Of a DNA stretch of 45,864 bases, positions 1 to 45,864 are shown in pieces (the first letter of the stretch is position 1; each line of letters starts with the position of its first letter). The notes below the pieces were generated by a model, which saw only the letters and a program-made list of their open reading frames with translations, did no database searches and was not told the DNA's origin. A program made the translations under genes and the position numbers. Source of the DNA: Comamonadaceae bacterium (lineage in GTDB: Bacteria > Pseudomonadota > Gammaproteobacteria > Burkholderiales > Burkholderiaceae_C); assembly GCA_025352965.1 (NCBI GenBank), contig JANXRP010000103.1, positions 1 to 45,864 of the forward strand. The letters are read 5' to 3'.

Positions 1-449
1 TCATGCCCATCGACGTTGGAGACGAAGTGATATTTTTTTTTGTGATTTGCAAATTGATCAAGCGCACGCACCGCAAATGCGGGCCCAAGGTCTGAGCCGC
101 CTATGCCGATGTTGACGATGTCGGTGATGCTGTTGTCTGCACGAATGGTGTCGCTATACGCAAGGAATGCATCCAGTACGGGGCGAACCTCTGCGTCAGA
201 TGGATTGCGCAAGCGCACATGTCCCGCCGCGCGGCCTTCGGTGCTGTTGATGGCATCGCCCCTGAACATCGCGTCCCGCTTGGCCTCTAGGCCTGCGCGT
301 GCAGCCCTGGCGATGAGTGTGAATTCAATTTTTCGGTCGATGAGGTTTTTGGAGAGATCGCAAAAAATGGAATGCGCACCAATAACAATGCTTTGGCTGA
401 AATGCGCAAAGCGCTGTGGGTCGTCTGCAAAAGCCTGTGCGAGCTTCAT
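1..449 (-). CDS. pgi: Glucose-6-phosphate isomerase, N-terminal part (cut by window edge)
   Basis: Phosphoglucose isomerase interconverts glucose-6-phosphate and fructose-6-phosphate in the cytoplasm. Only the first 149 codons are in the window; the rest lies to the left. Visible family signatures are NSTEGRAA (about residues 68-75), the phosphate-binding stretch [11 protein letters not shown] (about 113-123) and FVSNVDG near the edge. The start ATG (449-447) overlaps the tal stop as ATGA, which suggests translational coupling. The frame is closed by a TGA nine codons upstream with no better start, so this is the true N-terminus. The GIGGS motif comes some 30 residues earlier than in E. coli Pgi, so the N-terminus is short for the family. 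It is the last visible gene of a string carrying a probable sugar-phosphate importer. Confidence 0.95.
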
Positions 450-1393
450 ACGGCCCTCATCAAAGCTTCTAATTTTTCAGTGTCCGCTGCGAAAGCGCGA
501 ATGCCTTCAGCTAGCTTTTCGGTCGCGCACGCGTCTGCATTTAAGGCAAAGCGAAACGCGGATTCGTTGTAGTGAATGCGCTGCAAATCCATATGGGACG
601 TGGCCTGTGCATCAAGCGCTTTCGGTAGTGGCACATCACTTGCCGCCAGACCAGCCAATAGATCAGGTGCAATGGTCAGCAAATCGCAACCAGCGAGTGC
701 GGTGATTTGCCCAAGATTTCTAAAGCTTGCGCCCATCACTTCGGTAGTGATGCCAAAGTGTTTGTAGTAATTAAAAATCTCGGTGACGGATTGCACGCCA
801 GGATCGTTTGCGCCACTGCGTTCTTGTTCGTTCCAAGCTTGTGCGGCTGCTTTTTTGTGCCAGTCGTAAATGCGACCAACAAAAGGCGAAATCAATTTGA
901 CGCCCGCATCACCGCAAGCAATGGCTTGGCATTTGGCAAACAGTAAGGTGAGGTTGGTGTGGATGCCGCCCCGCTCTAGCTCGGCGGCGGCTTGAATACC
1001 TTCCCATGTCGCGGCAATCTTAATCAAGACCCTGCTGGAAGCCACGCCCGCATTGGCGTACAGGCCAATCACCCTGCGCGCACGCATGAGCGTTGCGGCG
1101 GTATCAAAACTAAGGCGCGCATCAACTTCGGTGGACACACGCCCTGGCACGACTTCCAAAATCTTGCAGCCAAAACGCACGAGTAGGCGATCCATTTGCT
1201 CGTCCAGCGATTCGCGAGGGTAGCCGTTGATGACCTCAGCCATCAGCGGCGCGTATTCAGGCTTTTGCACCGCTTTCAAAATCAGCGATGGATTGGTGGT
1301 CGCGTCGGTGGGTTTAAATTGCGCTAACTGCAAAAAGTCGCCAGTGTCGGCAACGACAGTGGTGTGTTGTTTAAGTTGCGCTAATTGATTCAT
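446..1393 (-). CDS. tal: Transaldolase (TalB type)
   Basis: 315 residues, the usual length of the TalA/TalB class. It moves a dihydroxyacetone unit from sedoheptulose-7-phosphate to glyceraldehyde-3-phosphate, giving erythrose-4-phosphate and fructose-6-phosphate (non-oxidative pentose phosphate pathway, cytoplasm). The N-terminus reads [15 protein letters not shown] with the conserved Asp17; TTNPSL follows near residue 32. The Schiff-base lysine is K125 in [11 protein letters not shown], matching K132 of E. coli TalB. The gene starts 12 bases after the ABC ATPase gene stops and ends in an ATGA overlap with pgi, so all three are probably on one transcript. Its product fructose-6-phosphate is the substrate of the next gene's enzyme. 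Confidence 0.97.
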
Positions 1394-1405
1394 GGCTTAG
1401 AAGAT

Positions 1406-2185
1406 TTATTTCTGCCATTTTAAGAACCGATCAATATCGTCTCGCAGCATGGCGGCCTCGCCTAAAAAGTTTTTGACGTAGTCGCTCTTGGGTTGCTCAA
1501 ACACTTCCTGCGGTGTTCCCATTTGCGCAATCACGCCGTGATCCATCACAACGATGTGGTCGGACACCGCGAGTGCTTCCACAAGGTCGTGCGTGACGTA
1601 GGCAACGGTGAGCTTTAAGCGCTGCTGCAAATTACGAATTTCCTCGCGCATGGCGCGGCGCAGTTGCGCATCTAAGTTGGAGAGCGGCTCATCAAACAGC
1701 AGTACCGCTGGCTCTAAGACCAAAGCTCGGGCGAGCGCCACACGCTGCTGCTGACCACCCGAGAGTTCGCTGGGCAAGCGATCGTCAAAGCCAACTAAGC
1801 CGACGTTTTTAAGAGCTTCAATAGCGCGGGATTTGGCATCCGACTTGCTCACGCCCGTCATCTTGAGGCCATAGCCCACGTTGGCCAGCACGTTCATATG
1901 GGGAAAGAGCGCGTAGTTTTGAAACACCAAGCTCACATTGCGCTCGTGCGCGGCGCGGTGGGTGACGTTCTCGGGCAAGCCTTTTTTGTCCGCCATCCAA
2001 ATCTCGCCACTCGTTGGCGATTCGAGCCCCGCAATCATGCGAAGTGTGGTGGTCTTGCCGCAACCCGAAGGGCCAAGCAAGGTGGTGAGTGTGCCCGTGG
2101 GGACGGTAAAACTGATGCCATCGACTGCTAGTGCAGCAGTTTTGCTCTCGCCGTAGCGTTTGGAGACGTTTTTAAATTCAATCAT
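1406..2185 (-). CDS. ABC importer ATPase (FbpC/AfuC/PotA-like, short form)
   Basis: 259-residue nucleotide-binding subunit of a binding-protein-dependent importer. Walker A GPSGCGKT is at 38-45, the Q-loop FQNYALFP at 88-95, signature LSGGQQQR at 141-148, Walker B VLLFDEP at 161-167 and the H-loop histidine at 199. All catalytic motifs are intact. FbpC and AfuC proteins are usually near 350 residues with a C-terminal TOBE-like regulatory domain; that region is absent here, because the chain stops soon after the H-loop region. The gene lies 46 bases after the permease gene and 12 before tal. Substrate is not readable from this subunit; see the binding protein at 4121-5155. Confidence 0.9.
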   Translation of the reverse strand: MIEFKNVSKRYGESKTAALAVDGISFTVPTGTLTTLLGPSGCGKTTTLRMIAGLESPTSGEIWMADKKGLPENVTHRAAHERNVSLVFQNYALFPHMNVLANVGYGLKMTGVSKSDAKSRAIEALKNVGLVGFDDRLPSELSGGQQQRVALARALVLEPAVLLFDEPLSNLDAQLRRAMREEIRNLQQRLKLTVAYVTHDLVEALAVSDHIVVMDHGVIAQMGTPQEVFEQPKSDYVKNFLGEAAMLRDDIDRFLKWQK

Positions 2186-2231
2186 CGTGAGTCACCTCAT
2201 GTTCCATTTTTGCCTTAGATCTTTGGATGGC

Positions 2232-4091
2232 TTAAGTCATGCCTGCGGTGTTGGTGAGAGCGGGTGCGGACGCAGCGGCGGCAACTCGTCTGCCCAGCTT
2301 GCGCTCGCCTACTAATAGTTGAATCAGCGCAATCGCTGCGCCCATGCACAGCATGAGCACCGTGCAATACGCCAGCGCCACGCCATAGTCGCCATTGCCC
2401 GCGCGGCCAATGATGTAGGTGGTAGCGAGCTCGTTCTCGGCGGTCACTAAAAAGATGACCGCTGACACTGTGGTCATGGCGCGAACAAAGCTGTAAATGA
2501 GTGCCGCAATCAGCGCAGGTTTCAAGAGTGGCAGCACCACGTAGCGCAAGGTTTGCAGCGTGTTGCCGCGTAGCATGAGCGAGGCTTCGTCTAGCGATTT
2601 GTCCATTTGCTTAAACGCTGCCGTGCCTGCCCGCACCCCCACAGGTAGATTGCGAAACATAAAACACAGCACGATGATGGTGGCCGTGCCGGTCAGTTCA
2701 ATCGGCGGCACGTTAAACGCCAAGATGTAACTGACCCCGAGCACTGTGCCTGGAATGGCAAAGGCCAGCAGCGCCGCAAATTCAAACAGGCCTTGACCTT
2801 TGAACGTGGTGCGAGCCAAGAGCCATGCAATCAGCAAGCCCAAGCTCGCCGTGATGGGCGAGGCAATGGCAGCGAGGCGGGTGGTGGTGAACAGCGAATT
2901 CCAAGCGGTACCCGCCCAAACCATGCCGAACTGTCCATACTCAAAATCAAAAGCTGTTTTAAAGTGCGCGAGCGTGAGCGTGTAGTCGCGCCCCCATGTT
3001 TTAACGAAGCCGCCCGCAAAGGCGAAAAGATAAATCACGATGGTGAAGATGAGCCACGGCGTTGCAAGTCCTAACACCACGCGGCGCACGCTGGCTGGCA
3101 GGGCGCTTGGCAGTCCCGCATCGCCTTTGCCCGTGAGCGTGGTGAAGTTTTGCTTGGCTAAAAATGCACGTTGAATCGCAAATACGGCTAGCGCAAAGCC
3201 AGTCAGAATCAGAGCTAGCGTGGCAGCGCGGCCTTGGTCGTATTGCGCTCCGACGATGGCAAAAAAGATTTCGGTGGACAGCACATTGAACTGTCCGCCC
3301 ACAATAATGGGATTGCCAAAGTCAGCCATGCTTTCAATAAAACCCACCAAAAACGCATTGGCAAGTCCAGGCTTTAAGAGCGGCAGCGTCACGCTATAAA
3401 AGGTTTGAGCACGGTTGGCGCGTAGGCTTTGCGCCGCCTCTTCTAGGCTAGGTGAAACACCTTGCACCACGCCGCGCATCATCATGTAGGCAATTGGGGT
3501 GAAGGCAAACATTTGCGCAATCCACACACCGAGCACGCCATAAAACCAGCGCGAAGGCTCAATGCCAAAGACATATTCCAAGCCTTGATTGACGACACCT
3601 GCGCGGCCAAATAGCAAGATGAGCCCAAGCCCAACAACGAAAGGCGGCGTGATGATGGGTAGCATGGACAAGAGCTGCATGGGCTTTTGCATAGCACTAT
3701 CCCTGCGTACATGGCGCTCGGCCAAGAGTGCAAGCGCCGTTCCCATAATGACCGTGCCGCTGGCGGTGAGTAGCCCAAGATAGAGCGTGTTCCAAGCGAC
3801 GCCGCAGCGCGAGGGGGCGCTCACATTCAAACAGCCTAATCCCCAGATGCGCTCACTAGCACCGCGCTCCCAAAACGAAGACGCAGAGGCTGCGAGCGAC
3901 CACACGCCGTCTTCTGGGCGAAAGGCCCCCATTAGTGATTGACCTATGGGGTAGGCAATAAAAATCACCATCAGCGCGGCGCAGCCGAGGACGGAGCTGG
4001 CGACAAACACATCGCCCTTAAACCAGCCGCGCTTGGCAATAACGTAAGAGACCGTAAAAACCGCCAACGCGGTGTAGAGAAGAAAGAGCAT
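2232..4091 (-). CDS. ABC importer permease, fused two-domain (AfuB/FbpB type)
   Basis: 619-residue membrane protein with two homologous BPD_transp_1 halves in one chain, each about six helices. The EAA cytoplasmic loops can be seen as EEAAQSLRANRAQ in the first half and DEASLMLRGNTLQ in the second. These contact the ATPase encoded next. Fused permeases are usual in the FbpB/AfuB/PhnU-V group. The start ATG follows the binding-protein stop by 29 bases; no strong Shine-Dalgarno sits at ideal distance (a GAGG lies about 20 bases up). A leucine- and alanine-rich linker with polar residues joins the halves around residues 310-335. Confidence is high for class, low for substrate. Confidence 0.9.
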   Translation of the reverse strand: MLFLLYTALAVFTVSYVIAKRGWFKGDVFVASSVLGCAALMVIFIAYPIGQSLMGAFRPEDGVWSLAASASSFWERGASERIWGLGCLNVSAPSRCGVAWNTLYLGLLTASGTVIMGTALALLAERHVRRDSAMQKPMQLLSMLPIITPPFVVGLGLILLFGRAGVVNQGLEYVFGIEPSRWFYGVLGVWIAQMFAFTPIAYMMMRGVVQGVSPSLEEAAQSLRANRAQTFYSVTLPLLKPGLANAFLVGFIESMADFGNPIIVGGQFNVLSTEIFFAIVGAQYDQGRAATLALILTGFALAVFAIQRAFLAKQNFTTLTGKGDAGLPSALPASVRRVVLGLATPWLIFTIVIYLFAFAGGFVKTWGRDYTLTLAHFKTAFDFEYGQFGMVWAGTAWNSLFTTTRLAAIASPITASLGLLIAWLLARTTFKGQGLFEFAALLAFAIPGTVLGVSYILAFNVPPIELTGTATIIVLCFMFRNLPVGVRAGTAAFKQMDKSLDEASLMLRGNTLQTLRYVVLPLLKPALIAALIYSFVRAMTTVSAVIFLVTAENELATTYIIGRAGNGDYGVALAYCTVLMLCMGAAIALIQLLVGERKLGRRVAAAASAPALTNTAGMT

Positions 4092-4120
4092 ATTTAATTA
4101 GGGTCAGATCCTCATTCTTT

Positions 4121-5155
4121 TTAACGAGGTAATGAGTTCACTTCCTTTTCCCATTTGGCAATCAAGCGGCGGCGCTCGGTAGACGCGCCGTATTTGGCGT
4201 AATCGTAATTGATGAATTTGATTTTTTTGAAGTCAGGCACGCGGCTATCTACTTTCGAGCCTTTGTTCGCTGGCACTTGAAATTGTTTGGCGGCTGCGCC
4301 CAGTTCCTGCGCGCTGGCAGACAGTGCCCAGTCATAAAACTTTTTGGCAGCATCCAAATTTTTTGCGCCTTTGATGATGCTCATCGAGCCGATCTCTGCA
4401 CCCGTGCCGTCTTTGGGCGTGATGGCCAGCACAGGAAAGCCTTGCATGGCTTCGCCTGGCGCGTCGTGGATAAAGCTAATGGAGACCGCCGTCTCGCCCC
4501 GTGCAGCAGCCTTGATGGGCCCTGTGCCACTGCGTGTGTACTGGCTGATATTTTTGTGCAGGCGTTTCATGTACTCAAAGGCTTTGTCCTCGCCCATGAG
4601 CTGTACGAGCGTGGCAATCATGGTGTAGGCCGTGCCGCTAGATGCTGGATTGGCGACTTGAATTTCGCCTTTGTAAATCGGCTTGGTGAGGTCTTCCCAA
4701 GTTTGCGGTACGGGCATATTCTTTTTCTTGAGGATCTCGGTGTTGTAACCAAAGCCCAGCGGCCCCGAATAAATGCCTACCGTTTTGAACTTAGATTGCT
4801 GTGCTTGTTGCTGCGCCCAGCCTTGCAATTGCGGCATCACGGTGGATTGGTATTCCAGAGTCAGGTTTTGCTCGGCCGCTTGCAGGTGCGGATCACCTGT
4901 GCCGCCAAACCAAACATCGGTTTTCGGGTTTTCGCGCTCCGCAATAATTTGCGCTAAGGCCTCGCCTGAACCCTTGAGGCTCATATTGATTTTGACCCCC
5001 GTCGTTTTCGCGTACACCGTAGAAATCAGGTTGCACCACTCAGCTTGCACCGAGCAAATGACGTTGACGGTAGATCCTGCTGATTGGGCAGAAGCCGCCG
5101 TGTGTGCAAAGCCAAAAGCCAGCGTGAGGCTGGCGGCGATAATTTGTTTTTTCAT
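4121..5155 (-). CDS. Periplasmic solute-binding protein, AfuA/FbpA-like (probable sugar-phosphate binder)
   Basis: 344 residues with a Sec signal peptide (cleavage near ASA-Q, residue 23-24) and the class II extracellular solute-binding fold. An AGAGGA Shine-Dalgarno precedes the ATG. FbpA iron binders use adjacent tyrosines near the C-terminus; no YY pair is present. Instead there is an H230-D231 pair in FIHDAP and an E254 in TGAEIGSMS. As I recall the AfuA hexose-phosphate binding protein, a His-Asp pair and a Glu with this same 23-residue spacing contact the sugar. Two cysteines (C34, C41) lie near the mature N-terminus. Neighbouring tal and pgi act on exactly the sugar phosphates AfuA is known for. 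Automatic annotation would probably say iron(III) or 2-aminoethylphosphonate; the general family is certain, the ligand is inference. Confidence 0.85.
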   Translation of the reverse strand: MKKQIIAASLTLAFGFAHTAASAQSAGSTVNVICSVQAEWCNLISTVYAKTTGVKINMSLKGSGEALAQIIAERENPKTDVWFGGTGDPHLQAAEQNLTLEYQSTVMPQLQGWAQQQAQQSKFKTVGIYSGPLGFGYNTEILKKKNMPVPQTWEDLTKPIYKGEIQVANPASSGTAYTMIATLVQLMGEDKAFEYMKRLHKNISQYTRSGTGPIKAAARGETAVSISFIHDAPGEAMQGFPVLAITPKDGTGAEIGSMSIIKGAKNLDAAKKFYDWALSASAQELGAAAKQFQVPANKGSKVDSRVPDFKKIKFINYDYAKYGASTERRRLIAKWEKEVNSLPR

Positions 5156-5185
5156 GTTCGTTTTCCTCTAAGGGCGAAGTTTCAA

Positions 5186-5698
5186 ATGAACCAACAAGCT
5201 TACCCCGAACTCACCCTGTCACTCCAGTGGGCAAACCCTAGGAAAGAGGCCGCCTTTGCGGCGCTTCGAGCCGCTTTGCCGCGTCATCTTGTCGCAAAAG
5301 CGATCAAACACGCGCTCAAGAACGATTTGGCGGCGCTGCCAAGCAAAGTCGCTCTGCAAGCCGCTGAAATGACGGTTCGCGTGGTGGATAGTGAGGAGGG
5401 GCGTGCTCTCAACCAGCAATATCGCGCTAAAGACTATGCCACTAATGTGTTGACGTTTGACTATGCCCTAGCACCCGTGCTCTTAGCCGACCTCGTGCTG
5501 TGCGCCCCAGTACTGGCGGGCGAGGCGACCGAGCAAGGCAAGGATTTACGGGCACATGCAGTGCATTTGCTCGTGCACGGCACACTGCATGCGATGGGCT
5601 ATGACCACGAGCATAGCCAGCAAGAGGCCCGGAGGATGGAGGCGCTGGAAGTCCTGATATTGCAAGGCCTTGGGTATGCCAACCCCTACAAAGCCTGA
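5186..5698 (+). CDS. ybeY: Endoribonuclease / rRNA maturation factor YbeY
   Basis: 170-residue UPF0054 protein: a single-strand-specific metallo-endoribonuclease needed for 16S rRNA 3' end maturation and ribosome quality control. The zinc motif is complete: HGTLHAMGYDH at residues 131-141 (H131, H135, H141), and the family stretch NVLTFDY at 87-93. The open frame runs further upstream to 5084, but that part overlaps the divergent binding-protein gene; ATG 5186 starts a normal family N-terminus. Only 30 bases separate the two divergent starts, so the promoters of each must reach into the neighbour. In many proteobacteria ybeY sits with phoH and corC; here it stands alone. Confidence 0.93.
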   Translation: MNQQAYPELTLSLQWANPRKEAAFAALRAALPRHLVAKAIKHALKNDLAALPSKVALQAAEMTVRVVDSEEGRALNQQYRAKDYATNVLTFDYALAPVLLADLVLCAPVLAGEATEQGKDLRAHAVHLLVHGTLHAMGYDHEHSQQEARRMEALEVLILQGLGYANPYKA

Positions 5699-6017
5699 TT
5701 TCACAATGGTTTCACGAGAGGCTCTCGGCTAAGCCTTATGGAATAAAGGGGTTTCTTATGCACACAAAATGGACATCGCTCCAAAGCGTGTCAAGCCCCC
5801 AGTTAGATTTGTTTTTGTACCGAAGAGTGCTGTTAAGTATTTGATTTTTATATAGATAAATTTATTGCTTATTTGCACGGCAATCTAGGGCGTGCCTTGA
5901 AAAACGGGGCTTGGCGAGGAATGGTGATGGGTAATTCACAAAGTTATCCACAAAATATGGGGGTCATTTTTGAAGATGAAAAATCAAAGACTTAGCGTGG
6001 ACAGTGAAACTTTTTAA
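5699..6017. other. Intergenic region ybeY-priA
   Basis: About 320 bases without a convincing gene. It holds a small stem-loop just after ybeY (CGAGA/TCTCG, 5715-5727, no T-run, so a weak terminator at best), an A+T-rich stretch at about 5838-5872, a consensus DnaA box (separate entry), and A+T-rich sequence running into priA. The only small frame (5758-5844) is not supported. Confidence 0.6.
5944..5952 (+). promoter_or_regulatory. Consensus DnaA box upstream of priA
   Basis: TTATCCACA is an exact match to the DnaA R-box consensus TTATNCACA. It lies 66 bases before the priA ATG, about 70 bases downstream of a very A+T-rich stretch. A second, poor partial match (AATTCACAA) lies just upstream. 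One perfect box can occur by chance, but its place before a replication-restart helicase gene suggests DnaA control of priA. Confidence 0.5.
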
Positions 6018-8225
6018 ATGATTGATATTGATAAATTGGAAGAAAAAAATATAAATCCCCTACTTGGCACTCAGGCTTTATTTGGCGTGTCGGTTGTGCT
6101 GCCAACGCCTGCGCACGGACGCCTGCCCGAAGTGCTTAGTTACTGCCACAGCGCCGCGCTCCCACCGGGTACGCTGGTGCGCGTGCCGCTGGGTGCGCGG
6201 GACCTGCTAGGGGTTGTTTGGGCGACCGAGGAGGGCGCAAGGGATGGTGCGGGTGAACTAGGGCTTGTGGCGTTAAAGCCGATCACCGCCGTGCTGGACG
6301 TGCCGCCGCTTGGCAAGGCGTGGGTGGACTTGATTCGATTTGCCGCTGGCTACTACCAGCGTTTTGCGGGCGAGCTGGCGATGGCAGCGCTGCCCCCGCA
6401 ATTGCGCGATTTGGACGAGGCGCAGTTTGCACGGCTGATGAAGAAGCGGGCTAAAAAATCGATCCCTCTCTATGGAATAGGGGGGATACCCCGTGAGGGG
6501 CAGGGGGGTTCTTCTAAAGCGTCTTTGCAAGCCAGTCCAGAGCAAGATGCCGTGCTAGCGGCGCTGCAAAACCGCGATCCGCGTCCCAAGTTACTCTTTG
6601 GCGCAACGGGTAGCGGCAAGACCGAGGTCTATTTGCGCCGCATCGAACAAGTGCTAGTCCAGAGCGAGTCCGCGCAGGCGCTGGTGATGGTGCCTGAGAT
6701 TAACCTCACGCCGCAAATGGAAGCGCGGTTTGCTGGGCGGATTGAAGCGCGTTTTGGCCGAGGCACGGTGGTGCTGATGCATAGCGGGATGACCCCTGCA
6801 CAGCGCACGGCGAGCTGGTTGGCGGCGCACTTGGGGCAAGCGCGGTTGGTTTTGGGGACACGGCTGGCTGTGCTGGCCTCGATGCCGAATCTTCGCCTCA
6901 TCGTAGTGGACGAGGAACACGATCCGAGCTATAAAAGCCAAGACGGCTCGCGCTACTCGGCGCGGGATTTGGCGGTGTACAGAGCTAGTAGTAGCCCGAG
7001 CAACGAGCGAATTCAAGTGATTTTGGGATCAGCCACGCCGTCTATTGAGACATGGCACAACGCTAATCCTGTCCATGATAAGCCGCCTCGCTATCAACGG
7101 CTCGATATGCCCTCCCGCATCAACGCTGCAGCTATGCCCAAGGTGCGGCTAGTTGACATGCGTTTGCAGCAAAAAAGCGAGCTGATGGTAGGCGGTCTTG
7201 CGCCAGCGTTGATGGCGGCCATCACGGAACGAGCTGAGCGCGGCGAGCAATCACTTTTATTCTTGAACCGTCGTGGCTACGCGCCTGTTTTGCACTGCGG
7301 CTCGTGCGAGTGGAAAAGCGCATGCCCCAATTGCAGTGCCAATCAAGTTTTCCACAAAAAAGACAGGCGCTTGCGCTGTCATCATTGCTCGCTCACAACG
7401 GCTGTGCCGCGCCAATGCCCGCTGTGCGGCAATTTGGATATTGGCATGCAGGGGCGTGGGACGGAGCAGCTAGAAGAGTTGCTGGTTCAGCAGCTTGGGA
7501 CCAAATTCCGTGTGCTGCGCTTAGACGCGGACAGCACGAAAACCAAGGGTAGCTTAGAGGCGCAAATGGCCAGCGTTCATGCAGGCGAGGTTGATGTGTT
7601 GGTGGGCACGCAAATGGTGACCAAGGGGCACGACTTTCGGCGCATTACGCTTGTGGCGGCGGTGAATCCCGATAGCGCCTTGTTTGCGGCTGACTTTAGA
7701 GCGCCCGAGCGTTTGTTTTCGCTCTTGATGCAAGCGGCAGGCCGTGCGGGGCGCGACGCCAGCATAAGCAGTGCCGCCGAAATGTGGTTGCAAACGCAGC
7801 ATCCAGAGCACCCGCTATACAAGGCATTGGCAGCGCACGACTATCCTGCGTTTGCGGCGAGTCAGCTGGCGGAGCGCGAAGGCGCGGCCATGCCGCCGTT
7901 TAGCTATCAAGCGCTGGTGCGTGCTGAAGGGCGAACGCAAGAGCTTGCGCAAGCATTTTTAGATAGTGCGGCAGCCGTGGTTGCAACAGAGTCTGCGTTT
8001 GAGCTGTGGCGTGATCCTGCATCTAAAAATTACGTCACGCTCTATCCTGCTGTGCCAATGCCGATGCAGCGCATCAACAATGTAGAGCGTGCTCAGATGC
8101 TTGTTGAAGCACCGTCCCGTATGGCTTTGCAGCGTATGCTGACGGCTTGGCAGCCTTTTTTGAGAGAGCTTAAAACTCAGGGTGTCCTTCGCTGGGCGCT
8201 GGATGTAGATCCCTTGACTATTTAA
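6018..8225 (+). CDS. priA: Primosomal protein N' (replication restart helicase PriA)
   Basis: 735-residue superfamily 2 DNA helicase that reloads the replisome at stalled forks. Walker A GATGSGKTE is near residue 195, the DEEH Walker B near 297, and the two-zinc Cys cluster (four paired CxxC motifs) at about 425-475. Motifs V/VI follow as GTQMVTKGHDF and QAAGRAGR. The start is uncertain: ATG 6018 lacks a Shine-Dalgarno and adds 23 A+T-rich codons, while GTG 6087 would begin right at the usual PriA N-terminus (SVVLPTPAHG). A glycine-rich insert near residues 152-166 is unusual. The stop codon overlaps that of the convergent AEC gene (TTAA). Confidence 0.96.
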   Translation: MIDIDKLEEKNINPLLGTQALFGVSVVLPTPAHGRLPEVLSYCHSAALPPGTLVRVPLGARDLLGVVWATEEGARDGAGELGLVALKPITAVLDVPPLGKAWVDLIRFAAGYYQRFAGELAMAALPPQLRDLDEAQFARLMKKRAKKSIPLYGIGGIPREGQGGSSKASLQASPEQDAVLAALQNRDPRPKLLFGATGSGKTEVYLRRIEQVLVQSESAQALVMVPEINLTPQMEARFAGRIEARFGRGTVVLMHSGMTPAQRTASWLAAHLGQARLVLGTRLAVLASMPNLRLIVVDEEHDPSYKSQDGSRYSARDLAVYRASSSPSNERIQVILGSATPSIETWHNANPVHDKPPRYQRLDMPSRINAAAMPKVRLVDMRLQQKSELMVGGLAPALMAAITERAERGEQSLLFLNRRGYAPVLHCGSCEWKSACPNCSANQVFHKKDRRLRCHHCSLTTAVPRQCPLCGNLDIGMQGRGTEQLEELLVQQLGTKFRVLRLDADSTKTKGSLEAQMASVHAGEVDVLVGTQMVTKGHDFRRITLVAAVNPDSALFAADFRAPERLFSLLMQAAGRAGRDASISSAAEMWLQTQHPEHPLYKALAAHDYPAFAASQLAEREGAAMPPFSYQALVRAEGRTQELAQAFLDSAAAVVATESAFELWRDPASKNYVTLYPAVPMPMQRINNVERAQMLVEAPSRMALQRMLTAWQPFLRELKTQGVLRWALDVDPLTI

Positions 8226-9202
8226 ATCAATAACGTCACCGCACCAGAAAAAGTAAAAAACGCAAGTGCAGTGGAGACCAAGATGATGCGTGCAATGCGC
8301 GCTGTGTCGGCTTCAAAGCGTTCGGCCAAAAGCGCCACGTTGCTAGCGCTTGGTAGCGCCGCGATTAGCACGATGACTTTGAGTGCAAATGGATCGAGTG
8401 GCACGCCAAGCTGGATCGCGCTAATGCCCGCTAACAGAACGAGCAGCGGATGAAGGAATAACTTTAAAAGCGCGACCAACCAAAAGTCGTGCGCAGATGC
8501 TGGCTTTGACAAGCTTGGCAATGTTTCGGCATCTATAGAGTGCCCGCTACCCCTTGCCAAAACGGCGCCAATCGTAAAGAGCGCCACGGGTGAGGCGGAT
8601 AACCCCAATAGCTCGACTGTTTTAGCAACGGGACCTAACAATTCCAAGTTCAAAGCAGAAAACGCTGTGCCTAGCAAAATAGCCCAAGGCATAGGGTTGG
8701 AGGCCATACTCAGCAAGGCCTTCTTGAGAGCCGCGCCAGCGCCGTACTCGCCTGCGCTATCTAGTCGCGAGAGTGCGACGCATAGCGAGGTCGTGATGAC
8801 CATGTCAATCGTGATCGTAATGATGGTGGGGCCTGCCACTTTGGCGCCGAGCAGTGCCAGCAGTAAGGGCATACCCATAAAGCCCGTATTGGGGAAAGCC
8901 GCCACCAACGCGCCTAGTGCGGCGTTGTTCCAATTGGTTTTGCGCGAGAGCGTCAGTGCAATTGTCAAACTCACCATGATGAGCGCACAGGGCAGGTACA
9001 CGATGAAAACGCTGGTGTCTAACAACTGCGCAATCGGTGTGGACGCGCCAAAGCGAAACAGCATGCACGGCAGCGCAAAGAAAAGCACATACGCGTTTAA
9101 GCCTGGAATGGCCGCGAGCGGTAAAAACCCACGTTTGGTTGCAAGATAGCCCATTAAGACCAAGGCAAAGAAGGGGATGGTGATAGAGAAAACGGACAAC
9201 AT
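8222..9202 (-). CDS. AEC-family permease (auxin efflux carrier / malonate transporter type)
   Basis: 326-residue inner-membrane protein with about ten hydrophobic helices. The opening (ITIPFFALVLMGYLATKRG) and the polar linker after the fifth helix are typical of the Mem_trans (AEC) family; bacterial members move small dicarboxylates or are uncharacterised. The conserved NTGFMGMPL segment follows TM4. The open frame extends upstream to 9433, but that would overlap the divergent TPR gene; ATG 9202 gives the normal family start, although no Shine-Dalgarno is visible. Only 38 bases lie between this start and the divergent gene at 9241. The substrate cannot be told from the sequence. Confidence 0.88.
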   Translation of the reverse strand: MLSVFSITIPFFALVLMGYLATKRGFLPLAAIPGLNAYVLFFALPCMLFRFGASTPIAQLLDTSVFIVYLPCALIMVSLTIALTLSRKTNWNNAALGALVAAFPNTGFMGMPLLLALLGAKVAGPTIITITIDMVITTSLCVALSRLDSAGEYGAGAALKKALLSMASNPMPWAILLGTAFSALNLELLGPVAKTVELLGLSASPVALFTIGAVLARGSGHSIDAETLPSLSKPASAHDFWLVALLKLFLHPLLVLLAGISAIQLGVPLDPFALKVIVLIAALPSASNVALLAERFEADTARIARIILVSTALAFFTFSGAVTLLI

Positions 9203-9240
9203 AAATAGGAGGATAGGGGCTAGCTTGGATAATACCTGCC

Positions 9241-10812
9241 ATGAGCGACGCGATGGACACCACCTACCAAGAGATGCAGCTGGCCGCCATTGGCGCAGCC
9301 AAGGCGGGTGATTTGACGCAATCGCTGGCGCTATTTGAGCAGATGTTAGAGGCGCAACCTGATCTGTACCAAGCTTGGTGCAATCGCGGTAATGTGTTAG
9401 ATGATTTGGGGCGGACTGAGGAAGCTGTTGCAAGCTATGACCGTGCGCTACACCTCTATCCTGACTACGAAACGGCTCGCTTTAACCGCGGCGTGGCTCA
9501 ACAAAAAATGGCGGATAAGGCGTTTAACCAAGGCGTTGTTTTGGATAACAACAAGGAGTTGGAGGCCGCATTGGCTTGCTACGAAAGAGCGCTGTCTTTG
9601 CACCCCACGCACAGCGCAGCGAATTTGAATGCAGCACTGATTCTTGAAGAGTTGGATCGCTTGGACGAGGCGATCGCGCGGTTTATCGAGGCCGAAAAAA
9701 TGGATCCTGGCTATGTGGACGGACTGAACCGTGCAGGCGATATTTTGGGCTCAGGCTTGGGACGGCACCGGGAGGCGCTTCATTGTTACCAGCGGTCGTT
9801 GGCACTGAAACCTGATCAGTCGCCTATTCGTTGGAATACCAGCCATAGCTTTTTAGCGCTAGGTCAGTATGCACAAGGCTGGCAAGCCTATGGCTACCGA
9901 TCGCCTAACAGTAATGACAATCTCGGCTGGATTGATTTTCCTCAACCCCAGTGGCGTGGCGAACCCATTGCGGGGAAGCGGATACTTTTGTGGTGTGAGC
10001 AAGGGTTCGGCGATGTGTTTCAGTTTTGCCGCTATGCGCGCCTGGTGCGGGATTTGGGTGCGACCGTATTTTTGTTGGTGCATCCCATGGTTGAAAGGCT
10101 ATTTCAAACGGTATTCGCGCAGGAGAACATCACCATCGTGCTGGGCAGTGCGCAGGCTAAGCCTTTTGATTTTCAATGCCCCTTGTTGGGCCTTCCGCTC
10201 GCTTGCAAAACAGATAGTTTAGAAAAAATTCCGAATCAGCATCCTTATCTTTTTGCAGATGTGGCGGGCGTGCAGCACTGGCATCAGCGCCTTTTAACGG
10301 TGGACGGTCATCGCAAAAAACGCGTGGGTTTGGTTTGGGCGGGTGGCTATCGCCCCCAGCATCCACTGGCGCATGGAATGGACCTTGTGCGCTCTTTGCA
10401 TTTGCGTGAATTGGCATCGCTAGAGGCCGTGCAAGCGGCAAACGGGATTCAATTTTTTAGCTTGCAATTGGACGAGCCTGCCAAGCAGTTGACGCAAATG
10501 CAAAGCGAGGGCTGGAGTGGCCCTGCGATCATTGACCTCACCCAAGATTTGCAAGACTGGGCAGATACGGCGGCGCTGATTGCCAATTTGGATCTTGTGA
10601 TTTCATGCGATACGGCCGTGGCACATTTGGCTGCTGCCATGGGAAAACCGACTTGGATTTTGTCGCGCTACAACGGCTGTTGGCGTTGGTTAGAGGATCG
10701 AGACGATAGCCCATGGTATCCAACCGTACGACTTTTCCGGCAAAGCGTAGCGGGTGATTGGGCGGATGTTGTTAACCGTGTGGCGGTTGCTCTAGGTTCG
10801 CTTCGGCTTTGA
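9241..10812 (+). CDS. TPR protein with glycosyltransferase-like C-terminal domain
   Basis: 523 residues. The first 210 or so carry five to six tetratricopeptide repeats (for example AWCNRGNVLDDLGRTEEAVASY, about residues 45-65). The C-terminal 290 residues resemble the GT-B/family 9-like domain seen after TPRs in many betaproteobacteria: GKRILLWCEQGFGD, then LDLVISCDTAVAHLAAA, then WRWLEDRDDSPWYP and RLFRQ. The same late motifs recur in the protein at 32245-34260, so the two are paralogous over this part. O-linked glycosylation or surface polysaccharide work is plausible, but donor and acceptor are unknown. No signal peptide, so probably cytoplasmic. No Shine-Dalgarno at the ATG; a second ATG four codons on is possible. 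Its last 41 bases overlap the convergent LysR gene. Confidence 0.85.
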   Translation: MSDAMDTTYQEMQLAAIGAAKAGDLTQSLALFEQMLEAQPDLYQAWCNRGNVLDDLGRTEEAVASYDRALHLYPDYETARFNRGVAQQKMADKAFNQGVVLDNNKELEAALACYERALSLHPTHSAANLNAALILEELDRLDEAIARFIEAEKMDPGYVDGLNRAGDILGSGLGRHREALHCYQRSLALKPDQSPIRWNTSHSFLALGQYAQGWQAYGYRSPNSNDNLGWIDFPQPQWRGEPIAGKRILLWCEQGFGDVFQFCRYARLVRDLGATVFLLVHPMVERLFQTVFAQENITIVLGSAQAKPFDFQCPLLGLPLACKTDSLEKIPNQHPYLFADVAGVQHWHQRLLTVDGHRKKRVGLVWAGGYRPQHPLAHGMDLVRSLHLRELASLEAVQAANGIQFFSLQLDEPAKQLTQMQSEGWSGPAIIDLTQDLQDWADTAALIANLDLVISCDTAVAHLAAAMGKPTWILSRYNGCWRWLEDRDDSPWYPTVRLFRQSVAGDWADVVNRVAVALGSLRL

Positions 10813-11749
10813 GCCAAGCTAAAAAATCTTGCGCGTGGTTATTCCTTTGTGCGGCTTCTGAGCTGTGCACGTAGTAGCCACGGCGCGACGCGACGCCAGA
10901 GGGGAAAGGCGTGACAAGTCGTTTGCTTTTGATGTGCTCTTGCAAAAGAGGCAAGCGACCAATCACAACGCCTTGTCCGTCAATCGCTGCAGCCACAGCA
11001 TCGGCATACTGCGTAAAGCGAATCGTGTTCTTCATTTGCAATTTTTGCAACCCCATTACCTGTATCCAAGGCTCCCAGTCCACCGTGAGATCTTTTAAAT
11101 AAGGCGCTTCCACCGCTAGCAAGGTGTGATGCACGAGATCGGTCGGTTTGCGTAGCGGATGTGCACCTGCTTTGAGCAGCGATGGGGCGCACATGGGCAG
11201 CACAGACTCTTCAAAAAGCGGCACACCGAGGTCGTCACTGATAGGGCAAAACCGAACGGCCAAGTCGATTTGACTGCGCGATAAATCAAGCACATCCATC
11301 GTTGCAGAAACTCGTACATCGACACCTTGGTGCGTGGCTGTAAAACGAGAGAGACGAGGAATCAACCACAACGAGGCAAATCCAGGCGTAGTGGTGACGG
11401 ACACCAAAGCGGGGGCGTTGTTTGGTTTTGCGGTTGCCCGCAGTAGGGTGGTGGCGTCACGCAGACGCGCCAAGGTGTCAATGACCGTGCGGCGAAGCAG
11501 CAAACCAGCATCGGTTAAAGCCAGGGCACGATGGTGTCGCAAAAAGAGCGTTACGCCTAGGTGCGCTTCTAACTGCTGCATTTGACGACTGACCGCTGAC
11601 TGCGTCAAAAACAACTCTTCTCCAGCCAAAGTGAAGCTTAAGTGGCGCGAAGCGGCTTCAAAGCTATGCAACAGATCGAGCCTCGGAATCTCGGACCGAT
11701 GAATCGTCGTATCGTTTGATTTGACATGCAAATTATTCATGCAAAGCAT
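10772..11749 (-). CDS. LysR-family transcriptional regulator (GcvA-like)
   Basis: 325 residues: winged helix-turn-helix at about 24-83 (LTQSAVSRQMQQLEAHLG is the recognition part) and a LysR substrate-binding domain behind it. The sequence LDLLHSFEAASRHLSFTLAGEEL is typical of the GcvA-like branch. It is divergent from the DUF2917-MFS gene pair, which it probably controls; a cluster of CATGCAAA repeats covers the interval and the first codons. ATG 11749 and ATG 11740 are both possible starts; neither has a clear Shine-Dalgarno. The 3' end overlaps the TPR gene by 41 bases on the opposite strand. The inducer is unknown. Confidence 0.93.
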   Translation of the reverse strand: MLCMNNLHVKSNDTTIHRSEIPRLDLLHSFEAASRHLSFTLAGEELFLTQSAVSRQMQQLEAHLGVTLFLRHHRALALTDAGLLLRRTVIDTLARLRDATTLLRATAKPNNAPALVSVTTTPGFASLWLIPRLSRFTATHQGVDVRVSATMDVLDLSRSQIDLAVRFCPISDDLGVPLFEESVLPMCAPSLLKAGAHPLRKPTDLVHHTLLAVEAPYLKDLTVDWEPWIQVMGLQKLQMKNTIRFTQYADAVAAAIDGQGVVIGRLPLLQEHIKSKRLVTPFPSGVASRRGYYVHSSEAAQRNNHAQDFLAWLKAEANLEQPPHG

Positions 11750-11812
11750 TCTAAATCATCGTTTGCATAGGAAGAAAGCAGATCTTATAGTCATGCACAT
11801 CAAACATGCAAA
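11725..11812. promoter_or_regulatory. Cluster of CATGCAAA repeats between LysR gene and DUF2917 gene
   Basis: CATGCAAA occurs at 11725-11732, 11738-11745 and 11805-11812; CATGCA at 11792-11797; and the inverse TTTGCAT at 11762-11768. The copies at 11739-11745 and 11762-11768 form a dyad (ATGCAAA...TTTGCAT). Repeated half-sites across a divergent LysR promoter are what one expects of the regulator's own binding sites. Two copies lie within the first codons of the LysR gene itself. Confidence 0.5.
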
Positions 11813-11822
11813 GGAGTAAGCG

Positions 11823-12107
11823 ATGGAAACGATGGAAATACAAACAGCCATGGAGAAGGGCGACATTTTTGTGATTCCCGATGCGGCCAATTTGCAAATC
11901 CAGTGCGAGACGGGCGCTTTGTGGCTGACATTAGACGGCGACTTGCACGACTACATTTTGAATCCTAATGAACGATTCTGCGTCGCAAGGCATCAAAAAG
12001 CGGTTGTCTATGCGCTGTCATCTGCGCAGATGCAAACCAAATCGAGGGTTTGCAAACCAAGTAAAGTTAGCCCCCTCGGGATTAGAAAATTGTTGAGCAA
12101 ATTTTAG
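11823..12107 (+). CDS. DUF2917 family protein
   Basis: 94 residues; a small cupin-like protein of the DUF2917 family, recognised by the pattern IQCETGALWLTLDGDLHDYILNPNERF (here about residues 25-52), that is, a Trp-Leu-Thr turn followed by an Asp and a proline-asparagine turn. The function of the family is not known. It is often found facing a GcvA-like LysR gene in betaproteobacteria, as here. A good AAGGAG Shine-Dalgarno stands seven bases before the ATG. The C-terminal 30 residues are basic (KSRVCKPSK...RKLLSKF). The MFS gene follows after nine bases and is probably co-transcribed. Confidence 0.8.
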   Translation: METMEIQTAMEKGDIFVIPDAANLQIQCETGALWLTLDGDLHDYILNPNERFCVARHQKAVVYALSSAQMQTKSRVCKPSKVSPLGIRKLLSKF

Positions 12108-12116
12108 AAAGCCTAT

Positions 12117-13337
12117 ATGACGCAAACCGCCGACCCCAAACAACTCTCGATGTTCCAAGTTTTGCTATGCGGCGCGATGGTCGTCACGCTAGCGATGGGT
12201 ATTCGGCACGGCTTTGGTTTGTGGTTGCAGCCCATCACGCAGGCGCAAAACTGGTCGCGTGAAACCTTTTCGTTTGCCATTGCCATTCAAAATTTATCAT
12301 GGGGATTTTTTGGTATTTTTGCAGGCATGGTGGCCGATAAATTTGGTGCGTTCAAAGTCATTGTGGGCGGTGCGATCCTCTATGCGCTGGGGCTTGCAGG
12401 CATGGCACAGGCGACCACGCCGTTTACCTTCATGTTGTCTACCGGCATTTTGATAGGCGCTGCGCAAGCTGGGACAACCTACGCCGTGATTTACGGCATC
12501 ATTGGTCGCAACGTGAGTGCCGATAAACGCTCATGGGCGATGGGCGTGGCGGCAGCGGCTGGCTCGTTTGGTCAGTTTTTGATGGTGCCCACCGAGAGCG
12601 CGCTGATTCAAAACTTTGGCGCTAAAGAAGCGCTCATGATTTTGAGCGTTGCCGTGCTGACGATTATTCCGCTTGCGTTTGGGCTGCGTGAGCCAGGTTT
12701 TGCGGGTGGGCAAGCGCCTGCGCGTGATCAGTCGATTGTGCAAGCACTCAAAGAAGCTTTTAAGTACCCCAGCTTTCAACTCCTTATGGCGGGCTATTTT
12801 GTCTGTGGCTTTCAAGTGGTGTTCATTGGCGTGCATATGCCCAGCTATTTGAAAGACAAGGGTCTCTCGCCTGAGGTGGCTGCGTATGCGCTGGGGTTGA
12901 TTGGTCTCTTCAATGTGTTTGGCACTTATGCGGCGGGGGTGCTTGGACAGCGCATGCCCAAGCGGCACATTTTGTCGTTTATTTATGCGGCGCGTGCGGT
13001 GGTGATTACGATTTTCTTGGTTGCACCGCTCACGCCTATGAGCGTGTATATCTTCTCTGCTGTGATGGGTTTGCTGTGGCTATCGACCGTGCCGCCCACC
13101 AACGCGACGGTGGCGCAGATTTTTGGCGTAGCGCATTTATCGATGCTGGGTGGCTTTGTGTTTATGAGCCACCAAGTTGGCTCGTTTATGGGCGTGTGGC
13201 TGGGCGGTTATTTGTATGACCGCACGGGCAGCTACGACATCGTCTGGCAATTGGCGATTGCGCTGGGCGTGTTTGCGGCGTTGATTAATTTGCCAGTGAA
13301 GGAAGTGGAAATTGCGCGTGCCAAAGTTATTAGTTAA
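12117..13337 (+). CDS. MFS transporter
   Basis: 406-residue inner-membrane carrier with 12 predicted helices. The opening pattern RHGFGLWLQPITQAQNWSRE with a following NLSWGFFGIFAGMVADKFG loop (MFS motif A between TM2 and TM3) is shared by a large, poorly studied proteobacterial group related to monocarboxylate transporters. Substrate unknown. It follows DUF2917 by nine bases and faces the LysR regulator across that gene, so substrate-induced expression through LysR is likely. The last 20 bases overlap the start of the small membrane protein gene. Confidence 0.88.
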   Translation: MTQTADPKQLSMFQVLLCGAMVVTLAMGIRHGFGLWLQPITQAQNWSRETFSFAIAIQNLSWGFFGIFAGMVADKFGAFKVIVGGAILYALGLAGMAQATTPFTFMLSTGILIGAAQAGTTYAVIYGIIGRNVSADKRSWAMGVAAAAGSFGQFLMVPTESALIQNFGAKEALMILSVAVLTIIPLAFGLREPGFAGGQAPARDQSIVQALKEAFKYPSFQLLMAGYFVCGFQVVFIGVHMPSYLKDKGLSPEVAAYALGLIGLFNVFGTYAAGVLGQRMPKRHILSFIYAARAVVITIFLVAPLTPMSVYIFSAVMGLLWLSTVPPTNATVAQIFGVAHLSMLGGFVFMSHQVGSFMGVWLGGYLYDRTGSYDIVWQLAIALGVFAALINLPVKEVEIARAKVIS

Positions 13338-13464
13338 GCCTTCATTTAAAAAAATAAGCTGGCTAGCGCTAGCCGCAGGCGTACTGTTGCTCGTGCTGAG
13401 TGCTTATGCAAACCCCGATTTCATCGTGACGACGGCCAATCAAATTTGGTTTTGTTTTTCGTGA
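13318..13464 (+). CDS. Small single-pass membrane protein (48 residues)
   Basis: Short frame from GTG 13318 to TGA 13464. It encodes a basic start (PKLLVKPSFKK), one clear hydrophobic helix (WLALAAGVLLLVLSAYA, about residues 14-30) and a short tail ending in NQIWFCFS. The start lies inside the last codons of the MFS gene, and the stop forms a GTGA overlap with the methyltransferase start, as in coupled genes. I believe similar small proteins with a NP-D/H-F-x-V-T...W-x-C-F tail occur in other Burkholderiales, but cannot verify that here. Function unknown. TTG 13312 is an alternative start. A 14-bp palindrome (GGCTAGCGCTAGCC, 13361-13374) lies inside the coding region. Confidence 0.6.
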   Translation: MPKLLVKPSFKKISWLALAAGVLLLVLSAYANPDFIVTTANQIWFCFS

Positions 13465-14027
13465 CGACGCATCTTGCCCTGAGCGCGCCATCGCTATGGG
13501 TAACTCGCTTTGCGCATTGGGTCATGCCCTCGCAAGCCATACTGGATGTGGCCTGTGGGGCAGGTCGACACGTTAAATTCTTTGCGGATAGGGGTTGCGC
13601 CGTGACGGCGCTGGATATATCAGACGAAGCGCTGCAAGCCGTGCAAGCACATTCGCCAAACGTGCGTATGGTGCAAGCAGATATCGAAAATGCGCCTTGG
13701 CCTCTCAGCGGTGAAACCTTTGATGCAGTGGTGGTGACCAACTATCTGTGGCGCCCCGTCTTTCCAAAATTGCTAGCCAGCTTGAAAGATGGCGGCATTT
13801 TGATTTACGAGACCTTTGCCGTGGGCAATGAGATGGTGGGCAAGCCCTCGCGGCCAGACTTTCTGCTTAACAGTAAAGAATTGTTATCGCTATGCGCAGA
13901 TTTGCACGTGATCGCCTATGAGGAGGGGTTTTTGACAGCGCCAGATCGCTTTGTGCAGCGCATTGTGGCTGTTAAGCGGGCAGGTAAAATGTTGGCTTCT
14001 TCGGACTTACTTAGATTTCATTTATGA
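13461..14027 (+). CDS. Class I SAM-dependent methyltransferase
   Basis: 188 residues. The SAM-binding motif I is [19 protein letters not shown] (about residues 30-48) with the acidic motif II ALDIS after it; [12 protein letters not shown] is the usual motif IV region of this family (tellurite-resistance/UbiE-like Methyltransf_11 or 25). Substrate unknown. I place the start at GTG 13461, overlapping the stop of the small membrane gene (GTGA); TTG 13446 would add five residues. The end overlaps dapA as ATGA, so the small protein, methyltransferase and dapA are probably translated together. Confidence 0.87.
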
Positions 14028-14956
14028 CACCTTCTTCGCTTCAATCACAGCCCCTCACAGGCAGTATCGTTGCACTCATTACTCCCATGCTGGAGGACGG
14101 CAGTGTTGACTATGCGGGTTTGCGCAAGCTGGTGGATTGGCACATCGCCGAAGGAACAGATTGCATCGGCGTCGTGGGAACGACGGGCGAATCTCCGACC
14201 GTGAATGTGGAGGAGCACTGCGAAATTATTCGCGTATCGGTTGAGCAAGCCGCCAAACACACCGAGCGCTTTGTTCCCATCATGGCGGGCTGCGGAGCGA
14301 ACTCAACCGCCGAGGCGATTGAGCTGGCACGGTACGCCCAAAAGGTTGGTGCGCATTCGCAGCTGCAAGTGGTGCCGTACTACAACCGACCGACGCAAGA
14401 AGGTCAGTACTTGCATTTCAAAAAAATTATCGAGAGCGTGGCGCTGCCGATGTACCTGTACAACGTGCCAGGTCGTACGGTGGCCGATATGGCGCACGAC
14501 ACGGTGATGCGTTTGGCCGAGGTCGATGGCATTGTGGGCATCAAAGAAGCGACAGGCAATATCGAGCGCGCGCAGTGGCTGATTAAAGCTGTGCGCGAAC
14601 GTGGACTTAAAAACTTCGGCATTTATTCAGGTGATGATCCAACTGCCGTGGCGCTCATGCTGTGCGGAGGACAAGGCAACATTAGCGTGACGGCCAATAT
14701 TGCGCCGCGCAAAATGCACGAACTGTGCATGGCAGCAGTTAGCGGTGATGCGGCGACTGCGATGCGCTTGCAGTTTGAACTGATGCCACTACATAAGCAT
14801 TTGTTTGTTGAGGCCAATCCGATTCCTGTGAAGTGGGCGGCGGCTCGCATGGGGCTTTGCGGCGGCGCGATGCGCCTACCGATGACGACACTCACCTCTG
14901 CGTCGCAACTGCTCGTCGAGCAAGCCATGCGGATCAGTGGCATTTTGAAAGACTGA
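14024..14956 (+). CDS. dapA: 4-hydroxy-tetrahydrodipicolinate synthase
   Basis: 310 residues. DapA condenses pyruvate with aspartate semialdehyde, the first committed step of lysine and meso-diaminopimelate synthesis (cytoplasm). Schiff-base lysine K174 lies in VGIKEATG; Y146 and R151 in LYNVPGRT match E. coli Y133 and R138; GTTGES is at 52-57. All active-site residues are in place. It starts in an ATGA overlap with the methyltransferase and its stop TGA shares a base with the bamC ATG, so it sits in a tightly packed operon; dapA-bamC linkage is also known from E. coli. Confidence 0.98.
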
Positions 14957-16068
14957 TGATGAAACTGAAACTTTGGATGGCGGTGACGGCGCTTGCTTTA
15001 ACGGCGTGCTCGACCACATTTGATGGTAATAAGGTGGATTACAAATCACAGGGCAAACAAACGCCAACGCTGGAAGTGCCACCAGATTTGTCGTTACTGA
15101 CAAAGAATTCGCAAACATCCGTCCCGCTTAGTGGTGCAGCCAACGCAAGCGCTTTTCAAGCCAATGCCGTAGCAGCCTCCACAGCCACGGCAAATGCCAC
15201 AGCAGTCAATATGCTTGGTGATGTACGGGTGGTGCGTGACGGTACGCAGCGCTGGTTGATCTCTGCGCGAGCACCAGAAAAATTATGGGATGAGATTAAA
15301 AAGTTTTGGACTGATAACGGTCTAACGATCATTGTCGACCAGCCCAATTTGGGTATTATGGAGACGGATTGGAATGAGAACCGTGCCAAGTTGCCGCAAG
15401 ACGGTATTCGCAAATATTTGGGCAAAGTGCTCGACGGTTTGTTCTCTACGAATGAGCGCGACAAATACCGTACGCGCCTAGAGCGCACCGCGAATGGTGG
15501 TAGCGAAATTTACATCAGTCATCGGGGCTTGTTTGAAGATTACGCCAATGAAGCCCGTACCACTCTTGTGTGGAAGCCGCGTCCAGTGGACCCCGAATTA
15601 GAGGTCGAATTTTTAAAGCGCTTGATGGTGCGTCTTGGCGGTGCACAAGAGGCGGCGGATGCGGCGCTCAATTTGCCTAAAATTGTTGCCGTAGCGCCAG
15701 TGGCGGCACGTGCCAACATCGAGCAAGATGCCGCACAAAGCAGCCTTGTGCTGAGCGATACTTTTGACCAAGCTTGGCGCCGAGTAGGGCTAAGCCTTGA
15801 CCGCACCAATTTCACGGTCGAAGACCGCGACCGCAGCAAAGGTATTTATTTTGTGCGCTACGTTGAGCCTGATGCAGAAAAGAACCAGCCTGGATTTTTA
15901 GCGCGCATGTTTGGCGCCAAATCCAAAGAGTCATTGCAAAAATACCAAATACTTTTGATGAATGAAACGAGTAAAACGCGCGTGCGCGTGGCCGATATGT
16001 CGGGCAGAGTGCTCAATACGGCGGATGCTAAAAACATCCTCAAAGTCTTGCTCGACGATCTGAAGTAG
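14956..16068 (+). CDS. bamC: Outer membrane assembly lipoprotein BamC (NlpB/DapX)
   Basis: 370 residues. Lipobox LTAC puts the lipidated cysteine at residue 18; mature protein is anchored to the outer membrane and belongs to the Bam complex that inserts beta-barrel proteins. The early VDYKSQGKQTPTLEVPPDLS segment corresponds to the BamC N-terminal part that contacts BamD; two helix-grip (NlpB) domains follow at roughly 80-200 and 240-370. The alanine/threonine-rich linker around 50-75 is low complexity. The gene begins at dapA's stop (TGATG), with a second ATG directly behind the first. Linkage to dapA supports the call. Confidence 0.88.
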   Translation: MMKLKLWMAVTALALTACSTTFDGNKVDYKSQGKQTPTLEVPPDLSLLTKNSQTSVPLSGAANASAFQANAVAASTATANATAVNMLGDVRVVRDGTQRWLISARAPEKLWDEIKKFWTDNGLTIIVDQPNLGIMETDWNENRAKLPQDGIRKYLGKVLDGLFSTNERDKYRTRLERTANGGSEIYISHRGLFEDYANEARTTLVWKPRPVDPELEVEFLKRLMVRLGGAQEAADAALNLPKIVAVAPVAARANIEQDAAQSSLVLSDTFDQAWRRVGLSLDRTNFTVEDRDRSKGIYFVRYVEPDAEKNQPGFLARMFGAKSKESLQKYQILLMNETSKTRVRVADMSGRVLNTADAKNILKVLLDDLK

Positions 16069-16080
16069 CGCGGGACTGTT

Positions 16081-16854
16081 TTGCGTTTTTGTAGCTTAGG
16101 CAGTGGTAGTTCGGGTAATGCTACTCTTGTCGAGACGACATCAGGCAACAGGCTAACACGGCTTTTGATTGACTGCGGTATGCCATACAAACATTTAGAC
16201 GAGCGCCTTGCTAAGCGTGGTCTTGCGTTTAACGATATTGATGCCGTTTTTGTCACACATGAGCACAGCGACCATGTGGGTTGTGCCCGTCAACTTGCTG
16301 TGCAAGAGCGCATTCCCGTTTGGATGAGTCGAGGCACATTTATGGCGATTGGTAGCCCAGACTTGAATGGGCACATTTGCTTTGCCGTTGACGGCGAGGG
16401 CATTACGGTACGTGATTTACTCATCGCACCGTTTACCGTCGCGCACGACGCTAAAGAACCACTGCAATTAACCGTGACCGATGGCGAGAAACATTTTGGA
16501 TTGTTGACAGACTTGGGGCATGCAACACCTTATGCGGCAAAGCAGATGCAAAATTTGGATGCGGTGGTGCTGGAATTCAACCACGACGAAGCGATGCTGC
16601 GTACAAGCAAATACCCCCCTTTTTTAAAGCAGCGCATTGCGGGTGGCTATGGGCATTTGAGTAACATGCAAGCGGCTAATCTTTTGCGAACCATATCCCA
16701 TCAAGGTCTGCGCCATGTGGTGGCGGCACATTTGAGTGAGCAAAACAACCGTCCTGACTTAGTACGCAGCGCGATTGCCTCTTGTCAAGAGGGCTTTACG
16801 TATGAGGTCAAGATTGCCGATGCTGAGTCGGGATTTGATTGGCTACAGGCGTAA
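16081..16854 (+). CDS. MBL-fold metallo-hydrolase (YycJ/WalJ-like)
   Basis: 257 residues of the metallo-beta-lactamase fold. The metal motif HEHSDH lies at residues 60-65; further ligands are likely in LLTDLGH and AAHLSEQN. The N-terminus RFCSLGSGSSGNATLVE is characteristic of the YycJ/WalJ group, proposed 5'-3' exonuclease-type enzymes of DNA maintenance; exact substrate not settled. The start must be TTG 16081: the bamC stop is in the same frame just upstream and no ATG or GTG lies between. The gene follows bamC by 12 bases and ends at a strong terminator. Confidence 0.88.
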   Translation: MRFCSLGSGSSGNATLVETTSGNRLTRLLIDCGMPYKHLDERLAKRGLAFNDIDAVFVTHEHSDHVGCARQLAVQERIPVWMSRGTFMAIGSPDLNGHICFAVDGEGITVRDLLIAPFTVAHDAKEPLQLTVTDGEKHFGLLTDLGHATPYAAKQMQNLDAVVLEFNHDEAMLRTSKYPPFLKQRIAGGYGHLSNMQAANLLRTISHQGLRHVVAAHLSEQNNRPDLVRSAIASCQEGFTYEVKIADAESGFDWLQA

Positions 16855-16880
16855 AAAAACCACCCGAAGGTGGTTTTTAA
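16853..16880. terminator. Bidirectional Rho-independent terminator
   Basis: A ten-base-pair stem (AAAAACCACC/GGTGGTTTTT, 16855-16864 and 16869-16878) with a CGAA tetraloop. Flanked by A-run and T-run, it can end the MBL hydrolase transcript on the plus strand and the small lipoprotein transcript on the minus strand. Confidence 0.9.
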
Positions 16881-16895
16881 AGTGCAGAGAAGAGA

Positions 16896-17165
16896 TTACT
16901 TCTTCATTGCGTCTTTAGCGGCGCCAGCAGCACCTTTAGCAGCGTCCATTGCGCCTTTAGCAGCGTCAGCAGCACCTTTGGCAGCATCGGCAGCGCCTTT
17001 GGCAGCGTCCATTGCAGCGGCTGGCGCGGCAGCAGGAGCTGCAGCAGATGCGTCAGCAGCAGGAGCTGCAGCAGGAGCTGGAGCAGCAGGTGCTTCAGCT
17101 TTTTTGCCGCAAGCGGCGAGAGCAGCGGCAGCAATCAAAGCGGCCAAAACGAGTGACTTGTTCAT
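16896..17165 (-). CDS. Small alanine-rich lipoprotein with coiled-coil repeats
   Basis: 89 residues. A signal peptide ends in the lipobox LAAC (cysteine 19), followed by an Ala/Pro linker of about 30 residues and then five to six repeats close to DAAKGAA, ending in AKDAMKK. The repeat should form an alanine-zipper type helix. Such proteins are widespread in betaproteobacteria and resemble Lpp in build, but I cannot assign a function. Start at ATG 17165 with AAGGAT as Shine-Dalgarno; the open frame extends upstream to 17243 but without a signal there. The coding sequence is repetitive, so slippage alleles are likely. Confidence 0.8.
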   Translation of the reverse strand: MNKSLVLAALIAAAALAACGKKAEAPAAPAPAAAPAADASAAAPAAAPAAAMDAAKGAADAAKGAADAAKGAMDAAKGAAGAAKDAMKK

Positions 17166-17193
17166 GTCAGTATCCTTAAAAGAAGAGGTTAAA

Positions 17194-17209
17194 CAATTTC
17201 CGGAAATTG
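17194..17209. promoter_or_regulatory. 16-bp perfect palindrome upstream of the lipoprotein gene
   Basis: CAATTTCCGGAAATTG is a perfect palindrome between the cobA stop and the lipoprotein start, enclosed by an outer TTAAAC...GTTTAA pair (17189-17218). It may be an operator of the lipoprotein gene or a weak hairpin terminator after cobA (six-base stem, CCGG loop). Confidence 0.4.
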
Positions 17210-17214
17210 ATCGT

Positions 17215-18033
17215 TTAAGCGACCAATCGAGAATTATAGCCATCTTGCTCGGAGCTGACAGCTGCCATTAGTTGCATTTTTGCTAATTTGGCAACATCAC
17301 CAATCACCATAATGAGCGGGCTCTGTAGTGCCTCAGCCGTCATAGCGCGTGTGAGTTCGCACAATTGCGTGCGCACATGCCGCTCGTTTGTCGTACTCGC
17401 GCTTTGAATTAAAACAACAGGCGTGTCAAAAGGACTGTGTGCGAGTAGGCCATTTTGAATCTCATCCGCATGACTCACACCCATATAAATTACGAGTGTG
17501 AGCTTAAGCTCGCTTGCCATTTTTCCAAGCGCTACCCAATCCGTTTGCGCGCCACTAGGCGCGGCATGACCCGTGACAAACACCACGCCATGTGCATGAT
17601 CACGGTGTGTGAGTGGTATTTGCATGCTGTTGGCAGCAGCCAAGCCAGCCGTGATGCCATTGACCACGGTGCATGCAATGCCTGCTTTTTTGAGCGCAGC
17701 TATTTCTTCGCCTGATCTGCCAAAAATAAGTGGGTCGCCGCCTTTAAGACGTACGACGCACTCGCCATTTTTGGCTTCAGCAACCATCATCTTTTCGATG
17801 AAGGCTTGCGGCGTCGATTTGCAGCCGCCGCGCTTGCCGACATACACAACACGAGCGTTAGAGTTAGCGTGCGCAAGGATTTCGTCATTGACCAAATCAT
17901 CAACCAAAATGACCGTGGCAGCAGCAATTGCTTTGACTGCCTTGAGCGTGAGTAATTCAGGGTCGCCAGGACCTGCGCCGACTAACGTGACCGATCCTTT
18001 TGACATATTGGAGAGGTGAAGTGAGCTGTTCAT
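17215..18033 (-). CDS. cobA: Uroporphyrinogen-III C-methyltransferase
   Basis: 272 residues. SUMT methylates uroporphyrinogen III twice with SAM to give precorrin-2, the entry to siroheme, the prosthetic group of NirB. Signatures: VTLVGAGPGDPELLT (15-29), VRLKGGDPLIFGR (about 94-106) and GITAGLAAA (about 125-133). It is a stand-alone SUMT without the CysG dehydrogenase/ferrochelatase domain, so oxidation and iron insertion need another gene. ATG 18033 overlaps the ybiB stop as ATGA; ATG 18006 (residue 10) is the alternative and begins closer to the usual N-terminus. It is the last gene of the nitrate assimilation string. Confidence 0.96.
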   Translation of the reverse strand: MNSSLHLSNMSKGSVTLVGAGPGDPELLTLKAVKAIAAATVILVDDLVNDEILAHANSNARVVYVGKRGGCKSTPQAFIEKMMVAEAKNGECVVRLKGGDPLIFGRSGEEIAALKKAGIACTVVNGITAGLAAANSMQIPLTHRDHAHGVVFVTGHAAPSGAQTDWVALGKMASELKLTLVIYMGVSHADEIQNGLLAHSPFDTPVVLIQSASTTNERHVRTQLCELTRAMTAEALQSPLIMVIGDVAKLAKMQLMAAVSSEQDGYNSRLVA

Positions 18034-18947
18034 AAGAGTTTCAAAATATGTTGAACCTGCAAAGCAATCGGCGCTGGGACGATCTGATTGCCAGCTAGAA
18101 CCGATTGAATATAGCTGGCGGTGATGGCAGCATCTGTGGTGGTGGGTAGTAGCGGCAATGTATCTATGGAGCCATGCTGCATCTCTTGCAAGACCACGGC
18201 TGTGCCAGAGATGAGTCCCGTCATCACAGGCGTGCGGCGTGGGTCAGCAACGGCCTCACCCTCGGTGCCACGCAGCAAAAGGGCTGTCGCTTTGAGGCCT
18301 GCTAGCGTCTCGTTCATCGAGACAAAGTATTCAGGATGCGTGTAGCTGGTCACTAAAACCGAGCGCATATCCACCGAGCGCACAGATGCTTGGTTGCGAA
18401 AAGGGTTAATCAGCTTCACAACGCTGTGGGCGCTGTTGCGCAGCCCAACCACTTTGCGGACATCAAGCAATTTTTTAAGCGCAGGTGATAACTTGGCAAT
18501 CGAGAGGTAGTGAATGCTTGGATGCGGTGGCAGCTGCGCAAACAAAGCAGCGCTTGTGACTCGGTTGCCCATACCTTCGTCCATGCCGTGAACCAAAATG
18601 TCGCATCCATTTTTAGCCAATAGATGGGCAAGCAATGGGGTGAGCAGCGGTAATTTTCTTGCGCCGTTATAGCTGGGGATCACCACAATGGGTCTGCTGG
18701 AAGCCTTATCCCATATGGCCTGCAGAGCCTCGTTGTTGATTCGCGCTTCTGCCGCATCAATAAACCCCATGAGTTCGTCCGTCGTTTCACCCTTAATCCG
18801 CATCGAGAGGCAAAACGCGCCAATTTCTAAATCGCTGACGGCACTATCTAAGACCAAGCCAAATAAATCAGCCGCTTGCGCGCGCGTCAGCGAGCGAGCG
18901 CCTTCCTTGCCTCGGCCAATTTCTTTGATGTAGTGTGCAATGCTCAT
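18030..18947 (-). CDS. ybiB: YbiB (TrpD2) family DNA-binding protein, glycosyltransferase-3 fold
   Basis: 305 residues with the anthranilate phosphoribosyltransferase-like fold: small N-terminal helical domain (SIAHYIKEIGRGKEGARSLTRAQA) and the larger catalytic-like domain. E. coli YbiB binds nucleic acid without sequence preference and does not act in tryptophan synthesis; its real role is open. The start at ATG 18947 overlaps the nasA stop (ATGA), and its stop overlaps cobA (ATGA). The frame continues upstream to 19013 but that would overlap nasA further. The tight coupling places it firmly in the nitrate operon. Confidence 0.88.
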   Translation of the reverse strand: MSIAHYIKEIGRGKEGARSLTRAQAADLFGLVLDSAVSDLEIGAFCLSMRIKGETTDELMGFIDAAEARINNEALQAIWDKASSRPIVVIPSYNGARKLPLLTPLLAHLLAKNGCDILVHGMDEGMGNRVTSAALFAQLPPHPSIHYLSIAKLSPALKKLLDVRKVVGLRNSAHSVVKLINPFRNQASVRSVDMRSVLVTSYTHPEYFVSMNETLAGLKATALLLRGTEGEAVADPRRTPVMTGLISGTAVVLQEMQHGSIDTLPLLPTTTDAAITASYIQSVLAGNQIVPAPIALQVQHILKLL

Positions 18948-21781
18948 AAAGTAGCATTTTCTCTCACCATGCGTTTGAGTGTTGGAACGCACGAGCCGCA
19001 CTGTGTGCCGCACTTGAGCGTGCCTTGCAATTGCGCTAGGCGCGCGGCCTCATCGCCTGTTGCTTGCTGGAGGCATTTTGTGATGCTGTCCGCGCTCACA
19101 TTCAAACAACTACAGACTTGCGCCGCCTTGGCTGGAGCACCTTCTGGGGCGGTTGGGCTTGGCAGTAGCAAGCGACGGCGAAACGCAGCCGCACTTAAAT
19201 CCTCTTGCAACAGCGTTTGCATCCATGCGCCAGAAGATGCATCGCCTGCAAGTAGAAAGCCTTTGATTTGCTCACCTTGCATCAAGGCAACGCGGTACTG
19301 ATCGTTTTTTTTGTCGCGATAGCGTAGTGCTGAGGGCGTAGTCAGTTGCAAGATTGCTTCGATCTTTTCTAACAGCTCAAATGCAGGTGCGTATTGGCTG
19401 GAGGCGCGGAATAATAAGCCGCTACGTGACTCTCCAATGGCTTCCTGACCAAAGGGCACTAAGGACGTGAAGTCAAATCCGCCCATCAATTTTTGGAGTT
19501 CAGCCCTCGCTGTGTGCGCTGCATCTACAGGTAGCCAAGCCATAGCCAACAAGGCTTGCGGCAACTCAGCCTTCAAAATTTTGACGGCGGCATGTTTGAG
19601 CTCGGGCTGCTTAGAGTCGGGGCAAAACGCTGATGTGGTGAGTGCATTCACACCCAAGAGCGGCTCGCCGTTATTTCCTCTGCCACTCAAAAATTGACCA
19701 CCCCAGTGCATGGCGATAAAGGCGCCACTCATACCAATTTCAGGCGATGCTTGCACGGGCAAAACAATCGAGCCGCGCTTGGATGTGACGTGAACCAGCT
19801 CGCCTGCTTTAAGGCCACGGCGCACCATGTCTTGTTCGTTCATTTGCACGGTGGGTTCTGGCACATGACCGAAGAGTCTGCCAAGCGCGCCAGTACGGCT
19901 CATGCCATGCCATTGATCGCGCAGGCGGCCTGTGGTCAGACTAAATGGAAAGCGTGATTCGCGCACATCAAAAGTGGGCTTGTAGGCTTTAGAGATAAAG
20001 CGTGCTTTGCCATCGGGTGTGGGGAAGATGCCATCTTCATAGAGCCTCGCTAGGCCAGATGGGCTGGACTCTGCGGAGTTCATGCTAAAGGGCCATTGCT
20101 GGGGAGCCACGTCCAGTATGGCGTACGATAGACCCGTGATGTCTAAATCGCGCCCGCGTGTGGACTCGCGGTGTTCCAGCCAAATTTCTTCGGGCGAGGT
20201 GTAGGCCATATGGACTGTTCGCGCTTGGGGGGAACTTAGATGATTGGCAAAATCACACACAATTTGCCAATCATGCCGCGCTTCGCCAAGCGGCGGCACA
20301 GCGGCGCGCACGCGCGTGATGCGGCGCTCGCTATTGGTCACCGTCCCATGCTTTTCGCCCCACGTTGTGGCGGGCAGCAGCAAATCAGCAAACAGGGCTG
20401 TCTCTGTGGTCGCAAACGCTTCTTGCAGCACGACAAATTCGGCGCGCTCTAGTGCACGGCGCACGGTCTTCACATCAGGCATGGACTGCATCGGGTTGGT
20501 GCAGGCAATCCACAGCGCTTTGATTTGCCCGTCTGCTGCCGCTTCAAACAACTCTACGGCCGATAGCCCAGGTTTGGCTGGCACTTGCAGCCCTAGCTTG
20601 TCTAAGCCCCATAGTTGCTCGACTTCCAAGCGATGCCCCGCGTTTGCCATATCGCGGTGCGCCGAGAGCAGGTTCGATAAGCCACCCACCTCGCGCCCAC
20701 CCATGGCGTTGGGCTGACCTGTGAGCGAAAACGGACCTGCGCCTGCTTTGCCAATGTGTCCCGTTGCTAAATGCAAATTGATAAGCGCCGTATTTTTTGC
20801 CGTGCCGCTGGTTGATTGATTCAATCCTTGGCAATACAGCGAGAGCGTCGCTTTGGAGGTTGAAAACCACTTCGCAGCAGTGAACAAATCTTCCTTGCGG
20901 ATGCCGCAGATTTCTGCAACCAACTCGGGCGTGCAATCACGCACCAGCGCTTTCAAATCATCAAAACCATTGGTGTGTGCATCGATGAAGGCCTTATCCA
21001 GCCAGCCTTCCCAGAGCATGATGTGCAGCATGCCGTTAAACAACATCACGTCGGTGCCAGGCTGAATCGGCAAATACAGATCGGCTAATTCGGCGGTATC
21101 TGTGCGGCGTGGATCGCAAAAAATAATTTTTAAGTTTGGATTGGCAATCTTTGCGTCTTCTATGCGTCTAAACAAAACAGGATGTGCAAACGCAGTGTTC
21201 GATCCGACAATAAAGATGCAATCCGCATGGTTCACATCGTCATAGCAAGCGGGCGGCGCATCCGCGCCCAAACTTTGCTTGTAGCCCGCAACCGCGCTGC
21301 TCATGCAAAGGCGCGAATTCGTGTCGATGTTGTTCGTGCCAATCAAACCTTTGGCGAGTTTATTGAAGACGTAATAGTCTTCGGTTAGCAATTGCCCCGA
21401 AATGTAGAAACCCACAGCATCCACGCCGTGCGCGGCAATGATGTTGGTGAAGCGAGAGCTGGCGTGACCAAGCGCCGCATCCCATGATGTGCGAGATTGC
21501 GGCACAGCACGAGATTCGCGCAGCATGGGATAGCGCAGCCGCGTCTGCATGTTGACCGCCGTGCTGGCTGTCAGATGAAGCGTCGATCCCTTGCTGCACA
21601 GCCGTCCAAAGTTGGCGGGGTGATCGGGATCGCCTTTGACGCCGACGATTTGCGCATCGGATCCTGATCCTTCTGTTTCAATAATGACCCCGCAACCCAC
21701 GCCGCAGTAGGGGCAGGTCGATTTAACTTCCGACTTCAATGAATCGTGAATCGGGATGACCTTAGATAGCAACGTGGACAT
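18944..21781 (-). CDS. nasA: Assimilatory nitrate reductase catalytic subunit (Mo-bis-MGD, 4Fe-4S, C-terminal 2Fe-2S domain)
   Basis: 945 residues. Reduces nitrate to nitrite in the cytoplasm. The N-terminal 4Fe-4S motif is C23-x2-C26-x3-C30-x31-C62 (STCPYCGVGCG...RLCSKG). Molybdopterin oxidoreductase domains and a dinucleotide-binding domain (about 600-740) follow. The C-terminal 70 residues form a BFD-like [2Fe-2S] domain with CSC near residue 890 and CGTQCGSC near 925, as in Klebsiella NasA. No twin-arginine signal, in line with an assimilatory enzyme. It overlaps nirD by 20 bases and ybiB by ATGA. No separate flavoprotein electron-transfer subunit is seen in the window. Confidence 0.95.
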   Translation of the reverse strand: MSTLLSKVIPIHDSLKSEVKSTCPYCGVGCGVIIETEGSGSDAQIVGVKGDPDHPANFGRLCSKGSTLHLTASTAVNMQTRLRYPMLRESRAVPQSRTSWDAALGHASSRFTNIIAAHGVDAVGFYISGQLLTEDYYVFNKLAKGLIGTNNIDTNSRLCMSSAVAGYKQSLGADAPPACYDDVNHADCIFIVGSNTAFAHPVLFRRIEDAKIANPNLKIIFCDPRRTDTAELADLYLPIQPGTDVMLFNGMLHIMLWEGWLDKAFIDAHTNGFDDLKALVRDCTPELVAEICGIRKEDLFTAAKWFSTSKATLSLYCQGLNQSTSGTAKNTALINLHLATGHIGKAGAGPFSLTGQPNAMGGREVGGLSNLLSAHRDMANAGHRLEVEQLWGLDKLGLQVPAKPGLSAVELFEAAADGQIKALWIACTNPMQSMPDVKTVRRALERAEFVVLQEAFATTETALFADLLLPATTWGEKHGTVTNSERRITRVRAAVPPLGEARHDWQIVCDFANHLSSPQARTVHMAYTSPEEIWLEHRESTRGRDLDITGLSYAILDVAPQQWPFSMNSAESSPSGLARLYEDGIFPTPDGKARFISKAYKPTFDVRESRFPFSLTTGRLRDQWHGMSRTGALGRLFGHVPEPTVQMNEQDMVRRGLKAGELVHVTSKRGSIVLPVQASPEIGMSGAFIAMHWGGQFLSGRGNNGEPLLGVNALTTSAFCPDSKQPELKHAAVKILKAELPQALLAMAWLPVDAAHTARAELQKLMGGFDFTSLVPFGQEAIGESRSGLLFRASSQYAPAFELLEKIEAILQLTTPSALRYRDKKNDQYRVALMQGEQIKGFLLAGDASSGAWMQTLLQEDLSAAAFRRRLLLPSPTAPEGAPAKAAQVCSCLNVSADSITKCLQQATGDEAARLAQLQGTLKCGTQCGSCVPTLKRMVRENATL

Positions 21782-22088
21782 ACCCGTCCTCGATCTTCAC
21801 ATCAAAACGCTTGGTGCAGCCCACATCGGGTGCTTGCGCTTCGCCATCGGTCAGACCAATCTTCCACGAGTGAAGCGGGCAAGTCACGCTCTCGCCGTGC
21901 ACAATGCCTTGGCTGAGTGGGCCGCCTTTGTGCGGGCAGCTATCAAGCACCGCAAAGACTTTGTCTTGGTCATTTCTAAAAATAGCGATGTCGATTTGAC
22001 CTGTCCGTTTGACGACGCGTGCGCCTAAAACGGGGATGTCGTTGACTTGGCAGATACGGTGAAAAGTGGCGGTGGGGGAGCTAGTCAT
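21762..22088 (-). CDS. nirD: Nitrite reductase small subunit, Rieske-type
   Basis: 108 residues; partner of NirB in NADH-dependent reduction of nitrite to ammonium. It has the Rieske fold with all four [2Fe-2S] ligands: C51, H53 (CPHKGG) and C70, H73 (CPLHSW). E. coli NirD lacks these ligands, so this version probably carries a cluster. It sits three bases after the PilJ-type gene and overlaps nasA by 20 bases. That arrangement supports one transcript for nirB, the PilJ gene, nirD and nasA. Confidence 0.94.
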   Translation of the reverse strand: MTSSPTATFHRICQVNDIPVLGARVVKRTGQIDIAIFRNDQDKVFAVLDSCPHKGGPLSQGIVHGESVTCPLHSWKIGLTDGEAQAPDVGCTKRFDVKIEDGYVHVAI

Positions 22089-22091
22089 AAA

Positions 22092-22880
22092 TTAAACAAT
22101 TTTGGAATAAAGATTGGTGATGTTATCCATCACTTGCAAGATGCGTTCGCTGGTTTGAAAAACATCGCTCATGCGTGCTTGGCTGGCATGTCCGACCTGC
22201 AAGTTTTGCAAAGCCGCTTGAAAGAAAACAAACTGCTGCTGGGCGAGCACAAGCTCGCCAGCAATACGTTCGGTATTCTCAGGCGCTTTGGCTAAGGTGT
22301 CGTGTGCGAGCAAAAATTCATCTTGCGCTTTGAGCATTTCTGCTTTGGCGTTTGCTGCTCCCACATTCCAACTGGCCGCCAAATAATGCGACGCTATACG
22401 CTGACTGAGCATGCGCTGGCGACCTGCGATGTTGACCAATTTGCCCACGGGTTTGTTTGACGCTTTTTCTAACTGCACAGTACCTTGGTTGGCAAGTTGC
22501 AGCACGGCATTGCTGATCGACATCACGCTGGCGGCCCCTTTTGCATCTGGCTTTGCACCTACGAGCACGCCTTTGTACTCACTCCATTTGGCCTCTAACT
22601 GCTGATAGGTTGCTTTGATGTCAGGTGTGGGCGCAAACGCCTTCAGTTCGACGAGCTGCCGATCAAACAACGCCATTGAAGTCGCCAAGGCTCTCTCTGC
22701 GTCGGAGGGGAGCACACCTTGTCCAAGCGCCATATAACCCTTCGCCATGCGCTGAGAAAGCATGCGCTGGCGACCTGCCTTGTTAATGGCATCGTTTAGA
22801 TTGACAACCTGCGCTAAGCCAATACCAGAGAGGCCTGCAGCCACGCTGGCTAGTAAAACATGTCTACGTTTCATGCCCAA
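22092..22880 (-). CDS. Exported double PilJ-domain protein, candidate nitrate/nitrite sensor
   Basis: 262 residues. An N-terminal signal (KRRHVLLASVAAGLSGIGLA, perhaps Tat because of the RR) is followed by two copies of the PilJ N-terminal domain. Each opens with a P-box-like motif: AINKAGRQRMLSQR at 31-44 and VNIAGRQRMLSQR at 149-161. In NarX, NarQ and NasR this helix binds nitrate or nitrite through the arginine. Here there is no second transmembrane segment, HAMP, kinase or methyl-accepting domain, so the protein must pass any signal to a partner. It lies three bases after nirB and three before nirD. Function is inferred; the domain call is firm. ATG 22874 is an alternative start. Confidence 0.82.
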   Translation of the reverse strand: MGMKRRHVLLASVAAGLSGIGLAQVVNLNDAINKAGRQRMLSQRMAKGYMALGQGVLPSDAERALATSMALFDRQLVELKAFAPTPDIKATYQQLEAKWSEYKGVLVGAKPDAKGAASVMSISNAVLQLANQGTVQLEKASNKPVGKLVNIAGRQRMLSQRIASHYLAASWNVGAANAKAEMLKAQDEFLLAHDTLAKAPENTERIAGELVLAQQQFVFFQAALQNLQVGHASQARMSDVFQTSERILQVMDNITNLYSKIV

Positions 22881-22883
22881 CTC

Positions 22884-25346
22884 TCATGCCAGCGCGAGCG
22901 GCTCAAACTGCCGAATATCGACAGCCGCCTTGTTGTGCTCAAACCAAGGATCGGGTTCGCCATCTAGCGCAAACTGCAGACGCTCCCACAGCGCTTTGCG
23001 ACCTTCGTGGTCTTCCAAGATTTTCTTTTTCACATAGTCCATACCGACGCGGCCGACGTAATGCACGGTGCGCTCCAAGTACCAGCCTTCCTCGCGGTAG
23101 AGCTGCATAAACGCGCCCGTGTACTCCAGCACTTCTTCGCTGGTTTTAAGCTTGGTAAAGAACTGCGCGACTTCGGTTTTGATGCCACCGTTGCCTGCAA
23201 TGACCATTTCCCAGCCGCTGTCCACACCGATGATGCCTACGTCTTTAATACCGGCTTCGGCGCAATTGCGCGGGCAACCGCTGACGGCAAATTTGACTTT
23301 GTGCGGCGCGTACATACGCCACATGGCGCGCTCTAAATCTTTGCCCATTTGCGTGGAGTCTTGTGTGCCAAAGCGGCACCATTCGCTACCCACGCAGGTT
23401 TTGACTGTGCGTAGCGCCTTGGCATACGCATGACCACTGGGCATCCCGATGTCTTGCCAAACCGCAGGCAGATCTTCTTTTTTCACGCCAAGTAAGTCAA
23501 TACGTTGCCCGCCAGTCACTTTGACGGTGGGGATTTGGTATTTATCTACCACGTCCGCAATGCGGCGTAGCTCGCTGCTCGTCGTCTCGCCCGCCCACAT
23601 TCGCGGAATCACCGAGTAGGTGCCATCCTTTTGGATATTGGCATGTGAGCGCTCGTTGATAAAGCGGCTTTGTGGGTCGTCCTTGGCATCTTTAGGCCAT
23701 GAGCTAATTAGGTAATAGTTGACCGCTGGGCGGCAAGACGCGCAGCCATTGGGTGTGCGCCACTCCATGAATTTGTACACGTCAGGAATGGAGAGCAATT
23801 TGTTTTTGACAATCGCATCGCGCACGGCTTGATGACCATGATCGGTACAGCCGCACATGGCTTTGAGCTTGGGTGTGGCGGAGTAATCGCCGCCAGCCGT
23901 AAACATCAAAATTTGCTCAACCAAGCCTGTGCACGATCCGCAGGACGCGCTGGCTTTGGTGTGTTTGCGCACTTCGTCTAGTGTGAACAAACCTTTTTCT
24001 TTAATCGCTTTGCAAATCGTGCCCTTGTTCACGCCATTGCAACCGCAAACCTCTTGCGAGTCAGGCATAGAAGCGGCCGATGTTGCACCTGCATGTCCCA
24101 CGTCACCAATGTTGGACTCACCAAACATCAGTTTGTCGCGGATGTCGGACACATCGCGCCCATCGCGCAGTAGTTTGAAATACCAAGAGCCATCGACCGT
24201 ATCGCCGTACAAGCACGCGCCAATGAGTTTGTTGTCTTTAATGACTAGTTTTTTGTACACGCCATCGCCTGGGTCGGACATGACAATTTCTTCTGTCTCG
24301 TCGTTGCCTGTGAAGTCGCCCGCGCTAAACAAATCAATGCCCGTCACTTTGAGCTTGGTCGAAGTCATTGAACCCGTGTAACGACCAATGCCCAGTTCCG
24401 CCAAATGGTTGGCTGCTACGCGTGCTTGTTCAAATAACGGTGCAACCAGACCATAGGCAATACCGCGATGCGATGCGCATTCACCGACCGCGTAGATGCG
24501 GGCATCGGTCACGGTTTGCAGTGTGTCGGTCACCACAATGCCCCTATTGCAGTGGATGTTCATGGATTCGGCGAGTTCCGTGTTCGGGCGAATACCCACC
24601 GCCATCACGACTAAATCAGTATCGAGTTCAGTGCCATCTTTGAAGGTGATTTTTGATACGCGCCCAGACTTACCGTTATCGGCATTGCCGATAAGTGCAG
24701 ATGTGTTTGCACCCAGCATGAACTTGAGACCGCGTTTCTCTAGCGAACCGCGCAAGAGTCCAGCCGCCACTTCGTCAAGTTGACGCTCCATAATCCAGGG
24801 CAGCACATGCACCACGGTCACCTCCATGCCGCGCAGCATGAGGCCGTTAGCCGCTTCTAGGCCCAGCAAGCCACCACCAATCACGACGGCTTTTTTGTAT
24901 TTTTTAGCCGCCTCAATCATGGCGTTGGTATCCGCAATATCGCGGTAAGCCAGCACGCCATCTAAATCTTTGCCAGGAATCGGCAGCATGAACGGATTCG
25001 AGCCCGTGCAAAGCAGCAAGCGGTCATACGGCGCTTCAATCACGCCGCCTTGGCCGTCATCCGCAATCACGACGCGGCGCACACGATCCACCTTGGTCAC
25101 TTTTTTGCCCGCATGCAGGGTAATGTTGTTCTCTGTGTACCACTCAAAGGTGTTCAGAATGATTTCGTCCACCGTTTGCTCGCCCGCCAGTACGGGGCTA
25201 AGCAAGATACGGTTGTAGTTGGGATGCGGCTCAGAGCCAAACACCGTAATGTCGTATTTGTTCGCGTCTAACTTGAGGACCTCTTCAACGGTGCGTACCC
25301 CCGCCATACCGTTACCCACTAAAACTAACTTCTGCTTCTTGTTCAT
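22884..25346 (-). CDS. nirB: Nitrite reductase [NAD(P)H] large subunit
   Basis: 820 residues. Reduces nitrite to ammonium by six electrons from NADH (cytoplasm). Order of domains: FAD binding (VLVGNGMAG, 8-16), NAD binding (VVIGGGLLGLEAA, about 154-166), two BFD-like [2Fe-2S] segments (CGCNG...CGSC and CGCTD...CASC, about 430-560), and the siroheme/4Fe-4S half with CVGSEWC near 645 and SGCPRNC near 687. All cluster cysteines are present. I chose ATG 25346 because AAAGGA lies at the right distance; a GTG 18 bases upstream would place the Shine-Dalgarno inside the gene. A sigma-54 promoter stands just upstream, so it can be expressed apart from nrtABD. Confidence 0.96.
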   Translation of the reverse strand: MNKKQKLVLVGNGMAGVRTVEEVLKLDANKYDITVFGSEPHPNYNRILLSPVLAGEQTVDEIILNTFEWYTENNITLHAGKKVTKVDRVRRVVIADDGQGGVIEAPYDRLLLCTGSNPFMLPIPGKDLDGVLAYRDIADTNAMIEAAKKYKKAVVIGGGLLGLEAANGLMLRGMEVTVVHVLPWIMERQLDEVAAGLLRGSLEKRGLKFMLGANTSALIGNADNGKSGRVSKITFKDGTELDTDLVVMAVGIRPNTELAESMNIHCNRGIVVTDTLQTVTDARIYAVGECASHRGIAYGLVAPLFEQARVAANHLAELGIGRYTGSMTSTKLKVTGIDLFSAGDFTGNDETEEIVMSDPGDGVYKKLVIKDNKLIGACLYGDTVDGSWYFKLLRDGRDVSDIRDKLMFGESNIGDVGHAGATSAASMPDSQEVCGCNGVNKGTICKAIKEKGLFTLDEVRKHTKASASCGSCTGLVEQILMFTAGGDYSATPKLKAMCGCTDHGHQAVRDAIVKNKLLSIPDVYKFMEWRTPNGCASCRPAVNYYLISSWPKDAKDDPQSRFINERSHANIQKDGTYSVIPRMWAGETTSSELRRIADVVDKYQIPTVKVTGGQRIDLLGVKKEDLPAVWQDIGMPSGHAYAKALRTVKTCVGSEWCRFGTQDSTQMGKDLERAMWRMYAPHKVKFAVSGCPRNCAEAGIKDVGIIGVDSGWEMVIAGNGGIKTEVAQFFTKLKTSEEVLEYTGAFMQLYREEGWYLERTVHYVGRVGMDYVKKKILEDHEGRKALWERLQFALDGEPDPWFEHNKAAVDIRQFEPLALA

Positions 25347-25373
25347 GCTTATATTCCTTTGCACAAAGAATGA

Positions 25374-25389
25374 AGCAATCTTCGTGCCA
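25374..25389 (-). promoter_or_regulatory. Sigma-54 promoter of nirB
   Basis: On the minus strand the sequence reads TGGCACG-AAGA-TTGCT, a full match to the RpoN consensus TGGCACG-N4-TTGCW. GG (25388-25387) and GC (25376-25375) are 12 bases apart. Expected transcription start near 25363, about 17 bases before the nirB ATG. A GCACCAT element lies directly upstream. Confidence 0.8.
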
Positions 25390-25427
25390 TGTCACATTTA
25401 TGGTGCAAGTTGATGGGGCTATGGCGC

Positions 25428-26270
25428 TTATTTGGCGTACAAAAAGTCGATCACTGATTTGCGCGCTTTTTGGTAATAGGGATCACCCGCCAAATGCACA
25501 CGGTCGCGTGGTCTTGGCAGATTCACTTCCAAAATCTTACCTATGGTCGCGGCTTTGTCCGCTGTGGGCGTGGTCAGCATCACAATGCGGTCAGATAGTA
25601 GGACGGCTTCATCCACGTCGTGGGTGACCATGACTACGGTGCTGCCTGTGGCCTCCACAATGGTCAGCAGCTCGTCTTGTAGCTTGGCGCGGGTCAGTGC
25701 ATCCAGCGCACCAAAAGGCTCATCCATCAAAAGCACTTGTGGCTCCATGGCAAGCGCTCTGGCAATGCCCACGCGTTGCTTCATGCCGCCTGAAATTTCA
25801 TGTGGACGCTTATCCCGTGCGTGCTGCAAGCCCACCATGGCGAGCGCCGCATCGGTGCGTGCCGTGAGGCTAGCTTTGCTCTCGCCGTCCTGCCCCGTCT
25901 CGCGGCGCGACACCAAGTTTGTTGCACCAAAGACGCGCTCAACCCCCAGATAGATGTTGTCAAAGCAAGTGAGCCAAGGTAGCAAGGAGTGATTTTGGAA
26001 CACGACAGCGCGCTCGGGGCCAGGCTTGGTGATTTCGCGGTTGGCGCATAGCAAACCTCCTCTGGCTGGCAGCGTCAGGCCTGCAATCAGGTTCAGCAAG
26101 GTTGATTTGCCACAACCTGAGTGCCCAATGAGACTGACAAACTCGCCTTTGGCGATAGAAAGATTGACGTTTTGCAGCGCCGTGAACGGCCCTTTCGCGG
26201 TTGGGAAAATTTGCCATACATTGTGGATATCCAAAAATTTTTCGTTCTGCAGGTCGTATGACGTTCTCAT
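25428..26270 (-). CDS. nrtD: Nitrate ABC transporter ATPase
   Basis: 280 residues of the nitrate/sulfonate/bicarbonate (NrtD/SsuB/TauB) ATPase class. Walker A GHSGCGKS at 49-56, Q-loop FQNHSLLPW at 91-99, signature ISGGMKQR at 159-166, Walker B VLLMDEP at 179-185. A 20-odd-residue insert (about 114-137, RRETGQDGESK) stands between Q-loop and signature. It lacks the extra NrtA-like domain of cyanobacterial NrtC, as usual in proteobacteria. The start overlaps the nrtB stop as ATGA. The intergenic stretch after it holds the nirB promoter. Confidence 0.92.
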   Translation of the reverse strand: MRTSYDLQNEKFLDIHNVWQIFPTAKGPFTALQNVNLSIAKGEFVSLIGHSGCGKSTLLNLIAGLTLPARGGLLCANREITKPGPERAVVFQNHSLLPWLTCFDNIYLGVERVFGATNLVSRRETGQDGESKASLTARTDAALAMVGLQHARDKRPHEISGGMKQRVGIARALAMEPQVLLMDEPFGALDALTRAKLQDELLTIVEATGSTVVMVTHDVDEAVLLSDRIVMLTTPTADKAATIGKILEVNLPRPRDRVHLAGDPYYQKARKSVIDFLYAK

Positions 26271-27067
26271 GCTGCTGTTTCCTCGTAGGTAAATGCGCTG
26301 GCTAGTTTGATGAGTAAAAATTCGAGCGCCAGTCCCACCACGCCAATCATGAAGATGGCAATGATGATGTTTTTGACGTTCAGGTTATTCCACTCGTCCC
26401 ATAGCCAAAAGCCAATGCCCACGCCGCCTGTCAGCATTTCCGCTGCCACAATGACCAGCCATGCGGTGCCAACGGCGAGGCGAACGCCTGTCAGCATGTA
26501 AGGCAAGGTGGAGGGCAGCAAAATGGTTTTAAAAATCTTCCATTCCGATAAATCCAGCACCTTGGCGACGTTTAAATAATCGCTGGGGATGCGCTGCACG
26601 CCAATGGCGGTGTTAATCACCATGGGCCAAATGGAACAAATAAAGATGGTCCAAATAGCGGCAGGATTTGCACCTTTAAAGACGAGTAATCCAATCGGCA
26701 GCCACGCCAGTGGTGATACAGGGCGCAAGAGCCCAATAATGGGATTGAGCATCCGATTGATAAAGGTGCTGCGCCCAATCGCAAATCCAAGCGGTATGCC
26801 GACCAGTGCCGCGAGGCCAAAGCCCAGCGCCACACGGCGAAGGGATGAGAGCACATTCCAGCCAATGCCTTGGTCGTTAATGGACTTGCGATAAAACGGA
26901 TCGCTAAACACCGTGATGGCTTGCTCTAGTGTGGCATGGGGCGTGGGGAATGTGCCCCCGCTTTGGCTGGCAATGATCTGCCAGATCAACACCAGCATGG
27001 CAAAGCCGAGTAGGGGCGGGAGAGCCGCTTGCGCTAGCGCCCTTGTTTTAAGTTGGATCGGGGTCAT
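26267..27067 (-). CDS. nrtB: Nitrate ABC transporter permease
   Basis: 266-residue inner-membrane subunit with about six helices and the SsuC/NrtB-type EAA loop near VAKVLDLSEWKIFKTILLP (about 165-183). The GVGIGFWLWDEWN segment near 210-222 is typical of NrtB. The open frame reaches back to 27316, inside nrtA; ATG 27067 is the natural start, 23 bases after the nrtA stop. The end overlaps nrtD by ATGA. It pairs with NrtA (binding protein) and NrtD (ATPase) to import nitrate and perhaps nitrite. Confidence 0.93.
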   Translation of the reverse strand: MTPIQLKTRALAQAALPPLLGFAMLVLIWQIIASQSGGTFPTPHATLEQAITVFSDPFYRKSINDQGIGWNVLSSLRRVALGFGLAALVGIPLGFAIGRSTFINRMLNPIIGLLRPVSPLAWLPIGLLVFKGANPAAIWTIFICSIWPMVINTAIGVQRIPSDYLNVAKVLDLSEWKIFKTILLPSTLPYMLTGVRLAVGTAWLVIVAAEMLTGGVGIGFWLWDEWNNLNVKNIIIAIFMIGVVGLALEFLLIKLASAFTYEETAA

Positions 27068-27090
27068 GCTTGGCACCTGTTTGCTTGGGA

Positions 27091-28347
27091 CTACGCTTTG
27101 ATCTTGAATCCATCCGCATACTTGCGGGGGTCTTTGCCATCCCACACCACGCCGTCCAGTAGTTTGGAGGTGCGCAGCACGTCTTTTGGCAGACTGACCT
27201 TTGCGGCAGTTGCGGCTGATTTGTAGAGATCGACTTGATTGATTTGCTTGGCCACGTTCAAATAGTCGGGGTGCTCCTTGACCAAGCCCCAGCGCTTGTG
27301 TTGCGTGAGGAACCACATGCCGTCGGACAGATACGGGAAGTTCACCGCGCCATCGTTGTAAAACTTCATGTGATTGGCGTCATCCCAGGTCTTGCCCAGA
27401 CCGTTTTGGTAACGCCCCAAAATGCGTTGGTTAATCACGTCTACGCTGGTGTTCACGTAGGACTTATCGGCAATGGTTTCGGCCATTTTGTTTTTGTTGA
27501 CAAGGCTGGCGTCAATCCATTTGCCAGCTTCTAAAACGGCAGCAATCGCGGCGCGGCACGTGTTAGGGTACTTCTTGGCGAAGTCGCCTTGGGTTGCCAA
27601 CACTTTTTCGGGGTGATCCTTCCAAATATCTTGCGTGGTGATGGCGGTAATGCCAATACCGTCCGCAATCGCGCGGTGATTCCATGGCTCGCCCACACAG
27701 TAGCCGTCCATATTGCCCACACGCATATTGGCGACCATTTGCGGTGGTGGCACGGTGATGTTCTTCACGTCGCGGATGGGGTCAATGCCGTTAGAGGCTA
27801 ACCAGTAATTGAGCCACATGGCGTGCGTGCCTGTGGGGAAGGTTTGCGCAAACGTATAGTCACGCTTATCCGTCTTGAGCAACTTGGCGAGTGATGCGCC
27901 ATCAATGGCTCCGCTTGAAGCCAACTTTTTAGATAGCGTGATGGCTTGCCCATTGTGGTTCAAAGTCATCAAAACGGCCATATCTTTTTTGGTGCTCCCC
28001 ACGCCCAAATGCGTGCCGTAAACGAGGCCGTATAAGGCGTGTGCCATATCGAGCTCACCTGAAATGAGCTTGTCACGTACACCCGCCCACGAGGCTTGCT
28101 TGTCAAGCACAAACTTCACGCCATGCTTCACGTCTAAACCCAAAACCGAAGCCATCACGATGCTGGCGCAGTCGGTGAGTGGAATAAAGCCGATACGAAT
28201 CTCTTTCTTCTCTGGCGCGTCCGAGCCTTGCGCATAAGCAAAGCCACTCAGCAAGGGCGATGCTTGCAGTGCCACGCCCGCTATGGCCTGCGAGCCTTTG
28301 GCTAATAGTGATCTGCGTGAAAGTGTGATGTTACTAGAGAGATTCAT
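27091..28347 (-). CDS. nrtA: Nitrate-binding protein (Tat-exported)
   Basis: 418 residues. The N-terminus carries a Tat signal, SRRSLLAKG (residues 10-18), with a cleavage site after AYA at 39; the mature part is a NrtA/NasF-type periplasmic binding protein (EKKEIRIGFIPLTDCASIVMA). MHFYNDGAVN-like C-terminal parts and the VCVGEPW-like segment (YCVGEPWN) fit NrtA/CmpA. It starts a seven-to-nine-gene minus-strand string. AAGGAA precedes the ATG. A consensus sigma-54 promoter lies 45-60 bases upstream. Confidence 0.94.
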   Translation of the reverse strand: MNLSSNITLSRRSLLAKGSQAIAGVALQASPLLSGFAYAQGSDAPEKKEIRIGFIPLTDCASIVMASVLGLDVKHGVKFVLDKQASWAGVRDKLISGELDMAHALYGLVYGTHLGVGSTKKDMAVLMTLNHNGQAITLSKKLASSGAIDGASLAKLLKTDKRDYTFAQTFPTGTHAMWLNYWLASNGIDPIRDVKNITVPPPQMVANMRVGNMDGYCVGEPWNHRAIADGIGITAITTQDIWKDHPEKVLATQGDFAKKYPNTCRAAIAAVLEAGKWIDASLVNKNKMAETIADKSYVNTSVDVINQRILGRYQNGLGKTWDDANHMKFYNDGAVNFPYLSDGMWFLTQHKRWGLVKEHPDYLNVAKQINQVDLYKSAATAAKVSLPKDVLRTSKLLDGVVWDGKDPRKYADGFKIKA

Positions 28348-28391
28348 GTCGTTTCCTTAAAACGGGTGATAGGGGCTAACCCTTATTCCTT

Positions 28392-28408
28392 AGCAACCAC
28401 CGTGCCAG
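28392..28408 (-). promoter_or_regulatory. Sigma-54 promoter of nrtA
   Basis: On the minus strand: CTGGCACG-GTGG-TTGCT, an exact consensus RpoN promoter. GG at 28406-28405 and GC at 28394-28393 are 12 bases apart; the start site should be near 28381, about 34 bases before the nrtA ATG. Its -24 box is one arm of a perfect inverted repeat shared with the narK promoter. Confidence 0.85.
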
Positions 28409-28416
28409 TTTTTTTG

Positions 28417-28433
28417 CTGGCACGAAATTCGCT
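28417..28433 (+). promoter_or_regulatory. Sigma-54 promoter of narK
   Basis: On the plus strand: CTGGCACG-AAAT-TCGCT, one mismatch from the RpoN consensus in the -12 element (TC for TT). GG 28419-28420 and GC 28431-28432 are 12 bases apart. The start site should be near 28444, about 29 bases before the narK ATG. The -24 box faces the nrtA -24 box across only eight bases (T7G). Confidence 0.75.
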
Positions 28434-28472
28434 TGAGTGAAGGCATTCGTTACTTCAACAAAGGGATTAGCC

Positions 28473-29684
28473 ATGTCGGGATTCAAGGGATTTTTAAAAA
28501 GCGGCCACGCGCCCACGCTGTTTGCGGCGTTCTTTTATTTCACCTATTCATTTTTTATTTGGGTCTTAAATGGTGCGATGGCACCGTTTATTTCTGAGGA
28601 GTTTCATCTCACCCCACAGCAAAAAGGTTTGATGCTGTCGATTCCTATTTTTGCGGGCGCTTTGATGCGTTTCCCGCTGGGGCTGATGTCGCAATACGTG
28701 GGGCGCAAAAACGCAACTTTGATTGAAATGGCGCTCATTGCTGCCGCGATGTCGTTCGGTTATTTTTTCGTTAAAAGCTTTAATGACTTGCTCGCCATGG
28801 GCGTGCTCTTAGGCGTTGCGGGCGCAAGCTTTGGCGTCGCGATGTCACTAGGGTCGGGCTCTTTCCCGCCTAAGCACAAAGGTCTTGCCATGGGCATTGT
28901 GGGTGCGGGTAATGTGGGCACGGCGATTTGTGTGCTGGTCGCGCCGCCGCTAGCGCAGGCCTACGGTTGGACGACGGTGTACGGCTTTGCGGCTATCTCT
29001 GTGATCGTGCCTTTTTTGGTGGTGAGCTTGATGGCAAAAGAGCCCGATGATTTAGACAAACACGCGACCTTTCGCCAGCACATTGCTTGTTTGTTTGAAA
29101 AAGACGGCTGGGCTTTCAGCTTGATCTATGTTGTTACGTTTGGTGGGTTCATTGGCCTAGCGTCCTTTTTGCCAACCTATTACTACGACCAATTCGGTGT
29201 GAGCAAGGTGCAGGCAGGGCAGCTGACCATGCTGGCAGCCTTTATGGGTGCGGCACTGCGCGTGTTTGGCGGCTGGATTTCAGATCGCTTTGGCGGCATC
29301 AATACATTGACCGCTGTTTTGGTCATTGTGGCGATCACGCTGGTGATGTGCAGTTTTGCCACAGGCTCATTGCCTGCGACGACGCTTTTAGTCATGCTTT
29401 GTTTTGCAGCACTGGGCGCTGGAAACGGTGCGCTGTTTCAGCTGGTGCCACTACGCTGGTCAACCACCACGGCGGTGGCGGGCTCGATGATTGGCGAAAT
29501 TGGTGCGCTCGGCGGTAGTTTGGTGCCAACCTCGATGGGTTTCTCTAAGCAACATTTTGGCACTTATGCGGGCGGTTTTATGCTGTTTGCTGTGTTGGCC
29601 GTGGTGATGCTTTTCATGCTACGCGTGATGCAACTGCGCTGGACTCGCACCTGGGCAGAAAAAGGCGGCAGAGCGCGGGGTTAA
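28473..29684 (+). CDS. narK: Nitrate/nitrite MFS transporter (NarK/NasA family)
   Basis: 403 residues, 12 helices, of the nitrate-nitrite porter family. Two nitrate signatures can be seen: GIVGAGNVGTAICV (about 145-158) and LGAGNGALFQLVP (about 322-334). The arginine in TM2 (ALMRFPLG) is the usual substrate ligand. Start at ATG 28473 with AAGGGA as Shine-Dalgarno; the frame upstream to 28437 lies beyond the predicted transcription start. It diverges from nrtA, so the strain has both an ABC and an MFS nitrate carrier from one control region. Its stop overlaps the stop of the convergent kinase gene (TTAA). Confidence 0.94.
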   Translation: MSGFKGFLKSGHAPTLFAAFFYFTYSFFIWVLNGAMAPFISEEFHLTPQQKGLMLSIPIFAGALMRFPLGLMSQYVGRKNATLIEMALIAAAMSFGYFFVKSFNDLLAMGVLLGVAGASFGVAMSLGSGSFPPKHKGLAMGIVGAGNVGTAICVLVAPPLAQAYGWTTVYGFAAISVIVPFLVVSLMAKEPDDLDKHATFRQHIACLFEKDGWAFSLIYVVTFGGFIGLASFLPTYYYDQFGVSKVQAGQLTMLAAFMGAALRVFGGWISDRFGGINTLTAVLVIVAITLVMCSFATGSLPATTLLVMLCFAALGAGNGALFQLVPLRWSTTTAVAGSMIGEIGALGGSLVPTSMGFSKQHFGTYAGGFMLFAVLAVVMLFMLRVMQLRWTRTWAEKGGRARG

Positions 29685-31411
29685 GTCGGTAAAAACAACA
29701 ACCAATAGATCAGCATCAGGTTAAATAAAAGCGAGATGCCCAGCCCCAGCTTCCATGCGGCGGTTGGGTCTCGGGCCAATAAAGAGGTGGCTTGCGGGGC
29801 GGTTAATGGCCTGGAGGCGCCTCGCTCTAAGGCAAGTAAAAACTCTTCGGCTGTTTCAAAACGTTGACGTTTGTCCCTGGCGACCGCTTTTAACACCACG
29901 TGCTCTAACCACATTGGAATGCTGGGGTTGTGGCGACTCGGTTTGGTGGCATCGCGGTGGTAGCGTGCCGCTTGGTAGGGCAGCACTTCGCCGTAAGGCA
30001 GCTTATTCGTCAGCATTTGATACAGCGTGACACCCAGCGCAAATAAATCACTCTGCGCATCGGGTAGCTCGGGGGTGTCCGACCATTGTTCGGGGTTGAT
30101 GTAACTAGGCGTGCCCGCATGCAGTTTGCGCATGGAGGCGGGCTCTTTGCCGCTGAGCGCGACGCCTAGATCAAGCACGCGCAGCACGCCGTCGTCGCCC
30201 AAGTGCAAATTCGCGGGCTTGATGTCGCGATGGATCACACCTTGGCGATGCAGTAGTCCAAGCGCTTTGAGTGTTTGCATGGCGGCTTGGATGGCTTGGT
30301 CAATCTCTAGCTGATGCCGTTTATCTAGCATTTGTTGCAAGGTCTCGCCGCCATGCCAGTCGTAGAGCAAATAAAAGCTGGTGCGCTCGGTATGCCCTTC
30401 AATTTTGGCGTGAATACGCACTAAATGTGCGGCTTGCCGCGTGTTCTTTGCCAGCCAACCTTCATGAGCCAACATCGCGCGTTCGTCCTTGTCATGGGCG
30501 CGAGCGGGATGCAGGGTTTTGAGTGCGTAAAGTTTGCCCCCATCGTCGTTATCGTCGCTCTTTTGGCTTCGCACTTGATACAAAACATTGATGCCGTTAT
30601 CGGCCACGGGCGCGGTGACGGTGAGGCCGTCGATGGTGTTCCCCACTTTAAGTAGCGGCGGAATGGGTAGATGGCTGTTCGCGTGGCTGTCGTCTTCTAG
30701 TGTGGCATCTAGTAAGCCTAGTACGCGCACGATTAAGGCCGTCACATTGTCCTGGCTGCCTGCTTGCAAAGCCTTATCCACAATGGCCTGCGAGGCTACT
30801 TGGCTATCCCATGGTTCGGTTAAAAGCTCCATCAGTTGGCGCTTGGTCAAGCTGCCATGCACACCGTCGGTGAGTAGTAAAAATGCATCACCCACTTGCA
30901 AATCGCCTTGCATGTAGTCCACCACAATGCGGTCTTCTGCCCCCACGGCGCGCAGCAGTTGATGCTGCATGTCAGGGTGATTGACGATGTGGTCGTGAGT
31001 CAGTTGCCGTAGTTCGCCGCCGCGCAGCAAATACGCGCGCGAATCGCCCACATGTGCCAGTGTGTAAGTGTGGCCGCGCAATACCAAGGCGGTGAGTGTG
31101 GTCAGCCCCAGCAGCGGCTGGCGGCGCTGGTTGACGCCGGCAAGCCAGGTGTTTTGCGCCCCAATGATGCGGTCTAGTGCGACGGTAGCATCCCATTTTT
31201 TGGACGTGCCGAAGTAGTCGCGTAGCACACTCACGACAGTCGTTTGTGCCGCCTCCTTACCCATTCCGCCAGTGCTCACGCCATCTGCCACGGCAGCAAT
31301 CGCTCCCATTTCTTCTTGGCCGCGATCAGGCAGCATCGCGCCGCAAAAATCTTCGTTGATGACCTTTGTGCCAGCTAGCGTTGCGTAACCCGTATCAATT
31401 TGAAATGCCAT
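29681..31411 (-). CDS. PP2C phosphatase / Ser-Thr protein kinase fusion, membrane-tailed
   Basis: 576 residues. Residues about 1-235 form a PP2C phosphatase with its metal aspartates in NEDFCGA (D21), VADGVS (D43), LLLTDGVHG and SQDNVTA. Residues about 250-535 form a protein kinase: YALKTLHP (the ATP-anchoring Lys), HRDIKPAN catalytic loop (about 390), DLGVAL instead of DFG (about 413), and a PEQW-type APE motif. No glycine-rich loop can be made out at the kinase start. A hydrophobic helix (LGISLLFNLMLIYWLLFL) near the C-terminus should anchor it in the membrane with both enzymes in the cytoplasm. AAGGA precedes the ATG. The gene converges on narK and may have a sigma-54 promoter, so it probably tunes nitrate uptake or assimilation; target unknown. 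Confidence 0.9.
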   Translation of the reverse strand: MAFQIDTGYATLAGTKVINEDFCGAMLPDRGQEEMGAIAAVADGVSTGGMGKEAAQTTVVSVLRDYFGTSKKWDATVALDRIIGAQNTWLAGVNQRRQPLLGLTTLTALVLRGHTYTLAHVGDSRAYLLRGGELRQLTHDHIVNHPDMQHQLLRAVGAEDRIVVDYMQGDLQVGDAFLLLTDGVHGSLTKRQLMELLTEPWDSQVASQAIVDKALQAGSQDNVTALIVRVLGLLDATLEDDSHANSHLPIPPLLKVGNTIDGLTVTAPVADNGINVLYQVRSQKSDDNDDGGKLYALKTLHPARAHDKDERAMLAHEGWLAKNTRQAAHLVRIHAKIEGHTERTSFYLLYDWHGGETLQQMLDKRHQLEIDQAIQAAMQTLKALGLLHRQGVIHRDIKPANLHLGDDGVLRVLDLGVALSGKEPASMRKLHAGTPSYINPEQWSDTPELPDAQSDLFALGVTLYQMLTNKLPYGEVLPYQAARYHRDATKPSRHNPSIPMWLEHVVLKAVARDKRQRFETAEEFLLALERGASRPLTAPQATSLLARDPTAAWKLGLGISLLFNLMLIYWLLFLPT

Positions 31412-31441
31412 GCAAAATCCTTGTGTGAGTCTTTTAGCACA

Positions 31442-31457
31442 AGCAAGTTTGATGCCT
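31442..31457 (-). promoter_or_regulatory. Candidate sigma-54 promoter of the phosphatase/kinase gene
   Basis: On the minus strand: AGGCATC-AAAC-TTGCT. GG (31456-31455) and GC (31444-31443) are 12 bases apart and the -12 box is perfect; three -24 box positions deviate. The expected start near 31431 leaves a 20-base leader. Weaker than the other three sites, but in the right place. Confidence 0.45.
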
Positions 31458-31479
31458 TAGCCTCGCTAGAATTCAATAT

Positions 31480-32244
31480 ATGAATACATCTGATTTACCC
31501 TACACGATGATTGTTCCCAGTATTTATGGGCAAGTTTTAGTGAATCGCTATGACACCAACCAAACCAATGCGCTCATTAAAACGGGTGGATCACTCGATG
31601 CAGGTGAAATTGGGCTCTTGCAAAGTATCGCGAACTTATTGCCGCCTGGCGTTGTGTTTGTGGATGTTGGCGCTAATTTTGGACTTTATTCGTTGGCGAT
31701 GGCGCAGTCGCTCAAGCCCAGCGGCGGTAAGGTGATCACGATTGAGGCGCAGCGCATCATCTTTAATATGGTGTGCGGCAGTGTGGCGCTCAACAGCATT
31801 GAAAACATGTTTGTGCACCATTTGGCGATTGCTGATCAGGCGGGGTTTATCGCCATTCCTAAGCTGGACTACACCAAAGTGAGTAGCTATGGCAGCGTCG
31901 AGTTTGCCGACGAGCAGGCTGAATTTATGGGTCAAGAGCGCGGCGTGAGTACCGAGAGCGTACGCGCCGTGAGCTTAGACGATATGGCGTGGCCGCGCGT
32001 GGACATCATCAAAATTGACATTGAAGGCATGGAGGAGTTGGCCTTGGCGGGTGGTACGCAGTTATTTGGCACGCAGCGTCCGATTGCTTTTATCGAGTGG
32101 ATTAAGTCGGACAAACAAGCCATCGTTGATTATTTTGCGGTGCGCGACTACAGCGTCTATGACTCGGGCATGAACCTTTTGTGCATGCCGAAAAACAAAG
32201 GGCAAGACATCGTTATCGCTGGGATGACCGCTTTAGTGGCTTAA
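31480..32244 (+). CDS. FkbM-family methyltransferase
   Basis: 254 residues. SAM motif I is VFVDVGANFGLYSLAMA (about 59-75), followed by KVITIEAQ and, later, IDIIKIDIEGMEE (about 168-182), the hallmark of FkbM proteins. Members methylate sugar or polyketide hydroxyls; the substrate is unknown here. No Shine-Dalgarno is visible at the ATG. Only 68 bases separate it from the divergent kinase gene. The next gene's ATG follows its TAA directly, with no spacer, and also begins with an FkbM domain, so the pair may act on the same glycan. Confidence 0.88.
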   Translation: MNTSDLPYTMIVPSIYGQVLVNRYDTNQTNALIKTGGSLDAGEIGLLQSIANLLPPGVVFVDVGANFGLYSLAMAQSLKPSGGKVITIEAQRIIFNMVCGSVALNSIENMFVHHLAIADQAGFIAIPKLDYTKVSSYGSVEFADEQAEFMGQERGVSTESVRAVSLDDMAWPRVDIIKIDIEGMEELALAGGTQLFGTQRPIAFIEWIKSDKQAIVDYFAVRDYSVYDSGMNLLCMPKNKGQDIVIAGMTALVA

Positions 32245-34260
32245 ATGATTTCGTACACCCGCAACTTTGAAGACGTGATGCTGGTGCGGGCGCTAAGCCA
32301 CGTCCAGCAAGGCTTCTACGTCGATGTGGGCGCCTCGCACCCAGTCGATGACAGCAACACGTATGCCTTATATGGCAAGGGCTGGCGGGGTATTGCCATA
32401 GAGCCGCAACCGATTTTTAACGAGCTGTGGCAAGCGCTTCGTCCAGAAGATGGGCTCATCAATGCAGCGGTAGCAGCGACTGCTGGCGAGACCACGCTAT
32501 TTAAGCCCGTGGCCTATGGACAGGCGGCAACTATTAACGCCTGGTTTGCCCAAGTCTATGCACAGCACGACATGAAGATGGAGCAGTATCCCGTGCAAGT
32601 CCGCACCTTGACCGAAGTTTTAGCGCAGCTGCGCCCTCTTGGCGAGATCCATTTGCTTAGCATTGACGTGGAGGGCGCTGAACGTGATGCGCTACTCGGA
32701 CTCGATTTAGAGCGCTTTCGCCCTTGGCTTATTGTGCTGGAGAGCGTGTTACCAGGCTCGCCCGCGCCCAATTTCACCGATTGGGAGCCTATTTTGCTAA
32801 CGGCAGGCTACGAGTTTGTCTATTTTGATGCGGTTAATCGTTTCTACGTTGCCAAAGAGCACGCCGAGCTAAAAGCCCACTTCGATCATCCGCCTTGCGT
32901 CTGGGATGATTTTGTGGGGCACGAGTTGCACTTTTTGCGCGAGCAAAAAGAAAAACTGAATACTGCCGCGCAGTGGATGCTAGCCTCGGCCATGCGGTTT
33001 AAAGAGATGGGCGATACGGCTGCATTTGAGTCGCTGCTCATGCGTATTTTTGAGCTGATACCAAGCTATGAAGAGGTTTACTGGCCGCTTGGGGGATGGT
33101 TCACAGGGCAAGGTCGCCGCGCGGAGGCGTTGGCTTTTTATCAACAGACCGTGCAGCATGCGCCGCACAACTTTTATAGTCATCACAACATGGGTATGCT
33201 GCTGCGCTGGGAGAAGCGCTTTGAAGAGTCCGAGGCGGCCTTCAAACGCATGATGGCGATCAATCCCAGCTTCAGCGAAGGCCGCATGAACTATGGTGCG
33301 CTCCTTTTAGCGCTGGGGCGGTACGAGGAGGGTTGGGCGCTCTTTGAAGCCCGGTATTTGGTGAATGACGATGAGATGCCTCGCATGTCGCACAACGCGC
33401 CCTATCCAAGATGGACGGGAGAGTCGCTAAAGGGCAAGTCGATTATGGTGCTGCGCGAACAGGGTTATGGCGACGAGATTATGTTTGCGCGTTTTGTACC
33501 CACCTTAAAAGCGCGAGGTGCGACGCGCGTGACTATCTTGTGCCAGCCCGCTGTCAAAACGCTTTTGCAAACTGTGCCCGAAGTTGATGAGGTGATTTGT
33601 GTCGAGGATATGAACGATGTTTGGATGGCACATGACTATTGGTGTTACGGACAAAGCCTGCCCCATGCGCTGGGCGTTCGGCTTGCCAACTTGCCCGCGC
33701 CCATCCCGTACATTACGTCGCAGGCCACAGCCCGCATGGCTTGGCGGGCACGTATTCAAAATGAACTGCCTGCTGGCACGCTCAAAGTTGGCCTGACTTG
33801 GCGTGGTAGCCCCGAGCATGGCAACGATCACAACCGCTCGTTAGCGAACTTAGCTGTGCTGCGCCCCCTGTGGGACGTGCCAAACGTCTCGTTTGTGAGC
33901 TTGCAAACGGGCGAAGCGGTGACGCAGGCGACATCGCCGCCTACTGCTGACCAGCCATTAGTGGAGTGGGGCTCTCAAATGACAGATTTTGCCGATGGCG
34001 CGGCGTTGGTCAGCGAGCTAGACCTCGTGATCAGCGTGGACACGGGCATCGTGCACGTGGCGGGGGCGCTGGGCGTGCCCTGCTGGGTGATGATTCCACG
34101 TGTGGAAACAGATTGGCGCTGGCTAAACGGTAGAGAGGACTCGCCTTGGTATCCAAAGGGGATGCGTCTCTTCAGGCAAACAACGGATAGCGGCTGGGAT
34201 GATGTGCTGGAACAGCTAAAAAATGCCCTACAAACCTTATCCAGTAAGGCTTTATGCTAA
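32245..34260 (+). CDS. Three-domain protein: FkbM methyltransferase + TPR + glycosyltransferase-like
   Basis: 671 residues. An FkbM-like methyltransferase fills about 1-225 ([35 protein letters not shown]). TPR-like repeats fill about 245-375 ([25 protein letters not shown] region). From about 385 to the end comes the GT-B/family 9-like domain: [52 protein letters not shown] and [14 protein letters not shown]. The last domain is paralogous to that of 9241-10812. The protein would both methylate and glycosylate if both halves are active; surface glycan or protein modification is likely. It abuts the preceding FkbM gene and overlaps tsaD by seven bases. Confidence 0.85.
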
Positions 34261-35318
34261 TTCTTGGCATTGAATCTTCCTGCGACGAAACGGGCGTGGC
34301 GCTGGTCGAAGTGCTGGGTCACTCATCGGGTCAGATTCTGCCGCCCGTGCTTTTGGCGGACGAGCTGCACAGCCAAATCAAAATGCACCAACCCTATGGC
34401 GGCGTGGTGCCCGAGCTGGCCAGTCGCGATCACATCAGACGCGTGTTGCCACTGCTACAAGCCACACTGGATAAGGCCTGCAGACCGATTGCGGATGTCG
34501 ATGTGGTGGCTTTTACGCAAGGACCAGGTTTAGCGGGGGCTTTGCTGGTAGGTGCTGGCGCGGCGTGTGCCCTAGGCGCTGCACTGGATAAGCCCGTGCT
34601 GGGTGTGCATCATTTAGAAGGGCATCTGCTCAGTCCTTTTTTAAGCGCTGATCCACCCCAGTTCCCGTTTATTGCGCTCTTGGTCTCGGGCGGGCACACG
34701 CAGCTCATGCAAGTCGATAGCGTGGGCAGCTACAAGACCTTGGGCGAAACCATTGACGACGCGGCAGGCGAGGCGTTTGATAAATCCGCCAAATTACTAG
34801 GACTCGATTACCCTGGCGGCCCTATGCTGGCAAAGCTTGCTGAAGCGGGCGATCCCACCGCTTACAAGCTGCCACGTCCGCTCTTGCACAGCGGCAATCT
34901 TGATTTTTCGTTTGCGGGATTGAAGACGGCGGTGCTGACGACGGTGAAAAAAGTGAAAGATGCGAATGTGGCTGAAGTGGGGGATGCGACGCTGACCGAG
35001 ACGCAAATCGTCAACCTAGCCGCCAGCACGCAAGCAGCCATTGTGGAGTGCTTGGTTAAAAAATCGCTTGCAGCCCTTGCTGGCTCTGACCTCCAAAGGC
35101 TAGTGGTGGCAGGCGGCGTGGGCGCGAATCAGCACTTGCGCGAATCACTCAATACCGAGTGCGCCAAACGCAGCATCCGTGTCCACTATCCAGAGCTTCG
35201 GCTTTGTACCGATAACGGTGCCATGATTGCGCTGGCGGCGGCGCTCAGAATCCAAGCGGGCGTGGCCGTGCCCACTAAAGACTACTCCTTTGCCGTCAAA
35301 CCGCGCTGGGGTTTGTAG
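34254..35318 (+). CDS. tsaD: tRNA N6-adenosine threonylcarbamoyltransferase
   Basis: 354 residues. TsaD moves the threonylcarbamoyl group to A37 of ANN-decoding tRNAs (t6A), with TsaB and TsaE. The N-terminus [14 protein letters not shown], the metal histidines H120 and H124 in HHLEGH, and SGGHTQLM near 145 are classic. The C-terminus ends [13 protein letters not shown] as in other betaproteobacteria. It starts within the last codons of the FkbM-TPR gene (ATGCTAA). Its last 37 bases are overlapped by the convergent EamA gene. tsaB and sua5 of the same pathway are also in the window. Confidence 0.97.
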
Positions 35319-36202
35319 ATCAGCCCCGTCGCCAATGCCGTTCCCACTAACACCACTGTGCCGCAAAATAGCATCCAAAGCGTGATGCGTTCATCTAAAA
35401 ACAGCACGCCATATAAAAGAGCGAACACCGTGATGAGATAGGTGACGCTGGATGTGCGGATCATGTCCACGCGCTGCATCAATTCAAAATACAGCATGAA
35501 GGCGACGGCACTGCATGCCACGCCGGCTACGACTATCGCGCCCCAGGCTTGGTGGCTGGGCGTCGCAGTGGGCCATGCCAAGGCGCTTGGCACCGCCAGC
35601 CATAGCGTTGCGCCTAGCATCGTGCCGCCAGCAATCACCCACGGGTGCAGGTGGGGCATGCGCTCCTTGACGACATTGCCCGAAGCGCCGTAGCACAACG
35701 CAGCCAATAAACACGCCAGAACCGACAAAACGGATAACCCAATAGCGTCGCCTTTGAGCGCCGCCTGCGCGCCCGCCAGCAAAACGACACCCAAAAAGCC
35801 AATCACGATGCCAACGACGCGCCCAGCGGTCAGGCGCTGCCCCAGCCAAAGCCATGCCACAAGAGCGGCAAACATGGGGGAGGTGGCATTCAAAATAGCC
35901 GATAAACCTGTGGTGATGTGCAAAACGGCAAAGGCAAAGCAAGCAAACGGAATAGCCGAAGTGAATAGGCTGATGAGCAAAATTGGCTTCCAATTGGTCA
36001 TCATTTGCCCAAGCAGTCCACGCCAGGCTAAGAGCGGCAGCATCACCAATGCGCCAATACCCATACGTAAACAGGCGGTGGGAAGCGCCCCAAACTCTGC
36101 GGCAGCCACGCGCATAAACAAGAAGGAGCTGCCCCAAATGGCGGCAATCGCAACAAAAAGCAGTAGCCAAGGCTTGGGTGCGGTCGTGCTTGTATGAGTC
36201 AT
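35282..36202 (-). CDS. EamA/DMT-family permease
   Basis: 306 residues with ten predicted helices in two EamA halves ([24 protein letters not shown] opens the first; [21 protein letters not shown] the second). Drug/metabolite exporters of this group handle amino acids or metabolites; the substrate cannot be read here. The 3' end reaches 37 bases into the opposite strand of tsaD, so its last dozen residues ([14 protein letters not shown]) are partly dictated by the tsaD tail. The promoter must lie in the 66 bases before the tRNA gene. Confidence 0.88.
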
Positions 36203-36268
36203 GCGCTAACTGTAACGGGCTAAGCACGGCGTGGCGGCTAGAATCGGACACCCAAGTCTTAAGCGCAA

Positions 36269-36345
36269 GGGCCGTTAGCTCAGTTGGTTAGAGCAGAGGA
36301 CTCATAATCCTTTGGTCGTAGGTTCAAGTCCTACACGGCCCACCA
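36269..36345 (+). tRNA. tRNA with CAU anticodon, probably tRNA-Ile2 (read as AUA after lysidine modification)
   Basis: 77 bases including the encoded CCA. Acceptor GGGCCGT/ACGGCCC, D-arm GCTC/GAGC, anticodon stem GAGGA/TCCTT around CTCATAA, and T-arm GTAGG/CCTAC all pair. CAU can be initiator Met, elongator Met or Ile2. The parts ACTCATAATC, TTGGTCG and GGTTCAAGTCC match what I recall of E. coli ileX (Ile2) and differ from elongator Met; the first acceptor pair G-C excludes the initiator. It sits alone between the EamA gene and the porin promoter. Confidence 0.9.
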
Positions 36346-36400
36346 TCACTGTTCGCAGCCATTTTGTGTTGCAGCTTTGCCACAAAACGCCGCTTTTCCC

Positions 36401-36429
36401 TTGCAAAATTCGGCCGTCTCCCGTCTAAT
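36401..36429 (+). promoter_or_regulatory. Probable sigma-70 promoter of the porin gene
   Basis: TTGCAA (36401-36406), a 17-base spacer, then TCTAAT (36424-36429): four and five of six matches to the -35 and -10 consensus. It would give a leader of about 80 bases before the porin ATG. Confidence 0.5.
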
Positions 36430-36467
36430 ACGCCTAGCTTCCAGTTTTCGGGAAGTCAGTTTGGCGA

Positions 36468-36485
36468 GAAATCAATTCTGATTTC
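36468..36485 (+). promoter_or_regulatory. Stem-loop in porin mRNA leader
   Basis: GAAATCA-ATTC-TGATTTC forms a perfect seven-base-pair stem about 20 bases before the GGAG Shine-Dalgarno (36506-36509). Such leader hairpins stabilise abundant porin messages or serve small RNA control. Confidence 0.4.
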
Positions 36486-36517
36486 CGTTTCTTTTTTAAA
36501 TTTTGGAGTAATTTCTC

Positions 36518-37675
36518 ATGAAAAAAACCCTCATTGCTATCGCCGCTTTGGCAGCAACTGGCGCTTTCGCTCAATCTACTGTCACTATTGACGGTATCAT
36601 TGACGCTGGCTACGTGTCGTACGACATGAAAGGTGCAAAAGTTGGCGGCGTTGACCGTAACTTGACATCGACTTCGCAACTCAACTTCCGCGTGGCTTCT
36701 GACCTCGGCGGCGGCATGAAAGCTACATGGCGTTCAGAGACTGACTTTGTGCCTACAAGCAATGGCGCAAACCAAGGTACAGCTGCCAACGTAACGACTG
36801 CTACTGGCGGCATCGGTGGTGGTGCAACTGGCTTGACCAGCGGTACAGCTTCTACGTTCATGAACGGCGAGCAAGAGTTGGCATTGGCTGGTGGCTTTGG
36901 CCGCGTTGGCTTCGGTGCGATTAACAACACCGCATTGACTGCTCATGGTTATTCACAACCATTTGGCACCGCCATCGGTTCTGGCTTTCGCGCCACTTCT
37001 GGTTCTGCTGTGACTGGTAACGTTCGTAACGACAATACGTTGCAATACACATCGCCAGCGTTTGCTGGTGGTTTCAAAGTTAACTTTATCAACCGTAAAG
37101 CACAAAACGCCTCTGCTTCGCCTGCCACCGCTAACTACAACGCCAGCTTGGGCGCTCAGCAACAAGCTAGCGTGAACAGCTTGGCTGCTTTGTATAACGC
37201 TGGCCCTATCAACTTCGTGGCAACACGTGACGTTGAAGACGCTACTGGCGTAAATACTGCTACGACTGGTACTGGCGCTACTACTGCTGGTAACCGTAAC
37301 ACATTTACTGCTTTGGCTGGTAATTACAACTTTGGTGCAGCAACTGTGATGGCTGGTTGGCAAGCCAACCGTGCTGTGGCAACCACTGGTGTTGTTGCAA
37401 CTGACCGTACGACAACAACTTTGGCTGTGAACTACGTGATGGGCGTGAACACATTCATGGGTGCTATTCAGCGCGCAAACAACTCTTTGCTTGGCACAAG
37501 CTCTAGCTTGTTAGGTTTGGGTTATGAGTACGCTTTGTCTAAGACGACTGCTTTGACAGCTCGTTATGAGCGTATTGGTGACGGTGCTGGCTTCGCCACT
37601 ACAACTGGCTACGCTACAACAGCTGGCAACCAAGACCGTACACGTATGGGTGTTGGCTTGCGCGTTGGTTTCTAA
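36518..37675 (+). CDS. Gram-negative porin (betaproteobacterial trimeric type)
   Basis: 385 residues. A Sec signal (MKKTLIAIAALAATGAFA, cleavage before QS at 19-20) leads into the porin_4 barrel: STVTIDGIIDAGYVSY, then LNFRVASDLGGGMKATWRSE, and it ends with aromatic RVGF, the C-terminal BAM signal. Expected 16-stranded outer-membrane diffusion channel. Extracellular loops are rich in Thr, Ala, Asn and Gly. The codon choice is strongly restricted (many GCT, GGT, AAC, CGT), unlike neighbours, which points to very high expression. Promoter and leader hairpin precede it; two hairpins follow. Confidence 0.94.
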   Translation: MKKTLIAIAALAATGAFAQSTVTIDGIIDAGYVSYDMKGAKVGGVDRNLTSTSQLNFRVASDLGGGMKATWRSETDFVPTSNGANQGTAANVTTATGGIGGGATGLTSGTASTFMNGEQELALAGGFGRVGFGAINNTALTAHGYSQPFGTAIGSGFRATSGSAVTGNVRNDNTLQYTSPAFAGGFKVNFINRKAQNASASPATANYNASLGAQQQASVNSLAALYNAGPINFVATRDVEDATGVNTATTGTGATTAGNRNTFTALAGNYNFGAATVMAGWQANRAVATTGVVATDRTTTTLAVNYVMGVNTFMGAIQRANNSLLGTSSSLLGLGYEYALSKTTALTARYERIGDGAGFATTTGYATTAGNQDRTRMGVGLRVGF

Positions 37676-37681
37676 TCGATT

Positions 37682-37703
37682 GCGAGAGTTATCTCTCGCT
37701 TTT
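37682..37703 (+). terminator. First hairpin after porin gene
   Basis: GCGAGAG-TTAT-CTCTCGC followed by TTTT, seven bases after the porin stop. Seven-base-pair stem; a likely intrinsic terminator or 3'-end stabiliser. Confidence 0.6.
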
Positions 37704-37721
37704 GGTTGAAGCAAAAAGCTT

Positions 37722-37759
37722 AAAAAACCGTTCCAAGAGAAATCTTGGGGCGGTTTTTT
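37722..37759 (+). terminator. Strong Rho-independent terminator after porin gene
   Basis: A 17-base-pair stem: AAAAAACCG-TT-CCAAGA pairs with TCTTGG-GG-CGGTTTTTT (two G-T wobbles) around a GAAA tetraloop and ends in a T-run. It closes the porin transcript and isolates it from fba. Confidence 0.9.
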
Positions 37760-37813
37760 TATGTTCGGTAAAATTAGCGCTTCTCTTTGTTTCATTTCAT
37801 TACTAGGATTTTT

Positions 37814-38878
37814 ATGGCTCTCGTCTCCATGCGCCAATTGCTCGATCACGCGGCGCTACACCAATACGGCATTCCAGCTTTTAATGTCAATAATTTAGAG
37901 CAAGTGCAGGCGGTGATGCAGGCGGCAGACGAAGTGGGTGCTCCCGTGATTTTGCAAGCTAGCGCAGGTGCGCGTAAATACGCAGGCGAGGCATTTATCA
38001 AGCATTTAATCCAAGCTGCGGTGGAGCAGTATCCGCACATTCCACTCGTGATGCACCAAGACCATGGGCAAAACCCTGCGGTTTGCCAAGGTGCGATTGA
38101 TCTTGGTTTTAGCTCGGTGATGATGGATGGCTCCCTTGAGGCCGATGGCAAAACGATTGCCAGTTACGAATACAACGTCAATGTGACCAAGAAGGTCGTC
38201 GATATGGCGCACAAGCTTGGCGTGACGGTCGAGGGTGAGCTAGGCTGCTTGGGTAGCCTAGAGACCATGAAGGGCGACAAAGAAGACGGTCACGGCACAG
38301 ATGCGACTATGACACGTGAGCAGCTCTTGACCGACCCTGAGCAAGCGGCAGATTTTGTGAAACGCACACAGCTTGATGCGCTCGCCATTGCGATTGGCAC
38401 TAGCCACGGCGCGTACAAGTTCACGCGTAAGCCCACAGGCGACATCTTGGCGATTGATCGCATCATGGCAATCAACAAACGCATCCCTAATACGCACTTG
38501 GTGATGCACGGCAGCTCTAGCGTGCCGCAGGACTTGCTCGCCAAGATCCGTGAATACGGTGGCAGCATGAAAGAAACTTACGGCGTGCCCGTAGAAGAGA
38601 TTCAAAAAGCCATCAAGTTTGGTGTGCGCAAGATCAATATCGACACCGACATCCGCTTGGCGATGACGGCGGCGGTGCGGCAGTTCTTGTTTGAAAACCC
38701 AGACAAGTTTGATGCACGCGAATGGCTTAAGCCCGCACGCGCTGCGGCGCAAAGCATTTGCAAGCAGCGCTACCAAGAGTTTGGCTGCGAAGGCCAAGGC
38801 TCGAAGATCAAAGCCGAATCGCTGTCCGTGATTGCTGGCAAATACGCGTCTGGTGCGATTTCACAAGTGGTGAATTAA
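37814..38878 (+). CDS. fba: Fructose-bisphosphate aldolase class II
   Basis: 354 residues, class IIB length as in CbbA/Fba of betaproteobacteria. Splits fructose-1,6-bisphosphate to dihydroxyacetone phosphate and glyceraldehyde-3-phosphate using zinc. Zinc and substrate motifs: VMHQDHG (about 82-88), GELGCLG (about 142-148), [10 protein letters not shown] (about 195-205) and MHGSSSVP (about 235-242). ATG 37814 with AGGA in front gives the normal [14 protein letters not shown] start; an upstream in-frame extension to 37787 overlaps the leader. purC follows after two bases. Confidence 0.97.
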
Positions 38879-38880
38879 GT

Positions 38881-39765
38881 ATGACGATTGCCAGTCTGCC
38901 ACTGCACTCACGCGGCAAAGTGCGCGACAACTACTCTGTCGGCGTAGACCGTCTTTTGATGGTCGCATCTGACCGCATTAGCGCGTTTGATGTGATCATG
39001 AGCGAGCCAATTCCAGGCAAAGGCAAGCTGCTGACGCAAATGGCTTTGTTTTGGTTTGAGCAGTTAAAGGACATTTGCCCGAATCACCTGACTGGGGACG
39101 ATCCGTTGTTGGTGGTGAGCGCATCTGAGCAAGCCGCAGTTGCAAATCGCTCGATGCTGGTCAAACGCTTAAAACCGCTGCCCGTTGAGGCCGTGGTGCG
39201 CGGCTATTTGGTCGGTTCTGGTTGGAGTGAATATCAGCAAAGCCAGACTGTCTGTGGCCTGCAGCTTGAAAATGGCCTCCAGAACGCACAGCGCTTGCCT
39301 TCCCCCATTTTCACCCCCGCTGCCAAAGCTGCGGTGGGCGAACACGATGAAAACATTTCGTTTGAAACAGTCATCGCGATCATTGGTGAGCCGCTTGCCG
39401 TGCAAATGCGCGACGTCTCGATCAAACTCTACATTGCCGCGAGTCGCATCGCTGCGCAAAAGGGCATCATCATTGCGGATACTAAGTTTGAGTTTGGGCT
39501 GGACGAGCAAGGCACATTGACCCTGATGGACGAAGTGCTGACGCCCGATAGTTCACGCTTTTGGCCAGCAGCAGGTTATGACGCAGCGTTTGCGGCAGGC
39601 ACTAACCCACCTAGCTATGACAAACAATTCTTACGTGATTGGCTGGAAGGCCAAGTGGCGCTTGGCCTATGGGGCAAGGCCGCGCCCGCGCCCGCATTGC
39701 CTGCGGACGTGATTGCTGCGACTGCAGCCAAATACCAAGAAGCGCTCGACGTGCTCACAAAATGA
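38881..39765 (+). CDS. purC: Phosphoribosylaminoimidazole-succinocarboxamide synthase
   Basis: 294 residues. SAICAR synthetase joins aspartate to CAIR with ATP in purine synthesis. Motifs: [11 protein letters not shown] (11-21), [12 protein letters not shown] (29-40), [14 protein letters not shown] (about 106-119) and DTKFEFGLD (about 200-208). Length matches the longer plant/betaproteobacterial-type enzyme. It starts two bases after the fba stop and ends in ATGA with purE. The frame extends upstream inside fba, but ATG 38881 is the natural start. Confidence 0.97.
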
Positions 39766-40250
39766 ATCAAAAAATAGATATTGGCATTGTCATGGGCTCC
39801 AAAAGTGATTGGGCAACCATGCAACACGCGGCAGATATTCTGACTGAGTTTGGCGTTGCGTTTGAGGCCAAGGTGGTCTCGGCGCACCGTATGCCTGACG
39901 CGATGTTTGCTTACGCTGAAGGCGCTGCTGGACGGGGCTTGCAGGCCATCATTGCAGGTGCAGGCGGCGCGGCGCATCTGCCTGGCATGTTAGCCGCCAA
40001 AACGATTGTTCCTGTGCTGGGTGTGCCCGTCTCATCCAAACACTTGAGCGGACAAGATTCGCTCTACAGCATTGTGCAAATGCCAAAAGGCATTCCTGTT
40101 GCCACGTTTGCCATTGGGGACGCGGGCGCGGCGAATGCGGCGCTATTTGCTGTGGCGCTGCTCGCGCGGTCGGATAAGGCGCTTGCTAAAAAATTGACGG
40201 CGTTTAGAGCCAAGCAGACCAAGATTGCGGCGGAGTCGGTGTGTGAGTAA
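39762..40250 (+). CDS. purE: N5-carboxyaminoimidazole ribonucleotide mutase
   Basis: 162 residues, class I PurE. It converts N5-CAIR (product of PurK) to CAIR (substrate of PurC). Signature: [14 protein letters not shown] (8-21), VVSAHRMPD (about 38-46), [12 protein letters not shown] (about 66-77). Catalytic His in SAHR is present. The start overlaps purC by ATGA and the end overlaps purK by eight bases, so the three steps are translated as a block. Confidence 0.97.
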
Positions 40251-41463
40251 GGAACGGACTCTGGGAGAGGATAGAGACAAAACGCTTGGCGCGAGTCGTG
40301 AAAGAACTCTGGGAGTCCTTGGCAACGGCCAGTTAGGACGCATGTTCGTGCAAGCCGCTCAGGCGATGGGTTTCAAGACGATTGTGTTTGATCCTGAGGC
40401 GAAAACGAATGGCGTTTTAAGCCCTGCCGCGCAGGTGAGTAGCGGTTTTGTGAATGCCGCGTTTACCGACACGGAGGCTCTGCAATCATTGGCCGAACAG
40501 TGCTTTGCCGTTACCACCGAATTTGAAAATGTGCCCGCACAGGCGCTCGCATTTTTAGCAGACCCCGCTTTGAGTGTCGGTGTTGCCCCAAGGGCCAGTG
40601 CCGTGCGCATTGCGCAAGATCGCGTTTTAGAAAAAGCACATTTTGCCTCTTGTGGTGTTCCGACTGCCCCGTATTACGTGCTTAAAGGCGAAGCGGACAT
40701 CGCCACTGTGCCCCCAGATTTTTACCCCGCTATTTTGAAGACTGCCCGCATGGGCTATGACGGCAAGGGTCAAGTCACGGTTCATTCGGCAGATGCGCTA
40801 CAAGCCGCGTGGAGTGGACTCCTCCAAGTGGTGTGCGTTTTGGAAAAACGTTTGCCATTGGCTTCGGAGTGCTCGGTGTTACTGGCGCGCGGCGCGGATG
40901 GACATACGATTCATTGGCCTGTCCAGCGCAATGTTCACGTGGACGGCATCTTGGCAACGACCGAGGTGGAGCTGAATGAATCCCCGCAAGAAGCGATGTT
41001 AGTAGCGGCGGCTCAAAAAATTGCTACTGACTTAGATTACGTCGGCGTGCTGTGTGTTGAGTTTTTTATTTTGGCGGATGGCACGTGGGTGGTAAACGAA
41101 ATTGCCCCGCGCCCGCACAACAGTGGGCATGTCACGATGGATGCGAGCTCCATGTCGCAGTTTGAAGCGCAAGCTCGCGTGACGGCAGGCTTGCCGCTGG
41201 TGCAGCCAAGACAGCACTCTAGTTGCGTGATGATTAACTTGCTTGGCGATAGGTGGTTTGAGGGGGTGGATAGCGCATCGCCCCGCGAGCCAGATTGGGC
41301 AAGGGTTTTGGCGCTAGGTTCGGCAGCGGTAGGCGTGCATTTGCATCTCTATGGCAAAGCCGAGGCGCGCGCAGGTCGCAAGATGGGGCATATCAACGTG
41401 ACAGCGGCAACGCTGGCGGAAGCATGGCAGACAGCCGCATCGATTCAGCAGCTCTTGCGATAA
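40243..41463 (+). CDS. purK: N5-carboxyaminoimidazole ribonucleotide synthase
   Basis: 406 residues; ATP-grasp enzyme that carboxylates AIR with bicarbonate. Typical [17 protein letters not shown] at about 24-40, ATP-grasp motifs [14 protein letters not shown] and [13 protein letters not shown] (about 285-297). The start is GTG 40243, overlapping the purE stop (GTGAGTAA). The first 24 residues are an extension with an eight-residue motif (ERTLG, DKTLG, ERTLG) three times in tandem; normal PurK starts at about the third copy. The end overlaps sua5 by 40 bases. Confidence 0.95.
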
Positions 41464-42335
41464 GCGCAGGCGAGCTCGTCGCCTTCCCAACTGAGACCGT
41501 TTACGGTCTTGGTGCGGATGCGTGCAACGACGCGGCCATTGCCAAAATCTTTGCTGCCAAAGGCCGCCCTAGCGATCATCCGCTCATCGTGCATGTGGCA
41601 AACCCGAGCGGGGTTTCGTATTTCGCAGAATCAGTACCAGCGTTCGCGCACAAATTAATTGCGACGTTTTGGCCCGGGCCGCTCACTGTCATCCTGCCCA
41701 GGAGGCCAAGCATCGCAAGGGCTGCGGCAGGAGGGCAAGATTCGATCGGACTGCGTTGTCCATCACACCCCATGGCGCTGTCGTTACTTCGTGCTTGCGA
41801 AAAATTAGATGTGCATGGCGTTGCTGCGCCAAGCGCGAATCGTTTTGGTCGCGTCAGCCCCACATCGGCTGCGCATGTGCGCGATGAATTTGACACATCT
41901 TTGATGATTTTGGATGGCGGCGATTGCGATGTTGGGATTGAGTCCGCCATCATCGACTGCACACGCGGCGCGCCTGTGCTACTGCGCCACGGGATGTTAA
42001 CTTTTAAAGAGTTAGAGACCGCTTGTGGTGAGCCCTTGCTAATGCCAGAGGCCTTATCCAGCAACGCTCCCAGAGCATCGGGTACGCTTGAATCACATTA
42101 CGCACCCAGCGCTAAAGTGCACATCATCAGCACGCAAGATGCGCAAAAATTTCAACCTGCCGCAGGTCAAGTCTTGTACCGATTGCCTGCTACAGCGGGG
42201 CAAGCCGCGCACGAGCTATTTGCCAAATTACGTGAGCTAGACCAAACAGGTGTAACGGATATTTTTGTGACGCGTCCACCCGCAGATGCGGCTTGGGCTG
42301 GCGTACGGGATCGACTCACCAGAGCTTCGGCGTAA
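41424..42335 (+). CDS. sua5: L-threonylcarbamoyladenylate synthase, Sua5 type
   Basis: 303 residues. Makes threonylcarbamoyl-AMP from threonine, bicarbonate and ATP, the first step of t6A formation; TsaD uses the product. YrdC domain: ELVAFPTETVYGLGADA (17-33), AAKGRPSDHPLIVHV (44-58), PSANRFGRVSPT (about 133-144). A C-terminal Sua5 domain (about 215-303) begins after ASGTLESHYAP, distinguishing it from short TsaC. ATG 41424 gives the natural N-terminus; it overlaps purK by 40 bases in another frame. The open frame reaches back to 41295 inside purK. Confidence 0.95.
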   Translation: MADSRIDSAALAISAGELVAFPTETVYGLGADACNDAAIAKIFAAKGRPSDHPLIVHVANPSGVSYFAESVPAFAHKLIATFWPGPLTVILPRRPSIARAAAGGQDSIGLRCPSHPMALSLLRACEKLDVHGVAAPSANRFGRVSPTSAAHVRDEFDTSLMILDGGDCDVGIESAIIDCTRGAPVLLRHGMLTFKELETACGEPLLMPEALSSNAPRASGTLESHYAPSAKVHIISTQDAQKFQPAAGQVLYRLPATAGQAAHELFAKLRELDQTGVTDIFVTRPPADAAWAGVRDRLTRASA

Positions 42336-42374
42336 AGTTGGATAAGATTGGCAGTTGCTTGGAGAAACCTTGAC

Positions 42375-43253
42375 ATGACCTTTCACTTTTTAACGCGAGT
42401 CCTCACACTCGGCCTTTTGTCGCTTAGCACGCTTTTAGTTTCGTGCGGGTCAAGCACGATTAACGATCCGTTTAAACCAACACGTGTTGTGGTATTTGGT
42501 GATAGTTTTAGTTTTATATCGACGACGGTTGCCTATACGGTTAACGATAGTTCGATCAATAATTGGGCGAGCCAAATTGCCTCCAGCTATGGCGTTAGTA
42601 CCGTCGTCAATCGAGCGGCGGCTAATGCGCTTGTGGCTGCCGTGCAAACACAGGTCAATACGTTTGGTGCGAATTATCAGGCGGGCGACTTAGTGGTGCT
42701 CAGCGCAGGTTACCGCGACATCATTAACGATGCCGTTGGTAGCACCAACAATTCGACAGCCAATGGAACAGCCTATGCTAATTTGATCCGCAGCATGGTC
42801 ACCAATGGTGCTAAGCATATTGCTGTGACTAACGTCTATGACCTATCTAAAACACCTGCAGCAGGCATTCAAACCAATTTGGCCACACTCACGGGCTCTC
42901 GCGGGGCGCTGATCGCGGCCTTTAATGATGCATTGAAAAGCAATCTGGGTAGTGCGACGTTGACTAATGTGGGTGATTATGTTCGCTTGCTCGATCTTGA
43001 GGCTTATTTCAATACGGTTCGCGGCTCGCCAACTACTTATTCGTTTGTTGACACCACAACGGTGGCTTGCAACTCCACTGGCGCTACTGTGGGTATCGGT
43101 GCAGGACAAATCGACTCTAGCGGATGCGGCACGGGAACCTTAGCGCAGGCTTCGTACGACAGTTATGTCTTTGCAGATGCTGTTTATCCCACGCCAGCCT
43201 TTCACCGCGCATGGGGTGCTAATGCGTATAACCAGTTGATTACTCGCTGGTAG
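42375..43253 (+). CDS. SGNH/GDSL-family lipoprotein with altered active-site motifs
   Basis: 292 residues. Lipobox LVSC puts the lipid cysteine at 24. Block I is intact, VVFGDSFS (39-46, Ser44). Block III, normally GxND, reads GYRD; block V, normally DxxHP, reads DAVYP, so the oxyanion Asn and the catalytic His are both replaced. The rest of the fold, including the Asp, is retained. It may be a binding protein or a degenerate esterase rather than an active one. GGAG ten bases before ATG 42375 supports that start. Four cysteines near the C-terminal region (VACNST, SSGCGTG) may form a disulfide. Its stop abuts that of the convergent dacB. Confidence 0.8.
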   Translation: MTFHFLTRVLTLGLLSLSTLLVSCGSSTINDPFKPTRVVVFGDSFSFISTTVAYTVNDSSINNWASQIASSYGVSTVVNRAAANALVAAVQTQVNTFGANYQAGDLVVLSAGYRDIINDAVGSTNNSTANGTAYANLIRSMVTNGAKHIAVTNVYDLSKTPAAGIQTNLATLTGSRGALIAAFNDALKSNLGSATLTNVGDYVRLLDLEAYFNTVRGSPTTYSFVDTTTVACNSTGATVGIGAGQIDSSGCGTGTLAQASYDSYVFADAVYPTPAFHRAWGANAYNQLITRW

Positions 43254-44714
43254 CTACTGCCGCGCCGTCCAATCAATCAGCGCATCGAGTACGGATCTGG
43301 CGCCTGCTAGCACCGTGCTTGACTCTGAATTGACGATGGCGATGAGCACATAGCGCTTGCCCTCTTTACCAAGAGAAGTGGCGTCTACATAACCTGCACG
43401 TGCCACCACGTTATTCAGACTGCCTGTCTTAAGATGCGCCGCACCCGCAGTGGCCTTGCTGCGGCGCAGTGTGCCATCCACGCCAGTTTGAGGCAAGGAC
43501 GCAATCAGTTCTGGCATGTACGGCGCGGCGTAAGCGCTTTGTAGCATTCGGCCTAGGCTGAGTGCCGAAATGCGCTCATCACGCGAAAGCCCTGAGCCGT
43601 TATCTACAACAGGCATGGGTGTGTCTGCAAGCGTGCCATAGCGGGACTTCCACCACTGAGCCAGCACGGCGCGGGAATCTTCAAACGTCGCGGGCTTGCC
43701 GCCGTTAGCATTCAAACTGAGCGTTAAAAAAAGCTGCTGTGCCATGACGTTGTTACTAAATTTATTCATATCGCGCATCACTTCGGCTAGGCTTGGTGAG
43801 CCAAATGTGAATACCAGCTTGGCCTGCGCGGATGCCTGACCTGCACGGCTTGCCCCGTTAAGCTTGCCACCCATACTCTCCCACAAGCCTTGTACAGCAA
43901 GGCTTGCAAAGGCGCTTGGGTCTGCGTACGCGACTGGCCAGACACGCTCAGCGCAGCTCTTTGGGTAGCTGCCCAAAAAACGAATGCGTTTGGGATCTGA
44001 AAAATCTGCTCGCAAACTGCCTCGGTAGTCCGCGCAGTCACCACCAGAGAGAGCCGCCGTCATGGGCATCAGCACGCCAAAGAGCGGTGGGTCGTAATGG
44101 ATATTGGCAACGCCTGCGACGGCATTCACCGTAAATGTCATCACGCTAGTTTTGTAATTAATCAGTAGCGCATCGGGACTGGCGTTGTAGGGTCGCAGGG
44201 GCTCTCCATCAAACGCGGCGGCGCTGGCGACGCTGGCTAGAGGGACGGCAAACGCACTGCTATCTAAAACGATGTCGCCGTTAATGGTGCTGATTCCTAG
44301 GTTGCGCACACGGCTCAGTAACAACCACAGCCGCTCAGTCACCAGCTTGGGATCACCACCGCCCTTGATAACGAGGTTGCCATTCAAAATGCCGTCTTTG
44401 ATGGAGCCGTCTTTGCCTGCGGGGTCAATGAGCACCTGCGTTTGCCACGTATACGCGGGACCCAGCAAATCGAGCGCTGCCACGCTGGTGACTAATTTCA
44501 TCACGGACGCTGGGTTCATGGGCGTGCTTGCGCGATGCGTGAGTAGCGGGGTGGTCACGCTGGGGCTGGCATCAATCACGTACAGCGAGATGGCTTCTTT
44601 GGGTATGCGAGAGCGGGTCAGTAGCGCTTCTATTTCGGCAGGAAGACTTTGCGCCCAAAGCGCAGGAGCGAAAAACAAAAGGTAGGGAAGAACAAGCTTG
44701 GATAATGAGCGCAT
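43254..44714 (-). CDS. dacB: D-alanyl-D-alanine carboxypeptidase/endopeptidase (PBP4)
   Basis: 486 residues. Signal peptide MRSLSKLVLPYLLFFAPALWA, periplasmic peptidase of the S13 family that trims and cuts peptidoglycan cross-links. Active-site triad motifs: SVMK (S70-K73), SNN in KFSNNVMAQQ and KTG in HLKTGSLNN. The large inserted domains between SxxK and SxN are present, as in E. coli PBP4. The open frame continues upstream to 44864, but a signal peptide begins only at ATG 44714. That ATG overlaps by two bases with the ATG of the divergent EamA gene (CATG). Confidence 0.93.
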   Translation of the reverse strand: MRSLSKLVLPYLLFFAPALWAQSLPAEIEALLTRSRIPKEAISLYVIDASPSVTTPLLTHRASTPMNPASVMKLVTSVAALDLLGPAYTWQTQVLIDPAGKDGSIKDGILNGNLVIKGGGDPKLVTERLWLLLSRVRNLGISTINGDIVLDSSAFAVPLASVASAAAFDGEPLRPYNASPDALLINYKTSVMTFTVNAVAGVANIHYDPPLFGVLMPMTAALSGGDCADYRGSLRADFSDPKRIRFLGSYPKSCAERVWPVAYADPSAFASLAVQGLWESMGGKLNGASRAGQASAQAKLVFTFGSPSLAEVMRDMNKFSNNVMAQQLFLTLSLNANGGKPATFEDSRAVLAQWWKSRYGTLADTPMPVVDNGSGLSRDERISALSLGRMLQSAYAAPYMPELIASLPQTGVDGTLRRSKATAGAAHLKTGSLNNVVARAGYVDATSLGKEGKRYVLIAIVNSESSTVLAGARSVLDALIDWTARQ

Positions 44715-45669
44715 GACAAATTCTAAGTCCCGGACCGTTGGCATTGCTGCCGCCATCATCACTATCTTTATTTGGACCGCCTTTGTCGTGATTGGCAGAG
44801 CCTCCGCAAAAATGACGCTTACGCCCTTCGATATGGTTTTTGTCCGCTTGGTGGGTGCAGCCATTGTGCTCTTGCCTTGGGGCTTTTGGATGGTGAGGAG
44901 GATGCAAAAAGTGGACGCTGCGGCTGGCAGCTTGTTTGGTTTATCGCCATTGCCGCTTCGCGCGACCGTGACGCTAGGCGTGTTTGGTGGTCTATTTACA
45001 CCATTTGCTTACACCGCATTCACCTACGCACCAGCTGCGCACGGCGCGGTGCTGATGCCTGGGACTTTGCCGCTTTTTACCGCCTTATTTGCGATGTTGA
45101 TTCTGAAGGAGCGCTTCACGCAGCAGCGGTCGTTCGGTTTGGCGCTGATCGCCTTGGGTGGGCTGTTGGTTGGGGGCGCGAGTTTACTCAAAGCTTTTGA
45201 AGGCGGCAACGTGTGGATGGGCGATGCGCTCTTTTTATGCGCCTCGAGTTGCTGGGCCATGTATTCGGTGCTGGCGCGAAAATATAAAGTTGACCCTGTG
45301 CAAGCAACGATTGCCTTTACTGTTTTCACCATACTTGGCTTTGTGCCACTGTACGGAGTTTTGGCCTACACCAACAGCTTGCCGTTTGGTTTGGTGACTC
45401 ATTTAGCCCAAGCATCTAGGTCAGAAATTGTGCTGCAAATGCTAATGCAAGGCATTGCCTCTGGCATTGTGGGCAACATTGGTTTTACGCTAATGCTCCA
45501 GACCTTTGGCCCCGTCAAAACAACGATGATGACGGCGCTCGTCCCATCGCTGGCGGCGCTGTCAGCGGTGTTCTTTTTGAGTGAGCCGCTCTACTGGAAC
45601 TTGATCGCGGGACTGGTTTTGGCTCTGACTGGCGTGATTTTGGGCATTACCTCTAGCGCTAAAAAATGA
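44713..45669 (+). CDS. EamA/DMT-family permease
   Basis: 318 residues, ten helices in two EamA repeats (IAAAIITIFIWTAFVVIGRASAK; GDALFLCASSCWAMYSVLARKY). Probable exporter of an unknown metabolite. ATG 44713 leaves a normal N-terminus of ten residues before TM1; TTG 44698 would lie inside dacB. No Shine-Dalgarno is apparent. Its start codon shares CATG with the dacB start. It ends in an ATGA overlap with tsaB. It is not a close copy of the EamA gene at 35282-36202. Confidence 0.88.
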   Translation: MTNSKSRTVGIAAAIITIFIWTAFVVIGRASAKMTLTPFDMVFVRLVGAAIVLLPWGFWMVRRMQKVDAAAGSLFGLSPLPLRATVTLGVFGGLFTPFAYTAFTYAPAAHGAVLMPGTLPLFTALFAMLILKERFTQQRSFGLALIALGGLLVGGASLLKAFEGGNVWMGDALFLCASSCWAMYSVLARKYKVDPVQATIAFTVFTILGFVPLYGVLAYTNSLPFGLVTHLAQASRSEIVLQMLMQGIASGIVGNIGFTLMLQTFGPVKTTMMTALVPSLAALSAVFFLSEPLYWNLIAGLVLALTGVILGITSSAKK

Positions 45670-45864
45670 AACTCCTTGCCTTCGATACCAGCACCGAATG
45701 GTTGTCCATTGCTGTGCAAAGCGGCGATGAGATTTTTGACTATTTGGGCGCAGGCGGCGCGCAGGCCTCTAGCCGATTGATTCCTGAAATCCAAATCTTG
45801 ATGGAAAAGGCGGGTTTGACGCTGCAAGATTTAGACGGCATAGCTTTTGGCGCGGGGCCTGGTG
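45666..45864 (+). CDS. tsaB: tRNA threonylcarbamoyladenosine biosynthesis protein TsaB, N-terminal part (cut by window edge)
   Basis: 66 complete codons are visible: KLLAFDTSTEWLSIAV at the start, SSRLIPEIQILMEKAG in the middle and GIAFGAGPG at the window end, the phosphate-loop region typical of TsaB/YeaZ. It is the scaffold partner of TsaD. The ATG overlaps the EamA stop (ATGA). Confidence 0.93.
   Translation, partial: MKLLAFDTSTEWLSIAVQSGDEIFDYLGAGGAQASSRLIPEIQILMEKAGLTLQDLDGIAFGAGPG

Follow-up and report, generated by a model that had tools for sequence, protein, structure and literature searches.

In Pseudomonas, as described in the cited excerpts, a NasT leader switch follows a sigma-54/NtrC promoter (PMC12830290), and P. 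putida requires NasT to use nitrate (PMC7261876). The targets of ANTAR proteins are recognizable by hexaloops in which position 1 is A and position 4 is G, and by a second hairpin that overlaps a terminator (PMC3369931). Divergent sigma-54 promoters as such are already known: those of Desulfovibrio orp1 and orp2 share one activator and are expressed simultaneously, according to the excerpt cited (PMC3897727), and the E. coli hyc and hyp operons are divergent, sigma-54 dependent and under one activator, to judge from a title among cited references. Among the titles and abstract openings listed in searches of the open-licence literature, none described a promoter pair of the kind reported here or a nasT-less nrtA/narK arrangement.

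The window, that is, the whole stretch of 45,864 nucleotides analyzed, carries a nitrate assimilation locus with two putative sigma-54 promoters back to back between nrtA and narK. The corresponding loci of two sister species are called L007 (genome G003) and L008 (genome G004). The features are given below.

22884..25364, minus strand: nirB, nitrite reductase large subunit, ATG probably at 25346 (TIGR02374, 912 bits over cut-off)
25374..25389, minus strand: third -24/-12 sequence, before nirB at the nrtD-nirB junction, TGGCACGAAGATTGCT, perfect
25428..26270, minus strand: nrtD, ATPase (conserved order)
26267..27316, minus strand: frame of the nrtB permease, the true start lying inside this open reading frame (conserved order)
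27091..28347, minus strand: nrtA, nitrate-type ABC substrate-binding protein (PF13379; 90-92% identical in L007 and L008)
28348..28381, minus strand: predicted nrtA leader, 34 nt, without room for the ANTAR module seen in relatives
28392..28408, minus strand: nrtA -24/-12 box (predicted sigma-54 promoter), CTGGCACG-GTGG-TTGCT, exact consensus
28417..28433, plus strand: narK -24/-12 box (predicted sigma-54 promoter), CTGGCACG-AAAT-TCGCT, one consensus mismatch
28444..28472, plus strand: predicted narK leader, 29 nt, from the predicted start at 28444
28473..29684, plus strand: narK, NarK-kind MFS carrier (PF07690; TIGR00886, 243 bits, below the cut-off of 312)
29681..31411, minus strand: PP2C phosphatase-protein kinase fusion gene, convergent to narK and traveling with it

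The phosphatase-kinase may act on nitrate assimilation. Between nirB and nirD, 22092-22880 on the minus strand encodes a protein in which two stretches are of the PilJ type and resemble nitrate sensors; it has weak likeness to the sensor part of NarQ and no ANTAR or kinase domain.

The two -24/-12 sequences between nrtA and narK occupy the 42 bp from 28392 to 28433 (TAGCAACCACCGTGCCAGTTTTTTTGCTGGCACGAAATTCGCTTG), and the boxes, positions and strands given in a preliminary description of this DNA were confirmed in the letters of the window. Both have GG at -24, GC at -12 and the standard N4 between TGGCACG and TTGCW. The pattern CTGGCACG-N4-TYGCT was found in exactly two copies in the 2.29-Mb genome, both in this interval; read backwards as a control, it gave one forward and no reverse matches. 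If the C of GC is counted as -12, transcription is predicted to start at 28381 for nrtA, followed by AAGGAAA and the ATG at 28347, and at 28444 for narK, followed by AAAGGGA and the ATG at 28473, so that a purine-rich ribosome site and a start codon come after each. The narK TCGC, nominally a mismatch, was dropped as a sign of weakness because E. coli glnAp2 (TTGGCACAGATTTCGCT, read from the K-12 record) has the identical -12.

Within the genus, narK was found in three of five draft genomes, the window's (97% complete), G003 and G004; G002 is 78% complete, and L005 and L006, duplicates of L007 and L008, were left out. Both -24/-12 pairs were kept in all three species with the genes, as was the spacing from box to start codon on both sides. 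Identity between the window and L008 was 15/17 in the nrtA box, 12/17 in the narK box and 38/91 in the remaining interval. The preliminary description had read the interval as back-to-back RpoN promoters for nrtA and narK and had proposed comparing it among relatives; the conservation in three of three species, together with the occurrence of each box singly in relatives, bears this reading out.

For the nrtA comparison 150 genomes were searched, 99 gave a match, and the best 30 loci were used, 29 of them from outside the genus and from 28 genera. A forward -24/-12 match with at most two mismatches and within 400 bp upstream of nrtA was present in 29/29 of these relatives (best of 99), and with at most one mismatch in 24/29, compared to 1/29 in the reverse-strand control; in the relatives, 160-364 bp separate this upstream box from the matched start of nrtA. 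The narK set comprised 84 copies in 80 loci, the best 80 of 229 candidates, with the two sister species included. In this set a match was located 45-90 bp before the start in 46 copies, with TCGC as the -12 in 37 of these, and elsewhere in 20, and 18 copies had no match within 300 bp; the reverse-strand control over 300 bp gave 5/84, including L007 and L008, where it met the nrtA box. These distributions suggest that the nrtA and narK boxes are old, real sigma-54 promoters. In the Variovorax-type narK loci L023, L025, L032, L033, L043, L045 and L055, a -24/-12-like match was seen about 190-217 bp before the start, and their long narK leader showed no ANTAR P2 hairpin by pattern.

The -24/-12 site before nirB was kept in G003 and G004, and 21/35 relatives had a match no more than 300 bp from nirB; in the same set, 5/35 had an ANTAR-type hairpin before nirB. 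Since a perfect box inside an apparent operon is kept in three species, nirB-nirD-nasA probably also has a sigma-54 promoter of its own. A half-degenerate NtrC-like sequence at 25392-25406, with a similar counterpart in G003 and a weaker one in G004, abuts the nirB -24 box and was rejected, since a usual enhancer would not lie so near.

The gene order differs between the relatives, with tsaD-nasT-nrtA, and the genus, with tsaD...kinase-narK-nrtA. In the genus locus, nirB-nrtD-nrtB-nrtA runs leftward and narK rightward, followed by the convergent kinase gene, further genes and tsaD. Among the ANTAR loci, nrtA was within the 1.5-kb flank in 26 of the 30 fetched, and tsaD too in 14. At 78 non-genus narK loci inspected with 3-kb flanks (within the best 80 of 229), nrtD lay upstream in the same direction in 27, the kinase gene was convergent downstream of narK in 56, with nirB beyond the kinase in 35 of these 56, and divergent nrtA was seen in none. 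By this comparison, the narK-kinase block occupies the place of nasT, which suggests that the two promoters were brought together by a rearrangement that also removed the NasT-type RNA switch.

In the relatives, the nrtA leader module consists of a hairpin of the kind GACC-AAnGnC-GGTC and a second one, GGAC-AAAGGC-GTCC, whose 3' half doubles as the 5' arm of a terminator with GGACGCC-TTTTT at its end. A NasT-type ANTAR protein was found in 29/29 relatives (best of 99) and in 0/5 genus genomes, one of which, G002, is 78% complete. A covariance model of the leader, R1, was built on 17 of 26 leaders, with L093, L096 and L108 outside the 26, and matched 26/29 relatives (best of 99) and 0/5 genus genomes. 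R1 necessarily fits the 17 leaders on which it was built; among the 12 relatives kept out of the model, nine matched, eight of them at nrtA and one, in G148, about 6 kb away, and three had no match. The search of the window with R1 gave nothing. An Rfam scan of 12 loci returned sub-threshold P11 in 4/9 relatives, plus one narK-RNA match, and no match in the three genus loci; P11 and NalA are, we assume, the same RNA. No nasS adjoining nasT was recognized by eye in L182 and L170. As both the ANTAR gene and the leader are missing from the genus genomes, nitrate-specific antitermination seems to have been lost there, which would leave control by nitrogen status. This loss is not visible from the window alone and came from the comparison.

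The genome of the window has rpoN. In each of the five genus genomes there is one strong PF00158 domain (241-244 bits, others at most 28.4), and in the window's genome the protein is NtrC (TIGR01818, 660 bits, cut-off 559), encoded beside glnA and ntrB; glnA itself is preceded by a -24/-12 site and a GCAC-N7-GTGC repeat. With a single strong activator per genome, both promoters should receive the same signal, which suggests that the nrtA and narK promoters would fire together and that co-activation is likelier than switching. In Acidovorax citrulli, an ntrC mutant cannot use nitrate and ntrC is needed for growth on it, according to the excerpt cited (PMC10052978). Perfect TGGCAC-N5-TTGC was matched 22 times in the genome; among the 20 matches examined, those at glnA and in L163 lay in no open reading frame of at least 80 aa. 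The L163 site (981, plus strand; G000:C162:6981) stands 54 bp before the gene for a secreted beta-barrel-like protein of 273 aa, and genes like it presumably stand before glnK-amtB in relatives.

Enhancers are usually located 100-150 bp upstream (PMC7057263, excerpt). Exact GCAC-N7-GTGC was present in the 250 bp preceding the nrtA box in 20/29 relatives (best of 99), compared to 0/29 for the control CACG-N7-CGTG, and was found near the nrtA/narK locus in none of the three genus species. The scored NtrC scan of 27900-28900 had its best two sites at 28804 and 28167 with 8.0, a value that the window reaches 68 times, so the weak scores at the locus are at chance level, and one-mismatch GCAC-N7-GTGC gave 40 matches in the window with 44.7 expected. 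The nearest of these, at 28874-28888 inside narK, was rejected, having no counterpart in L007 or L008. The earlier proposal that activator sites lie inside the coding starts of the opposite genes was thus left with no convincing NtrC-like site in those positions. NtrC may work without such a site, or from one that is degenerate or distant; since the latter is possible, the apparent absence of an enhancer lowers confidence in the sigma-54 promoter class and does not exclude it.

We consider it probable that two independent old sigma-54 promoters, both activated by NtrC, were joined by a move of the narK-kinase block, with loss of the NasT step and with the dyad as a by-product. One promoter would drive the nrtABD-nirBD-nasA unit and the other narK. 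Under nitrogen limitation, NtrC would be phosphorylated and would open the sigma-54 polymerase at nrtA, narK and nirB together. The narK-kinase block would have come between nrtA and tsaD, the position of nasT and the NasT-type leader in relatives, and made the promoters neighbors. With a 34-nt leader and no terminator left to nrtA, loss of the antitermination step is predicted, and the unit would follow nitrogen status alone.

An unlikely variant is that in this genus the two sigma-54 polymerases sit back to back with no enhancer of their own, that both promoters are opened by NtrC in solution or bound at a distance, and that in the species with tight spacing the pair acts as a unit in which cooperative loading or occlusion sets the ratio of ABC system to carrier. 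If true, this would be a module under sigma-54 control that lacks both an enhancer and a nitrate switch. A close sigma-54 pair without a visible enhancer offers a natural case for asking whether activation is possible.

The packing is rare. The strict back-to-back pattern with a spacer of 1-31 was found in 3/399 family genomes, namely the window's, G003 at the same locus, and G342, and in 1/398 genomes across the phylum, the window's own; reversed-pattern controls gave none among the matches listed in both scans. The G342 case (L089) was rejected as a divergent pair since the pattern overlaps the end of a co-directional gene, and G004 is one letter short of the strict pattern. The view that a divergent, overlapping pair of -24 boxes is unusual was in line with these counts. 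From -25 to -25, the distance is 13 bp in the window, 25 bp in L007 and 15 bp in L008, a natural spacing series for how closely two sigma-54 holoenzymes can sit.

The preliminary description had also proposed a toggle, in which polymerase on one promoter blocks the other, and the ABC system and the carrier alternate. If the footprint edge of sigma-54 polymerase is taken at -34, the footprints overlap by 6 bp in the window and 4 bp in L008, as such blocking would require, but in L007 they lie 6 bp apart. Because the spacing varies, exclusion is at most a property of some species, and the single strong activator in each of the five genomes provides no separate signals for the two sides. With the overlap not conserved, alternation is rather improbable.

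Little credence is likewise given to the reading in which one box alone is a working promoter, the other being a relic kept by chance and its gene driven from elsewhere. In its favor, the narK box is the less conserved one in L008 (12/17), and a close site is absent from 38/84 narK copies (best 80 of 229 loci). The L008 narK box (TGGCGCG-ATAG-TTGCT) nevertheless keeps GG, GC and the consensus TTGCT with one consensus mismatch, the spacing to both start codons is maintained, and no sigma-70-like promoter was found in 28200-28700, where shuffles expect 0.5.

The inverted repeat noted earlier, with perfect 8-bp arms around 8 bases, is present in the window, but its spacing and full sequence were not kept in the sister species, and it is a by-product of two outward-facing -24 boxes, which always form one. 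That this perfect dyad is instead a single operator bound by a dimeric regulator, or forms a hairpin, with a coincidental -24/-12 likeness, is very improbable, as L007 has 12 additional bases between the arms and L008 an altered arm, the -12 boxes outside the dyad keep their distance, each box has counterparts in relatives with no partner box beside it, and the dyad, being upstream of both predicted starts, would not be part of transcripts beginning there.

The preferred reading, two old NtrC-activated promoters brought together by rearrangement, amounts to a natural regulatory rewiring in a small-genome lineage, in which two-input control, by NtrC for nitrogen limitation and NasT for nitrate, apparently became one-input control, and in which the apparent change in nitrate assimilation is linked to one change of gene order.

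Among known systems, E. coli glnAp2 shares the TGGCAC core and the TCGCT -12 with the narK promoter. glnAp2 has upstream NtrC enhancers, and its sequence shows GCAC/GTGC-type repeats, whereas no enhancer was recognized at the nrtA/narK locus. The Pseudomonas nirBD leader (NalA) has a sigma-54/NtrC promoter before nitrate assimilation genes (PMC12830290, excerpt), as is predicted for the window locus; unlike the NalA system, the genus of the window has neither the ANTAR gene nor the leader, and narK is divergent. In the orp system the sites for the activator and IHF lie between the promoters (PMC3897727, excerpt), whereas the -24 boxes of the window, 13 bp apart, have room for neither. The pair resembles orp1/orp2 in its two predicted divergent sigma-54 promoters and one putative activator.
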